Positions 1 to 64,000 of a stretch of DNA of 64,000 nt are shown here, piece after piece. The notes below the pieces were generated by a model, which was not told the origin of the DNA, ran no database searches, and saw only the letters and a program-made list of their open reading frames with translations. How positions within the stretch are numbered: the stretch's first letter is position 1; each line of letters begins with the position of its first letter. A program made the translations under genes and the position numbers. This stretch comes from an uncultured Elusimicrobiales bacterium (lineage in GTDB: Bacteria; Elusimicrobiota; Elusimicrobia; Elusimicrobiales; Elusimicrobiaceae). The stretch covers positions 62,001 through 126,000 of the forward strand of contig CALUVB010000022.1 in assembly GCA_944324115.1 (NCBI GenBank). Reading direction: 5' to 3'.

Positions 1-53
1 AGGGAAACGACGGTGGAAAAAATAGGGCGGTTAATGAAAAATTTAGAAAACAT
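1..53 (-). CDS. RND efflux pump inner-membrane subunit, N-terminal fragment (partial)
   Basis: The reverse strand from 53 to the window edge encodes 17 codons, MFSKFFINRPIFSTVVS, which matches the characteristic start of AcrB/MexB-type RND transporters (short cytoplasmic N-terminus with the xxRPIFxxV motif that begins the first membrane helix). The start lies 9 bases after the stop of the adaptor gene, as expected for an adaptor-pump operon. Family members would be about 1000 residues, so nearly all of the gene lies outside the window. The assignment rests on this short motif plus the adaptor next door. Confidence 0.8.
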   Translation of the reverse strand, partial: MFSKFFINRPIFSTVVS

Positions 54-62
54 AGACGCCCC

Positions 63-1379
63 TTATTCGTCTTGCTGGCCCAGCAAAGCGCCGGTCACCG
101 CATCATTTTTACGCTGCGCCGGGGTACGAATATCCTGCGTATCCGGAATAATATCTTTGCTCAACGCTTCGTCAAAAGCTCCCACGTCAGCCACCGTAGC
201 TGTGCTGGGTGCGACCGGCTGGGTATATGACGGCACCGCAAAATCTTGCAGCTGGGGCTGCACTTTCATACCTGGGCGGATTTTAATCAACCCGGCAGAA
301 ATCACGGTTTCCCCTCCTTTAAGGCCTTCGCTGACTATATACATATCATCTTGCAGCTGAACCGTCACCGGTTGGGCTTTAGTGGTGCCGTCTTCTGCCA
401 CCACATACACCAAATTGCCGGTAGGCGTGCTTAATACAGCAGAGGAAGGAATCAATACAGCATCTTTATAGGTGGCTCCCACCAAACGAACGCGTACAAA
501 TTGGCCCGGCATCAACATACGTTGATTTTTGGGATTAGGAAATTCCGCTTTAATAGCCAAAGAAGCGGTTTTTACGTCTTCGGTGCTGTCAAAGAAAATA
601 ATGGCTCCTTTCTCCGGATATACGCGCCCGTCAGACGTGACGGCTTCCACATACAGTGGGTGTTCTCCTTGTGCGTCTAAAGAAATCGTACCGGACAGAT
701 AGCCGCTGGCTAATTTATAGAACTGGGCGCTGGGCATAGAGAAATTGACCCACAGCGGGTTGATCTGCACCATTGTGGTAAGCAGTCCGCTCCCAGCCGG
801 GGAAACCAAACTTCCCACCGACTGGGCTTCTTTCCCGGTAATCCCTGAAATAGGCGCCAATACGCGGGTATATTCCAAATTAATTTTCGCCTCATTCACG
901 CCGGCTTCAGCCACTTTTACAGCCGCCTGTGACGCTTCGTAGGCAGAGAGGGAGTCGTCATAGTCCTTTTGGCTCACGGCATTATCGGCACGCAATTTTT
1001 TCATACGTTCAAAATCACGGCGGGTGCGGCTTTCTTCACTGCGGGCCTGCGCCAAAGAACCTTCTGCACGCTGCAAGGCCACTTCATATTCTTTAGGATC
1101 AATTTGGAACAGCTGCGTGTCTTTTTTTACATAAGCGCCTTCATCAAACAAGCGGGCCTGCAAAATGCCTCCCACCTGGGCACGCACCTGTATTTCCAAA
1201 GAACCTGCCACTTGGGCCGGATACTCTATATTCCAAGGCAAATCCGTTCTTAATACTTTTACGGCAGAAACAGGCACCGCCGCATCTGCGTTTTGTTGGT
1301 CTTGTTTTTTACAAGCGCCCAACAACCCCACACACACAGCCAGGGTCATCATTCCAGTAACACGTAAATATTTGTTCAT
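63..1379 (-). CDS. RND efflux periplasmic adaptor (membrane fusion) lipoprotein
   Basis: This encodes 438 residues if started at 1379, where AGAGAGGAAACG sits just upstream as a ribosome-binding site; the longer open frame from 1421 lacks one. The N-terminus is a lipoprotein signal ending LLGAC (Cys at about 23), so the mature protein is tethered to a membrane facing the periplasm. Residues about 60-100 and 185-210 form the two halves of the lipoyl (barrel-sandwich) domain, separated by an Ala/Glu-rich alpha-hairpin; beta-barrel and membrane-proximal segments follow to about 390. Adaptors link the inner-membrane pump to an outer-membrane channel, and the pump gene follows after 9 bases. Substrates cannot be told from sequence. 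Confidence 0.93.
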   Translation of the reverse strand: MNKYLRVTGMMTLAVCVGLLGACKKQDQQNADAAVPVSAVKVLRTDLPWNIEYPAQVAGSLEIQVRAQVGGILQARLFDEGAYVKKDTQLFQIDPKEYEVALQRAEGSLAQARSEESRTRRDFERMKKLRADNAVSQKDYDDSLSAYEASQAAVKVAEAGVNEAKINLEYTRVLAPISGITGKEAQSVGSLVSPAGSGLLTTMVQINPLWVNFSMPSAQFYKLASGYLSGTISLDAQGEHPLYVEAVTSDGRVYPEKGAIIFFDSTEDVKTASLAIKAEFPNPKNQRMLMPGQFVRVRLVGATYKDAVLIPSSAVLSTPTGNLVYVVAEDGTTKAQPVTVQLQDDMYIVSEGLKGGETVISAGLIKIRPGMKVQPQLQDFAVPSYTQPVAPSTATVADVGAFDEALSKDIIPDTQDIRTPAQRKNDAVTGALLGQQDE

Positions 1380-1452
1380 TCGTTTCCTCTCTTTCATGCA
1401 TACAAAAACTAAAATCGGCAAAGCTATTTTCCTGCTCTCTGCTGCACAACAT

Positions 1453-1492
1453 ATACCTTATAGGTATTGTATAAAATTTACTATACAGTATA
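1453..1492 (-). promoter_or_regulatory. Promoter and two candidate repressor operators of the efflux operon
   Basis: Upstream of the adaptor gene are two perfect inverted repeats: ATACCT-TAT-AGGTAT at 1453-1467 and TATAC-A-GTATA at 1482-1492. On the minus strand a plausible -10 (TATACA, 1473-1468) lies between them, so one repeat would cover the start point and the other the -35 region. TetR/AcrR or MarR repressors of efflux pumps commonly bind such short palindromes, but no regulator gene is visible nearby. The promoter placement is by eye. Confidence 0.4.
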
Positions 1493-1531
1493 CAGAAAAA
1501 GAAAAGATTTTTTGCATTAGAATAAAATTGC

Positions 1532-1537
1532 TACAAT
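1532..1537 (+). promoter_or_regulatory. -10 element (TACAAT) of a probable leaderless transcript
   Basis: TACAAT ends 6 bases before the ATG at 1544. Transcription normally starts 6-8 bases after the -10, which would put the first base of the mRNA at the start codon. There is no Shine-Dalgarno sequence in the 6-base gap. The -35 is weak. Confidence 0.5.
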
Positions 1538-1543
1538 AATCCC

Positions 1544-2131
1544 ATGAGTGAAAAAGAAAATATGCTGGCCGGACTCTTTTATAATGCTTCCGACCCCGAG
1601 CTTGTACAAGCTCGCCAGGAAGCCCGCCGTCTATTGTGGAAATATAATGCTACAGATCCTGCCGAAAAAGACAAACGGCGGGAATTGCTTCAGTGTTTAT
1701 TTGGCCACATGGGAAAAAACGTCATCATAGAGCCACCGTTTTTTTGTGATTATGGCGGCCAAATTTCTCTGGGAAACAATGTATTCATTAATTTCAATTG
1801 TGTGATTTTAGACTGTTCCCGCGTGGAAATAGGAGACAATTGCCAAATAGGTCCCAGCGCGCAAATTTATACGGCCACCCACCCGCTGGAACCCAAAGCC
1901 CGCGCAGAAGGCAAAGAATTTGCCGCTCCTGTGAAAATAGGGAAAAATGTATGGATAGGCGGAGGGGCCATTATACTGCCCGGAATAACAATTGGAGATC
2001 ATGCCGTCGTAGGGGCCGGAGCGGTAGTTACGCATGACGTGGCGGCATTTGCCGTAGTGGTGGGTAATCCGGCAAGGCAGCACCGGCAGTTCTATGACTT
2101 CAAAAAAGACACCAACAGCTCTGCGAGATAA
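1544..2131 (+). CDS. Maltose/galactoside O-acetyltransferase-like hexapeptide-repeat enzyme
   Basis: This 195-residue protein has the layout of the Maa/LacA/NodL acetyltransferases: an N-terminal helical acceptor region (residues about 5-55, with the usual LxxxRxxARxLLxxYN-type pattern) and then left-handed beta-helix hexapeptide repeats (about 60-180), including IGxNVWIGGGAIILPGITIG and VVGAGAVVTHDV. The active-site His is in the THPLEP segment (about residue 108). The family transfers acetyl from acetyl-CoA to sugar hydroxyls in the cytoplasm. The true acceptor is unknown. It is transcribed divergently from the efflux operon and probably leaderlessly. Confidence 0.88.
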   Translation: MSEKENMLAGLFYNASDPELVQARQEARRLLWKYNATDPAEKDKRRELLQCLFGHMGKNVIIEPPFFCDYGGQISLGNNVFINFNCVILDCSRVEIGDNCQIGPSAQIYTATHPLEPKARAEGKEFAAPVKIGKNVWIGGGAIILPGITIGDHAVVGAGAVVTHDVAAFAVVVGNPARQHRQFYDFKKDTNSSAR

Positions 2132-2196
2132 TTAATTTTTTTCAGCCACCTAACGGCGGCTGTATGTTATATAAGAAAAAAGAAGGGGGAATAACT

Positions 2197-3219
2197 ATGA
2201 AAACTGTGTTTTTTGACGTAGACCAAATTACCAAAGAATACCTGCAAAAACAGTCTATTTGCACCGGAGATGTCGTCATGCTGGAAGAAAGCATGGAAAA
2301 CATATCCGAGGAACAATACGAAAAAATCAAAGACGCGCAAATTATTTCCGTCTTTGTACACACGGCTTTAAAAATGACCCGGGAAACTTTGGACAAGTAT
2401 GCCCATCTCAAATTAATCGCCACGCGGTCCACCGGTTTTGACCACATTGATTTGAATTATTGCAAAAGCCGCGGCATAGAAGTGGTCAATGTCCCCAAAT
2501 ACGGCGAAGCTACTGTGGCGGAATTCACCTTTGGGGTGCTTTTGTCTTTAGCGCGGCATATTATCCAAGCTCGCACTGACATGAAAAACAACTATGTCCG
2601 CATGAATGAATATATTGGATTTGATCTTTACGGACACACTATCGGCATCATCGGCACAGGCGCCATTGGCCGCCATGTAGCCAAATTGGCCCGCGGATTC
2701 GGAATGGAAGTATTGGCTTATGATTTGTATCCAAATGAGGAGTTCCAACGCATTTACAACATTCATTATGTCGGTTTAGACGAGCTGTATGCCAAATCCG
2801 ACGTGGTCACACTGCATGCGCCGGCCACCAAAGACAATTACCACTTATTAGACGATGAAGCCTTTAAAAAAATGAAAGAAGGAGTCATCATCATCAACAC
2901 CGCCCGCGGCAGTTTGGTGGATCCGGAAGCGCTCTACCGCGCGCTGGTCAACGGCAAAGTAAAAGCCGCAGCATTAGATGTGCTGGAAAACGAAGATTTT
3001 ATTATTCATGACGATATTATTTTGAAATCACAGGACATACCTATGGATTATGCCATGAATACCATTATTAATGCACGTTTAATGCAAATGAAAAACGTGC
3101 TTATTACCCCGCATATCGGTTTTAATTCCATAGATGCCGTGCATCGCATTTTACATACGACGCTGGAAAACATTAATCATTTCTGCGCCGGAACAGTACA
3201 AAATTCAGTAATAAAATAG
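2197..3219 (+). CDS. D-2-hydroxyacid dehydrogenase (D-lactate dehydrogenase-like)
   Basis: The protein has 340 residues from the ATG at 2197, preceded by AGAAGGGGG; the open frame extends 33 bases further upstream but the ribosome-binding site decides this start. It has the split catalytic domain and central NAD-binding domain of the D-isomer 2-hydroxyacid dehydrogenases. The Rossmann motif is GIIGTGAIGRHVA (about residues 150-162), followed by the INTARGS, LENED and LITPHIGFNS motifs that supply the catalytic Arg, Glu and His. The closest layout is fermentative D-lactate dehydrogenase. It would reduce pyruvate or a related 2-oxoacid with NADH. It precedes cysK by 7 bases, so the two may be co-transcribed. 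Confidence 0.9.
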   Translation: MKTVFFDVDQITKEYLQKQSICTGDVVMLEESMENISEEQYEKIKDAQIISVFVHTALKMTRETLDKYAHLKLIATRSTGFDHIDLNYCKSRGIEVVNVPKYGEATVAEFTFGVLLSLARHIIQARTDMKNNYVRMNEYIGFDLYGHTIGIIGTGAIGRHVAKLARGFGMEVLAYDLYPNEEFQRIYNIHYVGLDELYAKSDVVTLHAPATKDNYHLLDDEAFKKMKEGVIIINTARGSLVDPEALYRALVNGKVKAAALDVLENEDFIIHDDIILKSQDIPMDYAMNTIINARLMQMKNVLITPHIGFNSIDAVHRILHTTLENINHFCAGTVQNSVIK

Positions 3220-3226
3220 ACGCGTC

Positions 3227-4141
3227 ATGCCTTACGCAAAAGACCTAACCCAACTGATTGGCAACACGCCGCTGGTACGGATTAATAAAATAAATTCCGG
3301 GCCGGGCAATGTGTTTGCCAAATTGGAAATGTTTAATCCTTTCAGCGTCAAAGACCGCGCCGCCCTTTCCATGCTCAACGCAGCGGAACAGTCCGGAACG
3401 CTGAGGCCAAAAGGCACGATTATAGAAGCCACCAGCGGAAACACAGGCATTGCGCTGGCTTTTTTGGCAGCCGTCAAAGACTACCAAATAATTTTAGTCA
3501 TGCCTGAAAACATGAGCCCGGAACGCGTGCAACTTCTGCACGCGCTGGGCGCGCGGGTAGAGTTGACGCCGGCGGCACAAGGCATGCAAGGCTCCATTGC
3601 AAGAGCAGAGCAATTGCTTCTGGAAATTCCCCACTCGTATATGCCCCGGCAATTTGAAAACCCCGCCAACCCCTCCGCCCACACGCAAACGGGACAAGAA
3701 ATATGGCAAGACTTAGACAAACAGGTGGATTGCTTTGTAGCCGGAGTAGGCACTGGAGGTACCATCAGCGGGGCGGGACGTTTTTTAAAAGAACAAAATC
3801 CACATATACAAATCGTTGCCGTAGAACCGGCCGATTCGGCCGTACTTTCCGGTCAAGCGGCTGGACCGCATAAGATACAAGGCATCGGGGCCGGATTTAT
3901 ACCCCATATTTTAGACAGAAAAATCATAGACCGCATTTTCCCTGTTACCAACGACCAAGCCCTTCACACCAGCCGCCTTTTGGCGCGACAAGAAGGCATT
4001 TTTGCCGGTATTAGCTCCGGGGCAGCCATGTATGCGGCATTACAACTGGCAGAACAGCCGGAATACGCAGACAAAAACATTGTCGTTATGCTGCCCGACA
4101 GCGCGGAACGGTATTTAAGCACGGAGCTGTTTGCCTCTTAA
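3227..4141 (+). CDS. cysK: Cysteine synthase A (O-acetylserine sulfhydrylase)
   Basis: This 304-residue fold-type II PLP enzyme makes L-cysteine from O-acetylserine and sulfide. The PLP-binding Lys lies in NPFSVKDRAA (about residue 41). The substrate loop TSGNTGIALAF (about 68-78), the phosphate-binding GVGTGGTISG and the C-terminal GISSGAAMYA are all present. The length matches the family (300-320). It lies 7 bases after the dehydrogenase stop and has no separate promoter that I can see. Together with NifS/NifU elsewhere in the window it fits sulfide-based cysteine supply in an anaerobe. Confidence 0.95.
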   Translation: MPYAKDLTQLIGNTPLVRINKINSGPGNVFAKLEMFNPFSVKDRAALSMLNAAEQSGTLRPKGTIIEATSGNTGIALAFLAAVKDYQIILVMPENMSPERVQLLHALGARVELTPAAQGMQGSIARAEQLLLEIPHSYMPRQFENPANPSAHTQTGQEIWQDLDKQVDCFVAGVGTGGTISGAGRFLKEQNPHIQIVAVEPADSAVLSGQAAGPHKIQGIGAGFIPHILDRKIIDRIFPVTNDQALHTSRLLARQEGIFAGISSGAAMYAALQLAEQPEYADKNIVVMLPDSAERYLSTELFAS

Positions 4142-4215
4142 GCATAAAGGACTTTGACATACAGCCCCAACGACAACAACTTACCTATTTTTCAGTTTTC
4201 TGCAAACAAAAATGC

Positions 4216-4221
4216 TAGACT
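4216..4221 (+). promoter_or_regulatory. -10 element (TAGACT) of a probable leaderless transcript
   Basis: TAGACT ends 6 bases before the ATG at 4228, with no Shine-Dalgarno sequence between. This is the same arrangement as at 1532, 5454 and 49295. Confidence 0.45.
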
Positions 4222-4227
4222 AAATCC

Positions 4228-5001
4228 ATGAAACCCCTATACCTGGCTATCGCGCTGCTGGCGGCATGCACGCTTATTGCGCCCTGTTGCCAAGCGCAAG
4301 GAGAAATTATTATTGAAATGCGCGGAGAAGACGCTTCCCCCGCCCCGTCTGTGTGGGAATATAATGCCATAGAGCTTACCCGCAAATTACGAGGCAAAAC
4401 ACGGGAACAAGTCTTGTACGCCATGCCGGTTGTTTCCAACAAAGACCGCATTATACGCAGCGAACAACAAGAATATGCCCTGGTGGAATACTACGATGGG
4501 GACCATTTCCGCAAATTTCTCTTTAAAGCAGAAACCCCGCAAACATTTATTGCCGCCGCAGCCACTGCCGCAGACGTATTGGCAGTAAATAAAAAGTATG
4601 GCATTAATATGGGCTTGACACAAAGATCTTTTGAAAATTTCTACGCGGACAAAGCCGTTTCAGAAACAGCAGACATTTTGCCTTCCGGGGCGGTATTGTA
4701 TCGTTTGCTCTATACGGATATAAACACACCCGTTCCCGTTCAACGCTGGTTTTTGTTTGAGAACAAAGAACTGACGCAAACATTTGAAACCTTGCAAGAA
4801 AAAGACAATTACTTGGCTTCCCTGCAGCCCCAACCGCAGCCGTCTACCGCCTCTGCCACGCCGCAAAACCACTCCAAACGCACCCTGCGCAAAGCGCTTA
4901 TTTCCGGCGGAACCCAATGGGACCAAGCCTATTTGCCGCGCGTGGTCAACCCCCAGCCGCTGCTCTCTACTCCCAAACTAAGCCAAACGCAAACGCCTTA
5001 G
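4228..5001 (+). CDS. Secreted protein of unknown function
   Basis: I do not recognise this 257-residue protein. Residues 1-24 form a signal peptide (MKPLYLAIALLAACTLIAPC, then CQAQG), with cleavage likely after AQA or a lipid attachment at one of the Cys residues. The mature part is a mixed alpha/beta region of about 170 residues, with a Pro/Gln/Ser-rich linker at about 190-210 (repeated PQPQP) and a basic C-terminus. No enzyme motif is visible. It is monocistronic, with a probable leaderless promoter directly upstream. Confidence 0.7.
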   Translation: MKPLYLAIALLAACTLIAPCCQAQGEIIIEMRGEDASPAPSVWEYNAIELTRKLRGKTREQVLYAMPVVSNKDRIIRSEQQEYALVEYYDGDHFRKFLFKAETPQTFIAAAATAADVLAVNKKYGINMGLTQRSFENFYADKAVSETADILPSGAVLYRLLYTDINTPVPVQRWFLFENKELTQTFETLQEKDNYLASLQPQPQPSTASATPQNHSKRTLRKALISGGTQWDQAYLPRVVNPQPLLSTPKLSQTQTP

Positions 5002-5215
5002 CCTATATGTTTCTGACCAGCATAAAGAATAAAGAAAAAACAAATTGACGTCTGATGTCGTCTGCATCTTTTGGGCATGAAGCAATTATGAGCAAGGTGC
5101 TCTACACGGCAAAGAAATTCATAGAGCAAAATAATTAAACGACAGCTGAAATGTTGCATACCATTCGCTCAGCAAAACAGAACACTTCTTTCCGGCACAT
5201 ATCGGAGAAAATAAT

Positions 5216-5422
5216 TTATAAATTATGCAAACGCACAGCGATCAACCCCCGCGGTAAAAGTATCGCAAACAAAGCCGCAAACAACAAGAGAAAGCCCGAC
5301 GCCCACAGAACAAAAACGTATCCCCAAAAGCACTCTTCCTCCGCTCCAGCGTCACCCCGGCAGGCTTCTTCCCCCAACGCTCTGCCGTTTCGACCGGCAG
5401 GCGGCTCTAACAGAATAACCAT
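5216..5422 (-). CDS. Possible small single-span membrane protein
   Basis: This is a 68-residue minus-strand frame. Its second half holds one strong hydrophobic stretch (VFVLWASGFLLLFAALFAIL, residues about 36-55) followed by positive charge, which looks like a membrane anchor. The first half is Gly/Glu/Cys-rich. No good ribosome-binding site precedes the ATG and I know no homologue, so this could be chance. Confidence 0.22.
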   Translation of the reverse strand: MVILLEPPAGRNGRALGEEACRGDAGAEEECFWGYVFVLWASGFLLLFAALFAILLPRGLIAVRLHNL

Positions 5423-5453
5423 TTTTTTATCTCACTAAGCCCGACAGATTTCC

Positions 5454-5459
5454 TAAAAT
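5454..5459 (+). promoter_or_regulatory. -10 element (TAAAAT) of a probable leaderless transcript
   Basis: TAAAAT ends 6 bases before the ATG at 5466. No ribosome-binding site lies between and the -35 is weak. Confidence 0.45.
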
Positions 5460-5465
5460 AAAGAT

Positions 5466-6905
5466 ATGCATATGGATCCTATATCAATGTCTTCTTTTGG
5501 AATAGCCGGTTTTCTTTTTTTGATATTACAAATAGTGGTAACCGGCCACATCATCTACCGAAAAGATGACGTCAAAAGCTCTTTCGGCTGGATTGGGTTG
5601 GTATGGCTGACGCCGCTTATCGGCAGTATTGTTTACGTCATATTTGGTATCAATCGTATCCGCCGCAAAGCGCTTTCTTTGCGCAACAAAGGACCAGACA
5701 TTTTAACTATTACCGGGAAAACAGAAGAAGAAATACAAAAAGAAATTCCCCGCCCGCTCTTGCAGCTGATGCGGCTGGGCTACAAGGTGCACCCGCAGCG
5801 CTTTGCGCTGGGCAACACGGCCCAAGCCTATGTCAACGGAGACGAAGCCTATCCGGCTATGTGCCGTCTTATCTCCGACGCCCGCAAAGAAGTATTAATG
5901 CAAAGTTATATTTTCAATAACGACCGGGCGGGCCGGCAATTCGTAACGGCGCTCAAACAGGCCGTCAAAAACGGCGCCAAGGTTAAAGTGTTAGTAGATG
6001 GCGTGGGGCTGAATTATTCAAAACCCACTATTGCCGCCGCACTGAAACAGCTGCCCGGAGTGGAATTTTCCGTATTTTTGCCTTCCAAAAGCCCCATTAC
6101 GCTGCCCTTTGTAAATTTACGCAATCACCGCAAAATACTTATTATAGACGGGAAAGAAGCCTTTTTCGGTGGAATGAATGTGGCGGAAGGAAACCTGGTA
6201 AACACCCACCCCAAAGAACCAATCGTAGACATCACCTTTCATGTACAAGGCCCCGTAGTAGACCAAATGTCGCGCGTATTTGAGGAAGATTGGATTTTCT
6301 CCGGGAAGAAACATTTTATCCCTGCTTCGTTCCGCGCGGCCGGCCCGCTGCCTGGCACCATGCCCGCCCGGATTATACCCGACGGTCCAGACGCAGATTA
6401 CGGAAAAATAGAACTTATGGCACAAGGAGCATTGGCCTGTGCGCAAAAAACCGTACAGATTGTTACTCCCTACTTTTTGCCAGAAAATGAAATGCTGACC
6501 AGCTTAGAGCTGGCCGCCATGCGCGGGGTGAATGTGGAAATCATTCTGCCCTCTAAAAGCAATATCTTCGGCATGGACGGCGCTATGCGCGCTAATTTTG
6601 CGCGGTTGCTTAAAAAGGGCGTTGTCATCTATCGCACCCAACCGCCGTTTGACCACAGCAAAATTCTGCTTATAGACGGAGCTTGGCTGTTTGTCGGTTC
6701 CGCCAACTGGGACGTGCGCAGCTTTAAGCTGAACTTTGAATGCAACATGGAATGTGTTGATACGGCATTGGCCCGGCAAGTAGGCCACATAATCGCCCAC
6801 AAAAAATCCATAGCGCAGCGGGAGAAACTGGAAGATTATTTTCATCGGCCGCTGCTGCGTACCCTGCACGACAATGCGCTGCGTCTGCTGACGCCTTATT
6901 ATTAA
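5466..6905 (+). CDS. cls: Cardiolipin synthase (two phospholipase D domains)
   Basis: This 479-residue protein has two N-terminal membrane segments (about residues 10-30 and 40-62, the PLDc_N region) and two HKD catalytic motifs: NHRKILIIDG near residue 220 and FDHSKILLIDG near 396, each followed by the usual GG-MN or GSANWD. It condenses two phosphatidyl groups to make cardiolipin at the inner membrane. Length and order match bacterial ClsA. An alternative ATG at 5472 exists; 5466 fits the 6-base distance to the -10. The next gene starts 1 base after the stop. Confidence 0.93.
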   Translation: MHMDPISMSSFGIAGFLFLILQIVVTGHIIYRKDDVKSSFGWIGLVWLTPLIGSIVYVIFGINRIRRKALSLRNKGPDILTITGKTEEEIQKEIPRPLLQLMRLGYKVHPQRFALGNTAQAYVNGDEAYPAMCRLISDARKEVLMQSYIFNNDRAGRQFVTALKQAVKNGAKVKVLVDGVGLNYSKPTIAAALKQLPGVEFSVFLPSKSPITLPFVNLRNHRKILIIDGKEAFFGGMNVAEGNLVNTHPKEPIVDITFHVQGPVVDQMSRVFEEDWIFSGKKHFIPASFRAAGPLPGTMPARIIPDGPDADYGKIELMAQGALACAQKTVQIVTPYFLPENEMLTSLELAAMRGVNVEIILPSKSNIFGMDGAMRANFARLLKKGVVIYRTQPPFDHSKILLIDGAWLFVGSANWDVRSFKLNFECNMECVDTALARQVGHIIAHKKSIAQREKLEDYFHRPLLRTLHDNALRLLTPYY

Positions 6906-6906
6906 T

Positions 6907-7647
6907 ATGAAAAATTTCCTGTTGTCCGACATCCCGCTGTTAGAAACCGGGCCTGCCCCCAGCCTAAAGACGTTGCCGCGGCAGTTTCGGCTAAGCGTAT
7001 GGAATTTCCAAAAAGAAAAACAACCGCTGTGGCGGCAGGACTTCCTTTCGCTGTGTGAGCGGAGTGATTTGTTTTTAGCACAGGAAACCCGTCTTGACGC
7101 GGCTTGTACGCAGGCCGTAGAACAAAGTGGTCTGCATTGGCACGCGGCTATCAGTTTTCTCTCCCCGTGGGGCAAATACCCAACAGGTATCGCTGCAGGC
7201 TGCCGTGCTCCGGCGCAGGAAATTGCCTTTGACGCTTCGGTAAGGGAACCCTTCCTAACCATTCCCAAAATGGCCATGCGTTTGATATACCCCTTACAGA
7301 ATACACAACTGCTGGTAGTCAACGTACATGCCGTAAATTTTACGGGGATTAGTTCGTTTAAACAACATTTAGAAAAAACCGCCCGGCTGGTGGAATCGTT
7401 TCCGGGGCCTGTGATTATCGCCGGGGATTTTAATACCTGGAATCAAAACCGCCATGCGGAGCTTTTGCATATGGCCCAGCTGCTGGGCTTGCAGGAAGTG
7501 CTTTTCCGGCCGGATTTACGTACCCGCTATCTGCGGCGCACAGTGGACTATATTTTCATACGCGGGCTGGAGGCCGCGTCTTCCTGCGTTGCCGACATAG
7601 ACTCCTCTGACCACCGCCCCTTGAGCGCCACCCTGCGCCTGCCCTAA
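6907..7647 (+). CDS. Endonuclease/exonuclease/phosphatase (EEP) family protein
   Basis: This 246-residue protein has the EEP metal-dependent fold: the N-terminal SVWNFQKEK segment, FLAQETRLD (metal-binding Glu, about residue 60), NVHAVNF (about 138-144), the catalytic IIAGDFNTWN (about 170-180), VDYIFIRG and the C-terminal SSDHRPLSA. It resembles the small YafD/endonuclease-phosphatase proteins rather than AP endonucleases. Its substrate, a nucleic acid or a phosphoester, cannot be read from sequence. It begins 1 base after cls and must be co-transcribed and probably translationally coupled to it, which hints at a membrane-lipid or envelope link. Confidence 0.85.
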   Translation: MKNFLLSDIPLLETGPAPSLKTLPRQFRLSVWNFQKEKQPLWRQDFLSLCERSDLFLAQETRLDAACTQAVEQSGLHWHAAISFLSPWGKYPTGIAAGCRAPAQEIAFDASVREPFLTIPKMAMRLIYPLQNTQLLVVNVHAVNFTGISSFKQHLEKTARLVESFPGPVIIAGDFNTWNQNRHAELLHMAQLLGLQEVLFRPDLRTRYLRRTVDYIFIRGLEAASSCVADIDSSDHRPLSATLRLP

Positions 7648-7688
7648 ACAGGCCCCATTGCCAAGCGGTCCAATGCGCGCCGCACCCT

Positions 7689-7715
7689 TGGGAAACAAAG
7701 CAAATATGGTAAAAT
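7689..7715 (+). promoter_or_regulatory. Promoter of the hydrogenase gene
   Basis: A -35-like TTGGGA (about 7689-7694) and -10 TAAAAT (7710-7715) are separated by about 15-16 bases. The ATG at 7725 is 9 bases after the -10, so the mRNA would have almost no leader. Confidence 0.45.
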
Positions 7716-7724
7716 ATAAATAAT

Positions 7725-9182
7725 ATGAACGATAACAAAGCCATCGGATTTAAAAGACAAGCCCTGCGCAAAGTAATAGAAGCTTTTGACGCGGGCAAAT
7801 TGGAAACGGCGGCCTACCGCATTCCTTATGATGTAATTCCGCGCGATGCCAAATTAGACGTGCGTTGCTGCGTATACAAAGAACGCGCCGTCTTTCGCGC
7901 GCGCACATTGGCGGCCTTAGGCTGTGCAGTGGAAGCCGATGATGAGGCCACCTCTTTAAATGATTATGCCAAACAGGCCCTGCTGCGCAAAGACACCCCG
8001 CAGACACCGCTGACTGTTTTGGATATCGCCTGCAAAGGCTGCGTCAAAGCCCGTCATATCGTAACCGAAGCTTGCCAAGGTTGTTTGGCGCGCGCCTGCG
8101 AAACGGCTTGCAAATTCGGCGCCGTTAAAGTAGAAAACGGCAAAAGCCATATTGACCCGGACAAATGCAAAAATTGCGGCCAGTGTAAAGCGGCCTGTCC
8201 TTACAATGCCATTACCTATGTGCCGGTGCCGTGCGAGCAATCCTGCCCCGTAGATGCCATTCACAAGGGGGAAAACGGCTTCGCCCAAATTGATTTTGAC
8301 AAATGTATTTCCTGCGGACATTGTATGGACGCTTGTCCGTTTGGCGCCATTATGGAGCGCAGCCAGTTAATTGATATTCTCTGCGCCATAAAAAGCACGC
8401 GCAAAGTGTGCGCCGTGGTGGCTCCCTCTATTGTCGGGCAGTTTAATGCCACCTTGCCGCAATTACTGACCGCCGTCAAAAAAGCCGGTTTTGATAAAGT
8501 ATCCGAAGTGGCCGAAGGGGCCGATGTAACCACCCGAAATGAAGCCAAAGAACTCATTGAACGATTGGAACGCGGCGATAAATTCATGACCACCTCTTGC
8601 TGTTCCGCCTGGATACAAGCCGTCAGAAAACATTTGCCCGCTTTACAAAAATATGTATCCGACACGCATACGCCGATGTCTTATATTGCGGAAATTGAGA
8701 AGAAAAACGGCTATACGGTCGTGTTTGTGGGGCCTTGTGTGTCTAAACGCGTGGAAGGGAGAGAAGACCCCAATGTGGATTATGTAATGACATATGAAGA
8801 ATTGGGCGCTTTGTTAGACGCACGCGGCATTGACCCGGCCCAGTGCGAAGAAACCCCGCTGGACTCCAAAATCTCCGCAGAAGGCCGCTATTACGGCGTT
8901 ACCGGCGGAGTAGCCAAAGCGGTAGAAACCGCCGTCAACGGACACCGCCCCCTGAAAATGATGACGATTAACGGCCTAGATAAAAAATCCATGCTCATGC
9001 TCAATGCCTACGCAAAAGGTGTGGGCGATTTCCAACTATTGGAAGTAATGAGCTGCAAAGGCGGTTGTATTGGCGGCCCCTGCACGCTATGCAACCAAGC
9101 AAAAGTTATCAAACCGATAAAAGACTTGGTGGAATCCAGCCCGCATATTGCCCCCGTCTTTGACAAAAAAGAAGAAAAATAA
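7725..9182 (+). CDS. Monomeric [FeFe]-hydrogenase-like iron-sulfur protein (group B type)
   Basis: This 485-residue protein has an N-terminal domain of about 95 residues, several Cys-rich 4Fe-4S segments (including CKNCGQCKAACP near 148 and CISCGHCMDACP near 196), and then an H-cluster domain. The three H-cluster motifs are recognisable in variant form: TTSCCSAW (about 287), FVGPCVSKRVEG (about 330) and EVMSCKGGCIGGPC (about 438). These variants and the layout match group B hydrogenases of anaerobes, which have uncertain physiological roles. It would be cytoplasmic and exchange electrons with ferredoxin. No maturation genes (hydEFG) or NADH-binding subunits are in the window. Confidence 0.88.
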   Translation: MNDNKAIGFKRQALRKVIEAFDAGKLETAAYRIPYDVIPRDAKLDVRCCVYKERAVFRARTLAALGCAVEADDEATSLNDYAKQALLRKDTPQTPLTVLDIACKGCVKARHIVTEACQGCLARACETACKFGAVKVENGKSHIDPDKCKNCGQCKAACPYNAITYVPVPCEQSCPVDAIHKGENGFAQIDFDKCISCGHCMDACPFGAIMERSQLIDILCAIKSTRKVCAVVAPSIVGQFNATLPQLLTAVKKAGFDKVSEVAEGADVTTRNEAKELIERLERGDKFMTTSCCSAWIQAVRKHLPALQKYVSDTHTPMSYIAEIEKKNGYTVVFVGPCVSKRVEGREDPNVDYVMTYEELGALLDARGIDPAQCEETPLDSKISAEGRYYGVTGGVAKAVETAVNGHRPLKMMTINGLDKKSMLMLNAYAKGVGDFQLLEVMSCKGGCIGGPCTLCNQAKVIKPIKDLVESSPHIAPVFDKKEEK

Positions 9183-9185
9183 ATT

Positions 9186-9211
9186 AACCCCCGCTTTAAA
9201 GCGGGGGTTTT
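9186..9211 (+). terminator. Intrinsic terminator after the hydrogenase gene
   Basis: A perfect 24-base palindrome (AACCCCCGCTTT and its complement) runs 9186-9209, with a short T run. It begins 4 bases after the stop. Confidence 0.85.
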
Positions 9212-9240
9212 GAATAGGGACCGAAGACAACTTCGCTTTT

Positions 9241-9759
9241 CTACATAACCGGTTTTTCGTTTCCTTTAAACAGTCTTTTGCACCAGACTTCGCTGCCATA
9301 ACAAACAATCTGATTTGGATATGGGGCATTTTCACACGTCTCATATTGCAGCGTATATTTGATATCAATATTTTCAAAATCACCGGTGAAATTATCTACC
9401 CGGCGTGCCATGGGTCCGTTCACCAAGCCTGTCGCACAAAAATTCCCCCAAGACAAGGAGCTGTTAGCATAGCACCATTTGTCATTACAACAGATTTCCT
9501 CATCTCCATTAAACTGGCAAGTAAACCCGCCGCCCAATTCTATCCCGGCTTCTTCATTCGTTATTTGGTTGCAGCCCGCCACGCCTCGTTCCAGCACACA
9601 CAGCTCCCCCTGCTGATGCATATAACGCAACATCTGCAAAGCTTCCGCAGCGCGGCTTTTTTCCACCGCTGTTTCATACCGAGGCAAGGCAATGGCAGCC
9701 AAAATGCCGATTATTAATACCACAACCAACAATTCTATAAGCGTGAAACCTTTTTGCAT
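9241..9759 (-). CDS. Type IV prepilin-like protein
   Basis: This 172-residue protein starts [22 protein letters not shown], giving a 3-residue leader, the prepilin peptidase site (G|FTLIE, with Glu at +5) and a hydrophobic helix that both anchors the subunit and packs the pilus core. The globular part has about ten Cys residues, several likely to form disulfides. It is monocistronic and faces the hydrogenase gene. Elusimicrobiota carry many such solitary prepilin genes. No assembly ATPase, secretin or PilD gene is in the window, so whether it is a pilin or a pseudopilin is open. Confidence 0.88.
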
Positions 9760-9782
9760 ATTTTTCTGTTTGTTTAAAGGAA

Positions 9783-9812
9783 TATATCATAATTTCACTT
9801 CTACTCAAGTAT
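9783..9812 (-). promoter_or_regulatory. Promoter of the prepilin gene
   Basis: On the minus strand a TTGAGT-like -35 and a TATATT/TATGAT -10, spaced by about 16-17 bases, lie about 25 bases upstream of the prepilin ATG (9759). Confidence 0.45.
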
Positions 9813-9860
9813 ATAAAAAACACCCTGCAAAGTAAATTTTTGTTTATTTAACAACAGAAG

Positions 9861-9914
9861 GCCCCCGAGATGAGAGTACCGGGGGCTTCGGCCGGACCGG
9901 AAAACCGGCCCGGC
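9861..9914. other. Two adjacent strong GC hairpins of unknown role
   Basis: The first hairpin pairs GCCCCCG (9861-9867) with CGGGGGC (9880-9886). The second pairs GCCGGACCGG (9891-9900) with CCGGCCCGGC (9905-9914) around an AAAA loop, with a single mismatch. They lie between the structured RNA element at 9930 and the prepilin promoter. They lack a U-tract, so they are not simple terminators. They may be part of a longer transcript or a leader. Confidence 0.5.
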
Positions 9915-9929
9915 TGGGGGGAGGGGTAT

Positions 9930-10068
9930 AAAAAAGCAGCTTTTATTTTGGAAAGCTTTCACCCATTCCAAAACAAAGCTGCTTTCCATGTAATGCTTTA
10001 CATGGAAAAACAAGTTTGCTTTTAGGTGAAAGCAGTTCCCTTTTCGGAAACAGCCCCTTTTCAGGGCT
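9930..10068 (-). ncRNA. Candidate structured small RNA, copy A (pseudoknot plus terminator hairpin)
   Basis: Read on the minus strand this is about 139 nt with, in order: hairpin a (AGCCC/GGGCT, 10068-10052), hairpin b (TTCC/GGAA, 10049-10036), a free strand GCTTTCACC (complement of 10025-10033), hairpin c (11 bp, 10008-9983, loop AGCA), and hairpin d (GCAGC/GCTGC outer, TTTTGGAA/TTCCAAAA inner) closing at 9933 and followed by a U6 tract. The 12-nt loop of hairpin d (9954-9965) contains 9 bases perfectly complementary to the free strand, forming a pseudoknot. Copy B repeats the whole plan with different bases. Orientation is chosen because both copies end in a U-tract on this strand. No known RNA family was recognised. 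Confidence 0.6.
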
Positions 10069-10339
10069 AAAAACAAAATAATTTTTCCTGCAACGGCCAA
10101 CGGATCTATCCTTCCCTGCTAGTCGCAACCCACCAATCCACTCCATAGTGTTTCGTCAAAAGCGTTCCAGATACACATATACCCGCCGCCATATAAAGAA
10201 GGCCGATTGGGCACTACTTTCTCTTGCAAGGCAACTAAATCTCCGGGAAATGTGCTCCTCCGCTTTTGTCTGCGCCTGCCAGATCAAGTGAGCAATAAAT
10301 TCTGTGCATCGTTTTAAGGAGACCCTTCTCCATTTTTTT

Positions 10340-10465
10340 ACACTACGGGCGGGGATATGCCGCCATGTTTTTCTTGTACGCGTCTGCAGGCACACTCCAC
10401 CCCCTACACCGCGGCGGGGATATGCCGCCGCGGTGCGCTGCAGGGGAGCCGTAATTCCCCCTGCC
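10340..10465. repeat. GC-rich hairpin tract with a repeated 17-mer
   Basis: GGCGGGGATATGCCGCC occurs twice (10348-10364 and 10413-10429). The second copy is extended to an 11-bp stem, 10407-10417 pairing with 10425-10435 around loop GGATATG. A further hairpin follows (GCAGGGGA 10440-10447 with TTCCCCCTGC 10455-10464). It lies between the two structured RNA copies. No coding potential is convincing here. Confidence 0.55.
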
Positions 10466-10496
10466 ATACGGGTATTTAAAAGCCTCTTTTGCCAAC

Positions 10497-10640
10497 AAAA
10501 AAAGGCAACGCTTGCGTTATTGGTAGCTGTCACACAACCAATAACGGCGCTGCCTACTGTGTAATGCGTTACACAGTTAAATGGCGACGCCGTTTTCGGG
10601 GTGACAGCTCCCGGAAATCCGGGTGCTCCGCATCTGCGGA
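10497..10640 (-). ncRNA. Candidate structured small RNA, copy B (pseudoknot plus terminator hairpin)
   Basis: On the minus strand this is about 144 nt with the same order as copy A: hairpin a (TCCGC/GCGGA, 10640-10627), hairpin b (CCCGG/CCGGG, 10623-10610), a free strand AGCTGTCAC (complement of 10601-10609), hairpin c (9 bp, 10577-10556, loop CGCA), and hairpin d (10-bp inner stem 10515-10524/10537-10546 and outer stem closing at 10503/10555), ending in a U7 tract. The 12-nt loop of hairpin d (10525-10536) carries the perfect 9-base complement of the free strand. Relative to copy A almost every stem differs in sequence but keeps its pairing. The loop and its partner change together (T/A in A, G/C in B). 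Confidence 0.62.
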
Positions 10641-10727
10641 CCCAAAAACGAGCCGATTTAACTTATCAAAATAAATTCATTGCGTAATTTACGCTAGAAA
10701 TATTATGGCAAAAACCTCACCTAAAAG

Positions 10728-10757
10728 TAAACCCCTTCCCACAGGGGAAGGGGTTTA
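10728..10757 (-). terminator. Intrinsic terminator after rpsI
   Basis: A 13-bp stem (TAAACCCCTTCCC and its complement, loop ACAG) lies 24 bases past the rpsI stop, with a T-rich run on the minus strand. Confidence 0.8.
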
Positions 10758-10780
10758 TAAAGCATATAAGGCACAAACGC

Positions 10781-11176
10781 TTAACGTTTGGAGAACTGGA
10801 AGCGTTTTCTGGCGCCCGGTTGGCCCGGTTTCTTTCTTTCCACCATACGCGGATCACGGGTCAAGAAGCCAGCTTTTTTAACTGTTTTCTTCAGTTCTTC
10901 GCTGATTTCCGCCACGGAGCGGGCAATGGCGTGGCGCAAAGCGCCGGCCTGTGCGGAAATACCGCCGCCCTGCACTTTGGCGGTCACATCATATTCTTTT
11001 TCCAAGTTGGTCACCGTAAGCGGAGCTTTGACGGTAGCTTGGAATTTTTCATGACCTTTAAAATAGTCAGCCAAGGTTTTGGCGTTGACAGTAATCACGC
11101 CCGTACCTTTTACCAATCTGGCCTGCGCTACGGAAGTTTTGCGGCGGCCGGTTTTAATTTCTTTGGTATTGTTCAT
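10781..11176 (-). CDS. rpsI: 30S ribosomal protein S9
   Basis: This 131-residue protein has the S9 signatures: GRRKTSVAQARL near the N-terminus, GGGISAQAGALRHAIARSV in the middle, LTRDPRMVERKKPG, and the C-terminal GARKRFQFSKR tail that reaches the P-site tRNA. It is the second gene of the standard rplM-rpsI operon, 15 bases after rplM, and is followed by a strong terminator. Confidence 0.98.
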   Translation of the reverse strand: MNNTKEIKTGRRKTSVAQARLVKGTGVITVNAKTLADYFKGHEKFQATVKAPLTVTNLEKEYDVTAKVQGGGISAQAGALRHAIARSVAEISEELKKTVKKAGFLTRDPRMVERKKPGQPGARKRFQFSKR

Positions 11177-11191
11177 AAAACTCTATCCCTC

Positions 11192-11617
11192 TTATTTGGC
11201 AAATCTGCCGGCAAATTCATGTTCTTCACCGCTGAACAAGCGCAAGCGTTTGAGGCGCGGAGCGCGCAAGCGGTTGACGTCTAACATGCGTTTTACGGCC
11301 AACTCCAACACTTTGGTGGAGTCTTTCTCAAACTGGCGGCGCAGCGGCGTCTCTTTGGCGCCTTTGGCATAACCGGAATGGCTGAAATAAATTTTTTCTT
11401 CCATTTTGTTGCCGGTTACTTTGATTTTATCCGTATTGGTCACAACGACAAAATCACCGCAGTCCATATGAGGGGTGTAGGTTCTTTTGTGTTTGCCCAT
11501 CAACAGCACTGCCACGCGGGTGGCCAGTCTGCCTAGGGTTTGGCCCGAAGCATCAATATGATGCCATTTGCGGGTGGTTTCAACTTCCTTCACGGAAGGC
11601 AGAAAAGTTTTCGTCAT
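11192..11617 (-). CDS. rplM: 50S ribosomal protein L13
   Basis: This 141-residue protein starts MTKTFLPSVKEVE at 11617. The open frame continues upstream to 11671, but L13 proteins begin here. Signatures include RKWHHIDASGQTLGRLAT, LLMGKHKRTYTPHMDCGDFV and the GNKMEEKIYFSHSGYAKG region. It is an early-assembly protein of the large subunit and the first gene of the rplM-rpsI operon. Confidence 0.98.
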   Translation of the reverse strand: MTKTFLPSVKEVETTRKWHHIDASGQTLGRLATRVAVLLMGKHKRTYTPHMDCGDFVVVTNTDKIKVTGNKMEEKIYFSHSGYAKGAKETPLRRQFEKDSTKVLELAVKRMLDVNRLRAPRLKRLRLFSGEEHEFAGRFAK

Positions 11618-11700
11618 AATTTTATGTATACCTTTTGTTATTAAAGCGCAGCGGAGTGGTGGCCGCCGCATTAATGACTCGTGGTTTCCTGTATATTATA
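11618..11700 (-). promoter_or_regulatory. Promoter and leader of rplM-rpsI
   Basis: A perfect TATAAT on the minus strand (11700-11695) gives an approximately 70-base leader before rplM. The leader contains a GCGG/CCGC hairpin (about 11648-11670), which could be the site of autoregulation known for this operon in other bacteria. That role is inferred. Confidence 0.45.
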
Positions 11701-11739
11701 CCAAAACAAAACGCCGCTGTATAGGGGAAAAAGAAAAGA

Positions 11740-12711
11740 CTAAAAGACAACACTTTGGAACAAAGCGCGAATATCGGCCAAACTCTCCATACGCACAAAA
11801 CGCCCGCGCACGTCAGCGGCATTGGGGAAATCCCGCAGCCAATAGCCGGCCGTTTTTTTGCTGCGCCCTATGCCTATTTTTTCTCCATAACGGGCGATAT
11901 TTTCTTCTATCAAAGCTAAATAAATTTCCACCCGCCGCCGCGGACCCAATGGTGCAGGCGTACCGCCTTCCAATTCTTCTTGTATATCCTTAAAAATAAA
12001 AGGATTCCCCACAGCGGCGCGCCCCACCATGACACCGGCGCAGCCTGCGTCAAAGAAAGCTTGGGCTGTTTTGCCGTCATGAATACCGCCATTTCCGATA
12101 ACCGGTATTTTCACGGCGCGACACACCCGGGCCATAGAGTCCAAATCCGGCTCACCGCCGTGCATATCTTCTGCGGCACGGGCATGGATAATCACGGCAG
12201 AAGCGCCTTCACTTTCGGCAATATGGGCCAATTGATCACCCAGCAACACTCCCCTCTTTAAAGAAATGCGCGTTTTTAAAGTTACCGGGACATGCACCGC
12301 TTTTACAGCAGCCGCCACCAGACGTCCCAAATGAACCGGATCCTTCATCAGCACGCAGCCCGCACCCGCCTTATTGATTTTTTTGACAGGACACCCCGCA
12401 TTTATATCCACTATATCTGCTCCGCGGGCTTCTGCGGCACGGGCGGCCTCCGCAATTGTTTGTTCATCAGAGCCGAAAATTTGCATAGAAACAGGTTTTT
12501 CACGTTCATCAACACACAACATGCGCAAACTGCGCGGATTGGCATAATGCAAAGCATGGGCTGATACCATTTCCGCACATACCACCCCCGCACCGCCGCG
12601 CAAACAGAGAGAACGAAACGGTCCGTCAGTTACGCCGGCCATTGGAGCCAGCCATATATTATTGGAAGATTGAAAAGACCCTACGGAAAACGAATGAACA
12701 GCAGACGTCAT
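11740..12711 (-). CDS. dus: tRNA-dihydrouridine synthase
   Basis: This is 323 residues from the ATG at 12711, which overlaps the upstream stop as ATGA and has GGAGAAAAG as ribosome-binding site; the frame extends further upstream but inside the previous gene. It is a flavin TIM-barrel enzyme that reduces uridines in tRNA D-loops. Motifs are WLAPMAGVTDGPFR (FMN binding), NAGCPVKKINKAGAGC with the catalytic Cys (about residue 98), HARAAEDMHGG, IGNGGIHDG and GVMVGRAAVGNPF. Which U positions it modifies cannot be said. The coupling to a periplasmic nucleotidase gene has no obvious functional logic. Confidence 0.95.
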   Translation of the reverse strand: MTSAVHSFSVGSFQSSNNIWLAPMAGVTDGPFRSLCLRGGAGVVCAEMVSAHALHYANPRSLRMLCVDEREKPVSMQIFGSDEQTIAEAARAAEARGADIVDINAGCPVKKINKAGAGCVLMKDPVHLGRLVAAAVKAVHVPVTLKTRISLKRGVLLGDQLAHIAESEGASAVIIHARAAEDMHGGEPDLDSMARVCRAVKIPVIGNGGIHDGKTAQAFFDAGCAGVMVGRAAVGNPFIFKDIQEELEGGTPAPLGPRRRVEIYLALIEENIARYGEKIGIGRSKKTAGYWLRDFPNAADVRGRFVRMESLADIRALFQSVVF

Positions 12712-14207
12712 TTTACTTTTCTCCAGCGTTCCACCTTTTCGGGAGAAACCTCGTTCTTTCCATTTAGGCACAAACGCAATACGGTACGCATTTCTACTTG
12801 GGTATTTTTAAATTCTAACGAATCAATAAACGCCTCATGCCCCGCACCGCCCGCCAGCATATGGTCTGTTACGGCCACGCGGTACACTTTGGAAGGGATA
12901 AGAGCCGCTCCGTTTATTAGTATGCGGTCAATGCGTGTCCCGACCGCGGCTTGCGGATTATAATAAACGCTTAAACCGGAAATCTGGGCAAAATTATGTG
13001 CGACAGAAAGCCCTTCTTCTAAAGCGTTTTGCAGGGCGGCGCCTTTAATATCTAAAAAGGTAATATGGTCTGCGTACGGATACATCTCATACAAATCATA
13101 CTGGGTAACCGCACCTTCCGGCAAGTCAGCCCTCAGCGAATCGGCATTGATGACGGCTGCGTCAGCTTTGGCCCAACGGCGCATGCAATCTGCTACCCAA
13201 TTACCCAAAGAGGATTCTTGATCCAAATCCCCGGTCAACTGTTGCGCCAGCTTGCCTACAGGCCGGTCCATTTGACTTCGCGCCGTACGCCGCAAAGCGG
13301 CTATTTGTTGTGCCACCGCTGCATCTTCCCCAAAATCCCGCCGGTAGAGCACTTTGTCTTCAAAACGCACCTCCGCCAGCTGATTTTCCTTGTTAAAATA
13401 CAGTCCCACTTGCCCTACACCGTCTAATTTGGCGCCTGGATAAACAATTAAAGTACGGCCGACGTATTCAGTTTCAGCTTCTTCACGGCCCAAATTAGAG
13501 CTTAAAATGACATCTATACCAGGCACTTCTTCAGCCAATTGAACATCTGTCAGTGCTTTTTCATCACTTCCGGCACCCAAAGCACTTAATAACACAATGG
13601 CATCTACTCCCTTCTCCTGCAATATATGCACGGTTTTGCGGGCGGCTTCCAGTTCATCACCTATTTCCAGCCCACCCATACGGCGTTTACCTGCCACAGC
13701 CTGCCGCCCCACCAGCCCCAATATGCCAATCCGATAATCCCCCGCCTTTGCAATCAGCCAAGGCGTTGCTCCGGAAGGCGTTTTACCGCCGGAAGTAACA
13801 TTAGAGAGAATAAATGGGAAAGGAGACTCTTTGATAATTTGCCGCAGAGAACCCCAGCCATACGCCAGGTCTTTATCTGTAAACAAACGGCCCGCATAAG
13901 GCAAAGAGGCAGCCATTTGATTAAAATAAGCCCCCTGGGAAAGCGTACCCTCCGGGGTTTGGGCATACCAGTTTCCGCCGTCTAACAAAACATAAGGAAT
14001 TGTTTGTTTTTCCAAGAAGGATTTTAATACCGCCAGGCCGCCCGTCATCTCATTGCCGTATTGCGGCTCCGGCCGCGCCCAAAAGACGCCCTCTATGTCT
14101 GAGGTAAAAAACAGATAAGCAGACGGAGGCATTTGCTGGCGGGCGCAGCCCAAACTAAAAAACAGCACCGACAAACACAGAAAAAGACGGACAGCGCTCA
14201 CCTTCAT
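12708..14207 (-). CDS. Degenerate 5'-nucleotidase-family lipoprotein (probable pseudoenzyme)
   Basis: This 499-residue protein starts with a lipoprotein signal (FFSLGCARQ, Cys 21). It aligns in layout with UshA-type metallophosphatases: an N-terminal metallophosphoesterase-like domain (about 30-270) and a 5'-nucleotidase C-terminal domain (about 300-480). The metal-binding motifs that its two upstream neighbours keep are lost: HTSDTHG has become FTSDIEG, DSGDF is DGGNW, no GNHE exists, and LGGHVHN is replaced by LSSNLGR. The C-terminal SLGNWVADCMRRW and the MYPYADHITF region are kept. It overlaps the upstream paralogue by 4 bases (ATGA). A binding or structural role, or an altered substrate, is likelier than normal nucleotidase activity. 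Confidence 0.82.
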   Translation of the reverse strand: MKVSAVRLFLCLSVLFFSLGCARQQMPPSAYLFFTSDIEGVFWARPEPQYGNEMTGGLAVLKSFLEKQTIPYVLLDGGNWYAQTPEGTLSQGAYFNQMAASLPYAGRLFTDKDLAYGWGSLRQIIKESPFPFILSNVTSGGKTPSGATPWLIAKAGDYRIGILGLVGRQAVAGKRRMGGLEIGDELEAARKTVHILQEKGVDAIVLLSALGAGSDEKALTDVQLAEEVPGIDVILSSNLGREEAETEYVGRTLIVYPGAKLDGVGQVGLYFNKENQLAEVRFEDKVLYRRDFGEDAAVAQQIAALRRTARSQMDRPVGKLAQQLTGDLDQESSLGNWVADCMRRWAKADAAVINADSLRADLPEGAVTQYDLYEMYPYADHITFLDIKGAALQNALEEGLSVAHNFAQISGLSVYYNPQAAVGTRIDRILINGAALIPSKVYRVAVTDHMLAGGAGHEAFIDSLEFKNTQVEMRTVLRLCLNGKNEVSPEKVERWRKVK

Positions 14208-15670
14208 TTAAATTCCACAATGCGCCCCGTGGGCAGCGGTTTGACAGGAGATTGCGTCTTTAACCCATTTTCCAACATACTGCGGATTGTAACATGAGAA
14301 ATTTCTTGCTTTTCGCTGTCTTTGATTTTTTTGAAAGGCCAGCCTTCGCTGCCTCCATAGCCGATATAAGAGTTGGTGGCTAAGGTATATTTTTTATGAT
14401 TTTCAACGAGCTCCCCATCTACATATAATTTTAAGTCTTTTACCTTTCCGTTTTTATTGCGGTATGTAATGGTCATTCCAGAATAGGTAAACAGACTGCG
14501 CGGCAACAGGGATTTCTTTACCAAATACTTTAAAAATTTACCGTCAACCGTCATCTTTACTATCGTATTGTCAAACGGGTGTATGTCGGTGGTATTGCGG
14601 CGGGTGACGGGGCCTTTCTCCATATCTGTGCGGGTGCCTCCGTTGTTGTGTACAAAAATTTGTGTGCCGGCGGCTTCCCGCCCCAAATCGGCTATCCAAT
14701 CATTTAAGGGGCCGTCTTTATGTTCGGGCACGGAGGAAAAACGTGCAATATCCGCCGCCGCTTCACCAAATACTTCGTCCATACCCGGTTCTTTAAGCGT
14801 TTGGGCATACTGCGCCACATCTGCGTCTTCCCCCACTTGTTCCACGATTAAAGGAATCAGTTCCGATTTGGCTGAAACAAAAGCACCGGTTTTATCATCT
14901 GTTTCTATGGTAATCTTGCTGACGTTTTGAACATAGCAGCCGCTTTCCACATACAACACGCCATTAATATATTCGTTCTGTACTATATTATGCACATGTC
15001 CGCCCAGTACCACATGCACACGCCCGCCGAATTTTTTGCCTATTTTGGCCACATAGCTCTGTGTGCCGTGTTTTTCATCGCGCAGTCCGTCATGCACCAA
15101 CACAACCACCACGGCCGGATTTTCTTTTTCCACTTCTTTTAATGTTTTTTTCAAAGCGGAAAGCGGATTGGTAAATTTATAGGTTTTATCATTATTGGTC
15201 GGGGTGCGGTTGGCCAAGCCGATAACCGCCACATTCACACCGCCCACATCAAAAATCCGGTAGGGAAGCACCAAGGGCGGATATTTCCCAGTCTTGCTTT
15301 CAAAGAAGTTAGCCCCCAAAGCAGGGAACTTCAAATTCTGCAAAATCGGTTCCACGCCGGCAGCTCCGAAATCAAACTCATGATTTCCAATCGTGGTGGC
15401 ATGATATCCCACCGCATTCATTAAAGCGGCGCTTTTTAACCCTTTGGAATTTTTGGCCTCGGCTGTTCCGTTTGAAAAATCCCCGCTGTCTAAAAGCAAA
15501 TAAGGCTGCGGCCCTTTTTTCACCACAGAGGCCAAAGCGGCAAATCCACCCTGGCCTTTTTTCGGATAATAGAAACCATGCGTATCGCTGGTATGATAAA
15601 TAATCGTCGTCTTAGCCAACAAAGCCGTGGCGGCGAATAAAAAGACGGACAACAGAAATAGTTTTTTCAT
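14204..15670 (-). CDS. Secreted bifunctional metallophosphatase/5'-nucleotidase (UshA-like)
   Basis: This 488-residue protein has a signal peptide ending LLAKT (about 20) and then the calcineurin-like metallophosphatase domain with all ligands: HTSDTHGFYYP, LLDSGDF, IGNHEFDFG, VLVHDGL and LGGHVHN. The C-terminal substrate domain holds FVHNNGGTRTD and the PFDNTIVKM region. Such enzymes release phosphate from nucleotides or UDP-sugars in the periplasm. The start has GAGGAGC as ribosome-binding site. It is a close tandem duplicate of the gene at 15775-17238, with which it shares an identical upstream 70-base segment, and it is coupled by ATGA overlap to the degenerate third copy. Confidence 0.93.
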   Translation of the reverse strand: MKKLFLLSVFLFAATALLAKTTIIYHTSDTHGFYYPKKGQGGFAALASVVKKGPQPYLLLDSGDFSNGTAEAKNSKGLKSAALMNAVGYHATTIGNHEFDFGAAGVEPILQNLKFPALGANFFESKTGKYPPLVLPYRIFDVGGVNVAVIGLANRTPTNNDKTYKFTNPLSALKKTLKEVEKENPAVVVVLVHDGLRDEKHGTQSYVAKIGKKFGGRVHVVLGGHVHNIVQNEYINGVLYVESGCYVQNVSKITIETDDKTGAFVSAKSELIPLIVEQVGEDADVAQYAQTLKEPGMDEVFGEAAADIARFSSVPEHKDGPLNDWIADLGREAAGTQIFVHNNGGTRTDMEKGPVTRRNTTDIHPFDNTIVKMTVDGKFLKYLVKKSLLPRSLFTYSGMTITYRNKNGKVKDLKLYVDGELVENHKKYTLATNSYIGYGGSEGWPFKKIKDSEKQEISHVTIRSMLENGLKTQSPVKPLPTGRIVEFK

Positions 15671-15692
15671 GAACGCTCCTCGGTTTAGAAAC

Positions 15693-15762
15693 CGCCGGCA
15701 GACGACGCTGGCGATTGTTTTTATCCTAGCAAAAACAAAACGCCCGCTTCAAGAGCGGGCGT
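15693..15762. repeat. 70-base direct repeat, copy 1
   Basis: Identical over 70 bases to 17261-17330. It contains the end of the upstream intergenic region and a terminator hairpin (15740-15762), and marks the boundary of a tandem gene duplication. Confidence 0.95.
15740..15762 (-). terminator. Intrinsic terminator between nucleotidase paralogues
   Basis: ACGCCCGCT/AGCGGGCGT stem with TTTTGTTTTT following on the minus strand. It lies 12 bases past the stop of the 15775-17238 gene. Being in the duplicated segment it is a copy of the terminator at 17308. Confidence 0.8.
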
Positions 15763-15774
15763 TGGCATGCAAGA

Positions 15775-17238
15775 TCATTTTTCCACAATGCGGCCTGTGG
15801 GCGGCGGATTCAAAATGCCGTGCTTTAAATCATCTTCTAAGATTTGGCGCATAGTTTTTTCTCCGGCAGGCTTCATAGTACCCTGTGGCAGGGTGCCGAA
15901 CAATTTGCCTTCCCCGCGGCCTCTGCCCATATAGGAATTGATGGCCACTGTATACATCGCTTTTTTATTCAAACGTTTGCCATGTATCCAAATTTTCAAT
16001 TTTTCAATTTTGCCGTCTTCCGTCTGTGAATAAGAAAGATTCAGTCCGCAATAAGCCAGCCGCACCCAAGGGGTAAGACCCGCCTTTACCAACTGTTCCA
16101 AAAACGCACCGCTGACCTGCCCCGTCATGATCGTATCATCAAATGGATATAAATCTATAATGTCACGCCGAATCACCTCTCCTTCGGGCAGGCCTGTGCG
16201 GGCTCCTCCTGTGTTATGAATACAGACATCTGCCTGCACCTCGCGGCAAAGCGCGTCTGCCACCCAATTATCCGCAGGAGAATCTTTATGTCCAGCGGTA
16301 CGGGCTGTTTTCTCCAAGACGGCCGAAGTCTGCCCCACCACATCATCTACACCGCTTTCCCGCAGCGCTTCTGCGGCTTTTTTGACTTCTTTGTTTTCTC
16401 CTGTCTTCTTGATATCCAAAGGGATCAATTCCGATTTGGCGGAGACGAACTCTCCGCTTTGGTCATCTGTCTCCACCGTTACTTTCGTAACATATTTCAG
16501 ATAATAGCCGCTCTCGGCAAACAACACCCCGCCGCGGTATTCGTTTTGAAATATTTTATGGGCGTGTCCGCCCAGCACCACATGCACACGCCCACCCAGC
16601 ATACGGCCGATATCACCGATATAATTGGGGTGTCCCATTCTGTCGTCTGCCAAGGAGTCATGGGCCAGCACGACCACCACAGCCGGTTGTTGGGCTTCCA
16701 CTTCGCTAAGGGCTTTTTGCAATGCGGCAAAAGGCTCCGAAATGTGATATTTTTTAATAGGCTTGGTCGGGTTTTGGTTTGCCAATCCAATAACGGCCAC
16801 CTTAACTCCGTCTATATTAAAAATTTTATAAGGCAACACACCGGAAGGATATTTGCCCGTTTCAGCCAAAGTTAAATTGGCGGCCAATACAGCAAACTGA
16901 GCTTGATTTAGAATATCTTGAAATCCTTCTTCTTTAAAAGCGAACTCATGATTGCCCACTGTGGCGGCATCGTAATTCAACTGATTCAACATCATGACGG
17001 CTTTTAATCCTTTGGAACGCTGCGTTTCCACCGTACCTTCAGCAAAGTCCCCCCCGTCTAATAACAAGTAATTGCGCGGGCCATTATGCAACACCGCCGC
17101 CAAAGCCGCAAAACCGCCTTTTCCATCTCTGGGATAAAAAAAGCCATGCGTATCGCTGGTATGATAAATAATCGTCGTCTTTGCCGGCAAAACCGCAGCG
17201 GCAAATAAAAAGACTAACAACAGAAATAGTTTTTTCAT
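15775..17238 (-). CDS. Secreted bifunctional metallophosphatase/5'-nucleotidase (UshA-like), paralogue
   Basis: This 487-residue protein has a signal peptide (cleavage near VLPAKT) and the metallophosphatase motifs HTSDTHGFFYP, LLDGGDF, VGNHEFAF, VLAHDS and LGGHAHK, then the C-terminal domain with HNTGGARTG and YPFDDTI. Asp/Ser changes in the second and fourth motifs relative to the next paralogue are conservative. The ribosome-binding site is AAGGGAT. It is the first of three tandem copies. The N-terminal coding segment and the upstream region are nearly identical in DNA to the second copy, so the duplication is fairly recent or homogenised. Confidence 0.93.
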   Translation of the reverse strand: MKKLFLLLVFLFAAAVLPAKTTIIYHTSDTHGFFYPRDGKGGFAALAAVLHNGPRNYLLLDGGDFAEGTVETQRSKGLKAVMMLNQLNYDAATVGNHEFAFKEEGFQDILNQAQFAVLAANLTLAETGKYPSGVLPYKIFNIDGVKVAVIGLANQNPTKPIKKYHISEPFAALQKALSEVEAQQPAVVVVLAHDSLADDRMGHPNYIGDIGRMLGGRVHVVLGGHAHKIFQNEYRGGVLFAESGYYLKYVTKVTVETDDQSGEFVSAKSELIPLDIKKTGENKEVKKAAEALRESGVDDVVGQTSAVLEKTARTAGHKDSPADNWVADALCREVQADVCIHNTGGARTGLPEGEVIRRDIIDLYPFDDTIMTGQVSGAFLEQLVKAGLTPWVRLAYCGLNLSYSQTEDGKIEKLKIWIHGKRLNKKAMYTVAINSYMGRGRGEGKLFGTLPQGTMKPAGEKTMRQILEDDLKHGILNPPPTGRIVEK

Positions 17239-17260
17239 GAATATCCCTTGGTTTAAACGC

Positions 17261-17330
17261 CGCCGGCAGACGACGCTGGCGATTGTTTTTATCCTAGCAA
17301 AAACAAAACGCCCGCTTCAAGAGCGGGCGT
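17261..17330. repeat. 70-base direct repeat, copy 2
   Basis: Identical to 15693-15762. See that entry. Confidence 0.95.
17308..17330 (-). terminator. Intrinsic terminator after the 1176-residue gene
   Basis: ACGCCCGCT/AGCGGGCGT stem followed on the minus strand by TTTTGTTTTT, 18 bases past the stop at 17349. Confidence 0.85.
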
Positions 17331-17348
17331 ATAGAAGGTGTTAACAAT

Positions 17349-20300
17349 TTATCTTATTTCAAAAGATAGTTTTATGCGCCGAGCATCCGTAGGAGACAAG
17401 TTGCTTTCTATTTCTTTAAGGATTTGTGCGGCTTCTTCCCGTACACCCCGTCTGGCACCGGGAGTTTGGGCTTTTCGGTACTCCACCAGCAATTCACGCA
17501 AGCGGGCATATTTGCGGTCAAAAACTGCCTTATTAGCAACGCTCTGGACTCGCGAATAAGTCTGAACCTCCAATTCTTGCAATGCAGACAGATAGGGTTC
17601 TTGCATATTTTTCCGCAAGCGGGCATAGTCGTCTGCCGACACCGTACGGCTGCCCGTGCGTCCTGATTTGGTATATTTCAGTGTTACAGAACCATCTGCA
17701 TTTTTTGTCAATGAAGTAGCCCCTCTCACCAAATCAGCCTGTTCCGCACGCAATACGGCTTCGGCTCCTTCAGGAGACTTTGACAGTATACTAGCCAATT
17801 CTTCACGCGTTAATATTTGCGTCGTTCCATTTTTAAAAGATACATTAATTCTATCCGGCGAAAAACGGGTGTAATGTTCCACTCCGCCGCCAAAAGAATC
17901 TATTTTGGTCACATCCGTAAGAGAAGGAGTCGCTTTAGAGGCAATTGCAGGCGCTGCAGGCGCTTTACTCGCGGTAGTCGCCGCAGCGGCGGCAGATGCT
18001 TCCGACTTTGCAGGCAACGGCTGTGGGGCAGAAGGGGGTGTGGTGCGGCTGGCATGGACTGCGTCGGCTGCTCCTCCTGTTTTAGTGCCGCCTAATACAT
18101 CGCCCACGCGCATTACTTCCGTACTACTGTTCCCCGCTGGCGCAGCCGGAGCGGCAGAGCGGACTGCCGCTGCACTGCTCGTATTAGCCGCAGAGGAAGA
18201 CGCCGGTCGCGCCGCAGCACCGGAGCTTGCAGAAGGGGTCGCGGTACGGCTGGCATTAACTGCGTCGTCGGCTGCTCCTCCTACTATTTTAGTTCCGTCT
18301 AATACATCGCCCACGCGCATTACTTCCCTACTACTATTCCCCGCTGGCGCAGCCGGGGCGGCAGAGCGGACTGCCGCTGCACTGCTCGTATTAGCCGCAG
18401 AGGAAGACGGCGTTCGCGCCGCTGAACCAGAGCTTGCAGAAGACGCAGAAGTCCGGCCACCGGCAACACTCCGGACACCGCTATTGCCAGCAGGAGTTGA
18501 TGCGGGTTTTTTTACTATCTCTATCCCTGGGGGATTTGACGATACTGGTTTTCTTACTATCTCTATCCCAGCAGGATTGCTACCCGTATTGACCGCAGAG
18601 GAAGACGGCGTTCGCGCCGCAGCACCGGAGCTTGCAGAAGGGGGTGTGGTGCGGCCACCGGCAACACTCCGGACACCACTATTGCCAGCAGAAGTTGATG
18701 CGGGTTTTTTTACTATCTCTATCCCAGCAGGATTGCTACCCGTATTGGCCACAGAGGCAGACGCCGGTCGCTGGCTGCCTGTTGCGACATCTGCGGGTTT
18801 CTTATTTTTTCCAAACAGATTTCTCCAAAATCCGCCTTTAGGAGGGGGTGTGCCTCCGGCAATCAAAGGAGAAGTATTTGTAAAACGCAAGAGGTCGTCG
18901 TTTTTCCCTTCTGCAATAATGTCCTCTCTAAGGCGGAGCAAAGCGGCATCTGTCTCATTTCTGGAAAGCGAAGAAAGAGCCGGCTCTTTAAAGGGCACTT
19001 TAGGCGCGCTGGAGGATATAGGGATTTTGGTGGTGGAAACAGGTGCAGGCTCCGGTGTTGCAGCAGGCAAAGCGGGCCGCGCAGGAGTCCGCGCAGCAGA
19101 CGAGACGGGAGACTGCACAGAACGGCTGCCGGCACGGCTTGCGGCAACACGAGAGGCCGCGGGCGCTTTGCTTACTGGAGCCGCCACAGCCGGCACTTCC
19201 TTTACGGCAGCAGCGGAACGAGCATTAGAAAAACGGAAACCGATGTATTTGCGGTTAGCCTGCAACCATTGCGCCGCATTGGACAAACTGCGCGCCGCCG
19301 AAGGCACGGCAGCCACCAACGCAGGGACAAATACAGGCATTAATGCCAAATCCGCTATATTACCCATATTAAGCAAACGTTCATTATAGATGTATCGTTC
19401 CTGTTTTTCCAAATCTTTACCCGGCACTTTCCAGTTCAAGCCACGCGTTTTGGCAAAGAGCCACGCTTTATAATGCACACGCTGTTGAGTACCTTCATTG
19501 ATATCCCACCAGTCCCCTTCGTAAAACAATCTCAGCAAATGTTCGCTGGGAATTAATGCAAATTTTTGTCCTTGAGAGGTTCGCCAGCCCTCCAAAATCC
19601 CCAGCACCACCGGATAGTGAATCTGTCCTGCTGCGTTTACCGCACCGGGAATCCATGTCCTGTCCGATCCGCTGGCACTACCGAATTCCACATAATTATT
19701 CGCCGTCTTAATAATTTTCTGGGCTGTTTGGGCGGCGTATGTATTGCGCGCACTTTCTTCACCCAACAGGCGGCCCACGTCTTCCAACATATTTCCATAC
19801 GGATATTGGCGGTTTTGATGCTGGATACTGGTATCGGAATAGCCTTGACGGGCGGCCTCGTCTTCATCTAAGTATTGAAACTGTTCGTTTATTCTGTTTA
19901 AATAACGCGAATTGCCACCCCGTATATTGCTGCTGGCCCGTAAAGCGGCTTGCGCGCCGGACTTGACGGAAATATTTACCGCATTTCCTAACACGGAGGG
20001 CAAAGACTCGTCCATCAAAAAGTCATATATGGCTTGATAGGCTTGCTCCGTACCGACTGTAGCCAGCGCCGTCGTCGCACTTGGAATGACCGATCCGGCC
20101 GCGGCAGAGTCATATTTCCGCTTCAACAAAGTATAAATCTTCTTTACGGCGGCTTGGTTCTCCTGCTGGGTTTTGGAAAGCATAGCCAAGCCGTACAAAC
20201 CAGAAAGCTCCTGACTGCATCTGTTTTGTTTCTGCGCGGTGGCGTTGCGCGCGTCGGCGCGGCGGGAAGCGGAGCCATATTCCGTATATGTTTTTCCGCA

Positions 20301-20879
20301 GTCGGAATCCGCTGCCTCAATAAGCGCACTAAAATAATCTAACGCCGCCTGGCGGTCCTCCTCACTATGAACGCCATAAGTGACCACCAGATTGGTAAAA
20401 CTGTCGGCAGATTCCACAATCAGCTGTCCTTGGTAAGAGAGCAACTCTTGCAAAGCCCAGTGCACGCCACCCTGTGCAAAAGCCAACAACGGCACACACG
20501 CCGTTTTGTCTTTATTACAGACTTCCCCGTCTTCCGGTGTCCAGTTCGCCTGGCGCAGAGATTTAAAAGCCACATCATTAATACACTTCAGCGAGTGATA
20601 CGGACATTGTTCCTTGGCCAGTTTGGCCCCCGCCTCAATCAATTTTTCATCAACGGAATTGAGCTGCTGCTGCATTTGGTCTTCCAGGATTTCCACCCGT
20701 TGCTGCAAATACTCCGGCCAAGCAGTGGAACCCGAAGTCAGCGCATCAAAGGGAGAATAAATCATATTATCTTCAGCGGCAGGAGCGGCGCCTTCCACAG
20801 GAAGGATTTGCCCCTGCATAGGAGGGACATAAGAAAAGAGAACAGACACGCTTACAACTAAAGATAATATCCGTTTCAT
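17349..20879 (-). CDS. Very large secreted repeat-rich protein of unknown function
   Basis: I do not recognise this 1176-residue protein. It has a signal peptide (residues 1-23, ending MQGQ) and AAGGTG as ribosome-binding site. Residues about 30-560 are helix-rich with Cys pairs and may contain HEAT-like helical repeats (for example near 255-300). From about 560 to 1000 it is low-complexity Ala/Ser/Pro/Thr-rich and contains internal repeats: a unit of about 62 residues with SSAAAVRSAAPAAPAGNSS and MRVGDVL occurs twice, and a unit with NSGVRSVAGGRT and NPAGIEIV(K/R)KP recurs. The C-terminal 175 residues are again ordered, with many charged helices. It probably acts at the cell surface or in the periplasm. 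Confidence 0.8.
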   Translation of the reverse strand: MKRILSLVVSVSVLFSYVPPMQGQILPVEGAAPAAEDNMIYSPFDALTSGSTAWPEYLQQRVEILEDQMQQQLNSVDEKLIEAGAKLAKEQCPYHSLKCINDVAFKSLRQANWTPEDGEVCNKDKTACVPLLAFAQGGVHWALQELLSYQGQLIVESADSFTNLVVTYGVHSEEDRQAALDYFSALIEAADSDCGKTYTEYGSASRRADARNATAQKQNRCSQELSGLYGLAMLSKTQQENQAAVKKIYTLLKRKYDSAAAGSVIPSATTALATVGTEQAYQAIYDFLMDESLPSVLGNAVNISVKSGAQAALRASSNIRGGNSRYLNRINEQFQYLDEDEAARQGYSDTSIQHQNRQYPYGNMLEDVGRLLGEESARNTYAAQTAQKIIKTANNYVEFGSASGSDRTWIPGAVNAAGQIHYPVVLGILEGWRTSQGQKFALIPSEHLLRLFYEGDWWDINEGTQQRVHYKAWLFAKTRGLNWKVPGKDLEKQERYIYNERLLNMGNIADLALMPVFVPALVAAVPSAARSLSNAAQWLQANRKYIGFRFSNARSAAAVKEVPAVAAPVSKAPAASRVAASRAGSRSVQSPVSSAARTPARPALPAATPEPAPVSTTKIPISSSAPKVPFKEPALSSLSRNETDAALLRLREDIIAEGKNDDLLRFTNTSPLIAGGTPPPKGGFWRNLFGKNKKPADVATGSQRPASASVANTGSNPAGIEIVKKPASTSAGNSGVRSVAGGRTTPPSASSGAAARTPSSSAVNTGSNPAGIEIVRKPVSSNPPGIEIVKKPASTPAGNSGVRSVAGGRTSASSASSGSAARTPSSSAANTSSAAAVRSAAPAAPAGNSSREVMRVGDVLDGTKIVGGAADDAVNASRTATPSASSGAAARPASSSAANTSSAAAVRSAAPAAPAGNSSTEVMRVGDVLGGTKTGGAADAVHASRTTPPSAPQPLPAKSEASAAAAATTASKAPAAPAIASKATPSLTDVTKIDSFGGGVEHYTRFSPDRINVSFKNGTTQILTREELASILSKSPEGAEAVLRAEQADLVRGATSLTKNADGSVTLKYTKSGRTGSRTVSADDYARLRKNMQEPYLSALQELEVQTYSRVQSVANKAVFDRKYARLRELLVEYRKAQTPGARRGVREEAAQILKEIESNLSPTDARRIKLSFEIR
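18043..18760. repeat. Intragenic repeats in the low-complexity part of the 1176-residue gene
   Basis: Two nearly identical units of about 190 bases are adjacent at about 18043-18235 and 18244-18440. A second type of about 75-110 bases occurs at about 18451-18525 and 18649-18760. The differences between copies include whole-codon insertions, as expected from slippage or unequal recombination. Confidence 0.8.
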
Positions 20880-20944
20880 AGAGTTTCACCTTTAAAAAGA
20901 GTTTTATAATAGCATAAATGGTTTTTTTAAAGAAACAAGCCCTT

Positions 20945-21742
20945 TTATTCCTGCTCCGAAACCGACACAAACAAATCAGAACGGTTAAACAAATAAATTA
21001 AGGCTCCGTTAAGCAACACAAAATATGAAAAACTACCCCACAGAGTTAACAAAGAAGAAACCAAACCGCCGTTGCGCAAACCAAACCCTGCCAAAAACAA
21101 AACAGGAGTCCACAACATCAGAAGAACTGCCGCCAGCATTAACAACCACAGCGGTAGATAACGGCGAAACAGCCCCCAGCCCAATACGGCTCCTCTGGAA
21201 AAAGACTCTTCCGTGGCAAACCCTAAAGCAAAACACACTGTCGTGACCAGCCAAATCCACATCCACAAATTATTCATAAAAGATGAAGAAACAAGCGTAG
21301 GAACAATTACATATACAGAAAAGCCGTCTTGCCACACAAATACCAAACACGCCAGCAGCCCCAGCACAATTTGAAACCCCAACAAACGCCACCAAGCGCG
21401 GGCGCTTACCCACAATACCGTACCTGAGGAGGAGCTGCGCACGACCAACGATTCCAGTAATTTATAGGTATAGAGCAACACCAGCCCGTCTAAAGTACCT
21501 ATTACACATACGCCAAACAAAAAACGCACCGCTGTTTGAAAAGCAGACAAAGCGGCAGGATGTTTAATCCAAAACTCAGGCAAAGACCCCGCCCCAAAGA
21601 CAGCCGCAATAATTTCCCCCAATAAAGAAGGATAGACCGCATAGGCTAACACGCAAAAAACACAGAACATTCCGCCAAACAGAAAAACTGTTTTTTTGGT
21701 AGGCAAATTCCACGTTTTATTAGATGCAGACGCAAAAGTCAT
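20945..21742 (-). CDS. Six-span integral membrane protein of unknown function
   Basis: This 265-residue protein has about six hydrophobic segments (residues about 18-40, 68-92, 110-138, 158-176, 192-218 and 226-252), with short loops and no transporter signature that I recognise. GAGGGTATAG precedes the start. It sits between the large secreted protein and nifS. Its function is unknown. Confidence 0.72.
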   Translation of the reverse strand: MTFASASNKTWNLPTKKTVFLFGGMFCVFCVLAYAVYPSLLGEIIAAVFGAGSLPEFWIKHPAALSAFQTAVRFLFGVCVIGTLDGLVLLYTYKLLESLVVRSSSSGTVLWVSARAWWRLLGFQIVLGLLACLVFVWQDGFSVYVIVPTLVSSSFMNNLWMWIWLVTTVCFALGFATEESFSRGAVLGWGLFRRYLPLWLLMLAAVLLMLWTPVLFLAGFGLRNGGLVSSLLTLWGSFSYFVLLNGALIYLFNRSDLFVSVSEQE

Positions 21743-21779
21743 AAGCTATACCCTCGTTTGGTAATATTTAGGCCACTGA

Positions 21780-22946
21780 TTAGTCTAACCGGGAAAAAGG
21801 CGATATTTGGCGCAAATTTTCAATAATTCCCGGCATTACTTCCAGCACCTTGTCCACTTCCGCCTCAGTAGTTTGGTCTGACAAAGAAAAACGCACAGAA
21901 CCATGGGCAAATTTAAAATCCACCCCCATGGCACGCAGCACGTGCGACGGCTCCAAAGAACCCGACGTACACGCCGAACCGGAAGAAGCGCAAATGCCAT
22001 ATTCGTTAAGGTGCATCAAGATGGCTTCCCCTTCAACAAACCCAAAGCTGATATTGACCGTATTGGGCACGCGGTTTTCCGGATCTCCATTTAAGCGGCT
22101 GTCTGCAACGGAAGCCAACAGTCCATTCTGCAATTTATCGCGCAAAGCAGCCATACGGGGCAAACTGCCATCGGATAAGCGGGTTTTGGCTAATACCGCG
22201 GCCGTACCCAACCCCACGATATAAGGGATATTTTCCGTGCCGCCGCGGCGGCCTTTTTCTTGATGGCCGCCCATCATAAATTCCGTAAAACGCGTACCGC
22301 GCCGCACATACAACGCACCCACTCCCTTCGGCGCGTGGAATTTATGTCCAGACAAAGAAAGCATATCTATAGACGTATTTTTTACATCAATCGGCATTTT
22401 GCCGATAGCCTGCACCCCGTCTGTATGAAACAGTGCACCACGCTCTTTGGCCAAAGCCGCTATTTCCGGCACGGGGAAAATAGTGCCTGTTTCGCTGTTT
22501 ACCCACATAACAGAAACCAAAGCCGTATCATCTGTCAGCGCTTTTTTATATTGCTCCATATTAAAACGGCCTTGAGAATCCACCCCTATGTAATCTACTT
22601 TGTATCCCTGGGATTCCAAATAACTGAAGGGGTGCAAAACAGCCGGGTGTTCTACGGCTGAAGTAATGATATGTTTCTTCTGCGGAAAACTGCGTACGGC
22701 GGAAAAAATGGCCGTATTGTCGCTTTCCGTGGCGCAAGAGGTGAAAATAACTTCATCGGCATGTGCCGCGCCTATTAAATCGGCTACTTCCGCGCGGGCG
22801 ATATCCATTGCTTTTTTCGCTTCGGCCGCCAGTGGATACATAGAGGAAGCGTTCCCATATTTTTCGGAAAAATACGGCTTGATGGCTTCTGCTACAGCTG
22901 GGGCCACCTGCGTCGTTGCATTATTGTCTAAATAAATGATTTTCAC
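21780..22946 (-). CDS. nifS: Cysteine desulfurase
   Basis: This 388-residue fold-type I PLP enzyme takes sulfur from cysteine for Fe-S cluster building. It shows the N-terminal YLDNNATTQV, the PLP Lys in SLSGHKFHAPKGVGALY (about residue 200), and the active-site Cys loop ASSGSACTSGSLEPSHVL (Cys about 325). This is the NifS/IscS class with the short loop. It lies 12 bases after nifU and pairs with it, serving the Fe-S-rich hydrogenase and other enzymes. Confidence 0.95.
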   Translation of the reverse strand: MKIIYLDNNATTQVAPAVAEAIKPYFSEKYGNASSMYPLAAEAKKAMDIARAEVADLIGAAHADEVIFTSCATESDNTAIFSAVRSFPQKKHIITSAVEHPAVLHPFSYLESQGYKVDYIGVDSQGRFNMEQYKKALTDDTALVSVMWVNSETGTIFPVPEIAALAKERGALFHTDGVQAIGKMPIDVKNTSIDMLSLSGHKFHAPKGVGALYVRRGTRFTEFMMGGHQEKGRRGGTENIPYIVGLGTAAVLAKTRLSDGSLPRMAALRDKLQNGLLASVADSRLNGDPENRVPNTVNISFGFVEGEAILMHLNEYGICASSGSACTSGSLEPSHVLRAMGVDFKFAHGSVRFSLSDQTTEAEVDKVLEVMPGIIENLRQISPFSRLD

Positions 22947-22958
22947 ACGCCGCCTCTT

Positions 22959-23813
22959 TTATGCCTGCTCCACCGTAAGGGAAGGGTCCAACTTTTCACG
23001 CAATGTTTTCTCCACAAAATTTTTCAAGGTTACCGGCGCCGCCATACAGCCGCTGCACATGCCTAGCAGCCGCACTTTGACAATATTGCCGCTGATATCC
23101 ACCAGCTCCACAGAGCCGCCGTCTATATTCAGCTGGGGGCGCACATCGTCTTCCAGTACTTTTTCAATGCGTTTGATTCTTTCCACAATGGTTAAATCGG
23201 CAAATTTTTTGTTTTCCGTTTTGGGAGCTTCCGGCACGGCGCAGGAATTGACTTTATCCAAAATTTTCTGAATTTCGCCCTTGCAGCGGCCGCAGCCACC
23301 GCCGGCCTTCGTATAAAAAGTTACTTCTTCTACCGTTTTTAAGTGGTTGGCGCGTATTGCTTTGATAATGGCTTCTTCAGATACATTGAAACAGTGGCAC
23401 ACAATCTTTTCAGCTTGCTGCTCATACACTACCGGCTTGCCGCCTTGGCGGTAGCTCTGTATGGCAGCTTCCAACGCTTCCATACCCATTACAGAACAAT
23501 GCATCTTTTCCGCAGGCAAAGACCCCAGCTCATTTGCAATGTCTTGATTGGTAATTTTGGCAGCTTCCTGCAGCGTTTTGCCTTTAATCATTTCCGTCAA
23601 TACGGAAGAAGAAGCTATGGCGCTGGCGCAGCCAAACGTTTCAAATTTGGCATCTTCAATCACTTCGGTTTCTTTATTAATCTTCAATGTCAGCTTGAGC
23701 GCATCACCGCACACCAAGCTGCCCACCTGACCGGTGGCATCAGCGTTCGCTATGGCTCCCACGTTGCGCGGGTGCCGAAAATGCTCCATTACTTTATCCG
23801 TATAATCCCACAT
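22959..23813 (-). CDS. nifU: Three-domain Fe-S cluster scaffold NifU
   Basis: This 284-residue protein has the complete NifU architecture: an IscU-like N-terminal domain with three Cys ligands (SLVCGDALK about 35, TFGCASAI about 62, MHCSVMG about 106), a central BFD-type [2Fe-2S] domain (IVCHCFN near 138 and GGGCGRCKGEI near 173), and a C-terminal Nfu domain with GMCSGCM (about 255). It assembles clusters on sulfur from NifS. AAGGAG sits upstream of the ATG. Full-length NifU outside nitrogen fixers is typical of some anaerobes; no nif structural genes are visible. Confidence 0.96.
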   Translation of the reverse strand: MWDYTDKVMEHFRHPRNVGAIANADATGQVGSLVCGDALKLTLKINKETEVIEDAKFETFGCASAIASSSVLTEMIKGKTLQEAAKITNQDIANELGSLPAEKMHCSVMGMEALEAAIQSYRQGGKPVVYEQQAEKIVCHCFNVSEEAIIKAIRANHLKTVEEVTFYTKAGGGCGRCKGEIQKILDKVNSCAVPEAPKTENKKFADLTIVERIKRIEKVLEDDVRPQLNIDGGSVELVDISGNIVKVRLLGMCSGCMAAPVTLKNFVEKTLREKLDPSLTVEQA

Positions 23814-23923
23814 AAAGGCTCCTTTTATTCTATTTTATTATACCATTCTTAAGCGTGCCTACGCGATACGCCAAACCTAATTTTATACTATAGCCGCTTA
23901 TGCGCAGGTGGCAGATATTTTGG

Positions 23924-23929
23924 TAGAAT
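23924..23929 (+). promoter_or_regulatory. -10 element (TAGAAT) upstream of nadK
   Basis: TAGAAT ends 8 bases before the ATG at 23938. No ribosome-binding site intervenes, consistent with a leaderless or near-leaderless mRNA. Confidence 0.4.
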
Positions 23930-23937
23930 GAGTTTCT

Positions 23938-24783
23938 ATGAATATCAGACGCGTTCTTTTCGTATGTAATCCTTCCCAGGCCAATGCCGCCCAAACGGCC
24001 CGGCGGCTGACGGAGTTTCTACATAAAAAAGGACTGACTTGTCACACGCTTCTGGATTATCATGAAATCCGCCAGCACCCGGACACGGATCTGTGTGTCA
24101 GCTTGGGGGGAGACGGCACGACATTGCGCTGCGCCCGTGAAACTGCCCCGCTGGATATCCCTGTATTGGCGGTAAACTGCGGCAGTTTGGGCTTTCTGTC
24201 AGCCTGTGAGGAAAAAGATGCGGAACAATGTCTGCAACATATTTTACAGGGACATTTCCAAATTACCCGCCGTTTATTGCTCAGCGCGGATATAGAACGA
24301 GCAGGACAGAAACCCGTGCGTGATTTGTTGGCTTTTAATGATTGCGTAATTAAAACGTTGCACCCGCGGGCTTTCACGCTGCAGCTATCGGTGCGCGGAT
24401 TGGAATTGAAACGCTATTATGGAGACGGAATTATCCTCTCCACTCCCGCAGGATCCACCGCCTATTCTTTGGCGGCCGGCGGGCCTATCGTGGAGCCGGA
24501 TTTGAATGTGTTCATTATGACGCCGCTCTGCCCGCACAGCCTAACCGAAAGACCCCTTTTGGTGCGGGCCGATGAAGAATGGGTCTTTTCCCCGGTATTT
24601 AAAAATTCAACCGACACCGCAGTCGTCAGTTTAGACGGGCAGGAAAATTACGAACTAAAACATGCGGACCGGGTTATTGTGCGCCGGGCCGCCGCACAAG
24701 CACAGCTGATTTGTGCCGGGAAATTTGATTTCTTTACCCGGCTGCGCGACAAGCTGGAATGGGGAGAACGCGATGCTTCATAA
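23938..24783 (+). CDS. nadK: NAD kinase
   Basis: This 281-residue enzyme phosphorylates NAD to NADP. It has the family motifs SLGGDGTTLRCAR (about residues 58-70), NCGSLGFLS (about 80), FNDCVIK (NE/D motif, about 138) and YGDGIILSTPAGSTAYSLAAGGPIV (Gly-rich C-terminal motif, about 160-185; given here in part). Length is normal. Its 3' end overlaps recN by 11 bases, so the two are translated from one mRNA. Confidence 0.94.
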   Translation: MNIRRVLFVCNPSQANAAQTARRLTEFLHKKGLTCHTLLDYHEIRQHPDTDLCVSLGGDGTTLRCARETAPLDIPVLAVNCGSLGFLSACEEKDAEQCLQHILQGHFQITRRLLLSADIERAGQKPVRDLLAFNDCVIKTLHPRAFTLQLSVRGLELKRYYGDGIILSTPAGSTAYSLAAGGPIVEPDLNVFIMTPLCPHSLTERPLLVRADEEWVFSPVFKNSTDTAVVSLDGQENYELKHADRVIVRRAAAQAQLICAGKFDFFTRLRDKLEWGERDAS

Positions 24784-26431
24784 ATTATCTGTACGCAATT
24801 TTGCCGTCATATCACAACTGGAATTTACCCCCCAACCCGGCTTAAACGTATTTACGGGAGAGACGGGGGCCGGGAAATCGGTGGCGATTTCTGCCTTAAG
24901 CTTTGCTTTAGGGGCGCGCGGTTCCATTTCATTAATAAAAGACGGGCAGGACCAGCTGGAAGTCTGCGCCGAATTTGACGCGCAGGCCCTTTCCCCGTCT
25001 TTGCATCAAAAATATGCCCCGGGAGAAAACCGCCTGCTTTTAATGCGCACCTTAGACCGAAAAGGAAAGAGCAAAGCGTTTATCAACCGACGCGCCGTAC
25101 CGGCGGCCGCATTGGCGGAAATAGGAAAAGAACTGGTAGACTTCCACGGACAGCATGAACATCAAAGCTTGCTGCGCCCGGAGATACAGCTGCAGTTGCT
25201 TGACCAATATGCCGGTTTGGAAGATTTGCGCCGCCAAACAGCCACAGCCTACCAACATTGGCGCCAGATACAAGAACGTTTGCAAGCCGCTCAAATGAAT
25301 GAGCAGGAAAAAGCACGGCTGCTGGACTTATACACCTTTCAATTACAAGAGATAGAAACCACAGCGCCCCAAGCCGGAGAAGACGCCGAACTGGAACAAA
25401 AACTACCCCAGCTTAAACACGCCGGACGCTTATCAGAGTTGGCAGGGCAAGCCTATCAAAGTTTATATGAAGACGAATGTTCCGCTACAGCCTTGTTGGG
25501 CAGAGCCATACGCCATGTACGGGAAATGGCAGATTTAGACGAACATATGGCTTCTTTGGCGGAAAAACTGGAGCAAACGGAGGTCTGTCTCTCAGACGCT
25601 TGTGCTGAACTGGGCGCCTATCAGAGCCGTCTGCAGGTGGATCCGCAAACATTGGATCAGCTGCTTAGCCGCCATGAAAAAATAAAACGGCTGAAATTAA
25701 AATACGGCCCTCAATTGACCGATGTCCTGCAAAAGGCGGAAACACTAAAAGAACAAATAGACAATTTACAAAATTCCCATTTGCATGAAGAAGAACTCCG
25801 CCATACATTGCAAAAAGCACGCACTGCGCTGGACAACCTCTGCGAAACTTTGCATACCCGGCGCGAGCAAGCCGCCCAAAAATTAGCCCAACGTCTTGTC
25901 AAAGAAATTACCCCCTTGGGGTTTCAAGGATTAGTTTTTGAAATTGCCGTGGAAATGGATCCGGAAAACCCCAGTCCAGCCGGTGCGGACCATGTAGAAT
26001 TTTTGTTCTCTCCCAACCCGGGGCAAGCGCCGCGTTCGTTGGCATTGGCTGCCTCCGGCGGGGAACTTTCCCGGGTTATGCTGGGGCTCAAAACAGTATT
26101 GGCGGGGCAAGTGCCGGTCATGGTATTTGACGAGGTGGACAGCGGCGTAGGCGGGCGCACAGCCGCCTTGGTAGGGGAAAAACTGCACGCCGTAGCCCAG
26201 GGCAGACAAGTATTATGCGTTACCCATTTGGCTTGCGTAGCAGCCTGCGCAAATGCTTTTTTCCATATAGAAAAAACCACTGACGGCAAAACAACAGAGG
26301 TTTCTTTGCGGGCGCTGCACGGAGAAGAAATCACCCGCGAATTGGCCCGCATGTTGGGCGCCGCTTCAGAAAAAGACCGCACCGCTTTGCAGCATGCGCA
26401 AGAAATGCGCCGCCGGGCTCAAAAAGCATAA
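24773..26431 (+). CDS. recN: DNA repair protein RecN
   Basis: This is a 552-residue SMC-like ATPase of double-strand break repair. The start at 24773 (MLHKLSVRNFAVIS) has GGGGAGAAC as ribosome-binding site inside nadK; the frame extends further upstream but within that gene. Walker A is TGETGAGKSV (about 32), the coiled coil runs about 160-390, and the C-terminal signature AASGGELSRVML (about 425) and Walker B VMVFDEVDSGVGG (about 450) follow. The nadK-recN order is common in bacteria. Confidence 0.95.
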   Translation: MLHKLSVRNFAVISQLEFTPQPGLNVFTGETGAGKSVAISALSFALGARGSISLIKDGQDQLEVCAEFDAQALSPSLHQKYAPGENRLLLMRTLDRKGKSKAFINRRAVPAAALAEIGKELVDFHGQHEHQSLLRPEIQLQLLDQYAGLEDLRRQTATAYQHWRQIQERLQAAQMNEQEKARLLDLYTFQLQEIETTAPQAGEDAELEQKLPQLKHAGRLSELAGQAYQSLYEDECSATALLGRAIRHVREMADLDEHMASLAEKLEQTEVCLSDACAELGAYQSRLQVDPQTLDQLLSRHEKIKRLKLKYGPQLTDVLQKAETLKEQIDNLQNSHLHEEELRHTLQKARTALDNLCETLHTRREQAAQKLAQRLVKEITPLGFQGLVFEIAVEMDPENPSPAGADHVEFLFSPNPGQAPRSLALAASGGELSRVMLGLKTVLAGQVPVMVFDEVDSGVGGRTAALVGEKLHAVAQGRQVLCVTHLACVAACANAFFHIEKTTDGKTTEVSLRALHGEEITRELARMLGAASEKDRTALQHAQEMRRRAQKA

Positions 26432-26541
26432 TTCTATTTTCCAATATAAAAGCAATTCTTTTCCTGTTCGCTTTTGATACAATATATTTGTTAACGGCAT
26501 AGGGAACGCCCCGGGCCGAATTTAATAAAAGGAGTAATCTT

Positions 26542-26862
26542 ATGGCTTGCAAAAACAAATGGTGGCCGCACAACTGGTTCTGCCTCAAGAGCTTATACTG
26601 GATTTTCGTGGCCTTGTTCTACTTTGTGCTCATTTACATGGTCTATGTGATTGTCGTTATGACTAGATCTCCGCTGTTAATGGGACTGGCATATTGGCAA
26701 AATGTGCTGTGGATGCTGTTTACCGGCTTAGGGTACATGCTGTCTTTGATAACTATAGCGACTATTTTAAAAACGCTTTACAAAATCAAACATGCGGTAG
26801 CCCCTTGCTGCTGCGAAGCTAAAAAAGAAGAAGTAGTTGTCGTGGCCAGCGAAGAAAAATAA
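26542..26862 (+). CDS. Small two-span membrane protein
   Basis: This 106-residue protein has a good ribosome-binding site (AAAGGAG). It has two hydrophobic helices (about 18-42 and 52-80), a Trp/Lys/Asn-rich N-terminus with a Cys at each end of the first segment, and a cytoplasm-like tail with a CCC cluster and a Lys/Glu-rich end. I know no family. It is monocistronic, being followed at once by a strong terminator. Confidence 0.7.
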   Translation: MACKNKWWPHNWFCLKSLYWIFVALFYFVLIYMVYVIVVMTRSPLLMGLAYWQNVLWMLFTGLGYMLSLITIATILKTLYKIKHAVAPCCCEAKKEEVVVVASEEK

Positions 26863-26870
26863 ATCTGCTG

Positions 26871-26899
26871 AAAGAAGGCGGCGCTATGCCGCCTTCTTT
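26871..26899 (+). terminator. Intrinsic terminator after the small membrane protein gene
   Basis: Perfect 12-bp stem (AAAGAAGGCGGC and complement, loop GCTAT) starting 8 bases past the stop. The ATG at 26886 lies in its loop and is therefore not the start of the next gene. Confidence 0.85.
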
Positions 26900-26921
26900 G
26901 TCAGAAACGCCGGAGTGTCGC

Positions 26922-28286
26922 ATGAAAAAAACTGTTGTTTTATGGGTATCCCTTTTTCTATTTTCTTTTTCTTTTGCAGAAACCGTTAAATTAAAAGACG
27001 GCACCTTTATTAGCGGTTCTATCCTTTCCCAAACCGAATATACCATTAACATGAGCACCGCATACGGACCGGCCGTCATCAACCAACGAGACGTGGAAGC
27101 CGTATTGCCGGACCAACACCGCATTTATTTAAAAGGCGGCACCCAGCTCATAGGCGTCATTTTGGACTTAGATGAATTTAATATGGTGCTGCAAACAGAT
27201 GAAGGCGTAGTGAATATTGACATGCCGCAAATCGTATCCGTGGAAATATACGATTATGACCAAGGCAAAGCCGCCCAGCAAGCGGTGGCAGCCCAACAAG
27301 TGCGCCAGCAGCAAGCCGCTCTGGAAGCGCAAACCGCCGTAAGCGGTGCGGCGGCAGCAAGCGCAGCCACGGAAGCGGCAGCGACCCAAGGCGGATTAAC
27401 CTTTGATGCAGATATTGAAAAAGTTTTTGACGTCAAAAAGCCAGAAATCGTCAACGGACAAGTACAAACCGTACAGGAAATATCCGCCGCAGAAATCCGT
27501 GCGCGCCGCGCTCAAATGAGCGAAGAAGAAGCCTTCCTGTCCGGCACCCCTGAAAAAGCCGACACTGAGGCCGCCATCGTACAAACGGCGCAAGCCGCGC
27601 GCAGCGGAAAATTGGAACAAGTCAAAAAAGCTCAGGCCAAACGCGCCCAACGCCCCAAAGACAGCCGTTTTGACAAATATTTTGCCATTACGGTGGGGGC
27701 GCAAATGAATGATTTGCAGTTGGATAATTCCGGTCAGCCGGGCTTTTCCGGCACAGATCCTTACGACGTAGGCGGTACGGGCGTACGCGCGGAAGCGGCA
27801 TTTTTGTGGCGGATAAAAAACAGCAATTTATGGTTAGGGCCGGCACTGGCTCTTGCCAATATTCCCAATGCTTCCTTTGATGACAAAGACCCCACCATTG
27901 AGGCAGACAACAAAAAAGCAGAAGCGGCCGTCTCGCCGCTTCCTTATCCTCCGGGGTCGGATTTGTCCGTACATACCAGCGGACAAGCCATTGACCTTAT
28001 GCTGAAAGCCAACTATTATTTCAATCCAGACGATTTGTTTTCCGTATATCTGACGGCTTCCGGCGGTTACCGCATGCTGTCATTAAATTACCGCGGCGTG
28101 ATACAGTCGCATACCATAGACGGCAACACGTTTATCGGGTCGGCTGGCATCGGGGTGGAAAGTCATTTTGACGATCTTATGTTGGGCCTGGAAGTACAAG
28201 AATTTTTCAGTCCCTATTCCGGCCAATTTAAAGACTCTGCAGCCGCCAATTTGGTAGCTTCCGTAAAATTCAGCTGGAAATTCTAA
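26922..28286 (+). CDS. Secreted protein with an N-terminal Sm-like segment and a C-terminal beta-barrel-like domain
   Basis: This is 454 residues from the ATG at 26922 (GGAGTG upstream), where a signal peptide begins (about 1-19, ending SFA). Residues about 22-110 form repeated beta segments with VKLKDGTFISGSIL and IYLKGGTQLIGVIL, the Sm-fold-like pattern found in some periplasmic proteins. Residues 110-235 are an Ala/Gln-rich coiled linker. From about 245 to the end there are alternating beta strands ending SVKFSWKF, whose terminal Phe is typical of an outer-membrane barrel. I cannot name a function. Its stop overlaps the next start (TAATG). Confidence 0.72.
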   Translation: MKKTVVLWVSLFLFSFSFAETVKLKDGTFISGSILSQTEYTINMSTAYGPAVINQRDVEAVLPDQHRIYLKGGTQLIGVILDLDEFNMVLQTDEGVVNIDMPQIVSVEIYDYDQGKAAQQAVAAQQVRQQQAALEAQTAVSGAAAASAATEAAATQGGLTFDADIEKVFDVKKPEIVNGQVQTVQEISAAEIRARRAQMSEEEAFLSGTPEKADTEAAIVQTAQAARSGKLEQVKKAQAKRAQRPKDSRFDKYFAITVGAQMNDLQLDNSGQPGFSGTDPYDVGGTGVRAEAAFLWRIKNSNLWLGPALALANIPNASFDDKDPTIEADNKKAEAAVSPLPYPPGSDLSVHTSGQAIDLMLKANYYFNPDDLFSVYLTASGGYRMLSLNYRGVIQSHTIDGNTFIGSAGIGVESHFDDLMLGLEVQEFFSPYSGQFKDSAAANLVASVKFSWKF

Positions 28287-29392
28287 TGCGTATTTTACTT
28301 TTGCCAAACAGCTTAAAAGGCTCTTTAAGCGCGCGCCAAACGGCGCGCGTTTTGGAATCGGTTCTCTCCCCGCGCCATTGTATAAAAAGCTTTCCTCTTT
28401 CCGACGGGGGAGATGGATTTATTGATTTCTTTAAAGCATTACACCCCAGCGCACGCCTCATTCACTTGCGCGCGAAAAATGCTTTTTTGAAAGAGAGAAA
28501 CACGTCTTACTTATGGCTGGAAAAAGAAAAAACAGCCGTAATAGAAACAGCCCGCATTTGCGGTTTGGCAACAGCTAAAAAAGAAGAACTCAATGTGCTG
28601 AAAGCTTCTTCCTTCGGCATCGGGCAGGCCATGGCGCACGCCCTGCGGCAGGGAGCAAAAAAAATATATATCGGGTTAGGCGGAGTGGCTTGCAACGACG
28701 CAGGGGCCGGCATTGCCCGTGCGTTGGGCGCTCTGTTTTGGGACCGAAAAAATCAGCCGCTTGCAGACGGAGCGAAACCGCTGTTGCAATTGGCGCGCAT
28801 AGAAACCGAAGCCGCCAAACGGCTTTTGCGCGGAGTAAAAATTTATGCTGTTGCAGATGTTGTCAATCCCATGCTGGGGCCGCAAGGCTCCGCCCGCGTA
28901 TTCGGCCCCCAAAAAGGCGCCACCCCCGCCCAAGTGCGTACGTTGGAAAAAGCCTTGCGCGTTTATGCGCGCGCCGTCAAAAACACGACCCATCGGGATA
29001 TCGCCCACACCCCCGGCACAGCCGCGGCGGGTGCGCTCTGCGCGGGACTGTACGGGCTGTTAGGGGCGAAGATTGTGTTCGGGGCGGATTTTATTAGACA
29101 GCATTTGCCGCTGGAGCGCTGGACTCAATGGGCGGAGCTGGTCATTACGGCAGAAGGGAAATTAGACGCCCAAACTTTCTTTGGCAAAGCTCCTTTAGCC
29201 GTGCTGAACTGCGCCGCCAAAAACAAAAAACCCGTCTTATTTATATGCGGCTCTTATGACGAGAAATCTCTAAGGAAGCTTCCGCACGGGCTGCGCCTCT
29301 CTGTTCTGTCTCTTGTGGATTTTGCCCCGCATCTTTCAGACTGCATAAAAAATCCAACACGTTATTTGCGCCGGGCACTTAAAAGATTCTAG
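28286..29392 (+). CDS. Glycerate kinase
   Basis: This 368-residue protein is of the GarK/GlxK glycerate kinase family, which phosphorylates D-glycerate with ATP. Signatures are LLPNSLKGSLSA at the N-terminus, PLSDGGDGFIDFF (about 36), SFGIGQAM (about 111), IGLGGVACNDAGAGIARALG (about 131-150), VADVVNPMLGPQGSARVFGPQKGA, and ITAEGKLDAQTFFGKAP near 290. It is translationally coupled to the upstream envelope gene. The stop is TAG and overlaps the converging prepilin gene by 4 bases. Confidence 0.93.
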   Translation: MRILLLPNSLKGSLSARQTARVLESVLSPRHCIKSFPLSDGGDGFIDFFKALHPSARLIHLRAKNAFLKERNTSYLWLEKEKTAVIETARICGLATAKKEELNVLKASSFGIGQAMAHALRQGAKKIYIGLGGVACNDAGAGIARALGALFWDRKNQPLADGAKPLLQLARIETEAAKRLLRGVKIYAVADVVNPMLGPQGSARVFGPQKGATPAQVRTLEKALRVYARAVKNTTHRDIAHTPGTAAAGALCAGLYGLLGAKIVFGADFIRQHLPLERWTQWAELVITAEGKLDAQTFFGKAPLAVLNCAAKNKKPVLFICGSYDEKSLRKLPHGLRLSVLSLVDFAPHLSDCIKNPTRYLRRALKRF

Positions 29393-29931
29393 AACGGTAA
29401 AATATAATACCGAGGCGTATCTTCTAGGCGCACGCCGCCCAAGGCTTTGCATAAACGCTCACGGGCGGGATCCAGGTTGGAATAACACCGCGGACTAGAC
29501 GAATCAAAAAACCAAACAAATACTATATTTTCATTTTCCCCAACTATATACAGGCGGGGTCTTCCGTTTTTACTAGCCAGATTATAGCTAGCTGTATTAT
29601 TTTTCTTAGTAGGACAATCTCCATCGGCATAAGCGTTGGAAAGACACGCCATGTCACTGGGCAAAGAAACGTCCAGCTCATTAAAGTCATAGCAATAGTC
29701 CCCATTACTCATAAGATAAAGTCGTTCCGCTTCTATAATACTACGCCCCAAGGGTAACAAAGACAACGCCTTGCTTTTTTGCACAGCCAACAGATATTGA
29801 GGCAAAGCTACCGCCGCCAATATGCCGATAATCAGCACTACCACCAACAGTTCAATTAATGTAAAACCGCTTCTTTTGCTTTTTAAGAAGTTTTTAGGAG
29901 AAAAGATACTTTTTTGATAGGTTTTGTCCAT
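29389..29931 (-). CDS. Type IV prepilin-like protein
   Basis: This is 180 residues from the ATG at 29931 (a TTG two codons upstream also opens the frame). The leader is long (about 20 residues, basic) before the peptidase site [19 protein letters not shown]. The globular domain resembles the short pilins or pseudopilins with a Cys pair near the C-terminus. It converges on and overlaps the glycerate kinase by 4 bases. Its upstream region holds an A12/T12 run (29946-29957). It is a second solitary prepilin, unlike the first beyond the N-terminal helix. Confidence 0.87.
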   Translation of the reverse strand: MDKTYQKSIFSPKNFLKSKRSGFTLIELLVVVLIIGILAAVALPQYLLAVQKSKALSLLPLGRSIIEAERLYLMSNGDYCYDFNELDVSLPSDMACLSNAYADGDCPTKKNNTASYNLASKNGRPRLYIVGENENIVFVWFFDSSSPRCYSNLDPARERLCKALGGVRLEDTPRYYILPF

Positions 29932-30034
29932 AGACAAATGCTATCAAAAAAAAAAAATAGGTCAAGGCGGTTTACGGCACGCAGTCACCGACATCTATAT
30001 CAAAGAATCACACAAGCCAAACAGCCGTTTTTTT

Positions 30035-30700
30035 CTACATTTCTTCAGAAAGAGCCGGTATTTGCAAAATTTCATATGGAGCATGCACCATATAAGCAGG
30101 AGTAAAAGAAGCCAGTTCCTGCTCCGTGCGGAAACCCCACGTCACCGCACATGCATCAACGCCGGCATTGCGGGCGGTTTGCATATCCACTTCAGAATCT
30201 CCTACATATAAGGTATCGGGCGCGGATACACCGGTTTGAGTAAAAATCTCTTGCACAAAAAGAGGATTCGGTTTCGTAGGCAATCCTTCCCGCTGCCCTA
30301 ATACCGCCGAGAAAGGGATTTGAGGAAAATAATGTGCCACCAATTCGCGGGTAGCTTCTTGATATTTATTGGAAGCCACCGCCAGCTTCAGCCCGCGTTG
30401 CTGCAGCTGGTCCAGCACGGTGCAAATGCCTTCATAGGGGCGGGTTAAATCGGTCCCGTGGGCATTGTAATACGGTACAAACAATTCCCGCACACGCAGT
30501 ATGTTTTCCGGAGTACGCGCCACAGCGGGCAAAGCCCGCTCAAACAGTTTATTAATGCCGTTTCCCACAAAACGCAAGTAAGCCGCTGTATCATGTAAAG
30601 GGAAATGCAATTTTTCCAAGGCCTGATTGGTTGCTGCGGCCAAATCGTCAATCGTATTTAATAAAGTGCCGTCTAAATCAAAAATAACTAGTTGTTTCAT
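30035..30700 (-). CDS. HAD-family phosphatase, phosphoglycolate phosphatase-like
   Basis: This is 221 residues from the ATG at 30700, with AGGGAAAC upstream. HAD motifs are IFDLDGTLLNT (nucleophile Asp, about residue 8), VASNKYQ (motif II, about 108), KPNP (motif III Lys, about 140) and YVGDSEVDMQTARNAG (motif IV, about 162). The alpha-helical cap is of the Gph/PGMB type. Phosphoglycolate is the likeliest substrate, but HAD specificity is hard to predict. It is separated from neighbours by gaps of roughly 100 and 200 bases. Confidence 0.88.
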   Translation of the reverse strand: MKQLVIFDLDGTLLNTIDDLAAATNQALEKLHFPLHDTAAYLRFVGNGINKLFERALPAVARTPENILRVRELFVPYYNAHGTDLTRPYEGICTVLDQLQQRGLKLAVASNKYQEATRELVAHYFPQIPFSAVLGQREGLPTKPNPLFVQEIFTQTGVSAPDTLYVGDSEVDMQTARNAGVDACAVTWGFRTEQELASFTPAYMVHAPYEILQIPALSEEM

Positions 30701-30849
30701 AATACGTTTCCCTATCCTGTCAGAAAAAAGATGCATATAAAATCTATTTATATTTTAGGATTTTTAGAAATAAAATAAGAACCACCCGCTCCACACCAGG
30801 CGTTTTAGATGCGGGGCGCGCCCTTCTGAAACAGCTACTTTAAAATAAA

Positions 30850-30878
30850 AAGGCGGGGCCTGCCAAAGGCCCCGCCTT
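30850..30878 (-). terminator. Intrinsic terminator after the alpha/beta hydrolase gene
   Basis: AAGGCGGGGCC/GGCCCCGCCTT stem, loop TGCCAAA, then TTTTATTTTA on the minus strand. It ends the long minus-strand gene run. Confidence 0.85.
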
Positions 30879-30896
30879 CCTATTTCTTCCAGTAAT

Positions 30897-31772
30897 TTAC
30901 AAATATTTCTTATAAAAATCCATCAGCCGCTGTTTGTATTCAAATCCGCCCACTTCGGCACATTTATTATGCTTGGCCCCGGGAACCAACCAGATTTCTT
31001 TGGGTTCTTTGGCGCATTTAAAAAGCAACTTAGCCTGCGCAGCAGGGACCAAACTGTCATAACGGCCATGAATAATAAATACAGGGCGGGGTGCAATCTT
31101 AGCAATATTATATTTCGGGCTGTAGTGTTCCGGATCCACCGCCAAATTACGCCGCACATAATGCAGCACCAACGGCAGCAAGGGAACATACACGGGGTTG
31201 ATCCAATGGCTTACAATCCGACGGAACGAATAATAAGACGCTTCTGATACCACGCATTTTATTTCCGGGTTTTGGGCCGCCTCACACAGAGCCGCCATGC
31301 CCCCCAAAGACAGCCCGTACAGGCCGATAGAAGCGCAGGCAAAAGGGCGGGTAGCTTTTAAAAAAGATAAAGCCGCCTGCAAATCTTTTACTTCCAAATA
31401 TCCAATAGAACTTGTCGTGCCGCTGCTTTCCCCGGAAGCGCGGAAGTCAAAATACATCAAATTGTACCCCAAATCATGCAAAAAATAGGTGTTTTTGAAT
31501 ATATCCCCGCGGTTCATGCCCCAGCCATGCATTAGAATAATCGTTTTTTCAGAAGCCGGATTGGGAATAAACCACCCTTTCAACAGCACGCCGTCTTCCG
31601 TCTTAAAATAAATATTTTCATAGGGCAGCTTATATTGGTCCGGCCAAACAGCAAGCGGGGTGCGTTTGGAAACAGGATGAAGCACTTTCTTGGCTGCGCG
31701 GGCGCAGCCCCACACAGTCAATAAGGAAAAAAGCAACAAAACAGCCAAAAGAATAAAAATAAGAGGAAGCAT
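30897..31772 (-). CDS. Membrane-anchored alpha/beta hydrolase
   Basis: This 291-residue protein has one N-terminal hydrophobic helix (about 3-25) and then an alpha/beta-hydrolase fold: ILMHGWGMNRGD (oxyanion region), YFDFRASGESSG, the nucleophile elbow LYGLSLGGMA (Ser about 160), HGRYDSLVPA (acid) and GAKHNKCAE (His). It resembles the YqkD/BAAT-like serine hydrolases attached to the envelope. Substrate unknown. It is the last gene of the glmM-pdxJ-glmS-nnrD run. Confidence 0.87.
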   Translation of the reverse strand: MLPLIFILLAVLLLFSLLTVWGCARAAKKVLHPVSKRTPLAVWPDQYKLPYENIYFKTEDGVLLKGWFIPNPASEKTIILMHGWGMNRGDIFKNTYFLHDLGYNLMYFDFRASGESSGTTSSIGYLEVKDLQAALSFLKATRPFACASIGLYGLSLGGMAALCEAAQNPEIKCVVSEASYYSFRRIVSHWINPVYVPLLPLVLHYVRRNLAVDPEHYSPKYNIAKIAPRPVFIIHGRYDSLVPAAQAKLLFKCAKEPKEIWLVPGAKHNKCAEVGGFEYKQRLMDFYKKYL

Positions 31773-31797
31773 AATTTTATTTTATAAAATATCCCTT

Positions 31798-32754
31798 TTA
31801 TCTTGCACGTCTGTGTTTCCGCCCGTCACGCAAAGGGACCGAAAGCGGCGCCTTGGACCCCGCACAGCCGCTTTGCAGCTGCATAAATGCGTGAGGCAGT
31901 TCGTCGGCCACTTCACTGGCCAACACACAGCGCGATGTTAATCTCTGCCCAGCCAAATCTCCGCACAATCCATGCAGATATACTCCGCAAACCGCCGCCT
32001 TGAGCGCCGTCTTATTGTCAAATCCTTCCGCACAGCCCAACTGCGCCCACAAACCGGCGATAAACCCTGCCAACGTATCGCCGCTGCCGGCTTTGGCTAA
32101 AGCCGGCCCGCCAGTGGTATTGACATATATTTTTTCCCCGTCTGTCACTACCGTATGATAGCCTTTCAGCAAACTTACGCCCCCCGTCAAAGCGCTTAAC
32201 TCCCTGGCATAAGCAATACGCACTTGTTCTTCATCAGAAGACTTCTTGCCCAGCAAACGCTGCATTTCCCCCGGGTGCGGCGTACAAATCACCGGGAAAC
32301 GGCCCCGTATACTTTTGGCCCCATGCCGGCTGCCGGCCAGTGCGTTCAAGGCATCGGCATCAACTACAGCCGGGAGCCGATTGCTGTTAAGAAAAGGGAG
32401 AATAAATGCCGATTGGGCCAACCCGGGACCAATCAATATTAATGAGGGAGAAAATTCCTTTATGAATTTGCGCACAACAGGCAAAGCGCTGCGGGCAATT
32501 TGCCCGTTCTTTTCCGGCAAAGGCAGCGTCAGCATCTCCGGCAAGGCGGCCGCGGCGGTGCTTTGGCGGCTTTTGGGCAAAGCCAATACAGCCAGGCCGG
32601 CTCCTGTTTTTAATACGGCACGCGCACACAATATGCCGGCACCGGCCATTTTTTCCGATCCGGCAATGATCAGCACCCGCCCAAACGTGCCTTTATGGGC
32701 CCGCCGGGGGCGTTTAGGAAGGAAGGAAAGCACTTGGCGCCGCGTAATGCGCAT
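31798..32754 (-). CDS. nnrD: ADP-dependent (S)-NAD(P)H-hydrate dehydratase
   Basis: This 318-residue protein of the ribokinase-like carbohydrate kinase fold repairs hydrated NAD(P)H. Signatures are HKGTFGRVLIIAGSEKMAGA near the N-terminus, ICTPHPGEMQRLLG (about 155) and the catalytic GGPALAKAGSGDTLAGFIAG (about 215-234). Only the dehydratase domain is present; the NnrE epimerase half often fused in front is absent. The C-terminus after about 290 is a short basic extension. It lies 12 bases after glmS. Confidence 0.92.
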   Translation of the reverse strand: MRITRRQVLSFLPKRPRRAHKGTFGRVLIIAGSEKMAGAGILCARAVLKTGAGLAVLALPKSRQSTAAAALPEMLTLPLPEKNGQIARSALPVVRKFIKEFSPSLILIGPGLAQSAFILPFLNSNRLPAVVDADALNALAGSRHGAKSIRGRFPVICTPHPGEMQRLLGKKSSDEEQVRIAYARELSALTGGVSLLKGYHTVVTDGEKIYVNTTGGPALAKAGSGDTLAGFIAGLWAQLGCAEGFDNKTALKAAVCGVYLHGLCGDLAGQRLTSRCVLASEVADELPHAFMQLQSGCAGSKAPLSVPLRDGRKHRRAR

Positions 32755-32765
32755 ACGCCCTCCGT

Positions 32766-34607
32766 TTATTCCACAGTAACACTTTTAGCCAAATTGCGCG
32801 GCTGGTCAATATCGCGCCCCAACCGTTTGGCCACCCAATAAGCAAAAAACTGCAGTGCGATTACATCTAACACCGGCTGCAAATATTCGCTTGCTTTTGG
32901 CACCACGATTTGTTTGTCCGTCACGGCAGCTGCTTCCTCCGCACCGTCTGGCGTGGTAACAGCCACCACCCAAGCGCCGCGCGCGCGGCATTCCTGGCAG
33001 GCAGAAAGCATCTTATCAAATAAATGATTTTTGGGCATTAAAACAAGAACCGGCGTACCCTTATCTATAATGGAAATAGGCCCGTGTTTAATTTCACCGG
33101 CGGCAAAGCCTTCCGCAGAAGAATAGGAGATTTCTTTCAATTTCAGAGCGCCTTCCAGCGCGATGGGATAATCCACATTACGGCCCAAGAAAATAAAACG
33201 CTCCGCCTTATATATTTTGCGGGTCAAATGACGCACGTCATATTCTATTTTTAATGTATCAGCCACGGCTTTGGGCAGGGCCATCATCTCTTTATACAGT
33301 TTGCCGAACTGACTTTGGCTGATATTGCCGGAAGCATGTCCCAAGAAAATAGCCAACGCATACAGAGAAATGATTTGGCTGGTAAAGGCCTTGGTGGAGG
33401 CCACGCTGATTTCCGGCCCGCAATGCGTATAAAACACGCTGCCGCAGGCGCGGGTCAGCCCGGACCCCAACACATTACAAATAGCCAGCCGTTTAAAACC
33501 CAATTCTTTGGCTTTTTTTACCGCGCCCAACGTGTCGGCCGTCTCACCGGATTGGCTGACCGCGATACAAAGCGTATCTTTGGCAGGAGGAATGGTGCGG
33601 TATTTAAATTCGCTGGCCAAATCCACCGAAGCGGTTACTCCGGCAAAATTTTCCAAATAATATTTGCCGATTAAGGCCGCATGATAGGCTGTTCCGCAAG
33701 CGACCAAATACACGTTTTTAATACGGCGCAAATCTTCCGTTTTGAGCCCCAATATACGCACAAAATCAGCTTTGGCGGTGCGTAAGGTGTCTTCTAAGGC
33801 TTGGGGCTGGTCATAAATTTCTTTGAGCATGAAATGGTCGTATCCGCCTTTCTCGGCCGTTTTCTGGTCCCACGAAATCTTAACCGGTTTAACCTTAATC
33901 TCCTGTCCGTCAAGGCCATACACTTTGGCGGATTTTTCTCTAAGGACAACTGTTTGCCCGTCTTCCAAAAACAGCACTTTATTGGTGTATTTCAAAAAGG
34001 CCGGAACATCGGAAGCCAAGAAATTTTCCCCCTCGCCCAGGCCTACCGTCAGCGGACTTTGGTTTTTAACGCCTATAATTTGCTGCGGCGTTTTGGCCCA
34101 CAACACGCCGTATGCAAAAGCACCCTGCAGCTCATCACTGGTTTTCATCACTGCACGCAGCAAACGTTGCTCCTCATTGTCGGCGGAAACCCGTTTTAAA
34201 TTTTCTTCAATTAGATGAGCAATCACTTCGGTATCGGTTTCACTTTGGAAAGTATGGCCCAAGGCCTGCAGTTTTTCTTTTAACGGCAAATAATTTTCAA
34301 TAATACCGTTATGCACCACGACCACCTCTCCGGTGCAATCCGTATGCGGGTGAGAATTTTCTTCACTGGGCTTACCATGGGTGGCCCAACGCGTATGACC
34401 AATGCCGCAGTTGCCTTTGGGGTCAGACAGCAGGGCGGCCTTTTCCAATTCAGCCACCTTGCCCACGGCGCGCACGCGGCGCACTGTTGCTTTTTCCGCT
34501 ACGGCGATACCGGCCGAATCATACCCTCTGTACTCCAATTTTTTTAATCCTTCAATTAAAAAAGGAACGCTGTTCTTTTTGCCGATATATCCGATAATTC
34601 CGCACAT
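32766..34607 (-). CDS. glmS: Glutamine-fructose-6-phosphate aminotransferase (isomerizing)
   Basis: This 613-residue enzyme makes glucosamine-6-phosphate, the first step to UDP-GlcNAc. The N-terminal glutaminase begins MCGIIGYIG with the catalytic Cys 2, and shows GNCGIGHTRWATHG; two SIS domains follow (CGTAYHA, SQSGETADT, and STKAFTSQ; HGPISII) to the C-terminal AKSVTVE. AGAGG precedes the ATG. No glmS ribozyme is apparent in the 9-base gap to pdxJ. It is co-transcribed with glmM, which takes the next step. Confidence 0.97.
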   Translation of the reverse strand: MCGIIGYIGKKNSVPFLIEGLKKLEYRGYDSAGIAVAEKATVRRVRAVGKVAELEKAALLSDPKGNCGIGHTRWATHGKPSEENSHPHTDCTGEVVVVHNGIIENYLPLKEKLQALGHTFQSETDTEVIAHLIEENLKRVSADNEEQRLLRAVMKTSDELQGAFAYGVLWAKTPQQIIGVKNQSPLTVGLGEGENFLASDVPAFLKYTNKVLFLEDGQTVVLREKSAKVYGLDGQEIKVKPVKISWDQKTAEKGGYDHFMLKEIYDQPQALEDTLRTAKADFVRILGLKTEDLRRIKNVYLVACGTAYHAALIGKYYLENFAGVTASVDLASEFKYRTIPPAKDTLCIAVSQSGETADTLGAVKKAKELGFKRLAICNVLGSGLTRACGSVFYTHCGPEISVASTKAFTSQIISLYALAIFLGHASGNISQSQFGKLYKEMMALPKAVADTLKIEYDVRHLTRKIYKAERFIFLGRNVDYPIALEGALKLKEISYSSAEGFAAGEIKHGPISIIDKGTPVLVLMPKNHLFDKMLSACQECRARGAWVVAVTTPDGAEEAAAVTDKQIVVPKASEYLQPVLDVIALQFFAYWVAKRLGRDIDQPRNLAKSVTVE

Positions 34608-34616
34608 AAAAACCTC

Positions 34617-35333
34617 TTATAATAATTCCTTCATCGCACATACGGCGTTGGGTAATCCCGCCAATACGGAGCGTGCAATAATGGAGAAACCGATATTCAT
34701 GCAGCTTACGCCGCACAAGTCTGCCACGGCGAGCACATTTTCATAATCCAGCCCGTGTCCGGCATGCACCTCAAGCCCCAGTTCTTTGGCAAGCAAAGAA
34801 GCCAACGCCAATTCCCGCAGCAGCTTGGCCTGCTGTTTTTTTGTCGTGGCCTCACTATAATCACGGGTACAAAGTTCCACAATGTCGGCGCCGCATTTGG
34901 CGGCCGCGCGCACGGAGTCGGCATTTGGATCAATAAACAAGCTGACCAAAATGCCTTTTTTCTGCAGGGCCTCGGTCATTTGGCGGATACGGTCAAAATT
35001 TTTTGCTGTAAACTTTAATCCGCCCGTCGTGGTGATTTCGCCGGGCAGCTCCGGCACGATGCAGACGGAAAACGGCTTATACTTTAAAGCCAGTTTTTGC
35101 ATTTTTTCAGAACTGTTGCACTCCAAATGAATATACTTGCGGTACACTTTACACAAGCGGGCCAAATCTTTTTCGTTCATATGCCGTTCATCATTACGCA
35201 CATGAATAACAATATAATCCGCTCCCACGCACAGACACAATTCAGCCGCCAGCAGCGGGTCCGGATAAGCCGCTCTGCGCGCTTGGCGCAAAGTGGCCAC
35301 ATGGTCTATGTTTACACCTAATTTCAAACTCAT
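34617..35333 (-). CDS. pdxJ: Pyridoxine 5'-phosphate synthase
   Basis: This 238-residue TIM-barrel enzyme of the DXP-dependent vitamin B6 pathway joins 1-deoxyxylulose-5-phosphate and 3-amino-2-oxopropyl phosphate. It shows the N-terminal LGVNIDHVATLRQAR, HVRNDERH, LECNSSEKM, VPE with the following GG loop, LFIDPNAD, and HAGHGLDYENV near 190. Its start overlaps the glmM stop (ATGA), so it is coupled to glmM. The B6 product would supply NifS, CysK and other PLP enzymes. Confidence 0.96.
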   Translation of the reverse strand: MSLKLGVNIDHVATLRQARRAAYPDPLLAAELCLCVGADYIVIHVRNDERHMNEKDLARLCKVYRKYIHLECNSSEKMQKLALKYKPFSVCIVPELPGEITTTGGLKFTAKNFDRIRQMTEALQKKGILVSLFIDPNADSVRAAAKCGADIVELCTRDYSEATTKKQQAKLLRELALASLLAKELGLEVHAGHGLDYENVLAVADLCGVSCMNIGFSIIARSVLAGLPNAVCAMKELL

Positions 35334-36682
35334 TTTTTTCCCTCCGTCTTGGAGCGGTAAAGCGTCTCAGCTGCTTCGGCCGTCTGCGCCACCAAGGCCG
35401 CATCAGCTCCTTCCACCAAAATACGCAATTTAGGCTCCGTACCGCTGTAACGCACAAACACGCGGCCCTTGCCGCCTAATTTATCTTCCAGCGCACGAAT
35501 CCCTTCCAAAAATCCGGGCAGACTTTCCAGCGCCGGTTTTTGCGCCACTTTCAAGGCGCGCAATTCACAGGGATATTTCTCCCACGTCGCCGCAAATGCA
35601 CTCATAGGCAGACCGGATCTTTTGGCAAACTGCAAAAATTGCAAGGCCGATAAAATCCCGTCGCCTGTGTTTGAATAATGCGGAAAAATAATATGTCCGG
35701 AAGTTTCTCCCCCGACAGCCAACCCCTCCCGCGCCAAACTTTGGGCCACATATTTATCTCCCACCGGGGTTAACTCTACGGCTACGCCAGAGTCTTTCAA
35801 ATAATTAATACAACCTAAATTCGCCATTACAGTCATCACGGCCTTATTGGCGGGCAGAAGCCCCTGCTCTTTCAGCGCCAAAGCAGAAGCTGCAATAATA
35901 TACTCGCCATCTAATTGACGACCTTTTTCATCAGAAGCAATAACCCGGTCCGCATCTCCGTCAAAACTAAACCCGGCATAGGCTTCTGTCCGGCGGGTTA
36001 ATTCCTGCATTTTTTCTGTATGTAACGCTCCAACACCAGCATTAATCACCGCTCCGTCATTAGCGTCAGCCATTACAGTTACATTCATTCCCAAAGAACG
36101 AAACACATCAGGGGCTATTTGATAAGCGGCGCCGTTGGCGCAGTCTAACACTACGCGGGTACCTGCAAGCAATGTTCTGTCCACCGTAGACATTAAAAAT
36201 TGCTTATATCCCTCCACCAGTTCCGGCGCTGTACGATATGTGCCTACCGGAGCAGGCACGGCGGCGGTATTCTCTATGATTTGTTCTATCTTGTTTTCTA
36301 TTTCTTCCGGAAGTTTTGTTCCTACTGCCGAGAAAAATTTAATACCATTAAATTCCGGCGGATTATGGCTGGCAGAAATCACAATCCCGCATAAGCAAGC
36401 CGTTTGCTTTACCGCGGCGGCTACGGAAGGCGTGGGGGATATGCCCATATCCAACACATCGGCTCCGGCAGCCCGGATACCTTCAGACAAACTTTGTAAA
36501 ATAGAGGGGCCGGACAAACGGGTATCGCGTGCAATAACAACTTGTTTTTTTAAATGTTTTTTCCCGGCATAAGGGCCCAACACTTCAAGAGCGCAATATC
36601 CCAGCTTCTTAATAAAATCTTCTGTCAGCGGGAACTGCCCCGCTACGGCCCGTACGCCGTCAGTACCAAAATACTTACCCAT
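35330..36682 (-). CDS. glmM: Phosphoglucosamine mutase
   Basis: This 450-residue enzyme interconverts glucosamine-6- and 1-phosphate. It has YFGTDGVRAVAGQFPLT at the N-terminus, the phosphoserine loop VISASHNPPEFNG (Ser about 101), the metal loop SFDGDADRVI (about 243), and GGETSGHIIF and RYSGTEPKLRILVEG in the C-terminal domains. AAGGAAAG precedes the ATG. It stands between ftsH and glmS and with GlmS forms the amino-sugar branch to peptidoglycan. Confidence 0.97.
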   Translation of the reverse strand: MGKYFGTDGVRAVAGQFPLTEDFIKKLGYCALEVLGPYAGKKHLKKQVVIARDTRLSGPSILQSLSEGIRAAGADVLDMGISPTPSVAAAVKQTACLCGIVISASHNPPEFNGIKFFSAVGTKLPEEIENKIEQIIENTAAVPAPVGTYRTAPELVEGYKQFLMSTVDRTLLAGTRVVLDCANGAAYQIAPDVFRSLGMNVTVMADANDGAVINAGVGALHTEKMQELTRRTEAYAGFSFDGDADRVIASDEKGRQLDGEYIIAASALALKEQGLLPANKAVMTVMANLGCINYLKDSGVAVELTPVGDKYVAQSLAREGLAVGGETSGHIIFPHYSNTGDGILSALQFLQFAKRSGLPMSAFAATWEKYPCELRALKVAQKPALESLPGFLEGIRALEDKLGGKGRVFVRYSGTEPKLRILVEGADAALVAQTAEAAETLYRSKTEGKK

Positions 36683-36819
36683 ATTCTTTCCTTACGTAAA
36701 GTGCCGCAATGGCTAGACACCTAAAAATTGTTACCAAGTGCCGGCTCCGCGGTTCTTTCGGCGCCGCCTAAAGCAAAGCGCCGCACGCAATGCAGACGCC
36801 TAAAGCTTGTGCGCCTCCG

Positions 36820-38739
36820 TTAAAACAATTCCGCTTGTTTAGGCTCCGGCACCGGCTCCGGTTGGGGGGCGTTTAGCGGCTCTTGAGGGGCCATTTCCCC
36901 GGCAATATCTTCTTTTCCTTGTGGTTTCAAGCCCAAAATCTCGTCAATTTCCGCGGCTTCCACCACTTCTTTTTCCAACAACCGGGCGACCAATTCATCA
37001 AACTGGGCGCGGCGGGATTGGATAATTTCCTTGGCCCGGGCATAAGAAGCTTGCAGCGTGTCCGATATTTCCGCATCAATACGCTGCGCCAGCTGCTCCG
37101 AATATTGACGGTGGCGAGAGAGATCTCTCCCCAGGAACACTTCTCCTTCTTCCCCGCCGGGCAACGCAATCGGACCGATTTTATCGCTCATGCCCAGCTC
37201 CATAATCATTTTGCGGGCATACGCGGTAGCCTTATTCAAATCATCACTGGCCCCGGAAGTAATCTCTGAAAAAACAATTTCTTCCGCAGCACGGCCCGCC
37301 AACAAGATGCAAATTTTATCCAAGATTTCTGACTTGCTGGTCAAAAATTTGTCTTCCAACGGCAGCTGCAGCGTATATCCCAGCGCTTGCCCGCGCGGAA
37401 TAATGGTCACTTTATGCACCGGATCGGAATGATTGGTCAAACGCGCCACCACCGTATGGCCCACTTCATGTGCGGCAATAATCTTTTTCTCTTTTTCGGA
37501 AATGATACGGCTCTTTTTCTGTGGCCCGGCGATTACCCGTTCCACCGCTTCGCCCATATCGGCATTATCTACCGCTTCTTTATCGGCACGGGCGGCCAAA
37601 ATAGCCGCCTCATTGATTACGTTTGCCAAATCCGCCCCCACGAAACCAGGAGTCCCTTTGGCTACCGTATGCAAATCCACTTCCGCAGACAGCTTAACCT
37701 TTTTGGCATGCACCTTCAAAATTTCTTCGCGGCCTTTCAAATCCGGCGCCGGCACCGCCACATGGCGGTCAAAACGGCCCGGGCGAATCAACGCCGGATC
37801 CAACACGTCAGGGCGGTTGGTGGAAGCCATTAAGATAATGCCTTGCTTGCTTTCAAACCCGTCTAACTCAATCAACAGTTGGTTCAACGTTTGCTCACGT
37901 TCGTCATGTCCGCCGCCAATACCGGCAAAGCGCCGGCGGCCCACTGCGTCTAACTCATCAATAAAAATAATGGCGGGCGAATTTTTCTTGGCTTGTTCAA
38001 ACAAATCGCGCACGCGCGCCGCGCCCACCCCCACGAACATTTCCACAAATTCCGAAGCCGACGCACTGAAAAAAGCCACCCCCGCTTCTCCGGCCACAGC
38101 CTTAGCTAGCAACGTTTTGCCCGTACCTGGGGCGCCATATAACAAAACGCCTTTAGGCAGTTTCCCACCCAGTTTTTGGAAACGTTTCGGATTTTTTAAA
38201 AACTTAATAATATCCTGCAATTCCTCTTTGGCTTCTTCCACCCCGGCCACATCTTTAAACGTAACTGTCTGTTTGGAAGGATCTTGCATTTTGGCTTTGC
38301 TGCGGGCAAAATTCATAGCGCTTTTGCCATCGCTGCGCTGCGGACGGATAAACACAAACCACCACAGCCCGATAAGCAACACAATCCACAGCACATTGAA
38401 GAAAATATTGCTCAGCCATGAATTGTCCGCCTGGGCCTTGTAGCGTATATTCTTGGCAGAGAGTTCTTTTACCAAGTCCGGGTCTTCCATGCGCACGGTT
38501 TTGAAGTTGATATCTTTCCCGTCGGCATCTTTAAACGTACCGCTTATTACGCCCGGAGCTACGGTTACATCAGCCACTTGGCCTTCCGTCACTTTTTGTT
38601 TAAAGTCAGAATAATCCAGCGTCTGAGTCTGGGATCCGGGCCGGTTGAACAAAAAGACGGCCGCAACAAAAATAACAATCCAAATCAAGATTTGATTGAA
38701 GGAAATAATACGGCGGTTATTATTATTTTTATTTGTCAT
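36820..38739 (-). CDS. ftsH: ATP-dependent zinc metalloprotease FtsH
   Basis: This 639-residue membrane AAA protease has two membrane helices (about 15-31 and 113-130) around a periplasmic domain, then the AAA module with Walker [10 protein letters not shown] (about 202), Walker [15 protein letters not shown], and the SRH region [17 protein letters not shown], and a peptidase domain with the zinc site HEVGH (about 420; HEAGH is commoner). It degrades membrane and misfolded proteins. Its ATG overlaps the hpt stop by 1 base, the usual hpt-ftsH pairing. Confidence 0.97.
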
Positions 38740-39266
38740 TATTTTTTAAATACCCCTATATAGGGCAGGTTGCGGTATAGTTCATTATAATCCAGCCCAT
38801 ACCCTATTACAAATTCGTTTTCTATAGTGAACCCTATATATTTCGGGTGCACTTCGGCCTTCCGGTTGGCAGGTTTATCGAGCAAACAGCAGATTTCAAG
38901 GCTGGCTGCGCCCCGGTTTTTTAAATTCTGCATCAAATAATCCAACGTCAACCCTGTATCTACGATGTCTTCCACAATGATGACGTGGCGGCCTTTAATA
39001 CTCTCTCTCAGATCCAGCATGGTGCGCACTTCGCCGGTGGAGCTGGTGCCGCAGTAGGAGGAAAGGCACATAAAATCCATTTTGCAATCTATGCTGACTG
39101 CACGCAGCAGATCAGAATAGAACATAATACAACCACGCAAAATCCCCACAAACAGCGGCTCTTTGCCTTTATAATCAGCTGAAATTTCCCGACCCATTTC
39201 TGCCACTCTTTGGGCCAATTGTTCCTGCGAAAACAAAATGCGCTCCAGCACGGGCGTATCGGACAT
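38739..39266 (-). CDS. hpt: Hypoxanthine phosphoribosyltransferase
   Basis: This 175-residue enzyme salvages hypoxanthine or guanine using PRPP. It has [33 protein letters not shown] and the PRPP loop [17 protein letters not shown] (about 98-114), and a C-terminal [12 protein letters not shown] strong ribosome-binding site (GGAGGG) and an AT-rich promoter (TATTATATATT) lie just upstream on the minus strand. It begins the hpt-ftsH transcript. Confidence 0.96.
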
Positions 39267-39662
39267 AATCCCTCCAATAGAGAATATATAATACAGAATA
39301 CCTTATTTTGACCCGGCTGTGAAGGGGATAAACGCGCTTTTAATAAAGACGCCCCTGCGCCCGGCGCATGTTGGGCTTGTAGGTTTTGCCAAATCCGGCC
39401 CGAATCAATAGGCGTGCGGTAATTTTCTCTCGGTCTTGTCATCTCTACAGAAAAAGTTATTCCCGCTGCCGCGGACTCCCGTCGTTTTTGGTACGGGCAG
39501 CAACCCGCTGCGAACAGATTGCCTAGAGGTTCTTTCATTACTTGATGCGGGGCCGGCATGTCATCTGTTGGGCTAGGGTAGGCGGTTCTGCGCACACATA
39601 TTCCCGCTTTGCTTAGAACTCACAAACACAACGCCTCCGCCTCAACCGGAGTATATATAAAA
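39267..39662. other. About 400-base intergenic spacer upstream of hpt
   Basis: Apart from the hpt promoter at its left edge I find nothing certain. A minus-strand frame (39595 into hpt) is open but Arg/Pro/Gln-rich, lacks a ribosome-binding site and runs into hpt in another frame, so I do not call it. The rest is GC-rich with several short inverted repeats, and no tRNA, RNase P, SRP or tmRNA signature was recognised. Confidence 0.5.
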
Positions 39663-39686
39663 AAGCGCCGCCCGAAAGCAGCGCTT
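39663..39686 (-). terminator. Intrinsic terminator after mutL
   Basis: AAGCGC/GCGCTT stem with internal bases, followed on the minus strand by TTTTTTATATATA. It lies 20 bases past the mutL stop. Confidence 0.7.
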
Positions 39687-39705
39687 GTAAAACAGAACAA
39701 CACCG

Positions 39706-41622
39706 CTAACGCCCAAACAGCTTGGCAATGTCTTTGGTGGAAAGCACGGCCACGCAGGGACGGCCATGCGGACAATGCATGCCGTCTTTGCATTTTTTCA
39801 TATTTTCCAAAAGCTGTTGCGCTTCTGCAGCAGAAATTTGGTCATGAGCTTTAATGGCTTTTTTACAGGCCAACATAGCCACCATCTTGCGTTTGAGCTG
39901 GTCATTGGAACGGTCCGCAGATACAATCTGTGACAAAGAGACAATAAACGCCTTCATGTCATCTTCTTTAAAACGCAGCATAGAGGGCATTGTATTAACT
40001 AAAATCGTACGCGGAGAAAAGCGCGACAGATCAAACCCCGCTTCTTTCAGCCAAGGAGCCCAGCTCATCAAGCTTTCCGCATTGCTGGGCGTGACATCTA
40101 CATGAATGGGAAATATCAGTTCTTGTACGTTTACTTGCCGCTTTTCAAAAGCGTCTAGATAATGTTCAAACAGCACTCTTTCTTGCGCGGCATGTTGGTC
40201 AATTAAAATTAATCCGTCGGGATTTTCAAACACTAAATATGTTTTTTCCAATTGACCCAAATAATGATACGGCCCACGCCACCACGCCGGAGCCGCTGGT
40301 TCAGCCGGAGCGGGCTGTGGCGTTTTATTCAAAGCCGCAGCCGGCTGGGCGGCCGCAGCGGTAAACTCGGCGCTGACGGCGCGGTATTCCACCGGATCTT
40401 CCGTCTCGCGGGCGGTTAACATTTTGTTGGGAGAGATATTCTCCCCATCAGGCCGGGCCAGCCCGGTTACTTCTCCCGGTACCAGCTCAAAAAGTCCGGC
40501 TGAGGCGGCAGGAGCGGGCGCAATCACAGGGAACGGGGCCGCTATTTGACGGGCAACGTTCTCTCCGGGCACCTCTGGATCCGCAGTGGGAACAGCTGGG
40601 CCGGACACTTTCATTTCCACCGGGGTAGCGGAGCCGAATACCGTGTCGGATACTGCTTGAAGTATCGCCCCGAACATGGCATGTTCATCGGCAAAGCGTA
40701 TATCGCGCTTTTGGGGATGTATATTTACATCAAAAGAGGCCGGATCCAACTCCATATAGATAATAAACGCCGGATGCCGGTCTTTAGAACGGACATTTTG
40801 ATAAGCTTTATAAACGGCCTGCTGCACCGTTTTGCTCTCTACGGGGCGGCGGTTTACAAAAACAAATTGCAAATCCCGCGTAGCCACCAGTTTATCAGGT
40901 GGAGTAATAAAAATTTTCAGCCCGTACGTTTCAAAAAACCGTGCCGCCAATCCCTGCGCCACATCTGTTCCCAAAATCTCTTTGGCGCGGGCCAATACAG
41001 CCTCTTTTTCTTCCCCCTGCTGCGCCTCCAGCCGATAGACTTCCCGCCCGGAGCTTACCACTGTGTATCCTACAGACAAATTCGCCAAGGCGCTTTCTTC
41101 CACCACTTTAAGCAGACAAGCCCTCTCATAAGAAGCACTCTTTAAAAATTTCAGCCGGGCCGGCACATTGTAGAACAAATCCCGTATTTCCACCGTAGTG
41201 CCGCGTATGGCGGGAGCAGGGCTTTGACTCTGCACTTTACCGCCGTGGATTTCCAAACGACTGCCGACGCCGCCTTCCGTACAGCTGTTCATCGTCATCT
41301 TAGATACCGCAGCCACGGAATACAAAGCTTCTCCACGGAAGCCAAAAGTATGCAAGGCATTTAAATCTTCAAAACGGGTAATTTTGCTGGTGGCGTGCCG
41401 CAATACGCTGGCCGCCAAATCCTGCGGAGTCATACCGCAGCCGTCGTCATGAATGCGTATCAGCTCACGGCCGCCGCCTTCTATATCTATGCGAATATGA
41501 CGGGCCCCGGCATCAACGGCATTTTCCAATAATTCCTTCAGCACGCCGGCGGGGCGTTCTATCACTTCTCCCGCAGCAATTTGACCGGCCGTTTTTTCAT
41601 CTAGCACATGAATTTTATTCAT
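39706..41622 (-). CDS. mutL: DNA mismatch repair protein MutL (endonuclease type)
   Basis: This 638-residue protein has the GHKL ATPase domain (ENAVDAGA near 35, IHDDGCGM, TFGFRGEAL) and a C-terminal dimerisation domain with the metal-binding endonuclease motif DQHAAQERVLFE (about 475), plus ACKKAIKAHD and CPHGRP near the end. The intact motif means MutL itself nicks DNA, as in organisms without MutH. A Pro/Ala-rich linker covers about 350-450. It overlaps mutS by 8 bases. Confidence 0.96.
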   Translation of the reverse strand: MNKIHVLDEKTAGQIAAGEVIERPAGVLKELLENAVDAGARHIRIDIEGGGRELIRIHDDGCGMTPQDLAASVLRHATSKITRFEDLNALHTFGFRGEALYSVAAVSKMTMNSCTEGGVGSRLEIHGGKVQSQSPAPAIRGTTVEIRDLFYNVPARLKFLKSASYERACLLKVVEESALANLSVGYTVVSSGREVYRLEAQQGEEKEAVLARAKEILGTDVAQGLAARFFETYGLKIFITPPDKLVATRDLQFVFVNRRPVESKTVQQAVYKAYQNVRSKDRHPAFIIYMELDPASFDVNIHPQKRDIRFADEHAMFGAILQAVSDTVFGSATPVEMKVSGPAVPTADPEVPGENVARQIAAPFPVIAPAPAASAGLFELVPGEVTGLARPDGENISPNKMLTARETEDPVEYRAVSAEFTAAAAQPAAALNKTPQPAPAEPAAPAWWRGPYHYLGQLEKTYLVFENPDGLILIDQHAAQERVLFEHYLDAFEKRQVNVQELIFPIHVDVTPSNAESLMSWAPWLKEAGFDLSRFSPRTILVNTMPSMLRFKEDDMKAFIVSLSQIVSADRSNDQLKRKMVAMLACKKAIKAHDQISAAEAQQLLENMKKCKDGMHCPHGRPCVAVLSTKDIAKLFGR

Positions 41623-44182
41623 TTTCCACCCGTTTCTTCCACTCCGCTATCAGCTGCAATGCCCCCATCGGGGTCAGTTTGTCCGGGTCGGTTAATTTAA
41701 TTTCCTGTACAATCGGAGCGGAGAACAAATCTTTTACAGGGTCTTTTTCCCGGACAGATATTTTGGTGCCTTTTTTGGCTTCCAAATCTTTAAGCACTTT
41801 GCGGGCACGCACAGTAACTGCCGCCGGCAAACCGGCTATTTCCGCCACATGAATCCCGTAAGAGCGGTCCGCCGCGCCCGGCAAAATCTGATACAAAAAG
41901 GCCAGCTTGCTTTGCCCAAAAGAATCTTTATATTCTTTGGCCTCCACATGATAATTTTTGACGCTGGGATATTTGTTTTCCAAATCCACCAGCTCAAAAT
42001 AATGCGTAGCAAAAAGCACTTTGGCCCCGCCTTTTGGTTTATACAAATATTCCACTATGGCCCACGCAATAGAAATACCGTCAAACGTAGAGGTACCGCG
42101 GCCCACTTCGTCTAACAGAATCAGACTGCGCGGCGTCTGAGAAGCCAAAATATGCGCCGTTTCATTCATTTCCACCATAAAGGTGGAATTCCCCCGCTGC
42201 AGCGCATCATGAGCTCCGATACGGGTCATAATTTTATCCACTATGCCCACTGTCGCCTCTTGAGCCGGCACGAAAGAACCCATTTGAGCCATAATGACCA
42301 ACAGCGCAGTCTGTTTTAAATAAACGCTTTTCCCGCCCATATTGGGACCGGTAATCAACATCAGCTGCGTATTGACGCCGTCCATATCCAAATCGTTGGG
42401 GACAAAAGACCCCGCCGGTAAAATAGACTCCACAATCGGGTGGCGGCCGCCTTTGTAACAAAGACCGGTGCCTTCCGTAACCTGCGGGCGTACATAATGA
42501 TAATGCGTGGCAGCCAGCGCCAAAGACAAATAGACATCTAATTCTGCCGCAATTTGGGCAAAATCTTTCAGCGCCTCCGTCTGCGCGGCCAACGTTTTGC
42601 GCACGGCGTCAAACAAAGAACTTTCTAAACGCAAGATACGGCTTTCCGCATTTAAAATCTTATTTTCCAGCGCTTTCAATTCTTCCGTAATATAGCGCTC
42701 CGCATTGGTTAATGTTTGTTTGCGCGTATAATGATAAGGCACTTTGGCGCTGTTGCTTTTGGTGACTTCCAGATAGTAACCATAAATGGAATTATAGCCG
42801 GCTTTCATATTGGCAATGCCGGTGCTTTGCCGTTCCCGCTGGCACAATTCTTCCAGCGCTTTGCCGCCGCCGCTATGCAACTGGCGCAACTCATCTAATT
42901 CCGCATTATATTTGTCCCTAATGATATGTCCGTCAGCCATACGCAAAGGGGGTTCCTCATTAATGGCCTCATACAGTAAGCGGGCCATTTCTTGCACGAC
43001 TGGACAAACCTTGTCAAAGCGTTCTTTTAAATGCGGCGTTATCTCCAACCCATATTTTTCCAACCAACGCTGCAAAGGCTGCGCATTGAGCAACGATTGG
43101 CGCAAACCGCCCAAATCCCGCGGGGAAGCGTTCCCGGCCGCCACGCGCGACATAATGCGCTCCACATCTGAAATATTTTGCAAAATAGACGCCAGTTCCC
43201 CCAACGCTTCTTGATTTTTTACCAATCCCTCCACGCAATCCTGACGGCGGCGTATTTCCTCTACAGACAGCAAAGGATGCAAAATCCATTCTTTTAGTTT
43301 CCGGCTGCCGAACGAAGTTTTGGTATGGTCCAGTAAGGCCCACAAACTGCCTTGGCGGACTCCTTCTTGGCTTTTCACAAGCTCCAGCGAATTGACGGCG
43401 TTTTCATCAATTTGCAAGGCATCTGTCAATTCGGTATAAGAAGGGACCAAAGAGTCTTTTACCCCCGGCTCCGTGGAACACACATAAGCCAACGCTTGCA
43501 GTGCACAGGAAAGGGCCAGCTCCCGCCCTCGCCACAAGGCCAAAGAAGGCCAGGAATCCGGCAATGTAAAATCGCCGTTAAAAAGAGGAATCTCCGTCAA
43601 CGGCAAACGGGCCGGAAGCACCACTTTGTTTTGCAACAGCTGCAAACTGTGTGCGTCAGCCGCTATTTCTGCCGGATTCACAGAAGCCAACGCGCCGGCT
43701 AATGCAGTAAAATTGGCGTCATCGGCATTTTGGGTAGTCCAAAATTGCCCGGTGGAGACATCTACGCAGGCTAACCCCCACCCCTTTGCGTCAGCACGCA
43801 AACAAACCAAAAAATTAGACTGATTAGCATCTAGCATGTCGTCTTCCATGACGGTGCCGGGGGTAATTACACGTATTACTTTGCGTTCAAAAAGCTTGCT
43901 TTTATTGTCCGCCGTAGAGCTAATTTGTTCGCAAATCCCTATTTTTTTACCGGCTTTGAGCAAACGCGCTATATAAGAAGATGCCGCATGAAAAGGAATG
44001 CCGCACATGGGGATACCATGCCGCTGGGTCAGCGTCAGCCCCAAAAGAGAGCTGACTTCTCTGGCTTGTTCATCAAACATTTCATAAAAATCACCCAAAC
44101 GGAAAAATAAAATAATTCCCGGATACTGATTTTTTATTTCATAATATTGTTTCATTAAAGGGGTGTTGTAACTGTTTTGCAT
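41615..44182 (-). CDS. mutS: DNA mismatch repair protein MutS
   Basis: This 855-residue MutS1 protein has the mismatch-binding N-terminus (FFRLGDFYEMFDEQA; the Phe-x-Glu pair FYEMF at about 32-36), connector, clamp and lever regions, and the ATPase with Walker A TGPNMGGKSVYLKQ (about 618), Walker B LILLDEVGRGTSTFDG and the ATHYFEL motif. The C-terminal helix-turn-helix region follows. It is the first gene of mutS-mutL. A TAAAAT hexamer lies 6 bases upstream of the ATG, with no ribosome-binding site. Confidence 0.97.
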   Translation of the reverse strand: MQNSYNTPLMKQYYEIKNQYPGIILFFRLGDFYEMFDEQAREVSSLLGLTLTQRHGIPMCGIPFHAASSYIARLLKAGKKIGICEQISSTADNKSKLFERKVIRVITPGTVMEDDMLDANQSNFLVCLRADAKGWGLACVDVSTGQFWTTQNADDANFTALAGALASVNPAEIAADAHSLQLLQNKVVLPARLPLTEIPLFNGDFTLPDSWPSLALWRGRELALSCALQALAYVCSTEPGVKDSLVPSYTELTDALQIDENAVNSLELVKSQEGVRQGSLWALLDHTKTSFGSRKLKEWILHPLLSVEEIRRRQDCVEGLVKNQEALGELASILQNISDVERIMSRVAAGNASPRDLGGLRQSLLNAQPLQRWLEKYGLEITPHLKERFDKVCPVVQEMARLLYEAINEEPPLRMADGHIIRDKYNAELDELRQLHSGGGKALEELCQRERQSTGIANMKAGYNSIYGYYLEVTKSNSAKVPYHYTRKQTLTNAERYITEELKALENKILNAESRILRLESSLFDAVRKTLAAQTEALKDFAQIAAELDVYLSLALAATHYHYVRPQVTEGTGLCYKGGRHPIVESILPAGSFVPNDLDMDGVNTQLMLITGPNMGGKSVYLKQTALLVIMAQMGSFVPAQEATVGIVDKIMTRIGAHDALQRGNSTFMVEMNETAHILASQTPRSLILLDEVGRGTSTFDGISIAWAIVEYLYKPKGGAKVLFATHYFELVDLENKYPSVKNYHVEAKEYKDSFGQSKLAFLYQILPGAADRSYGIHVAEIAGLPAAVTVRARKVLKDLEAKKGTKISVREKDPVKDLFSAPIVQEIKLTDPDKLTPMGALQLIAEWKKRVENE

Positions 44183-44188
44183 AAGGCT

Positions 44189-44194
44189 ATTTTA
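44189..44194 (-). promoter_or_regulatory. -10 element (TAAAAT) of mutS, probable leaderless start
   Basis: On the minus strand TAAAAT is separated by exactly 6 bases from the ATG at 44182, with no Shine-Dalgarno sequence. Confidence 0.45.
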
Positions 44195-44536
44195 TCAATT
44201 TTGAAGTTCCTGTAGGCACAATTTAATCTTTATATGCTCCGGCTGTAGAAATACAAAACCAGGCAGATTATCCCCGTCGGACACTAAAGAAAACCATTAT
44301 ATTTATTTTGACCTTTTCAAATTATTCCATCGCTGAAACAAGCCGCCAGTCAGAAAACCGCCATAAAAACGGTCTCCACCGCTTTTTATTACGTTTTATA
44401 AGCTCTGGCGCGCGGGGGCCAAAGACGGCATATTCCGGGGGCTGCGTTTCCGACGCGGCACCTAACCTGGCAAGCTCGGCCCGCAAGAAGAAAGGCGGCC
44501 GCTTGGCCACAGCAAGCAGAAAGCTGCAGAAGAAAA
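44195..44536. other. About 340-base intergenic region between mutS and the tRNA-Tyr promoter
   Basis: Open frames here on both strands are Arg/Lys-rich, lack ribosome-binding sites and overlap each other, so none is called. No structured RNA was recognised. The right end holds the tRNA-Tyr promoter. Confidence 0.5.
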
Positions 44537-44566
44537 TGACAGCGCTTTCTTTTTTTTGTTATAATA
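44537..44566 (+). promoter_or_regulatory. Promoter of tRNA-Tyr
   Basis: ATGACA (44537-44542) and a perfect TATAAT (44561-44566) are separated by 18 bases, pointing toward the tRNA. It is one of the best promoter matches in the window. Confidence 0.7.
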
Positions 44567-44583
44567 TATAAGTCAGAAAGATA

Positions 44584-44609
44584 GCTGCGGGCAATCCCGC
44601 AGCGTTTTT
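44584..44609 (+). terminator. Intrinsic terminator in the leader of tRNA-Tyr
   Basis: GCTGCGGG (44584-44591) pairs with CCCGCAGC (44596-44603) around CAAT, followed by GTTTTT. It lies about 10 bases after the expected transcription start and 11 bases before the tRNA. In this position it would attenuate tRNA synthesis or yield a very short RNA; it might alternatively act as a processing hairpin. Confidence 0.65.
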
Positions 44610-44620
44610 AACCTTTGTTC

Positions 44621-44704
44621 GGTAGGGTGGCTGAGTGGTCAAAAGCAACGGTCTGTAAAACCGTCGGGCTACGCCCTACATAGGTTCGAATCCTATCCCT
44701 ACCA
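44621..44704 (+). tRNA. tRNA-Tyr (anticodon GTA)
   Basis: The acceptor stem GGTAGGG pairs with CCCTACC, discriminator A at 44704. The anticodon stem ACGGT/ACCGT encloses CTGTAAA with anticodon GTA. A long variable arm (class II) and the T-loop GGTTCGAATCC are present. The CCA end is not encoded. Confidence 0.97.
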
Positions 44705-44711
44705 AAAATAT

Positions 44712-44740
44712 AACCCCGCTTAGGCGGGGTTTATTTTTTC
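44712..44740 (+). terminator. Intrinsic terminator after tRNA-Tyr
   Basis: AACCCCGC/GCGGGGTT stem with TTATTTTTTC tail, 8 bases past the tRNA. Confidence 0.85.
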
Positions 44741-44778
44741 ATTAACCGGCATTCGCTTTTTCCGGCGCCGTCAAGGCG

Positions 44779-45444
44779 TCACCGCCACAGCTGTCCTATT
44801 TTAATGGCAGCAAGTTTCTGCTGCCAAGAAGCAGCGTCTTGGGATTTGGGCCCAATATGTTCTATTGCCGAGTCTGGATCTTTCTCCACAACATCTGGAC
44901 TTACCAAATAGGGTTGTATAAACAAATCGTAGCGGTTGGGAGCCGTTTTTTGAGCGAAAAACACCACTTTTATCCGCTTATCTCCTCCAGACAAATTGGG
45001 TATAGCCGTAATAGTAAGCAACAGATCATAGGGATCTGTTTCCGAGAAATCCAACCGGTACACTGCGGCACTATCCGTATAAAGCAACGGCAGAGTGGAA
45101 CGCGTCAGCTGCCGCCGCCGGGCCCAACGCCAAGCCGGCAGCCAAATCCGAACGGGCGCCAATGTTTTTTTCCCTTCCACCTCAGCGGGAAGCAGCATTT
45201 CTTGACGGGCATTCCAAATCCACTGCAAATGGGCTTGGCGCAGCTTCATCTCCAGCAACAACCCGGCTTTTTGTACTTCTTCAGTATTCGGAACCGTAAC
45301 AGACTGCACTTCCTGCAACCGCTCCGTCTGTTCTATTTGCCGGCGTTTGGAAGCAGATGCCTTCATCCATTCTAAAGATATTTGGGCATAGCAGCTTACG
45401 CCGGCACACCCCACCAAAAACATAATGACGATAATTTTCTTCAT
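44779..45444 (-). CDS. Secreted protein of unknown function
   Basis: This is about 221 residues from the ATG at 45444 (one at 45453 is also possible). A signal peptide ends near CYAQ (about residue 20). The following region is basic and helical (about 25-75), and then beta-rich segments contain LLYTDSAAVYRLDF and DLLLTITAIPN. No family was recognised. Its left neighbour is the tRNA-Tyr gene, convergent. Expression is probably from its own promoter in the 280-base gap upstream. Confidence 0.68.
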   Translation of the reverse strand: MKKIIVIMFLVGCAGVSCYAQISLEWMKASASKRRQIEQTERLQEVQSVTVPNTEEVQKAGLLLEMKLRQAHLQWIWNARQEMLLPAEVEGKKTLAPVRIWLPAWRWARRRQLTRSTLPLLYTDSAAVYRLDFSETDPYDLLLTITAIPNLSGGDKRIKVVFFAQKTAPNRYDLFIQPYLVSPDVVEKDPDSAIEHIGPKSQDAASWQQKLAAIKIGQLWR

Positions 45445-45687
45445 ATCTACCATTGAGGATAAAATTTTTGCAGGCTTTGTGCAACCCAGACTGGAAACGG
45501 CTGAACAAGCGCAAACCTGGAGAATAAAATTCTTGCAGGTGTGCTGCGACCAGGGCTCAGTCTGCCAGCCGCAGATCCGTTGTTCTTAGTAGAGACATCG
45601 GCCCCTTTTGCGCCAAAACTTCTTTCCCCCAATATCCTAACTGCCTTATTCAACCGACCCCTATTCCCCGGTCTAGAACCTAAATAG
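45445..45687. other. Intergenic spacer between two minus-strand secreted-protein genes
   Basis: A 68-codon minus-strand frame is open here (45653-45447) but has no ribosome-binding site and overlaps the start of the next gene in another frame. I see no defined element other than the terminator at the right edge. Confidence 0.45.
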
Positions 45688-45721
45688 AAAAAAGGCCCCG
45701 CCTTTCAGCGGGGCCTTTTTT
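45688..45721. terminator. Strong intrinsic terminator
   Basis: Perfect 14-bp stem AAAAAAGGCCCCGC/GCGGGGCCTTTTTT, 11 bases past the stop at 45732. With A and T runs on either side it could work on both strands. Confidence 0.88.
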
Positions 45722-45731
45722 CTTATATCTA

Positions 45732-46325
45732 TTACAGATTTTTATACCAATCCGGAGCATGTCTACTTATAGACACTGACTGCGAAGCCAAACGATTATA
45801 TACGATGCTTTTCATGTTCTCAAAAGAAACCAATCTGTTTTGGGCGCTCAGCCAATATTCATGACGGATCATTTGTTTCACCTGTGCCGCCACCACCACA
45901 TCTTCCTGCTCAAGAAGGGCTACGTCTTCATACAAATACTCAAACTGACGCGTCAAGGTTTCCGTAATACTTCTGTCATCTGTTTGCTCCAGAGCAAAAC
46001 GCACAAGATCACGATGAGTATTCAATACGCCTGTAAGCAAGCCAGCCAATTCCGGATACGCTTTAATTAATGCTTTTAAAGAATCAGCCGCTTTACTGGC
46101 TTCCTCTTGAGCTTGTTCTTGGGCGCTCTTGACCACTTCATTGCTTTTCTGGTTTACCACGCGGCGCACCAAATCACTTAAAGCCATTACTTTTCCCTGC
46201 GGGCCCAAATAAGCCAGTTCCACCTGACTGGAGTTTTGGGGATCTCTCGGGCTGGCGTATGTCAAGGCAGGCAACAAGGCCGACGCAAGCAGAAATAAAA
46301 CCGTCAATATGCTTATTTTCTTCAT
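45732..46325 (-). CDS. Secreted helical protein of unknown function
   Basis: This 197-residue protein has a clear signal peptide (residues 1-24, ending TYASP) and a Shine-Dalgarno sequence (TTGGAG). The mature protein is almost entirely helical, with a charged coiled-coil-like segment (about 60-85) and several Glu/Gln-rich helices to about 165. No enzyme motif or family was recognised. It is monocistronic. Confidence 0.7.
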   Translation of the reverse strand: MKKISILTVLFLLASALLPALTYASPRDPQNSSQVELAYLGPQGKVMALSDLVRRVVNQKSNEVVKSAQEQAQEEASKAADSLKALIKAYPELAGLLTGVLNTHRDLVRFALEQTDDRSITETLTRQFEYLYEDVALLEQEDVVVAAQVKQMIRHEYWLSAQNRLVSFENMKSIVYNRLASQSVSISRHAPDWYKNL

Positions 46326-46541
46326 AAGTTTTCTCCAAAGTTAATGCGAATCTTTTTATATATCCTTATATATATTGTAAATTTTCGATCTTTATACCAC
46401 GAGGGTCATTAGGCCCAATTATCCCTGCAATTTAGACCCATTTGATTTCTGGGCCCGATTTGATTCTCTTGTCTTGCCGCAAGCTCTCCACAACACACTT
46501 TACGCATAGGCCTTCCCAAACTCCGAGTCAAAACTGACAAC

Positions 46542-46570
46542 AAAACCCCGCCCTTGCCGGCGCGGGGTTG
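46542..46570 (-). terminator. Intrinsic terminator after alaS
   Basis: AACCCCGC/GCGGGGTT stem with TTTTGTT on the minus strand, about 17 bases past the stop. Confidence 0.8.
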
Positions 46571-46586
46571 AAAATAAAAAGAAGCC

Positions 46587-49196
46587 TTACAATTCTTCTT
46601 TGACAGAGGCCATAAATTCCTGCCAAGGCTTCTTGGCTTCGCCTCCGCCTTGGGCAAAGTCCGGTCTTCCGCCGGCGCGCCCATTAATCTCCGCCGCAAT
46701 TTGCCGAGCGACCTGCAAGGCATTTACATTCGGCAACTGCCCCACCATTTTAACCACAAAAGATCGTTTTCCTTCGCGGTCGGTGCTGACAATGATGAGG
46801 GCTTTCTCATATTTTTGTCCTACCGTATCGGCAATGGCGCGCAATTCGCGCGGCTGGGCGCCTTCGGCATTCTGCATTACCAACGTTGCTCCATTTTTCA
46901 TGGTGAAAGATACTTGCGCCAATCCGCCAGCAGCCAAGGTCTTTTCACGGAAAGCCATATAGCGTTTCTTAACTTCTTTCAATTCATCTATCAAAGCATG
47001 CAGCCGCTGAGCCACTTCTGTCACAGGCACAGTCAAACGAGCCGCCATTTCTTCCGTTTGGGCATTGACTTGTTTCAAATAATCCAGCGCCGCCGGGCCG
47101 GCTACAGCCTCAATGCGACGTATACCGGCAGAAAGAGACCCTTCTTTTAAAGGTACGACCGTAATCACTTGCGCCGTATTAGACACATGTGTACCGGCAC
47201 AAAGCTCTAAGCTGTATTTTTCTTCCGGCTGTTCAAAGCTGCCGCCCATCATGACAAATCGGGCCGGATCGGCATAGGTTTCCCCTAACAAAGTGACTGC
47301 CCCCAAACGGGCGGCGTCTTTCAGCGGGCGTTCCTGACAAGCCACCGGCAGCGCGGCATCAATGGCCTGCTGCACCAAAGCCCATACCTTTTTCCATTCT
47401 TCAGCCGTAGGCGTTTTGGACAACGTATAGTCAAAACGCAGCCGCTGCGCAGAAACAAATGAACCGCTTTGATGCACGCTCTCGCCGAATACACGACGAA
47501 GCGCCGCATTGATTAAATGGATTGCGCTGTGATTGGCTGCCGCGCGGCGGCGGGATTCTTTGTCCACAGAGAGGAGAACTTGTTCTTCTTTTTTCAAACA
47601 ACCCTCCACTTTATGCAAAAACACTTTGCCGATCGGTTTCTGCACATCTAACACCCGTGCGGTGGGCTGTCCGTCTTTGAGCACAACGCCCGTATCGCCC
47701 ACTTGTCCTCCGGATTCCGCATAAAAAGACGTCTTGTCAAATACGGCATATCCCACGCCGGACAAAGCCGCGGTTTCTTCCAAATCTTCGGTAAGCAATG
47801 TCAACACCCGGGCGGTTTGTTCCAATGTCTCGTAACCGGTAAACTGGGTGGCGGGATACTTATTTTCCAAAGTTTGCAGCATTTTGACCTTTTCTTTGGA
47901 AAGTTCATCTGCGTAACTGCGGCTCTTGGCGGAAGCGGCCTGCTTGGCTTTTTCGTAGCCGGCCTCATCAACCCGCACGCCCTTAGCGGCGGCGATTTCA
48001 CGCGTAAGCTCCAACGGAAAGCCAAAGGTCTCATGCAAATAAAACGCGTCTTCACCAGAAAGGGTTTTTCCTTTTTTTGCCAACAGAGCGTCTAGCTTTT
48101 CTTCTCCAGTTTGCAGCGTTCTGAAGAAGGTTTCTTCCTCAGTCTTCAGTACGTCTTCAATATGATGCAAATTTTTGTCAATTTCTGGATATAACCCGTC
48201 AAAAATAGCGCTCACTTTTTTAGCCAACGTATAGAGAAAAGGCTTCTGGCTGCCCATCAACTTGGCATAGCGCGCGGCGCGGCGGATTAAACGGCGCAAA
48301 ATATAACCGCGCCCCTCATTGGAGGGCAATATCCCCTCCGCAATTAAAAAAGAAGAACTGCGCACATGGTCGGCAATAATACGCAGAGCGGAGATTTCCT
48401 GTGCGCTTTCCCCGCCAATACCCAAAATCTTTTGGGCCTCTTGCGTCAGCGGCGCAAACAAATCCGTCTCAAAAATGTTTTTCTTGCCCTGCATGGCCAT
48501 ACACAAGCGTTCCAATCCCATGCCGGTATCTATATTATTCTGCGGCAGAGGCTGCAAGGTGCCGTCTTCCAAGCGGTTATAACTTTCAAAAACGATATTC
48601 CATATTTCCACAAAGCGTCCGCAGTCGCATGTAATGTCACAGTGCGGATTTTTGCACCCTTTATCTCCAAAATCATAATAAATTTCCGTGCAGGGGCCAC
48701 AGGGGCCGGTGGGACCCATAGTCCAAAAATTATCCGCTTCGTCTAATTCAAAAATACGCTCTTTGGGCACATATTTCAGCCAGGCTTGATAAGCTTGCGC
48801 GTCACGCGGAGCGATACCGCCTTTATAAATACTGACATATAGTTTATCTGCCGGAAGGCCCAACGTGCCTGTTAAATACTCCCAGGCCCAGGCAATCGCT
48901 TCTTGTTTAAAATAATCCCCAAAAGAAAAATTGCCTAACATCTCAAAAAACGTCAAATGCCGCTCCGTAAAACCGACGCTGTCAATGTCCGTCGTACGCA
49001 CGCATTTCTGGCAGGTGGCGGCATTTTTAAGACGTTTGTCTATCCCCATAAAATTAGCTTTAAACTGCACCATGCCGGCGGAAGTAAACAACAACGTCGG
49101 ATCCGAATGCGGAATAAGCGGACTGGAAGGCAAAACGGGCAGGCCTTTGGAGTGAAAAAATTGTAAAAAACTGTTTCTGACTTCTGTACTTTTCAT
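46587..49196 (-). CDS. alaS: Alanyl-tRNA synthetase
   Basis: This is 869 residues from the ATG at 49196; AGGA is 6 bases upstream of it, whereas an ATG two codons earlier is too close. It starts MKSTEVRNSFLQFFHSKG and shows the class II catalytic core (SAGMVQFKANFMG, TERHLTFFEMLGNFSFGDYF, EGRGYILRRLIRRAARY), the editing domain with HSAIHLINAALR (HxxxH) and CAGTHVSNT, and the C-terminal C-Ala domain with a GGGG-like GRAGGRPDFAQGG. It charges tRNA-Ala. Length is normal. Confidence 0.97.
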   Translation of the reverse strand: MKSTEVRNSFLQFFHSKGLPVLPSSPLIPHSDPTLLFTSAGMVQFKANFMGIDKRLKNAATCQKCVRTTDIDSVGFTERHLTFFEMLGNFSFGDYFKQEAIAWAWEYLTGTLGLPADKLYVSIYKGGIAPRDAQAYQAWLKYVPKERIFELDEADNFWTMGPTGPCGPCTEIYYDFGDKGCKNPHCDITCDCGRFVEIWNIVFESYNRLEDGTLQPLPQNNIDTGMGLERLCMAMQGKKNIFETDLFAPLTQEAQKILGIGGESAQEISALRIIADHVRSSSFLIAEGILPSNEGRGYILRRLIRRAARYAKLMGSQKPFLYTLAKKVSAIFDGLYPEIDKNLHHIEDVLKTEEETFFRTLQTGEEKLDALLAKKGKTLSGEDAFYLHETFGFPLELTREIAAAKGVRVDEAGYEKAKQAASAKSRSYADELSKEKVKMLQTLENKYPATQFTGYETLEQTARVLTLLTEDLEETAALSGVGYAVFDKTSFYAESGGQVGDTGVVLKDGQPTARVLDVQKPIGKVFLHKVEGCLKKEEQVLLSVDKESRRRAAANHSAIHLINAALRRVFGESVHQSGSFVSAQRLRFDYTLSKTPTAEEWKKVWALVQQAIDAALPVACQERPLKDAARLGAVTLLGETYADPARFVMMGGSFEQPEEKYSLELCAGTHVSNTAQVITVVPLKEGSLSAGIRRIEAVAGPAALDYLKQVNAQTEEMAARLTVPVTEVAQRLHALIDELKEVKKRYMAFREKTLAAGGLAQVSFTMKNGATLVMQNAEGAQPRELRAIADTVGQKYEKALIIVSTDREGKRSFVVKMVGQLPNVNALQVARQIAAEINGRAGGRPDFAQGGGEAKKPWQEFMASVKEEL

Positions 49197-49294
49197 GGTC
49201 ATTCCTGTTAAGGATATAATTTAATGGTATATAGTAATTATATCAAATACGTTCTATTCAGGCAGACGGCCGCGCGGGCCGGGCAGGGATTTGT

Positions 49295-49300
49295 TATAAT
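49295..49300 (+). promoter_or_regulatory. -10 element (TATAAT), probable leaderless start
   Basis: Perfect TATAAT ending exactly 6 bases before the ATG at 49307, with no ribosome-binding site. Confidence 0.55.
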
Positions 49301-49306
49301 TTTGAT

Positions 49307-49663
49307 ATGCATCATAAAATTGTTGGTTATTTATTGCTGTTTGTAGGGTTGGCCACCCTATTCTTCGCCTTCACGGGTATGTATCAGACCTTTGTGAACA
49401 AAAAGCCGGTTGTGCAAGTATTGCAATTAAAACCGCTTTCCGTAAACACGCAGTATGGCGCTGTACAAATACAGCCCGATGCTATTAACCAAATTTTAAA
49501 CCTTACGCTGTTCGCTTTATTCATGATATTCTTAGTAGGTTTAGGGGGCAAAGTGGCGGCTCTGGGCAATCAGCTTCTCAAAACGGAACGTCTCTGTGAG
49601 ACGCTGCAAAACCTTAAACGAGAAGAAATCTTAGCCCAGGAAGAACGCATTACCAAGCTGTAG
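49307..49663 (+). CDS. Two-span membrane protein of unknown function
   Basis: This 118-residue protein has hydrophobic helices at about 6-26 and 62-82, with an extracytoplasmic loop of about 35 residues between, and a C-terminal charged helical tail rich in Glu, Arg and Lys. I know no family. It begins a four-gene plus-strand run with the lipid kinase and the nuclease, with only 21 bases to the next gene. Confidence 0.72.
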   Translation: MHHKIVGYLLLFVGLATLFFAFTGMYQTFVNKKPVVQVLQLKPLSVNTQYGAVQIQPDAINQILNLTLFALFMIFLVGLGGKVAALGNQLLKTERLCETLQNLKREEILAQEERITKL

Positions 49664-49684
49664 ACTCCACCCCATCATACAAGT

Positions 49685-50566
49685 ATGAAAATATTTGCTA
49701 TTATCAACCCTGTCAGCGGGGCCCGGCACATGGAGCCGGCGGCACTGGAACGGGCCGTACGGATAAACTTTCCTGCGGCAGACGTTGCTTTCACCCAATA
49801 TGCCGGCCATGCCACGCAGCTGGCGGCACAGGCAGCAAAAGACGGTTATGACTGGGTGCTTGTAGCAGGCGGAGACGGCACCGTGAATGAAGCGGCAAAA
49901 GCTCTGGTGGGCACACAAACCGCCTTAGGCATAGTCCCTAAGGGGTCTGGGAACGGTTTGGCGCGCGAATTGGGTATGCCGCTGATGTATGAAGAAGCAT
50001 GGACTGCCCTGCAAAAAGCCGAGCCGGTGTCTTGTGACGTGGGCAAGGCCAATGAAGACTATTTTTTTAATTTGGCCGGCGTAGGCATAGAGGCCGAAAT
50101 TGCAAAAATGTTTGCAGAACACGGCAAAAGCGGCGTGCGCGGCAAGTGGCCTTACTTTAAACTCGGCGCCAAAGCTCTTTTTACTTATCGCCCCAAAACC
50201 CTGCAGGTAAGTTACAACGGCAAAGAAGAAATCCTCACTCCGCTGACATTGGTATTTGCCAATGGCACACAATATGGCAGCAATTTTAAGATTGCCCCGC
50301 GGGCCAGCTTGAGAGACGGCCTGTTTGATATGGTGGAAGTGCAGCCGGTAAGCAAGTTCAAACTGGCGCTGGCGGCTCCTACTTTTTTCAGCAAGACATT
50401 CCGGCCTTTTGACGTAACACGCACCCACAGGACCGCGCAGGCTATCATTCGCCGTGAGGGAGAAATCGTCTATCATCTAGACGGCGAGCCCAAAACGGCA
50501 CAAAACGAATTAACATTTACTTTATGTCCACAGGCGCTGCGCTTACTGGTGCCGCGCGGATATTGA
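49685..50566 (+). CDS. Diacylglycerol/lipid kinase (YegS/DgkB family)
   Basis: This 293-residue protein of the diacylglycerol kinase catalytic family phosphorylates a lipid hydroxyl with ATP at the membrane. It has FAIINPVSGARH at the N-terminus, VAGGDGTVNEAAKAL (about 58-72), IVPKGSGNGLARELGMP (about 82-98) and a C-terminal beta domain with HLDGEP near 265. The exact lipid is unknown. It is followed after 6 bases by the nuclease gene. Confidence 0.92.
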   Translation: MKIFAIINPVSGARHMEPAALERAVRINFPAADVAFTQYAGHATQLAAQAAKDGYDWVLVAGGDGTVNEAAKALVGTQTALGIVPKGSGNGLARELGMPLMYEEAWTALQKAEPVSCDVGKANEDYFFNLAGVGIEAEIAKMFAEHGKSGVRGKWPYFKLGAKALFTYRPKTLQVSYNGKEEILTPLTLVFANGTQYGSNFKIAPRASLRDGLFDMVEVQPVSKFKLALAAPTFFSKTFRPFDVTRTHRTAQAIIRREGEIVYHLDGEPKTAQNELTFTLCPQALRLLVPRGY

Positions 50567-50572
50567 TATGTT

Positions 50573-51061
50573 ATGGCCCGGCGTAAAAGAACTTACACAC
50601 GCAAACAAGTTAAATTTTGGGCGGCTGTTTTAGCTGCCGCGGCTTTGGCTGCAATCCAGCAGAGCGGCAAGCCTATTACTTCCCAGACATTGCCGGAGGA
50701 CAGCGCCCTGCAACAAGTGTCCGTGGCCTCCGTATACGATGGAGACACCTTTAAAATTAATTTAAACTGCTCGCTGGCAGTTTACTGTGAAAAAGTGCCC
50801 GTACGCGTGCGCGGGGTGGACTGCCCGGAAATCAAAGGGAAAACCAAGCGGGAAAAAACGTTGGCCCGCCAAGCCAAGGCCTTTACCCAAGATTTTTTAC
50901 AGAAAGAACCCGTTTCCCTGCATAACTGCGGGCGGGATAAATATTTCCGGCTGCTGTGCGATGTGACCAATGGAGCGGGGCAAAATTTGGCGGAAGAATT
51001 AATTGCACATGATTTAGGTTATGCTTATGACGGAGGCGCAAAATCCGACCGATACCGCTAA
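50573..51061 (+). CDS. Thermonuclease-like (SNase) protein with N-terminal anchor
   Basis: This 162-residue protein has a basic N-terminus and one hydrophobic segment (about 14-27), which may be an uncleaved anchor or signal. The SNase OB-fold follows, with SVYDGDTFKI (metal Asp, about 54), VPVRVRGVDCPEIKG (Arg and Glu of the active site, about 75-88), a basic helix, and CDVTNGAGQNLAEELI. It would be a secreted or membrane-tethered nuclease, perhaps for DNA or RNA scavenging. The family is clear; the biological role is inferred. Confidence 0.88.
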   Translation: MARRKRTYTRKQVKFWAAVLAAAALAAIQQSGKPITSQTLPEDSALQQVSVASVYDGDTFKINLNCSLAVYCEKVPVRVRGVDCPEIKGKTKREKTLARQAKAFTQDFLQKEPVSLHNCGRDKYFRLLCDVTNGAGQNLAEELIAHDLGYAYDGGAKSDRYR

Positions 51062-51388
51062 AAGCCAAAGGCACAGCAAAGTCCGGCGCCAAGGTCCTTT
51101 TAACCGCTCTCTGCGCGGCGGATTTCCTGCGCAGGACACGTTTTTTGCCTTAGGCACGGCCTCTTGAGCCAAGAATCAAAATTTTCCTTCCTATCCTCCG
51201 CCCCTCACCTTGACGGGCGTTGCCAAGCAAATCAGCCTTCCGCCTGCAAGCTATAAACCTGCCGCGGCCGGAAGATAAAACGAAGAAGACAGGTGTTTGG
51301 CTCATTTCAAGGTTGCCCGGATATTTCCCTCCCGCAAACGTTTGAAAGATCGCAGGCGTCCTGCCCGAAGTTGTTTTCTTACGGCAAA
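51062..51388. other. About 330-base intergenic spacer
   Basis: This lies between convergent genes. A minus-strand frame (51473-51150) is open across the spacer but overlaps the NUDIX gene end and its terminator and has no ribosome-binding site. I see no other element. Confidence 0.5.
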
Positions 51389-51413
51389 AAGCCCCGCCGG
51401 AAAGACGGGGCTT
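51389..51413 (-). terminator. Intrinsic terminator after the NUDIX gene
   Basis: AAGCCCCG/CGGGGCTT stem, then TTTTTGCC on the minus strand, 20 bases past the stop. Confidence 0.8.
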
Positions 51414-51432
51414 ACAGAAACGGCACAGGGCT

Positions 51433-51981
51433 TTATTTGCCTGCGACAAAACTGCGGTAAAACAGCAGGGCAATAATCGTTTTGGCGTCTTGAATTTGGC
51501 CTTTTTCTATCATTTTATATATTTTATTGAGAGAGAATTTTTTCACATTCAAAAATTCATCTTCATCAGGGCAGCTTTTGCCGCGCTTGAGTCCGCGCGC
51601 CAAGTAAATATGCAAAAATTCATTGGAAAACGCATTACTGGGCGTAAATACAGTCAATTTTTTCCATTTAGATGCATGCAGCCCAGCCTCTTGGGCCAGC
51701 TCCGCCTTGGCGCAGGATAGCGGCGTTTGGCCTTTTTCCCGTTTACCGGCGGGAAGTTCCCACGTTTCCCGGCCGACAGGATAGCGATATTGCTGCACCA
51801 AGTACACTTGCCCGTCATCACTTAATGGCAAAATAGCGCTGGCACCTTGGTGAACCAAATAGACGCGCGTGGTCTTTTTGCCATTAATCAAACGCACGAC
51901 GTCTTCATTGAAGTCTACAATCCCATGGTACAGGGTTCTGCTGGAGACCTTAGTCTCTTTTAATTTACTATAATGTTCCAT
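51433..51981 (-). CDS. NUDIX hydrolase, ADP-ribose pyrophosphatase-like, with altered NUDIX box
   Basis: This 182-residue protein has the fold and flanks of ADP-sugar pyrophosphatases (YLVQQYRYPVGRETWELPAG, residues about 66-85). The box itself is GKREKGQ...AELAQEAGL. Against the consensus Gx5Ex7REUxEExGU, the first Glu is Gln, the Arg is Ala, and the first of the two metal-binding Glu residues is Gln. One Glu of the REU pair and the final Glu remain. Activity may be reduced or altered. It is divergent from dnaE, and its start has a TAAGAT hexamer 6 bases upstream. Confidence 0.85.
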   Translation of the reverse strand: MEHYSKLKETKVSSRTLYHGIVDFNEDVVRLINGKKTTRVYLVHQGASAILPLSDDGQVYLVQQYRYPVGRETWELPAGKREKGQTPLSCAKAELAQEAGLHASKWKKLTVFTPSNAFSNEFLHIYLARGLKRGKSCPDEDEFLNVKKFSLNKIYKMIEKGQIQDAKTIIALLFYRSFVAGK

Positions 51982-51987
51982 AACATT

Positions 51988-51993
51988 ATCTTA
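51988..51993 (-). promoter_or_regulatory. -10 element (TAAGAT) of the NUDIX gene, probable leaderless start
   Basis: TAAGAT on the minus strand lies exactly 6 bases from the ATG at 51981. It overlaps a TTATAAAAT on the plus strand (51991-51999) that may serve dnaE, so the two genes would have back-to-back promoters. Confidence 0.4.
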
Positions 51994-52020
51994 TAAAATT
52001 TGGTCCAGCCTGGCAGTTTT

Positions 52021-55000
52021 ATGAAAGAATTTATACATCTGCACAATCATTCGGAATATTCGCTTTTAGACGGTATGCTGCGTATTTCTGAGAATCATAA
52101 GCCTTCCCGTTTCCTGCGCGGTTTGGCCGAAAGCGGCATAAAAGCCATGGCACTGACAGATCATGGCAATCTTTATGGCGCGCTGGACTTTTATGATTCA
52201 GCCCGGGCCATCGGTCTAAAACCCATCATCGGCTGCGAGATGTATATTGTTGAAGGGAAATATACGGACAAAAACAAAGAAAACCACCGTACCGGGCACT
52301 TGACGCTCCTCGCCAAAAATCACCAAGGCTATTTAAATCTCATGCAGCTCAATTCCATAGCATGGGTAGACGGTTATTATTATCACCCGCGCATAGACAA
52401 AGAGCTGCTGGCCAAATATTCAGACGGGTTGATTGCGCTATCTGGCTGTTTGAAAGGATTTCTTTCCCAATACGCCCTGTCAGCCCCGTTTGAAAAAGCC
52501 TGCGCCTTGGCCCAGGAATATGCCGACATCATGGGAAAAGACAATTATTATGTGGAGCTGATGGACCATGGCATCCGCCAAGAACAGCAAGCACTGCCTA
52601 TCTTAAAAGAAATAGCGAAAAAACTGAATTTAAAAACAGTCGCCACCAATGATTGTCACTATGAAAAAGAAGAAGACTGGGAAGCGCACGACGTCAACCT
52701 TTGTATTTCCACCCGTACCACCCTCAATGATCCGCGCCGGCTCAAGATGACTACCCATGAATTGTATTTTAAAACGCCGGACCAGATGTATGAGCTTTTT
52801 GCACATACGCCGGAAGCCTTGCGCAATACGCTGGAAATTGCGGAAAAATGTAATTTGGAATTTCCCAAACACGGCTTTATTTTGCCCAATTTTGATATCC
52901 CTGCGCAATATCCTAATTCAGCCGAATATTTTAAAGCGCTCTGCCGGGAAGGTTTAAACAAAAAAATGCACGGCAACGTACCGCCGGAATACCTCAAACA
53001 GCTGGAATATGAATTTGACGTCATTATCAAGATGGGGTTTGACTGCTATTTTCTCATTGTGCAAGACTTTATTCACTGGGCCCGCCAAAACGGTATTCCC
53101 ATTGGACCGGGACGCGGCAGCGGCGCGGGCAGTATTGTGGCTTACAGCTTAGACATTACCCGCATAGATCCCATTAAAAGCAAGTTGTTGTTTGAACGCT
53201 TTTTAAACCCGGACCGCGTCAGCATGCCAGATTTGGATATTGACATGTCAGACGCCGGACGCGAACGCGTGATTGATTATGTCCGCCAAAAGTACGGGGC
53301 TGACAAAGTGGCCCAAATTATAACCTTCGGCACGATGAAAGCCAAAATGGCCGTACGTGACGTGGCACGCGTCATGGGCATCAGCGTCAGCGAAGCCAAC
53401 CGCGTAGCCAAAATGATTCCCAATGACCCCAAAATTACCTTAGACGGAGCCTTGAACGATATCCAAGAATTGCAGAAAGAAATAAACACTAATCCGGCTT
53501 CCAAACGGCTTTTTGACATGGCGCGAAAAGTGGAAGGGCTTAAACGCCACACCGGTATCCATGCCGCAGGCGTATTGATTACCAAAGAATCCGTCTCCCA
53601 TTATGTGCCGCTGGCCCGCGGAGCGCGTGATGCCATTACTACTCAGTTTGAAGGAGAACCTTGCTCCAATTTGGGATTGCTGAAAATGGACTTTTTGGGG
53701 TTGCGTACGTTAACCGTTATTGACAATGCCGAAAAATTAATCCGCCAAAGACATGATCCCAATTTTGACATTAACAATATTCCGTTAGACGACAAAAAAA
53801 CTTATGATTTACTTTGCGCTTGCCAGACATTAGGTGTTTTCCAACTGGAAAGCGGCGGCATGCGCGACTTAATCAAAAAACTGCAGCCGACCCAATTTGG
53901 AGACGTATCCGCCTTGGTGGCGCTCTACCGCCCCGGCCCCATGGAATCGGGCATGATGGATATGTTCGTGAGACGGAAAAACGGACAAGAAAAAATCAAA
54001 TACGAAACCCCTCTCTTGGAAGAAGTGCTCAAAGACACCTACGGCTGTATGGTGTACCAAGAACAAATCATGCAAATTTCCAAAACGCTGGGCGGCTTTA
54101 CCCCGGGCGAAGCCGACACCTTGCGCAAAGCCATGGGCAAAAAGAAATTAGATGTCATGGAAAAATTCGGGAAAAAATTTGTAGAAGGCGCAAAAGAACA
54201 CCATATCCCGGAAAAAACGGCCACCCATATTTATGAACAGATGAAAGCCTTCGCCGGATACGGCTTCAACAAATCCCATTCTTACGCTTATGCCTTAGTT
54301 TCCTATCAAACGGCTTATCTGAAGGCCAATTATCCCATTGAATTTATGTGCGCAGCCCTTACCAATGAAATAGGGCACAATGCCATCGGCGCCGATGACA
54401 AAGAAAATAAAATCGCCACCTATTTGGAAGAAGCCAAAAAAATGGGCTTTGAGATTCTGCCGCCGAATATCAACAAAAGCCAGCCGGAATTTGCCGTAGA
54501 AAAAAAAGATGGGCGGGAATGTATTCGCTTTGCTTTAGAAGCGGTCAAGAATGCCGGCGAAGAAGGATGTATTTCCATCGCACAAGAAGCCGCCAAAAAG
54601 CCGTTCCAATCTTTGGAAGACATATGCTCCCGCATCAATTTGTTCCAAGCAAATAAAAAGACCATTGAAAGTCTGGTCAAGGCCGGCGCGATGGATTGCC
54701 TGCTGCCGCAGAAATCTCCACAGGAAGCGCGCGCCATTTTATTAAGCCAAATTGACCAAACGGTAGATATGGCCCACTTAATTGCCAAAGAGAAAGAGAA
54801 TTGTACGGCCAGCTTGTTTGGCGATGATTTTTCTTCTGTCATGAGTTTAAAAACCAAGACAGACCCCGTATCCGTGCGGCCGCTGACGCAAAATGAATTA
54901 TTGGAATATGAGAAAGAAGTAATGGGTATTTATTTCAGCGGACATCCCATTACCCAATACCAAGCATATCTTCCGCAGCTGCACTGCGTGCCTATATCGG

Positions 55001-55524
55001 ATATTTTAAATGGGAAGTCTTCTGGCTATTTAAACGTGATAGGTATTGTAACCCGATTGAAAAAACGCCAGAACAAAAAGAAACAAGAGTGGGCGCAATT
55101 TGTCATTGAAGACTGCACGGGCTCCATCATGGTTAATGCTTTTGCTAACACTTGGGAAAAAGTGGGTGCGCAAATCGGTCCTAATGTCATTTTGTCTTTT
55201 ATGGGTGAGGTGAAAATAGATGATGAAAGCGCGCGCTTGGAAATTAATTTAAAAGACGTCAGCACGCCGGTTGAACTGATGGCGGGCGTAGCGCGGAAGT
55301 TTATTATCCGTTTGCCGGCGGATTACCCGACGACGCATTTACAAAAATTAAAAATGTATTTAGACGCCGCCAAAGGAGCGACGCAAGTATATTTAGAAAT
55401 TCCTTCTAAGGCGGACCCGGCAAAAATACACCATATCCGCACCAACAAATATATCCTCATACACCGCGCGCTGCTGGAACATATTGAAAATACGCTAGGC
55501 AACGGCGCTTGGCGCTTTGAATAA
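52021..55524 (+). CDS. dnaE: DNA polymerase III alpha subunit
   Basis: This is 1167 residues from the ATG at 52021, where DnaE proteins begin (FIHLHNHSEYSLLDGM); a TTG 21 bases upstream is not needed. It has the PHP domain (about 1-270), the palm with the catalytic Asp motif PDLDIDMSDAGRERVIDYV (about 400-420), the fingers (GIHAAGVLI, LKMDFLGLRTLTVI), the tau-binding and OB regions (GIVTRLKKRQNKK near 1010), and helix-hairpin-helix motifs (GYGFNKSHSYAYA). It is the replicative polymerase catalytic subunit. No obvious Shine-Dalgarno sequence precedes it. Confidence 0.97.
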   Translation: MKEFIHLHNHSEYSLLDGMLRISENHKPSRFLRGLAESGIKAMALTDHGNLYGALDFYDSARAIGLKPIIGCEMYIVEGKYTDKNKENHRTGHLTLLAKNHQGYLNLMQLNSIAWVDGYYYHPRIDKELLAKYSDGLIALSGCLKGFLSQYALSAPFEKACALAQEYADIMGKDNYYVELMDHGIRQEQQALPILKEIAKKLNLKTVATNDCHYEKEEDWEAHDVNLCISTRTTLNDPRRLKMTTHELYFKTPDQMYELFAHTPEALRNTLEIAEKCNLEFPKHGFILPNFDIPAQYPNSAEYFKALCREGLNKKMHGNVPPEYLKQLEYEFDVIIKMGFDCYFLIVQDFIHWARQNGIPIGPGRGSGAGSIVAYSLDITRIDPIKSKLLFERFLNPDRVSMPDLDIDMSDAGRERVIDYVRQKYGADKVAQIITFGTMKAKMAVRDVARVMGISVSEANRVAKMIPNDPKITLDGALNDIQELQKEINTNPASKRLFDMARKVEGLKRHTGIHAAGVLITKESVSHYVPLARGARDAITTQFEGEPCSNLGLLKMDFLGLRTLTVIDNAEKLIRQRHDPNFDINNIPLDDKKTYDLLCACQTLGVFQLESGGMRDLIKKLQPTQFGDVSALVALYRPGPMESGMMDMFVRRKNGQEKIKYETPLLEEVLKDTYGCMVYQEQIMQISKTLGGFTPGEADTLRKAMGKKKLDVMEKFGKKFVEGAKEHHIPEKTATHIYEQMKAFAGYGFNKSHSYAYALVSYQTAYLKANYPIEFMCAALTNEIGHNAIGADDKENKIATYLEEAKKMGFEILPPNINKSQPEFAVEKKDGRECIRFALEAVKNAGEEGCISIAQEAAKKPFQSLEDICSRINLFQANKKTIESLVKAGAMDCLLPQKSPQEARAILLSQIDQTVDMAHLIAKEKENCTASLFGDDFSSVMSLKTKTDPVSVRPLTQNELLEYEKEVMGIYFSGHPITQYQAYLPQLHCVPISDILNGKSSGYLNVIGIVTRLKKRQNKKKQEWAQFVIEDCTGSIMVNAFANTWEKVGAQIGPNVILSFMGEVKIDDESARLEINLKDVSTPVELMAGVARKFIIRLPADYPTTHLQKLKMYLDAAKGATQVYLEIPSKADPAKIHHIRTNKYILIHRALLEHIENTLGNGAWRFE

Positions 55525-55614
55525 CCGCCGGAGCCGCAACGGAACTCCTAAAAAAGTATAATAGCTTTATACGCCCTGCACCCAAATTTGGAGCGGGGTT
55601 CTTTTGGAGAAAAA

Positions 55615-55910
55615 ATGAGTATTTTGAAGCATTGATGATGCTGGGCTTTGGATTGGCCTGGCCCTTTAACATTTATAAATCCGTCAAGACCAAAACGGCC
55701 GCAGGCAAAAGCTTTGCCTTTATGATTACCATTGAGCTGGCCTATTTGTGCGGCATTCTGCATAAAGTGTTTTATAATTATGACGCCGTCATTTGGCTGT
55801 ATGTGGCCAACTTTGTCATGGTATTTATTGATTTAATGCTGATGATTAGAAACCGCAAGCTAGACTTGGCGCGCGCCCGGCAAATGGCACTTCCACCTCA
55901 GCATGCTTGA
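55615..55910 (+). pseudogene. PQ-loop/SemiSWEET-like small membrane protein with a start-proximal frameshift
   Basis: The hydrophobic body (MMLGFGLAWPFNIYKSVKTK onward) is read from 55632, but the ribosome-binding site GGAG (55606-55609) and ATG (55615) are in another frame that stops after 6 codons. Restoring one T in the TTTT run at 55622-55625 gives MSIFEALMMLGFGLAW, a natural N-terminus for this family of roughly 90-residue proteins with three membrane helices and a WPF/WPxxIxKS motif. Without that base, translation must start at TTG 55632 or ATG 55635 with no ribosome-binding site. It may be a real mutation or a sequencing or assembly error. Function is unknown. Confidence 0.68.
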
Positions 55911-55956
55911 GCGGACCGAGCGCAACGCACGCTTCCGGCCTTGCTTTAACACAACT

Positions 55957-55987
55957 AAATCCTAAAAGAATTTGGGATTTTTGTTTT
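55957..55987 (+). terminator. Intrinsic terminator after the PQ-loop-like gene
   Basis: AAATCCTAAA/TTTGGGATTT stem (one G-T pair, loop AGAA) with TTGTTTT tail. Confidence 0.75.
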
Positions 55988-56006
55988 GCATGACGTAAGG
56001 GGCGAT

Positions 56007-56058
56007 GAGGGTTTATGGTATTTGCCATTCCCATCTTCTAAATACCATAAAGACCCTC
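56007..56058. repeat. Long imperfect hairpin upstream of tRNA-Val
   Basis: TTATGGTATTT (56013-56023) pairs with AAATACCATAA (56040-56050), and GAGGGT (56007-56012) with ACCCTC (56053-56058), with a 2-base bulge and a 16-base loop: 17 pairs in all. No U-tract follows, so it is not a standard terminator. The remaining approximately 310-base gap to the tRNA holds nothing else recognisable apart from the tRNA promoter. Confidence 0.6.
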
Positions 56059-56191
56059 TGGAAATTGCAACATAAAGACAGCCATATCTCATTTGCTTGG
56101 AATTCATATTTTACTTCTATTAAAAGCAGACCCAGCTGTATATGGCCAGCCAAACCGCAAACAGGGGTTCCCAATAAAAGGCCGTATTTGT

Positions 56192-56197
56192 TATAAT
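56192..56197 (+). promoter_or_regulatory. -10 element of tRNA-Val
   Basis: Perfect TATAAT 24 bases before the tRNA. The -35 region (TTCCCA, 18 bases further upstream) is poor. Confidence 0.55.
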
Positions 56198-56221
56198 AAA
56201 TAAGTATTCACACCGATTTAC

Positions 56222-56293
56222 GCCCAGTTGGCGCAGGGGTAGCGCGTTCCCTTGACATGGGAAAGGTCATAGGTTCAAATCCTATACTGGGCA
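56222..56293 (+). tRNA. tRNA-Val (anticodon GAC)
   Basis: GCCCAGT pairs with ACTGGGC, discriminator A at 56293. The anticodon loop TTGACAT, within stem TTCCC/GGGAA, gives GAC. The T-loop is GGTTCAAATCC. The CCA is not encoded. The tRNA marks the left edge of the AT-richer accessory segment. Confidence 0.97.
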
Positions 56294-56302
56294 AATTTAG
56301 AG

Positions 56303-56328
56303 TCCTCGTTCTCCGACGAGGATTTTTT
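56303..56328 (+). terminator. Intrinsic terminator after tRNA-Val
   Basis: TCCTCGT/ACGAGGA stem, loop TCTCCG, then six T residues. Confidence 0.88.
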
Positions 56329-56607
56329 ATTTTCCCCCTATTTTAAGACTTTGCAGGTACAAGTCTCAAAACGGTCTTTTTTGCTATTTTTTGCAGGTTT
56401 TTGTAGTTTTATTGGCAAAATTTTGGCAATATTCTTAGCTATACAAACAGGTACTTCTTGGGACGTCTAGAGGAGTATTTAAAAATCTTTTGCAGGTGGA
56501 GCTATTGTCCATGATTTATGGTAAAATGAGTGAACACCGTGCGACAGATTTTTCACTAAATTACATACACAAAGACAAGCAATGTTACAACTTGTAGGGG
56601 TATTTTT
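56329..56607. other. AT-rich region between tRNA-Val and the helicase gene, with three TTTGCAGGT copies
   Basis: TTTGCAGGT occurs at 56350-56358, 56390-56398 and 56489-56497, all in the same orientation. TTGGCAA is also repeated directly around AATTTT. Such short repeats next to a tRNA can be recombinase arm sites or relics of an integrated element, but no integrase gene and no repeat of the tRNA 3' end were found. A helicase promoter probably lies near TATGGTAAAATG (about 56518-56529). AGGGG precedes the helicase ATG. Confidence 0.4.
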
Positions 56608-58674
56608 ATGTCTGTTTCTACCGAACAAGAGTTGGTCTTAAATTCAATTAAAGCAAGCAAGGCTCCAATCATTTTTATACAGGGGAAAGCGGGCAGCGGC
56701 AAATCACATTTAGTGAGGGCACTTTTAGACCATTTTCAATGTGATGTATTAGTCCCGACCAATATGGCAAAATCTGTTTATCCGGAGCGGCGCGCCAGCA
56801 CTATCTTTTCCTTTTTTAATGGACAGCTTGACGACATGGATGAGCGCTATCAAAATCCCGATGGGTATACGGAATTGAGAAATCCGGAATATCTGTTGTA
56901 TTTTAAGAAAAAAATGGCAGCGCTGCGACACTTAATTATCGATGAGATATCCATGGTGCGTTCTGACATGCTGGAAATGATTAACAAAATTTGCCAAGTC
57001 TACCGCGAAAACACGGAGCCATTTGGGGGAATTCAGACAATTTTGGTAGGGGATTTGTTTCAATTACCTCCTGTATTACAAGAAACGGAGGTGAGAGATT
57101 TCCTGTATTATAAATACAATGGCATTTATTTTTTTAACAGTTTGGTAATACAAAATAACCTGTCAAAAATTGAATTTTACGATTTAAAAAAATCATTTCG
57201 GCATAAAGATGACCCGGAATATGAAAAGTTATTAGATAAGCTGCGCAAATCCCATACGGCTACAGATATTATTCCTCTACTCAAACGCATTAATCAGCGC
57301 GTGACAAAACGCCACGATATTCCATATGATGTCGTAACGATTGCCACCACCAATGCCGAAGTAAGTAAAATTAATTACGAAAAACTGGCCGATCTGCATG
57401 GAACGGTCCTTCAAGAAGACGCAGAATTTAAAATTCGTAAACGAGATACAGAGACGAATGAGCCGATGCACCTGTCAGGCATAAACTCTTTATGCTTTAC
57501 TGGAGAATCTGTTCCGCCGGAGTATAACACTAAGGAATACTATCCTATTGAGGTGCCCTCTCAATTTTCGGCCTCATTGCAATATAAAATTGGTTCACGC
57601 GTGATGTTCACGAAAAGCGGCGGGAGAAAACCGCTTAAATATGTCAATGGAGAGTTCGGCGTGATACGTGACGTGCGCTCTTACAAAAACCTCAAAGGTT
57701 CATTTACCAAGCAGCTGAAAGTAGAACGGATTGAAAAAATTTTACGGTCTGATGGTTCAGAAGCATGGCATGATACAGGTCAAATGATAGACTTAGTTGC
57801 CAGTCATGATAGACGCTATCAGATGATCTACGATAAGGAAAAGCATGAGTTGAAGCGAGGGGCTTTGCTGCAAGAAACAACACAATTCCCCCTAAAATCC
57901 GCTTATGCCTTTACTATTCACAAATCGCAGGGACAAACTTACCCCAAAGTGCTGATTGACTTGGAGAGTCACATCTTTGCCCCGGGGCAGTTATATGTAG
58001 CTTTAAGTAGGGCAACCTCCATGTCTGGCTTATATCTCACCAAGCCGATAGCAGTAAGTGATTTCCTAATTGAGCCAGCGATCTTCGCTTTTTTGGAACA
58101 GATGCATCTGCCGCCACAGAAGCGCGACAAAAGAAAATTACTGCAAATCCCTGCGCGTCTTATGGCATTTGCTCCGCTAGAAGCCCCTGCATGTCAAGAA
58201 TTAACTTCGCAGGTAAATAATAGCGCGGCTATCAGCCCACAGACGAAGGCAACCATTTATAACTGGATTAAGTATTATAACGATGCTTACCAAGCAAAAG
58301 AATATCAGTTTTCATTCTCTGAATTGCTCAAAATTCTTGATATCATAACCTCTAATTTTCAAACAGCAAATTTTGAACGCCAGATTGAGGCTGTACGCCA
58401 AATTCCATTGGAGAACATTAATCAAAACAAATGTGACGAAATGGTAGAACTCCTTGCCCACTTATTACAAGAAATCGGGGGGAAGCCGCCCAAGCCTATA
58501 GTGCAAGACCATTTAGCCGATGTGGGGCTGTCTTCTCTGCCTGAGAGAACATTGGCCTTTAGTGACGAAGGCTTAACGGGTTATTGCTATAAAGATCTCT
58601 TTGCCCCTTATCTTGCAGGCGCTACGGAAATAAAATTAATTGACACTTTCATAATGAAGCCCTATCAGTTCTAG
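56608..58674 (+). CDS. PIF1-like DNA helicase with the start of a BrxL/MIT_C-like C-terminal domain
   Basis: This 688-residue superfamily 1B helicase has Walker [17 protein letters not shown] (about 24-39), Walker [11 protein letters not shown] (about 110), GDLFQLPPV (motif III, about 148), a Q-rich SFRHKDD region, and the late motifs [14 protein letters not shown] (about 432) and [10 protein letters not shown] (about 462). The last 40 residues, with [19 protein letters not shown] and IMKPYQF, match the opening of the phospholipase D-like domain found at the C-terminus of BrxL and MIT proteins. An in-frame TAG then cuts it; the rest of the domain is encoded directly downstream in the same frame. 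Composition is AT-richer than the surrounding housekeeping genes. Confidence 0.88.
58672..58674 (+). other. In-frame amber codon inside a conserved domain
   Basis: The codons read ...TAT CAG TTC TAG AAC CTA AAA GAA TTT ATG..., giving YQF-stop-NLKEFM. In BrxL/MIT_C domains this stretch is typically YQxRNLxEF, so the TAG replaces what is usually Arg or a similar residue in an otherwise intact motif. Readthrough would yield one protein of 835 residues (56608-59115). Confidence 0.75.
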
Positions 58675-58689
58675 AACCTAAAAGAATTT

Positions 58690-59115
58690 ATGGAAAGGTT
58701 GGTTCACAACAAAGAAAAGAATGCGATTATTTCGTTACATTTACAAACGCGCGAATTTTTTGCCCAAGATCAAAAAGCCTCTGCGGAAGAAATAGAGGAG
58801 AGTCGTTGCAAACAGAAAGACTTTTTCAAACGCATGGAACAAGATTATCGCAAATACGGTATTGTATTTACCTATGAATTCAGCAATAATCTAAAAATAC
58901 ATGACAGAAAAATCATCGCTAACAACGGGTGGATCATCAAGCCTGGCAAAGGGCTGGATATGTGGATGAGATGCCCCAGAGATCCCTATGAAAACAATAT
59001 AGATGACGCCCAGAGACGCCGGCCGTGCTATGGCGGTATGGATATTTCATACATACGAAAAGAGAACTATCAGGACTTGTCTGAAAATGGGGGAAAAGAA
59101 AATTCTCTGGCTTAA
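58690..59115 (+). CDS. Remainder of the BrxL/MIT_C-like (phospholipase D-like) domain, separated from the helicase
   Basis: This is 141 residues from ATG 58690, in the same frame as the helicase and only 15 bases after its TAG. It continues the domain with a helical segment (REFFAQDQKASAEEIEESRC, about 23-42), VFTYEFSNNLKIHDRKI (about 57-73; HDR/HxR-like motif), NNGWIIKPGKGLDMW and RRRPCYGGMDISYI. These match the second half of the MIT C-terminal/BrxL C-terminal fold. It may be translated as a separate subunit by reinitiation, although no ribosome-binding site is obvious, or be a relic of a disrupted fusion. Confidence 0.7.
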   Translation: MERLVHNKEKNAIISLHLQTREFFAQDQKASAEEIEESRCKQKDFFKRMEQDYRKYGIVFTYEFSNNLKIHDRKIIANNGWIIKPGKGLDMWMRCPRDPYENNIDDAQRRRPCYGGMDISYIRKENYQDLSENGGKENSLA

Positions 59116-59150
59116 TAGCAGGAGAAGGCAGTTTATCCCTGTCCTGTTTT

Positions 59151-60167
59151 TTATAACACGTCTTGCTCTAGATATTGTTTGAGTCGGTCTCTAAATTCTT
59201 CAGCTAGTTTATGGGGAGCCAAAATTGTAATATTCGGCAACCACTTTTGAATCATGGGAAAGATGTTATTTTTTATTTCTATATCGTCACTGCTGACACA
59301 GGTAAGAATAAGCCCGCTGGCAGTTTCTTTGATGATTTTTTGTTGCGGAAAGTAAATTTTCTTTTTAAAATACGAGGCAATTGGCTTTTTAATAAACAGT
59401 TTAATCGTCTGTGTAATATTATCCGAGTTGAACCACATGCCAACAGCATTCCCCAAAATATACTCAATGGCTTTTTTAGGATCTTTGTCTGGGTTATACT
59501 CAAAGTATCTGCTTTTTTTATCCGGTTGTACATTGGCAATGCTTTCCAAGCGGTATTTCATTATTTTTCTGTCAAAATAACCAATTAAGTACCAAAATCC
59601 TTCGCTAAAGCAAATTTTTAATGGTTTAAATCCCGCCCATGCCGTCTTTTTGCCCGTTTCATTCTTTCTAGTAATCGTAACAGTATATTTCTTTTGAATT
59701 GCATCTAATAATGTTTCAAAGCCGCTGATAAGACGTATCGTTTCTGCTTGTTGAGGAAATTTAATAAATAAGGGGTTTTCTTGCGGGCTTAAGCGCCAAT
59801 AGGCACGAAAGACGGCCGGAGACATGCCCAAACTTTCCGCCAACGGCTCTATGGTGTCATGAAATATTTTATCTTGTTTGGCATTGGCCAAGCTATAGCC
59901 TTCCTTAAAACCATAATTGCCGTGTCCCTTGCGTTCAATATAAAAATTCTTTTCTTTTTTTCTAGTTTTTTTCTTATCTTCCTTCTCTTCAGAAAGATTC
60001 AGACAGTCGTTGAGCAATTTTATGTCTCTTTGTATTGTACGGATATTAACATTTGCATTCGCGGCAAAGTGCTGCAAGTTGATGCCACTTGCCGGAGCAG
60101 CATCAAAACGCAATAAAAGTGTAATTAAACGATTTATTTTTTTAACATCAGCACGACGGTAACTCAT
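59151..60167 (-). CDS. WYL-domain transcriptional regulator
   Basis: This 338-residue protein has an N-terminal winged helix-turn-helix (about 5-60, with NINxRTIQRDIKLL-type recognition helix NVNIRTIQRDIKLLND), a basic linker (KKTRKKEKN), and a WYL domain (about 180-235) with the namesake FWYLIGYFDRKIMKYRLESI. A C-terminal WCX-like extension follows. Such proteins (BrxR, CapW and related) often repress phage-defence operons and sense a ligand through WYL. It converges on the helicase gene and is divergent from the TPR gene. GGAA precedes the ATG. Confidence 0.9.
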   Translation of the reverse strand: MSYRRADVKKINRLITLLLRFDAAPASGINLQHFAANANVNIRTIQRDIKLLNDCLNLSEEKEDKKKTRKKEKNFYIERKGHGNYGFKEGYSLANAKQDKIFHDTIEPLAESLGMSPAVFRAYWRLSPQENPLFIKFPQQAETIRLISGFETLLDAIQKKYTVTITRKNETGKKTAWAGFKPLKICFSEGFWYLIGYFDRKIMKYRLESIANVQPDKKSRYFEYNPDKDPKKAIEYILGNAVGMWFNSDNITQTIKLFIKKPIASYFKKKIYFPQQKIIKETASGLILTCVSSDDIEIKNNIFPMIQKWLPNITILAPHKLAEEFRDRLKQYLEQDVL

Positions 60168-60176
60168 ATATATTCC

Positions 60177-60190
60177 GACATACGTTTGTC
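60177..60190. promoter_or_regulatory. Inverted repeat GACA-N6-TGTC upstream of the WYL gene
   Basis: GACA (60177-60180) and TGTC (60187-60190) flank 6 bases, 10 bases upstream of the WYL start. The same pattern occurs at 61861-61874. It is a possible operator, but short palindromes like this are expected about once per window by chance. Confidence 0.3.
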
Positions 60191-60193
60191 ATA

Positions 60194-60213
60194 AAAATCG
60201 ACACACCGATTTT
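60194..60213. promoter_or_regulatory. Candidate operator between the WYL and TPR genes
   Basis: Inverted repeat AAAATCG-ACACAC-CGATTTT. It overlaps the apparent -35 of the TPR promoter (TCGACA) and sits in the WYL upstream region, as expected for an autoregulatory site of a dimeric repressor. Confidence 0.5.
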
Positions 60214-60228
60214 GTTTTTATTATACTA
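60199..60228 (+). promoter_or_regulatory. Promoter of the TPR gene
   Basis: TCGACA and TATACT are separated by 18 bases. The candidate operator at 60194-60213 covers the -35 element. The TPR ATG is about 35 bases downstream, with an AGAGGG ribosome-binding site. Confidence 0.5.
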
Positions 60229-60263
60229 ATTTACACAAGGCTACAAGCAAGAGGGACAAAAAA

Positions 60264-61481
60264 ATGAAAAGAACACAAAATGCAAATCATAAAAAAGCAA
60301 TGGCTTACAAAGAGATGGGGGATCAGTACCAAAACTGGTCGGATTATGAACAAGCTCTGGAATGTTATGATGAAGCAATAAATATTGACCCGACTTATGC
60401 GGAAGCCTATGATATGCGCGGGATAACCAAAGCATTGTGGGGCCGCCCGGAAGAGGCATTGGCTGATTTTGACAAGGCCATAGAGCTTTCCCCAGAAAAC
60501 TCAGACTATTACAACAATCGCGGCAATGCTCATGCTGAACTGAAAAATTACGAGTTGGCTATGGCGGATTTTTCCAAAGCGCTTTCTCTTAATTCTACAA
60601 ATGCGCTTACTATCTATAGTCGCGGCAGACTGTATGCTGACTTGGGACAACATCAACAGGCGTTGGCTGATTTTGACAGGGCTATTGAACTTGATGAAAA
60701 ACATTCCGCCTCTTATTATCATCGTGAAGTGATGAAAAATAAACTGGCAGGACAAGGCATACATGTGCCGGACACTGACCAAATTATCAAGAATGCACAT
60801 TTTACAGATTTGTTTTATGTAAATCGTGGAATAGCGCGGGATTATTTGGGTAATTATGAAGCAGCTATTGCTGATTATAGCAAAGCCATAATGATAAATC
60901 CGACCTGCGGCGGGCATTATTACAACCGCGGGCAATCCCATCTATCTGCCCAGCACTATAAACAGGCGCTTGCCGACTATACGGAAGGAATCCGTCTGTA
61001 CCCTGTTGCCAGTGGATATTTAGGACGTGGACAAGCTAATTTTTACTTAAAACGCTATCAAGAAGCTTTATCCGATGCAGATAAAACTATTGAATTGGAA
61101 CCATATGCTGTAGACGCTTATATTTTGCGTGGCAAGATTAGATTTAATATGGAGCAGTTTGAACAGGCCATTGCGGATTTTGACAAAGCATTAGAAGTTA
61201 CGCCGACTGATGCAGCTATCTTAGAAAACCGCGCAAACGCAAAATACAAACTGGAAAAATACGAGGAAGCTGTCGCAGACCTTGACAAAGCGCTCTTAAT
61301 TGATCCGAAACGGCCCAATACATATCTTTTGCGCTCCGCTTGCCTTACAGCGCTCCAACGCTACGAAAAAGCGGAAGCGGACTGCCAAGCAGTCTTAAAA
61401 TTAGAACCGGCCAACAAAACGGCTAAAATTTGGCTACAGCATATTAAACAAGAACAAATAAAGTACGGAAACAAAAAGTAA
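60264..61481 (+). CDS. Tetratricopeptide-repeat protein
   Basis: This 405-residue protein is built almost entirely of about ten TPR units of 34 residues (for example YNNRGNAHAELKNYELAMAD and AYILRGKIRFNMEQFEQAIA), with one irregular insert near residues 155-185. There is no signal peptide or membrane segment, so it is probably a cytoplasmic scaffold. The ribosome-binding site is AGAGGG. It is divergent from the WYL regulator and may be under its control. Its composition matches the helicase segment. Partners are unknown. Confidence 0.9.
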   Translation: MKRTQNANHKKAMAYKEMGDQYQNWSDYEQALECYDEAINIDPTYAEAYDMRGITKALWGRPEEALADFDKAIELSPENSDYYNNRGNAHAELKNYELAMADFSKALSLNSTNALTIYSRGRLYADLGQHQQALADFDRAIELDEKHSASYYHREVMKNKLAGQGIHVPDTDQIIKNAHFTDLFYVNRGIARDYLGNYEAAIADYSKAIMINPTCGGHYYNRGQSHLSAQHYKQALADYTEGIRLYPVASGYLGRGQANFYLKRYQEALSDADKTIELEPYAVDAYILRGKIRFNMEQFEQAIADFDKALEVTPTDAAILENRANAKYKLEKYEEAVADLDKALLIDPKRPNTYLLRSACLTALQRYEKAEADCQAVLKLEPANKTAKIWLQHIKQEQIKYGNKK

Positions 61482-61860
61482 TGGCTTAGTATAAATAATA
61501 GCCGACAGGACTGCCTTTTCGGAAACAAATAAAATGCAGGGCGTGGACTTATAGGCAGGAAGCAGCCAGGTTGATACTGTGGAGAAAGAAGCCCATAGCG
61601 GCATTTTGGAGACCTTGGAATGAGCGGCATATCACCTGCGTGGCAATATGTTCCGGGCACAGCAATAGATAGGCCAGCATGTGGAAAATTATCAAAAGAC
61701 CTTAGCCATACACCTCAAAGAAACGCTTGAAAGCAGTTAAAAGCAGTCAGCAAACCAGAACCTAAGTAGATTTTAGGTTTACGGGCTTATTTTTCCAAAC
61801 TGTGCGTATTCCCTAGAGGAGCAGCACTCTGCCTCCGCCTGCTCCTCTGAAAACAAATAC
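61482..61860. other. About 380-base region after the TPR gene; possible coding relic and hairpins
   Basis: A frame from 61534 to 61740 reads like protein (for example QHVENYQKTLAIHLKETLES) but contains three internal stops, which is no fewer than expected by chance. Hairpins occur at 61759-61779 (AACCTAA/TTAGGTT) and about 61815-61848 (GAGGAGCAG/CTGCTCCTC). The first may terminate TPR transcription. Confidence 0.35.
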
Positions 61861-61874
61861 GACAAGATACTGTC
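61861..61874. promoter_or_regulatory. Inverted repeat GACA-N6-TGTC upstream of the lipoprotein operon
   Basis: It extends to CGACA-AGATAC-TGTCG. An AT-rich -10-like TATTATACCTAT follows at about 61888-61899. It shares the pattern GACA-N6-TGTC with the site before the WYL gene. Confidence 0.3.
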
Positions 61875-61941
61875 GCGTGGGTATCATATTATACCTATGA
61901 GACAATGCAATCGGACTCTTAAAAATAGCGAGGGAAAACTC

Positions 61942-62463
61942 ATGAAAAAATATAGTTTGATATTCGTTTTGCTTACAGCGATGCTAATTTTGTCGCCGGC
62001 AGTACAAGCTGCCAAGTATTTCACCTTGGAGGAGAGCCTAACTGAAACGGCAGAAAAAATTGGCAGCAGCACTCGCATTCCCAGCAAAGCCAATTTGGCA
62101 GTGGTGGGCTTTGTGGAAAGCACAAGCCGCACGCGTCTACCGCTTAGTAGTGTGTTAGAGGACGATTTAACTTCGTTTTTGACTGAGAAAAGGCCTGGCC
62201 ATCTAGTAGCCAAAAATAATATTGATACCGTACTGCGGGAACTGCGTATTACACGAGACGATCTGTTTGACAGCCGTCACCGCAAGCAATTCGGCAAATT
62301 AGTCTCGGCGGATTTACTCGTTAGCGGCAACTATTGGATCAATCGCCGGGACGTGATTATTAATATTGCGGTTATAGATATAGAAAGCGGTTTGGCTCTT
62401 TTGTCTCATAGGGTCAAAATACGTAAATCGCAGTTTGCCAAATACTTGTTAGGTCTTAATTAA
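61942..62463 (+). CDS. FlgO/CsgG-like secreted envelope protein
   Basis: This is 173 residues from the ATG at 61942 (GAGGGAAAAC upstream); the upstream in-frame ATG at 61897 lacks a ribosome-binding site. The signal peptide ends near VQAAK (about 22). The body resembles FlgO-type proteins: NLAVVGFVESTSRTRLPLSS, a helix ending FLTEKRPG, VLRELRITRDDLFD, KLVSADLLVSGNYW and INIAVIDIESGLAL. FlgO is an outer-membrane protein of the Vibrio flagellar base; the fold is shared with LpoB/CsgG. It begins an operon with LPP20-type lipoproteins. Confidence 0.75.
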   Translation: MKKYSLIFVLLTAMLILSPAVQAAKYFTLEESLTETAEKIGSSTRIPSKANLAVVGFVESTSRTRLPLSSVLEDDLTSFLTEKRPGHLVAKNNIDTVLRELRITRDDLFDSRHRKQFGKLVSADLLVSGNYWINRRDVIINIAVIDIESGLALLSHRVKIRKSQFAKYLLGLN

Positions 62464-62473
62464 AGGAGAGTCT

Positions 62474-63106
62474 ATGAAAAAGGAACTGATGCTGTGCCTG
62501 CTTTTAGCAGGCGTCGGGCTGATAAGTGCGTGCAGTGCTAAAAATGTAGTAAAAACGCCGCAGCTCAATGTAAAAGTAGTGGAAACTATCCCCGCTACTT
62601 CCGCTCCTGATTGGGTAAATAGCACTCAGGAGTTCTGGGAAAAAGGAGGTCAGTATTTCTACCGCGGCACTGCTGAAGGATTTACCAACTTGGAGGCCGC
62701 CAAACGGGCCGCTGTAGCCAATGCGCGGGTCAGCTTGGCTGAACAGGTAAAAAATGTGGTGAGAAGCGAGTTCTCGCGCGCTTTAGAAGCGGGTGCTTAT
62801 GACGAAACCACAGGTGGCTACTTGAAAGACGTATTTTTCTCGGCTGTAGACAATCTTACCTTAAGTGGCGTACAAATGCGCGAGTCCTACTTGCAACATC
62901 TCGTAGAAACAAGCGATATGAACCAGCGCTTGTACTATCGGGCTTATGTCTTAACCTCTGTGAGCAAGAACGACTATAATAAGCTCGTGCGTGCGGCTTT
63001 TAGTGATACCAAAGCACAAATAGCCGCCAACAAAAGCGCCAGGCAACTGGCTGACGCGACAGAAGATCGTTTCTGGGCACAGCAAGAAAAGGCCGGGGAA
63101 CAATAA
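62474..63106 (+). CDS. LPP20/FlgP-like lipoprotein
   Basis: This 210-residue lipoprotein (signal ending LISACSAK, Cys about 20) has AAGGAGAG upstream of the start. The body has the LPP20 pattern: APDWVN, a YFYRGTAEGFTNLEAAKRAA stretch, then ANARVSLAEQVK, and a C-terminal YYRAYVLTSVSKNDYNKL. In Vibrio and Campylobacter the related FlgP lines the outer-membrane flagellar disk. Here it is the second gene of the operon, coupled to the next by a TAATG overlap. Confidence 0.8.
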   Translation: MKKELMLCLLLAGVGLISACSAKNVVKTPQLNVKVVETIPATSAPDWVNSTQEFWEKGGQYFYRGTAEGFTNLEAAKRAAVANARVSLAEQVKNVVRSEFSRALEAGAYDETTGGYLKDVFFSAVDNLTLSGVQMRESYLQHLVETSDMNQRLYYRAYVLTSVSKNDYNKLVRAAFSDTKAQIAANKSARQLADATEDRFWAQQEKAGEQ

Positions 63107-63879
63107 TGAAACGCCTAGTAGTTTTCTTTTTCCTGGGAATATTCGGGGGTGGATGTATTTCCACCCCCCGAATACCTGACTGGGCCGGAAAGAACTGGCA
63201 GGAAAAGCAAGTCTTTTATTTTAGTGGCATTTCTTCCGAATGCAGCAATGCAGTCTGTGCCAAGGAAGAAGCGTATAACAACGCCATAGCAAGCATAGCC
63301 ACTTTTTTAGGCAGTACGGTAACTGTAATAACCGAGAGCAATTTAGACAATAATGGGCAGTACTTAAGCGCTCATTTCCAGTCCGCTACGCAAGAGATGC
63401 AGCTTAAGCATATCAAAGTGGAAAAGTTTAAAGTTTCTCAAGATAAAAAATATTTGGTGGGATATGTATTGGTCTCTCTTGAAAAAAGAGAAATAGATGC
63501 TGTTTTAACCCAAATAAAGCAAGACGCAGACTGGCAGACTCACAAGCAGCAAAACAGGCGCAAGGTCGGCGTCATTACAATACATGCACCGAGAGATTGG
63601 AAAGATTTGGAAGGACAAGTAAACAGATTTTTGGGAAAAGCCGGATATTTGACGGGCCAAAACGGTAACAATTTATATTTGCAAGTGGAGAATTTTGCCT
63701 GTACACAGAGCCATATTCAAGACGTACAAATTTGCATCTTACAGGTGAAAGCAACGTTTGAACAGAAAGAACTTGTTTTTACAGCCAAAGGATACGGACA
63801 TACGCAGGCACAAGCACGCGAAGATGCAATTGGGGCGTGGATTGAACAAATTCCACAAGATATTTTGGAGGAAAAATGA
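63106..63879 (+). CDS. LPP20-related lipoprotein
   Basis: This 257-residue lipoprotein (signal ending FGGGCIST, Cys about 17) has an LPP20-like first half: RIPDWAGKNW, VFYFSGISSECSN, AKEEAYNNAIASIATFLGS and KYLVGYVLVSLEKREID. The second half (about 150-257) has VGVITIHAPRDWKDLEGQ and a repeated alpha/beta pattern ending in a GHTQAQAREDAIGAW helix, reminiscent of the second domain of FlgT. Start and stop overlap neighbours (TAATG and ATGA), so the operon is tightly coupled. Confidence 0.75.
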   Translation: MKRLVVFFFLGIFGGGCISTPRIPDWAGKNWQEKQVFYFSGISSECSNAVCAKEEAYNNAIASIATFLGSTVTVITESNLDNNGQYLSAHFQSATQEMQLKHIKVEKFKVSQDKKYLVGYVLVSLEKREIDAVLTQIKQDADWQTHKQQNRRKVGVITIHAPRDWKDLEGQVNRFLGKAGYLTGQNGNNLYLQVENFACTQSHIQDVQICILQVKATFEQKELVFTAKGYGHTQAQAREDAIGAWIEQIPQDILEEK

Positions 63880-64000
63880 AAAAATTGTTATTCTCGTTGC
63901 TGCTCGTTTTAAGCATGATCTGTCCGTCTTGGGCGGACAAAACGATTATGAATAACACATGGGGGTATAGTTATTATAGTTATTCTAATTTAAACAATCT
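63876..64000 (+). CDS. Secreted protein, N-terminal fragment (partial)
   Basis: The ATG overlaps the previous stop (ATGA), with GGAGGAAAA upstream. The visible 41 codons give a signal peptide (KKLLFSLLLVLSMICPSWA, cleaved before DKT) and a Tyr/Asn/Ser-rich start of the mature protein. It is cut by the window end. It belongs to the lipoprotein operon; function is unknown. Confidence 0.75.
   Translation, partial: MKKLLFSLLLVLSMICPSWADKTIMNNTWGYSYYSYSNLNN

What the first reader, a model, noticed from the sequence alone, without database searches (positions are those of the whole stretch)
9930..10640. Two tandem copies of an unrecognised pseudoknotted small RNA ending in a terminator hairpin
Copies A (9930-10068) and B (10497-10640) on the minus strand are about 139 and 144 nt. 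Each holds, in the same order, hairpin a, hairpin b, a free 9-base strand, hairpin c with a 4-base loop (NGCA flanked by TGTAA/TTACA), and a long hairpin d followed by U6 or U7. In both, the loop of hairpin d is exactly 12 nt and carries a perfect 9-base complement of the free strand. The stems differ in sequence between copies but keep pairing. The loop/strand interaction covaries: GCTTTCACC with GGTGAAAGC in A, AGCTGTCAC with GTGACAGCT in B. Compensatory change across this many helices is hard to explain unless the RNA structure is under selection. A terminator whose loop is locked by upstream RNA suggests a regulated terminator or a stable trans-acting RNA. I recognised no known family.
Basis: seen in the sequence. 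Interest (0 to 1): 0.88.

Follow-up and report, generated by a model that had tools for sequence, protein, structure and literature searches.

The report
Bistable kissing-loop leader RNA for pilins
Two tandem copies of a knotted RNA in this gut Elusimicrobiota genome turn out to belong to a large, apparently undescribed RNA family that sits just in front of pilin, sugar-transferase and other surface genes, sometimes in more than 100 copies per genome, and looks built to flip between an 'off' fold (transcription stopped, ribosome site hidden) and an 'on' fold.

Summary
Copies B (10497-10661) and A (9930-10086), minus strand, are conserved structured RNAs: in 24 homologues 96.9% of pair cells hold, 29 of 51 pairs have compensatory changes, and 0 of 500 shuffles reach this. 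The P1 3' strand can also pair with the terminator's 5' arm, which gives two mutually exclusive folds. Covariance models find the same architecture in 96 of 341 Elusimicrobiota genomes, with at least 119 copies in one 1.7-Mb genome. There is no Rfam, phage or plasmid match. Elsewhere the RNA is a 5' leader: 78 of 134 copies lie a median 38 nt upstream of a type IV pilin gene, and others precede glycosyltransferases, DNA methylases and lipoproteins. Each copy carries a private, perfectly complementary 9-11-bp loop-loop 'barcode' (112 of 125 copies). Long-form copies also carry a palindromic dimer-type loop (90 of 118; 7.7 expected). Best reading: a bistable transcription (and probably translation) attenuator of variable surface genes. 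The window's copies are orphan members without an adjacent coding gene; their own function is less certain. Trigger unknown; no expression data.

The parts
10702..10731 (-). promoter-like TTTACT-18-CATAAT (TG before -10) upstream of copy B, conserved in relatives
10497..10661 (-). copy B, short-form RNA (P1, P2, P3, PK strand, P4, P5 terminator, U7)
   Evidence: R1 164 bits; covariation
10642..10653 (-). B: P1 5' strand (segment a)
10627..10640 (-).
10610..10623 (-).
10601..10609 (-). B: PK strand AGCTGTCAC
10589..10599 (-). B: P1 3' strand (segment a'), pairs with a or with b
10556..10577 (-). B: hairpin P4 (TGTAANGCATTACA core)
10537..10554 (-). B: P5 5' arm (segment b)
10525..10533 (-). B: PK loop GTGACAGCT in the 12-nt terminator loop
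10504..10524 (-). B: P5 3' arm (segment b')
10497..10503 (-). B: U7 tract
9930..10086 (-). copy A, short-form RNA, same architecture, U6
   Evidence: R1 141 bits; R2, a model built without it, 52.9 bits
10067..10078 (-). A: P1 5' strand (a)
10054..10066 (-).
10035..10051 (-).
10025..10033 (-). A: PK strand GCTTTCACC
10015..10025 (-). A: P1 3' strand (a')
9984..10007 (-). A: hairpin P4
9966..9984 (-). A: P5 5' arm (b)
9955..9963 (-). A: PK loop GGTGAAAGC
9934..9953 (-). A: P5 3' arm (b')
9241..9759 (-). type IV pilin-like gene (N-methylation motif) downstream of copy A, with a promoter-like TTTACT-17-TATACT at 9836-9808
10781..11176 (-). rpsI (ribosomal protein S9), upstream neighbour; synteny with the RNA pair in most close relatives

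Best explanation
The two copies are orphan, tandem, short-form members of an Elusimicrobiota RNA family whose usual member is a bistable 5' leader that controls one variable surface gene, most often a type IV pilin. Shown by comparative sequence: segments a, a', b and b' (P1 5', P1 3', terminator 5', terminator 3') can pair in two ways. In the OFF fold, a pairs with a' and b with b'; this forms the intrinsic terminator, and the two hairpins kiss through the private PK. In the ON fold, a' pairs with b, which removes the terminator; the PK pairing is kept as a nested helix. Inferred: in the ON fold the freed segment a can pair with a copy of a' (CCAAAA/AAACAG) just downstream, in the hairpin that hides the ribosome site or start codon, so read-through and translation would be switched on together. 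The trigger is not identified. Candidates are a ligand or protein at the P1/P2/P3 junction, or dimerisation of leaders through the palindromic P4a loop (long form only). Copies A and B lack an adjacent coding gene, so in this genome they probably act as terminated RNAs of about 160 nt; their target is unknown.
For: Covariation of the OFF fold including the PK: 96.9% cells paired, 29/51 pairs with two-sided changes, 0/500 shuffles. The core of the alternative helix a'.b is also kept in nearly all sequences, with two-sided changes; it is best with its own partner in 7 of 7 sequence variants (own mean -16.2, cross -9.0 kcal/mol), and about half of the members fold to each state. The PK is private to each copy: 9 or more Watson-Crick pairs in 112/125 copies, against 7/1508 cross pairs. 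Leader position: 78 of 134 copies before a pilin, median 38 nt from terminator to ATG, with a -10-like box close upstream. Start codon fully paired in 38/65 against 21% in shuffles. a'-like motif in the UTR 43 times against 7.8 expected. Spread over the phylum with no viral, phage or plasmid match.
Against: There is no RNA-seq, so neither transcripts nor switching is shown. Copies A and B in the window have no coding gene directly behind them (the pilin is 170 nt away with its own promoter-like site), and copy A has no clear promoter in this genome. The a'.b pairing of copy A is weak (-6.3 kcal/mol). In the long form a and a' are nearly invariant, so covariation there says little about the switch. 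About 40% of the downstream genes are not called as pilins by the strict motif.
Confidence: 0.7

Rival explanations
1. Copies A and B (and terminated leaders generally) are mainly trans-acting small RNAs; the terminator only makes a defined, stable 3' end and the pseudoknot protects it.
For: In the window and close relatives both copies end in a terminator with no coding gene directly behind, have been kept side by side in at least 11 species, and remain paired when found away from rpsI (G036, G006). Copy B has its own promoter-like site.
Against: Most family members end 30-50 nt before a start codon, which trans-acting sRNAs need not do. No Hfq was found in four genomes. No seed-like conserved single strand was seen.
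Confidence: 0.35
2. A metabolite riboswitch: the P1/P2/P3 junction is an aptamer (for example for a cyclic dinucleotide) and a' is the shared switching strand of a standard OFF expression platform.
For: The strand sharing between P1, antiterminator and terminator is the textbook layout. Pilin control by c-di-GMP riboswitches is known in C. difficile (PMC6200980). GGDEF proteins are present in all four genomes tested, 2-4 matches each.
Against: No Rfam riboswitch matches. Junction and loops show little sequence conservation outside helices. More than 100 copies in one genome would be exceptional for a metabolite switch.
Confidence: 0.3
3. Constitutive insulators: the leader is merely a strong terminator plus a ribosome-site hairpin that silences spurious read-through of a large silent pilin repertoire; the second fold has no role.
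For: The start codon is sequestered, and the copies sit in front of many paralogous genes.
Against: Each copy has its own -10-like box directly upstream, which a silencer would not need. The a'.b helix is matched within each sequence variant.
Confidence: 0.15
4. The palindromic and complementary features are DNA-level signals (recombination or protein-binding sites for pilin gene shuffling), not RNA structure.
For: Large paralogous pilin families invite gene conversion; palindromes also occur in DNA sites.
Against: G-U pairs are frequent in the helices. The features are ordered between a promoter-like box and a U-tract, strand-specific, and end before start codons.
Confidence: 0.05

Closest known systems
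c-di-GMP riboswitches upstream of pilin genes (e.g. C. difficile pilA1, PMC6200980)
   Same: structured leader with a terminator in front of type IV pilin genes
   Different: no match to any Rfam riboswitch model; different fold; dozens to over 100 copies per genome; ligand unknown
Transcription-attenuating riboswitch expression platforms (SAM-I, TPP, lysine type; own knowledge)
   Same: a strand shared between the stem closing the upstream domain and the antiterminator; an alternative intrinsic terminator
   Different: the terminator loop base-pairs with the upstream junction through a private 9-11-bp helix that is kept in both folds; a probable second control point at the start codon
HIV-1 DIS-type and other palindromic kissing-loop RNA dimers (reviewed in PMC7357161); homo-oligomeric bacterial RNAs such as ROOL/GOLLD/OLE (PMC12286853)
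   Same: 6-nt palindrome in a 9-11-nt apical loop with unpaired flanking bases (long form P4a)
   Different: bacterial mRNA leaders, several palindrome classes within one genome, much smaller RNA; dimerisation not tested
MarS sRNA (RF01732), the highest-scoring sub-threshold Rfam hit of the region
   Same: terminator-ended RNA of about 146 nt
   Different: 22.6 bits against a gathering score of 84: not a member

Membership tests
Any Rfam 15 family | score at or above the family's gathering score | tested here: not met
   window, 12 homologue loci, 124 kb with many long-form leaders: only tRNAs
Bistable transcription attenuator (as a kind) | intrinsic terminator (GC-containing hairpin plus U-tract) | tested here: met
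Bistable transcription attenuator (as a kind) | mutually exclusive antiterminator pairing conserved in homologues | tested here: met
   (weak for window copy A)
Bistable transcription attenuator (as a kind) | coding gene directly downstream of the terminator | tested here: inconclusive
   met for the family; not met for the two window copies themselves
Bistable transcription attenuator (as a kind) | regulated read-through in cells | not testable with these tools
   no expression data
c-di-GMP riboswitches (Rfam c-di-GMP-I and c-di-GMP-II) | match to the aptamer models | tested here: not met
   no match
Metabolite riboswitch | ligand binding | not testable with these tools
   needs biochemistry
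Hfq-dependent trans sRNA | Hfq in the genome | tested here: not met
   no Hfq match in G000, G084, G065, G099; positive controls ring
Leader-peptide attenuator | conserved short ORF with ribosome site in the leader | tested here: not met
   only 44 of 139 leaders hold any lenient candidate ORF
Palindromic kissing-loop dimer | self-complementary apical loop kept while the sequence changes | tested here: met
   long form only: 90/118, 7.7 expected; at least 8 different hexamers; absent from the window copies
Palindromic kissing-loop dimer | dimers form | not testable with these tools
   needs native gels

The most novel reading that the evidence does not exclude
An RNA-only address system for a large, variable surface-gene repertoire. 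Every leader carries a private intramolecular kissing code that insulates it from its paralogues, plus a shared palindromic dimerisation code that lets leaders of one class pair in trans. Terminated leaders would then influence which pilin (or glycosyltransferase or methylase) leader switches ON, giving bistable or mutually exclusive expression without DNA rearrangement or a protein regulator.
Probability: 0.25. Interest if true: 0.95.

Novelty: new variant of a known kind. Interest (0 to 1): 0.85.

Why it matters
It would be one of the most copy-rich structured leader RNAs in any bacterial genome (at least 119 copies in 1.7 Mb), in a little-studied gut and rumen phylum. It offers a testable RNA explanation of how bacteria with dozens to over a hundred pilin genes decide which to express. 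The genes it precedes (pilins, glycosyltransferases, DNA methylases, lipoproteins) are the classes that other bacteria control by phase variation. The private kissing helix and the palindromic loop make precise mutational tests possible.

Tried and rejected
Rfam at gathering and at permissive thresholds: only tRNAs and unrelated sub-threshold hits. Phage, plasmid and viral-contig origin: no match. Chance: excluded by covariation and by own-versus-cross PK. Sequence-identity artefact in the PK test: near-identical copies were collapsed before counting (125 kept). Leader peptide: no conserved ORF. Hfq sRNA: no Hfq found. RNAalifold on the MAFFT alignment of long forms lost P2 and P3 because their lengths vary; I set these pairs by hand. 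Palindromic loops as simple stem extensions: rejected, because a 6-nt palindrome would leave too few bases to close a stem. Literature: no paper found that joins Elusimicrobiota with a structured or regulatory RNA of this kind; the library is open-access only and supplements could not be read.

Full report
1. The observation. Both copies are as described. An 11-bp stem, P1, with one bulged U had been missed. It encloses P2, P3 and the '9-base free strand', and RNAalifold finds it unprompted with compensatory changes. Copy B has a promoter-like TTTACT-18-CATAAT site; copy A has none that the scan accepts in this genome, although in several relatives a TATAAT-like box lies before A (seen in sequence). 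The region has no Rfam match.

2. Conservation. A DNA search of 61 genomes finds matches in 11, all of the same genus. A covariance model (R1) from 24 copies finds strong matches (97 bits or more) to the A/B type in 16 genomes of the genus, 11 with both copies. In most they lie behind rpsI. In G006 and G036 they lie on other contigs than rpsI, and in G065 about 1.3 kb away, so they are not a by-product of the rpsI operon. Counting the full structure including the pseudoknot on 24 sequences gives 96.9% paired cells, 29 of 51 pairs with two-sided changes and 185 such cells, against 65 in shuffles (0/500 reach it); slid versions give 41-47% paired. Caveat: the sequences are related, and the split into types A and B accounts for many of the changes; the PK, P3 and P5 vary within types too.

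3. A second fold. The P1 3' strand (a') is also complementary to the terminator 5' arm (b), because b resembles the P1 5' strand (a). The core of this helix is paired in nearly all 24 sequences, with two-sided changes. It is retained in sequence variants with unrelated P1 sequences; in L098, a = GATTATTTGTT and b = GGCGATTATTTGTT. In seven variants a' pairs best with the b of its own RNA. Minimum-energy folding chooses the two-hairpin fold in about half of 15 members and the long-hairpin fold in the others; this program cannot score the pseudoknot. The PK strand/loop helix is compatible with both folds, so its covariation supports the pairing but does not by itself choose a fold.

4. The family. 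R1 finds divergent members in other genera and families of the phylum. Nearly all the readable ones have a 9-12-bp perfect PK with its own sequence. A model of the longer form (R2) finds 96 of 341 phylum genomes positive. Counts in single genomes are 119 (equal to the number of candidates scored, hence a lower bound) in G084, 59 in G065, 24 in G212 and 20 in G069. R2 was built without the window copies, yet finds A with 52.9 bits and B with 24.3 bits, which supports homology. The listed records are Elusimicrobiota from gut and rumen wherever the title names a group; a few titles say only 'uncultured bacterium'. No viral contig, phage or plasmid matches.

5. Position. Of 134 non-identical copies with enough flank, 78 precede a type IV pilin gene by a strict motif, with a median of 38 nt from the U-tract to ATG; 49 precede other genes and 7 none. 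Some of the 49 are also pilins. By reading the sequence, others are glycosyltransferases, EcoRI-type adenine methylases, lipoproteins and outer-membrane proteins (inference from motifs; not run through Pfam). A -10-like TATAAT/TATACT box lies about 20-30 nt before P1 in many pilin leaders. So the typical member is a 5' leader with an internal terminator. The window copies are the exception: no gene lies directly behind B, and the pilin behind A is 170 nt away behind another terminator-like hairpin and its own promoter-like site.

6. Private code. In 125 non-redundant copies the strand and its own loop share 9 or more Watson-Crick pairs in 112; when strand and loop come from different copies, 7 of 1508 pairs do (first seen in 46 copies). 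Barcodes differ between paralogues. Insulation from cross-talk is one explanation, neutral drift with compensation another.

7. Palindromic loop. Long-form leaders have an extra hairpin, P4a, with a 9-11-nt apical loop in most copies. It contains a 6-nt palindrome in 90 of 118 non-redundant copies, against 7.7 expected from shuffled loops. At least eight different hexamers occur (TAATTA, TTATAA, TTCGAA, TCATGA, TTGCAA, TCTAGA, CTGCAG, CTATAG), and 126 of 131 loops hold at least a 4-nt palindrome. Self-complementarity kept while the sequence changes is what a homodimeric kissing loop would show. Dimerisation itself is not shown. The window copies lack P4a.

8. Second control point. The stretch between terminator and start codon folds better than shuffles (mean -8.3 against -4.3 kcal/mol), and the start codon is fully paired in 38 of 65 against 21%. 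It also carries an a'-like segment (motif in 43 of 115 against 7.8 expected; duplex with a -7.6 against -4.9 kcal/mol). I infer that freed a can pair there and open the ribosome site. This step is untested.

9. Mechanism and rivals. I commit to a bistable attenuator (0.7 for the family). The OFF fold has P1 plus the terminator, with hairpins kissing through the PK. The ON fold has a'.b, no terminator, and a free to open the start site. The trigger is unknown. A metabolite riboswitch is possible: GGDEF proteins are present, and c-di-GMP riboswitches control pilins in C. difficile (PMC6200980). But the lack of conserved unpaired bases and the copy number argue against it. For the window pair alone, a trans-acting role remains a serious rival (0.35). 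No Hfq was found in the four genomes tested.

10. Novelty. By mechanism it is a new variant of a known kind (leader attenuator); as an RNA family it appears undescribed (no Rfam match, no paper found). The private kissing helix, the palindromic loop and the copy number set it apart.

11. Limits. Most genomes are metagenome assemblies. E-values from the models are rough. Counts in large searches are capped. Downstream genes were classified by motif. Energies ignore pseudoknots. No transcript was seen.

Noticed in passing
window 29389-29931 (-) and upstream; G084 segments L157-L168: A second class of pilin genes has no leader RNA but a promoter with a homopolymeric T12-T13 tract between a TTGAC -35 and the -10 (e.g. 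CTTGACCTATTTTTTTTTTTTGATAGCAT): looks like a slipped-strand phase-variable promoter. In G084 leader-type and T-tract-type pilin genes sometimes lie divergently, sharing one intergenic region.
   Followed up: partly
L070, L085, L090, L103, L104, L068, L081: A variant of the RNA (P1 CTTGTTTTTGG or CTTATTTTTGG) lies upstream of element-like genes (some next to a ParB-like protein), followed by a palindromic CGACAAACGTTTGTCG box that resembles an operator.
   Followed up: no
L098 and L075/L106: A third sequence variant (P1 GATTATTTGTTGA/TCAACAAATAATC) with the same architecture and a 10-bp PK (AGTTATCAGT/ACTGATAACT in L098); here b contains an exact copy of a.
   Followed up: partly
L084: Two copies in tandem before an EcoRI-type adenine methylase-like gene; the tandem arrangement resembles the window's B-A pair in another family (f10).
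   Followed up: no
window 10068-10496 (-): The stretch between B and A holds GC-rich inverted repeats (e.g. CACCGCGGCGG-CATAT-CCCCGCCGCGGTG) also seen between the copies in several relatives; no ORF seems real there.
   Followed up: no
L088 (G000:C22:145000-149000), outside the window: The window's own genome has one long-form leader before a glycosyltransferase-like gene, with a TAATTA loop and an SD-hiding hairpin (ATTTCCTCCG..CGGAGGAAAT).
   Followed up: partly

Follow-up and report, generated by a model that had tools for sequence, protein, structure and literature searches.

What does a gene encode when a stop codon lies in the middle of a conserved domain, and what is its fate? This question is raised by a locus of the window, the whole stretch of 64,000 nucleotides from an uncultured Elusimicrobiales bacterium that was analysed here. 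A frame at 56608..58674 (+ strand) runs from ATG to TAG and encodes 688 amino acids, namely a PIF1-type SF1B helicase, a linker of helices and then the ~31 residues with which an MIT_C domain begins. The TAG (58672..58674, + strand) is codon 689 and is flanked by Gln687 and Asn690, both invariant in the MIT_C alignment. It is followed in the same frame by the remainder of the domain with the conserved residues His765-x-Arg767 ... Asp784 (58675..59115, + strand; 146 codons, ending in TAA). The joined frame has 835 codons with the single TAG as its one lesion; neither a second stop nor a frameshift was seen in it. The preliminary description of the locus had proposed a helicase frame interrupted by a single in-frame amber codon, and indeed the frame has the coordinates described there and the MIT_C profile spans the stop. 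The fusion and its split are both real.

The identity of the first part as a PIF1 helicase, also proposed before, is well founded. Pfam PIF1 (PF05970) matches with 3.7e-16, above the cut-off, and other SF1 helicase profiles are found in this part as well. The helicase motifs are intact (27 invariant columns in a 43-row alignment), and in the model of the full-length protein the PIF1 core is mostly of high confidence, with Pif1 helicases as the nearest solved folds in Foldseek. The core is like that of the solved bacterial Pif1 helicases from Bacteroides, Thermus oshimai and Deferribacter (sequence 2.5e-50, fold 3.8e-34), but no MIT_C tail is reported for the latter. Core and tail are connected by a linker (58075..58560, + strand) that is predicted to consist of helices with pLDDT mostly 44-77 and in which a Pfam scan found no family.

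The tail is a MIT_C/phospholipase D-like domain, interrupted by the TAG (58579..59004, + strand). Read through the stop, the frame matches Pfam MIT_C (PF16565) with 90.8 bits (1e-25) at residues 658-799, and the part behind the stop alone still reaches 57.9 bits (1.4e-15). Both are above the gathering score of 25 bits; the 31 residues before the stop give 18.3 bits (0.0023), below the cut-off. The PADLOC profile for BrxL matches the read-through frame as well (3.4e-27, residues 642-819), and the closest solved sequences are those of MITD1 (1.9e-14). With such scores behind and across the stop, the downstream frame is very unlikely to be open by chance. The assignment to the BrxL/MIT_C type is thus supported by Pfam, by PADLOC and by MITD1 in sequence and in fold (2.3e-14), and the profile search, which according to the preliminary description might have revealed an unrelated C-terminal part, found it to be related to both MIT_C (1e-25) and BrxL (3.4e-27).

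For a closer look at the residues, 19 BrxL proteins contributed their C-terminal parts to an alignment with window residues 640-835, which has 20 rows. The 19 were chosen from 22 that had been fetched; L070, L076 and L082 were omitted because they nearly duplicate included rows or are shorter than these. A 51-row alignment put BrxL rows onto PIF1 columns and was discarded in favour of separate MIT_C and PIF1 alignments. Eighteen columns are invariant in the 20 rows, 14 of them behind the stop, and all 18 are kept in the window. Among them are His765, Arg767 and Asp784, residues of the HKD/HRD type that is found in the PLD superfamily. From these and from the interpretation of a BrxL domain in a computational study (PMC12839542) we infer that they are the catalytic residues of a putative nuclease. 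At other, nearly invariant positions the window departs from BrxL, having Met for Arg 44, Asn for Asp 133 and Lys for Arg 142 (alignment residues), and its MIT_C is therefore a divergent member of the set. In a tree of 29 MIT_C rows the window row remained unplaced on a long lone branch. The stop had been placed within a YQx(R)NLxEF motif. It does lie between the invariant Gln and the invariant Asn, but the stop column itself is variable, the 19 BrxL rows having Arg, Lys or Asp there. Since all 18 invariant columns are kept and a second stop or frameshift is absent from the frame, the change to TAG would be recent, or else the frame would still be in use.

Structure prediction had been suggested in the preliminary description for the joined product, and for its C-terminal part it gave a confident MIT_C fold. 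AlphaFold2 was run on residues 640-835 with the 20-row alignment and the stop read as Gln (mean pLDDT 89.1, pTM 0.84). In the model of the full-length protein the MIT_C part was poor since MIT_C rows were absent, and that model was not used for this domain. Foldseek with the joined MIT_C model found MITD1 at the top (2.3e-14, TM 0.85 by target length), followed by phosphatidylserine synthases and other enzymes of the PLD superfamily. The stop corresponds to model residue 50 and cuts a helix (46-62). Because strand 35-40 precedes the stop and the other core strands follow it, neither piece is predicted to hold the whole fold. The His, Arg and Asp residues (model residues 126, 128 and 145) are all behind the stop. 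The half domain left on the 688-residue product is, judged from the model, unlikely to fold.

Could the cell read past the stop? General reassignment of the code, considered unlikely from the outset, was rejected since ordinary genes of the window end in TAG: TAG terminates nine of the 49 non-overlapping window ORFs of at least 120 amino acids, the helicase frame among them. A suppressor tRNA was likewise rejected. ARAGORN read all 44 tRNA genes found in the genome (30 loci and 14 stretches), and none of them, in a genome that is 96% complete, has a CTA anticodon; unusual tRNAs such as tRNA-Pyl may escape this program. The RNA at 58660-58780 folds no better than shuffled sequences (z 0.39), so a recoding structure behind the stop was not apparent. 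Neither a suppressor tRNA nor a reassigned code nor a readthrough structure, the marks of a readthrough gene, was thus found, though weak or unknown signals would escape such a search. Conditional readthrough, in which some amber suppression would yield a little joined helicase-nuclease next to mostly nuclease-free helicase, would also need the conserved frame that is seen behind the stop, which is no direct sign of it. With no matching anticodon among the 44 tRNAs, an ordinarily folded RNA and ordinary TAG-terminated genes, it is very unlikely.

A second way around the stop is reinitiation, that is, a split gene with the helicase and the MIT_C part as two subunits. The first ATG behind the stop, at 58690, begins 15 nucleotides after the stop codon, which speaks for this. 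Its predicted anti-Shine-Dalgarno pairing is only -1.1, compared to -6.5 at the helicase start at 56608, which has a good ribosome site; many others of the 41 listed starts of the window are weak in this respect too. In addition, a second product from this ATG would, according to the model, be missing the core strand that comes first and a portion of the first long helix, and none of the 19 other rows of the MIT_C alignment is split at this point. Reinitiation is therefore highly improbable.

A third possibility is that the stop is not present in the living population, which would make the intact 835-residue protein, and that the TAG is a sequencing or assembly error or a variant of a minority strain. 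The genome is a draft of 25 contigs with 96% completeness, and the 835 codons contain no more than a single lesion, which conserved residues flank on either side; both would be in line with this. Against it speaks that the fusion gene has no frameshift or other sign of error, and single point errors in assembled contigs are uncommon. We consider this explanation unlikely. Of the three fates that had been left open for the locus, inactivation is best supported; the weak ribosome site and the cut within the fold speak against reinitiation, and readthrough is without a positive sign. A recent change that inactivates the gene is the most likely origin of the stop, a sequence error a less likely one, and the stop codon itself is probably ordinary.

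How widespread is the fusion? The source genome has the fusion gene once, together with a separate PIF1 of 444 amino acids. With the fusion as query, 89 of 101 genomes (source and 100 relatives) gave a match; among the matches listed, the others are PIF1 cores of different genes with ~30-49% identity, and besides the window only one protein, from G055, matches in the MIT_C part. This protein is a true BrxL with BrxL_N, BrxL_ATPase and MIT_C. An orthologue of the fusion was thus not found in the 100 relatives, where other PIF1 genes do match. The C-terminal query matched two of 235 genomes of the class and three of 340 of the phylum, two overlapping sets whose counts both include the source genome, and a second PIF1 fusion was not among them: the matches are the source genome, G055 and a weak one in G326, which lies in a frame of an ABC-type ATPase and was rejected as false. 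In the phyla around G340, G342 and G341, MIT_C matches were obtained in 27 of 395, four of 350 and five of 346 genomes, respectively.

Outside these groups the picture was the same. In viral contigs, the MIT_C alignment as query found 14 loci, all BrxL, and a single-protein query found no fusion; no PIF1-MIT_C fusion was found in phages, and none of 80 viral PIF1 ORFs examined carries MIT_C. Contigs of further genomes gave eight MIT_C loci, all BrxL (L084 partial), in a scan with two peptide patterns only that would miss many relatives. Among 24 plasmid records with MIT_C none is labelled PIF1; five of the 24 were fetched and read. As part of the search for other PIF1-MIT_C fusions that had been proposed, 62 fetched MIT_C loci were classified by tblastn with the window PIF1, the N-terminal/ATPase part of BrxL and the window MIT_C as queries. 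Fifty-six have a BrxL motor, one has a DruE helicase and none has PIF1; at least three places are included twice (L168 is L080, L169 is L084 and L170 is L079). The six non-BrxL loci are L191, L239, L194, L199, L195 and L196. Sel1 repeats follow MIT_C in L191 (the same place as L200), L239 (the same place as L258) encodes the DruE protein, and L195 and L196 are weak MIT_C matches in short proteins. MIT_C is thus a portable tail: most often it is joined to BrxL, in at least one case to a Druantia-type SF2 helicase, and in the window to PIF1.

Some of these loci deserve a separate mention. L258 567-6545 (G997) encodes a DruE-type helicase of 1993 amino acids (PADLOC DruE 1e-165) with a C-terminal MIT_C (Pfam 3.3e-27), which is another helicase-MIT_C fusion. 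An odd architecture is found at L200 3598-6000 (G500), where an uncharacterised N-terminal region is followed by MIT_C and then by ten Sel1 repeats. In L194/L199 (G579) a broken MIT_C lies in two short frames with TAG codons and has apparently decayed. On plasmids, L061 1622-4462 (Candidatus Thiodictyon) combines a dynamin-type GTPase (dynamin-N) with a C-terminal MIT_C, L060 has IF2_N fused to MIT_C, and L063 2400-4441 (Hymenobacter) has a BrxL annotated in several pieces, apparently a decayed MIT_C-bearing defence gene.

The neighbourhood of the fusion was compared with that in sister species. Upstream lies a tRNA-Val (GAC; 56222..56293, + strand). A gene for a WYL-domain regulator (59151..60167, - strand; Pfam WYL 1.8e-7, PADLOC WYL 1.2e-18) converges on the fusion gene, and its divergent partner encodes a TPR-repeat protein (60264..61481, + strand). 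Orthologues of the WYL gene are present in G029, G047 and G010, and the WYL-TPR pair is kept in all three. In G029 the order is dnaE, tRNA-Val, terminator and then WYL-TPR, with ~200 bp from the terminator to WYL, and the fusion gene is absent; in the source genome dnaE is near the fusion. In G047 and G010 the WYL-TPR pair is kept together with the genes that follow it, but those in front differ. G047 has neither dnaE nor tRNA-Val within 20 kb upstream, and its left flank is wholly different. Where the source genome has the fusion, a four-gene operon lies beside WYL-TPR in these two species (L046 1-8684 in G047, L047 1-7238 in G010). It encodes an MkoA-like helicase, a 527-aa protein without a family, a PDC-M26A McrB-like ATPase and a DUF2357 protein; the families were scanned on the G047 proteins, and the G010 proteins are alike by reading.

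Integration at the tRNA gene was considered and rejected. Repeats were sought and G029 was compared, in which the tRNA-Val and its terminator are conserved and divergence starts behind the terminator; no sign of a tRNA-targeted insertion was found at this tRNA-Val. The tRNA gene at 56222-56293 has no encoded CCA, its G029 counterpart does. Elsewhere in the window, two neighbouring ORFs of ~488 amino acids (14204-15670 and 15775-17238) have very similar N-termini and are apparently a tandem duplication, and two pilin-like ORFs (9241-9759 and 29389-29937) share an almost identical N-terminal stretch of 19 residues.

Which known system does the protein resemble? WYL regulators often accompany defence systems, as seen for 48% of the BrxR homologues in one survey (PMC9122601), and the adjacent WYL gene and the variable spot favour a defence locus. 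With BrxL of BREX type 1 that has HKD/MIT_C, the window protein shares the C-terminal MIT_C and its invariant residues on a DNA motor. In a computational study the C-terminal domain is an HKD endoDNase with Arg for Lys in 1030 of 2913 BREX type-1 taxa with BrxL, and this BrxL-HKD is interpreted as an endoDNase that has the motif HRD (PMC12839542); the solved BrxL carries a different, Lon-like C-terminal domain (PMC10164562). The motor differs: it is MCM-like AAA+ with BrxL_N in BrxL but PIF1 (SF1B) in a single gene here. BrxL_N and BrxL_ATPase, both present in L033 from the same genus, are absent from the Pfam matches of the window protein. A BREX system would also have core genes nearby, but the nine neighbouring proteins (49.7-63.9 kb) gave no PADLOC match to BREX and thus include no pglZ, brxC or pglX.

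DruE of Druantia (published as type III; here locus L258) likewise combines a helicase with a C-terminal PLD-type domain. According to a preprint this SF2 helicase, which carries two PLD domains at its C-terminus, cuts long DNA, and a change in the PLD pocket abolishes defence (PMC13192584); another preprint surveys the family (PMC12458937). In DruE as described in print the active PLD domain need not be MIT_C, and the likeness is one at the level of PLD-type domains. DruE is an SF2 helicase of the YprA family with ~2000 amino acids, whereas the window protein is an SF1B PIF1 of 835 codons when joined, and neither PADLOC DruE nor Pfam MZB, the MrfA Zn-binding module, matches it. A PIF1-MIT_C protein was not among the papers listed from the open-licence literature. 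Helicase plus PLD-type nuclease is a known kind of protein; the pairing of PIF1 with MIT_C appears to be a new architecture of this kind.

The third relative, human MITD1, shares fold and sequence kinship with the C-terminal domain but has no helicase. MITD1 is a eukaryotic ESCRT-linked protein that binds membranes and is not known as a nuclease. As the solved MIT_C is that of a membrane-binding protein, MIT_C alone is no proof of a nuclease. The protein might then be an accessory PIF1 of replication or repair, not of defence, with MIT_C as a module that binds DNA, membrane or protein. The frequent occurrence of PIF1 helicases as housekeeping genes in the group (matches in 89 of 101 genomes), the MIT_C of MITD1 as closest solved fold and the nearby dnaE fit such a role. 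Hard to reconcile with it are the lack of an orthologue in the 100 relatives searched, though other PIF1 genes match there, the variable spot beside the WYL gene with McrBC-like content in two sister species, and the occurrence of MIT_C elsewhere mostly on BrxL. We regard a housekeeping role as quite unlikely; a role in defence is probable, judged from the relatives of the domain and from the neighbourhood.

On this basis the following model is proposed. In a variable spot next to a WYL regulator, the locus would once have held a helicase-nuclease encoded by a single gene, which probably served in defence against phages or mobile DNA. The PIF1 (SF1B) motor would load on single-stranded DNA and unwind it or translocate, and the DNA so exposed would be cut by the MIT_C/PLD-like domain, which has a His-x-Arg...Asp site; such cutting is proposed in print for PLD-bearing BrxL and has been shown for DruE. 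A recent nonsense change would then have left a product of 688 residues in which the helicase core is complete and none of the putative nuclease residues remain; it may stay a helicase or be degraded. As this product lacks the nuclease residues and its half domain is unlikely to fold, the gene is most likely an inactivated or nuclease-off allele. Overall, we think it fairly probable that the locus is a recently truncated helicase-nuclease, probably of defence, that is now inactivated or has its nuclease switched off. It is tempting, but a good deal less certain, to go further and regard the intact gene as an undescribed single-gene defence effector made of an SF1B PIF1 and a C-terminal HRD PLD nuclease, the loss of which would fit the cost of its upkeep.

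If this is true, PIF1-MIT_C would add a further, separate case of MIT_C coupled to a DNA motor, next to those of BrxL (AAA+) and DruE (SF2). MIT_C is a portable module that is found on different DNA motors among antiviral proteins. That the allele is truncated and lies in a variable spot fits the rapid gain and loss known for defence genes. If active, the PIF1 version would bring helicase-nuclease restriction to the SF1B family as well and may offer a small one-gene test case for the coupling of a motor to a PLD nuclease.
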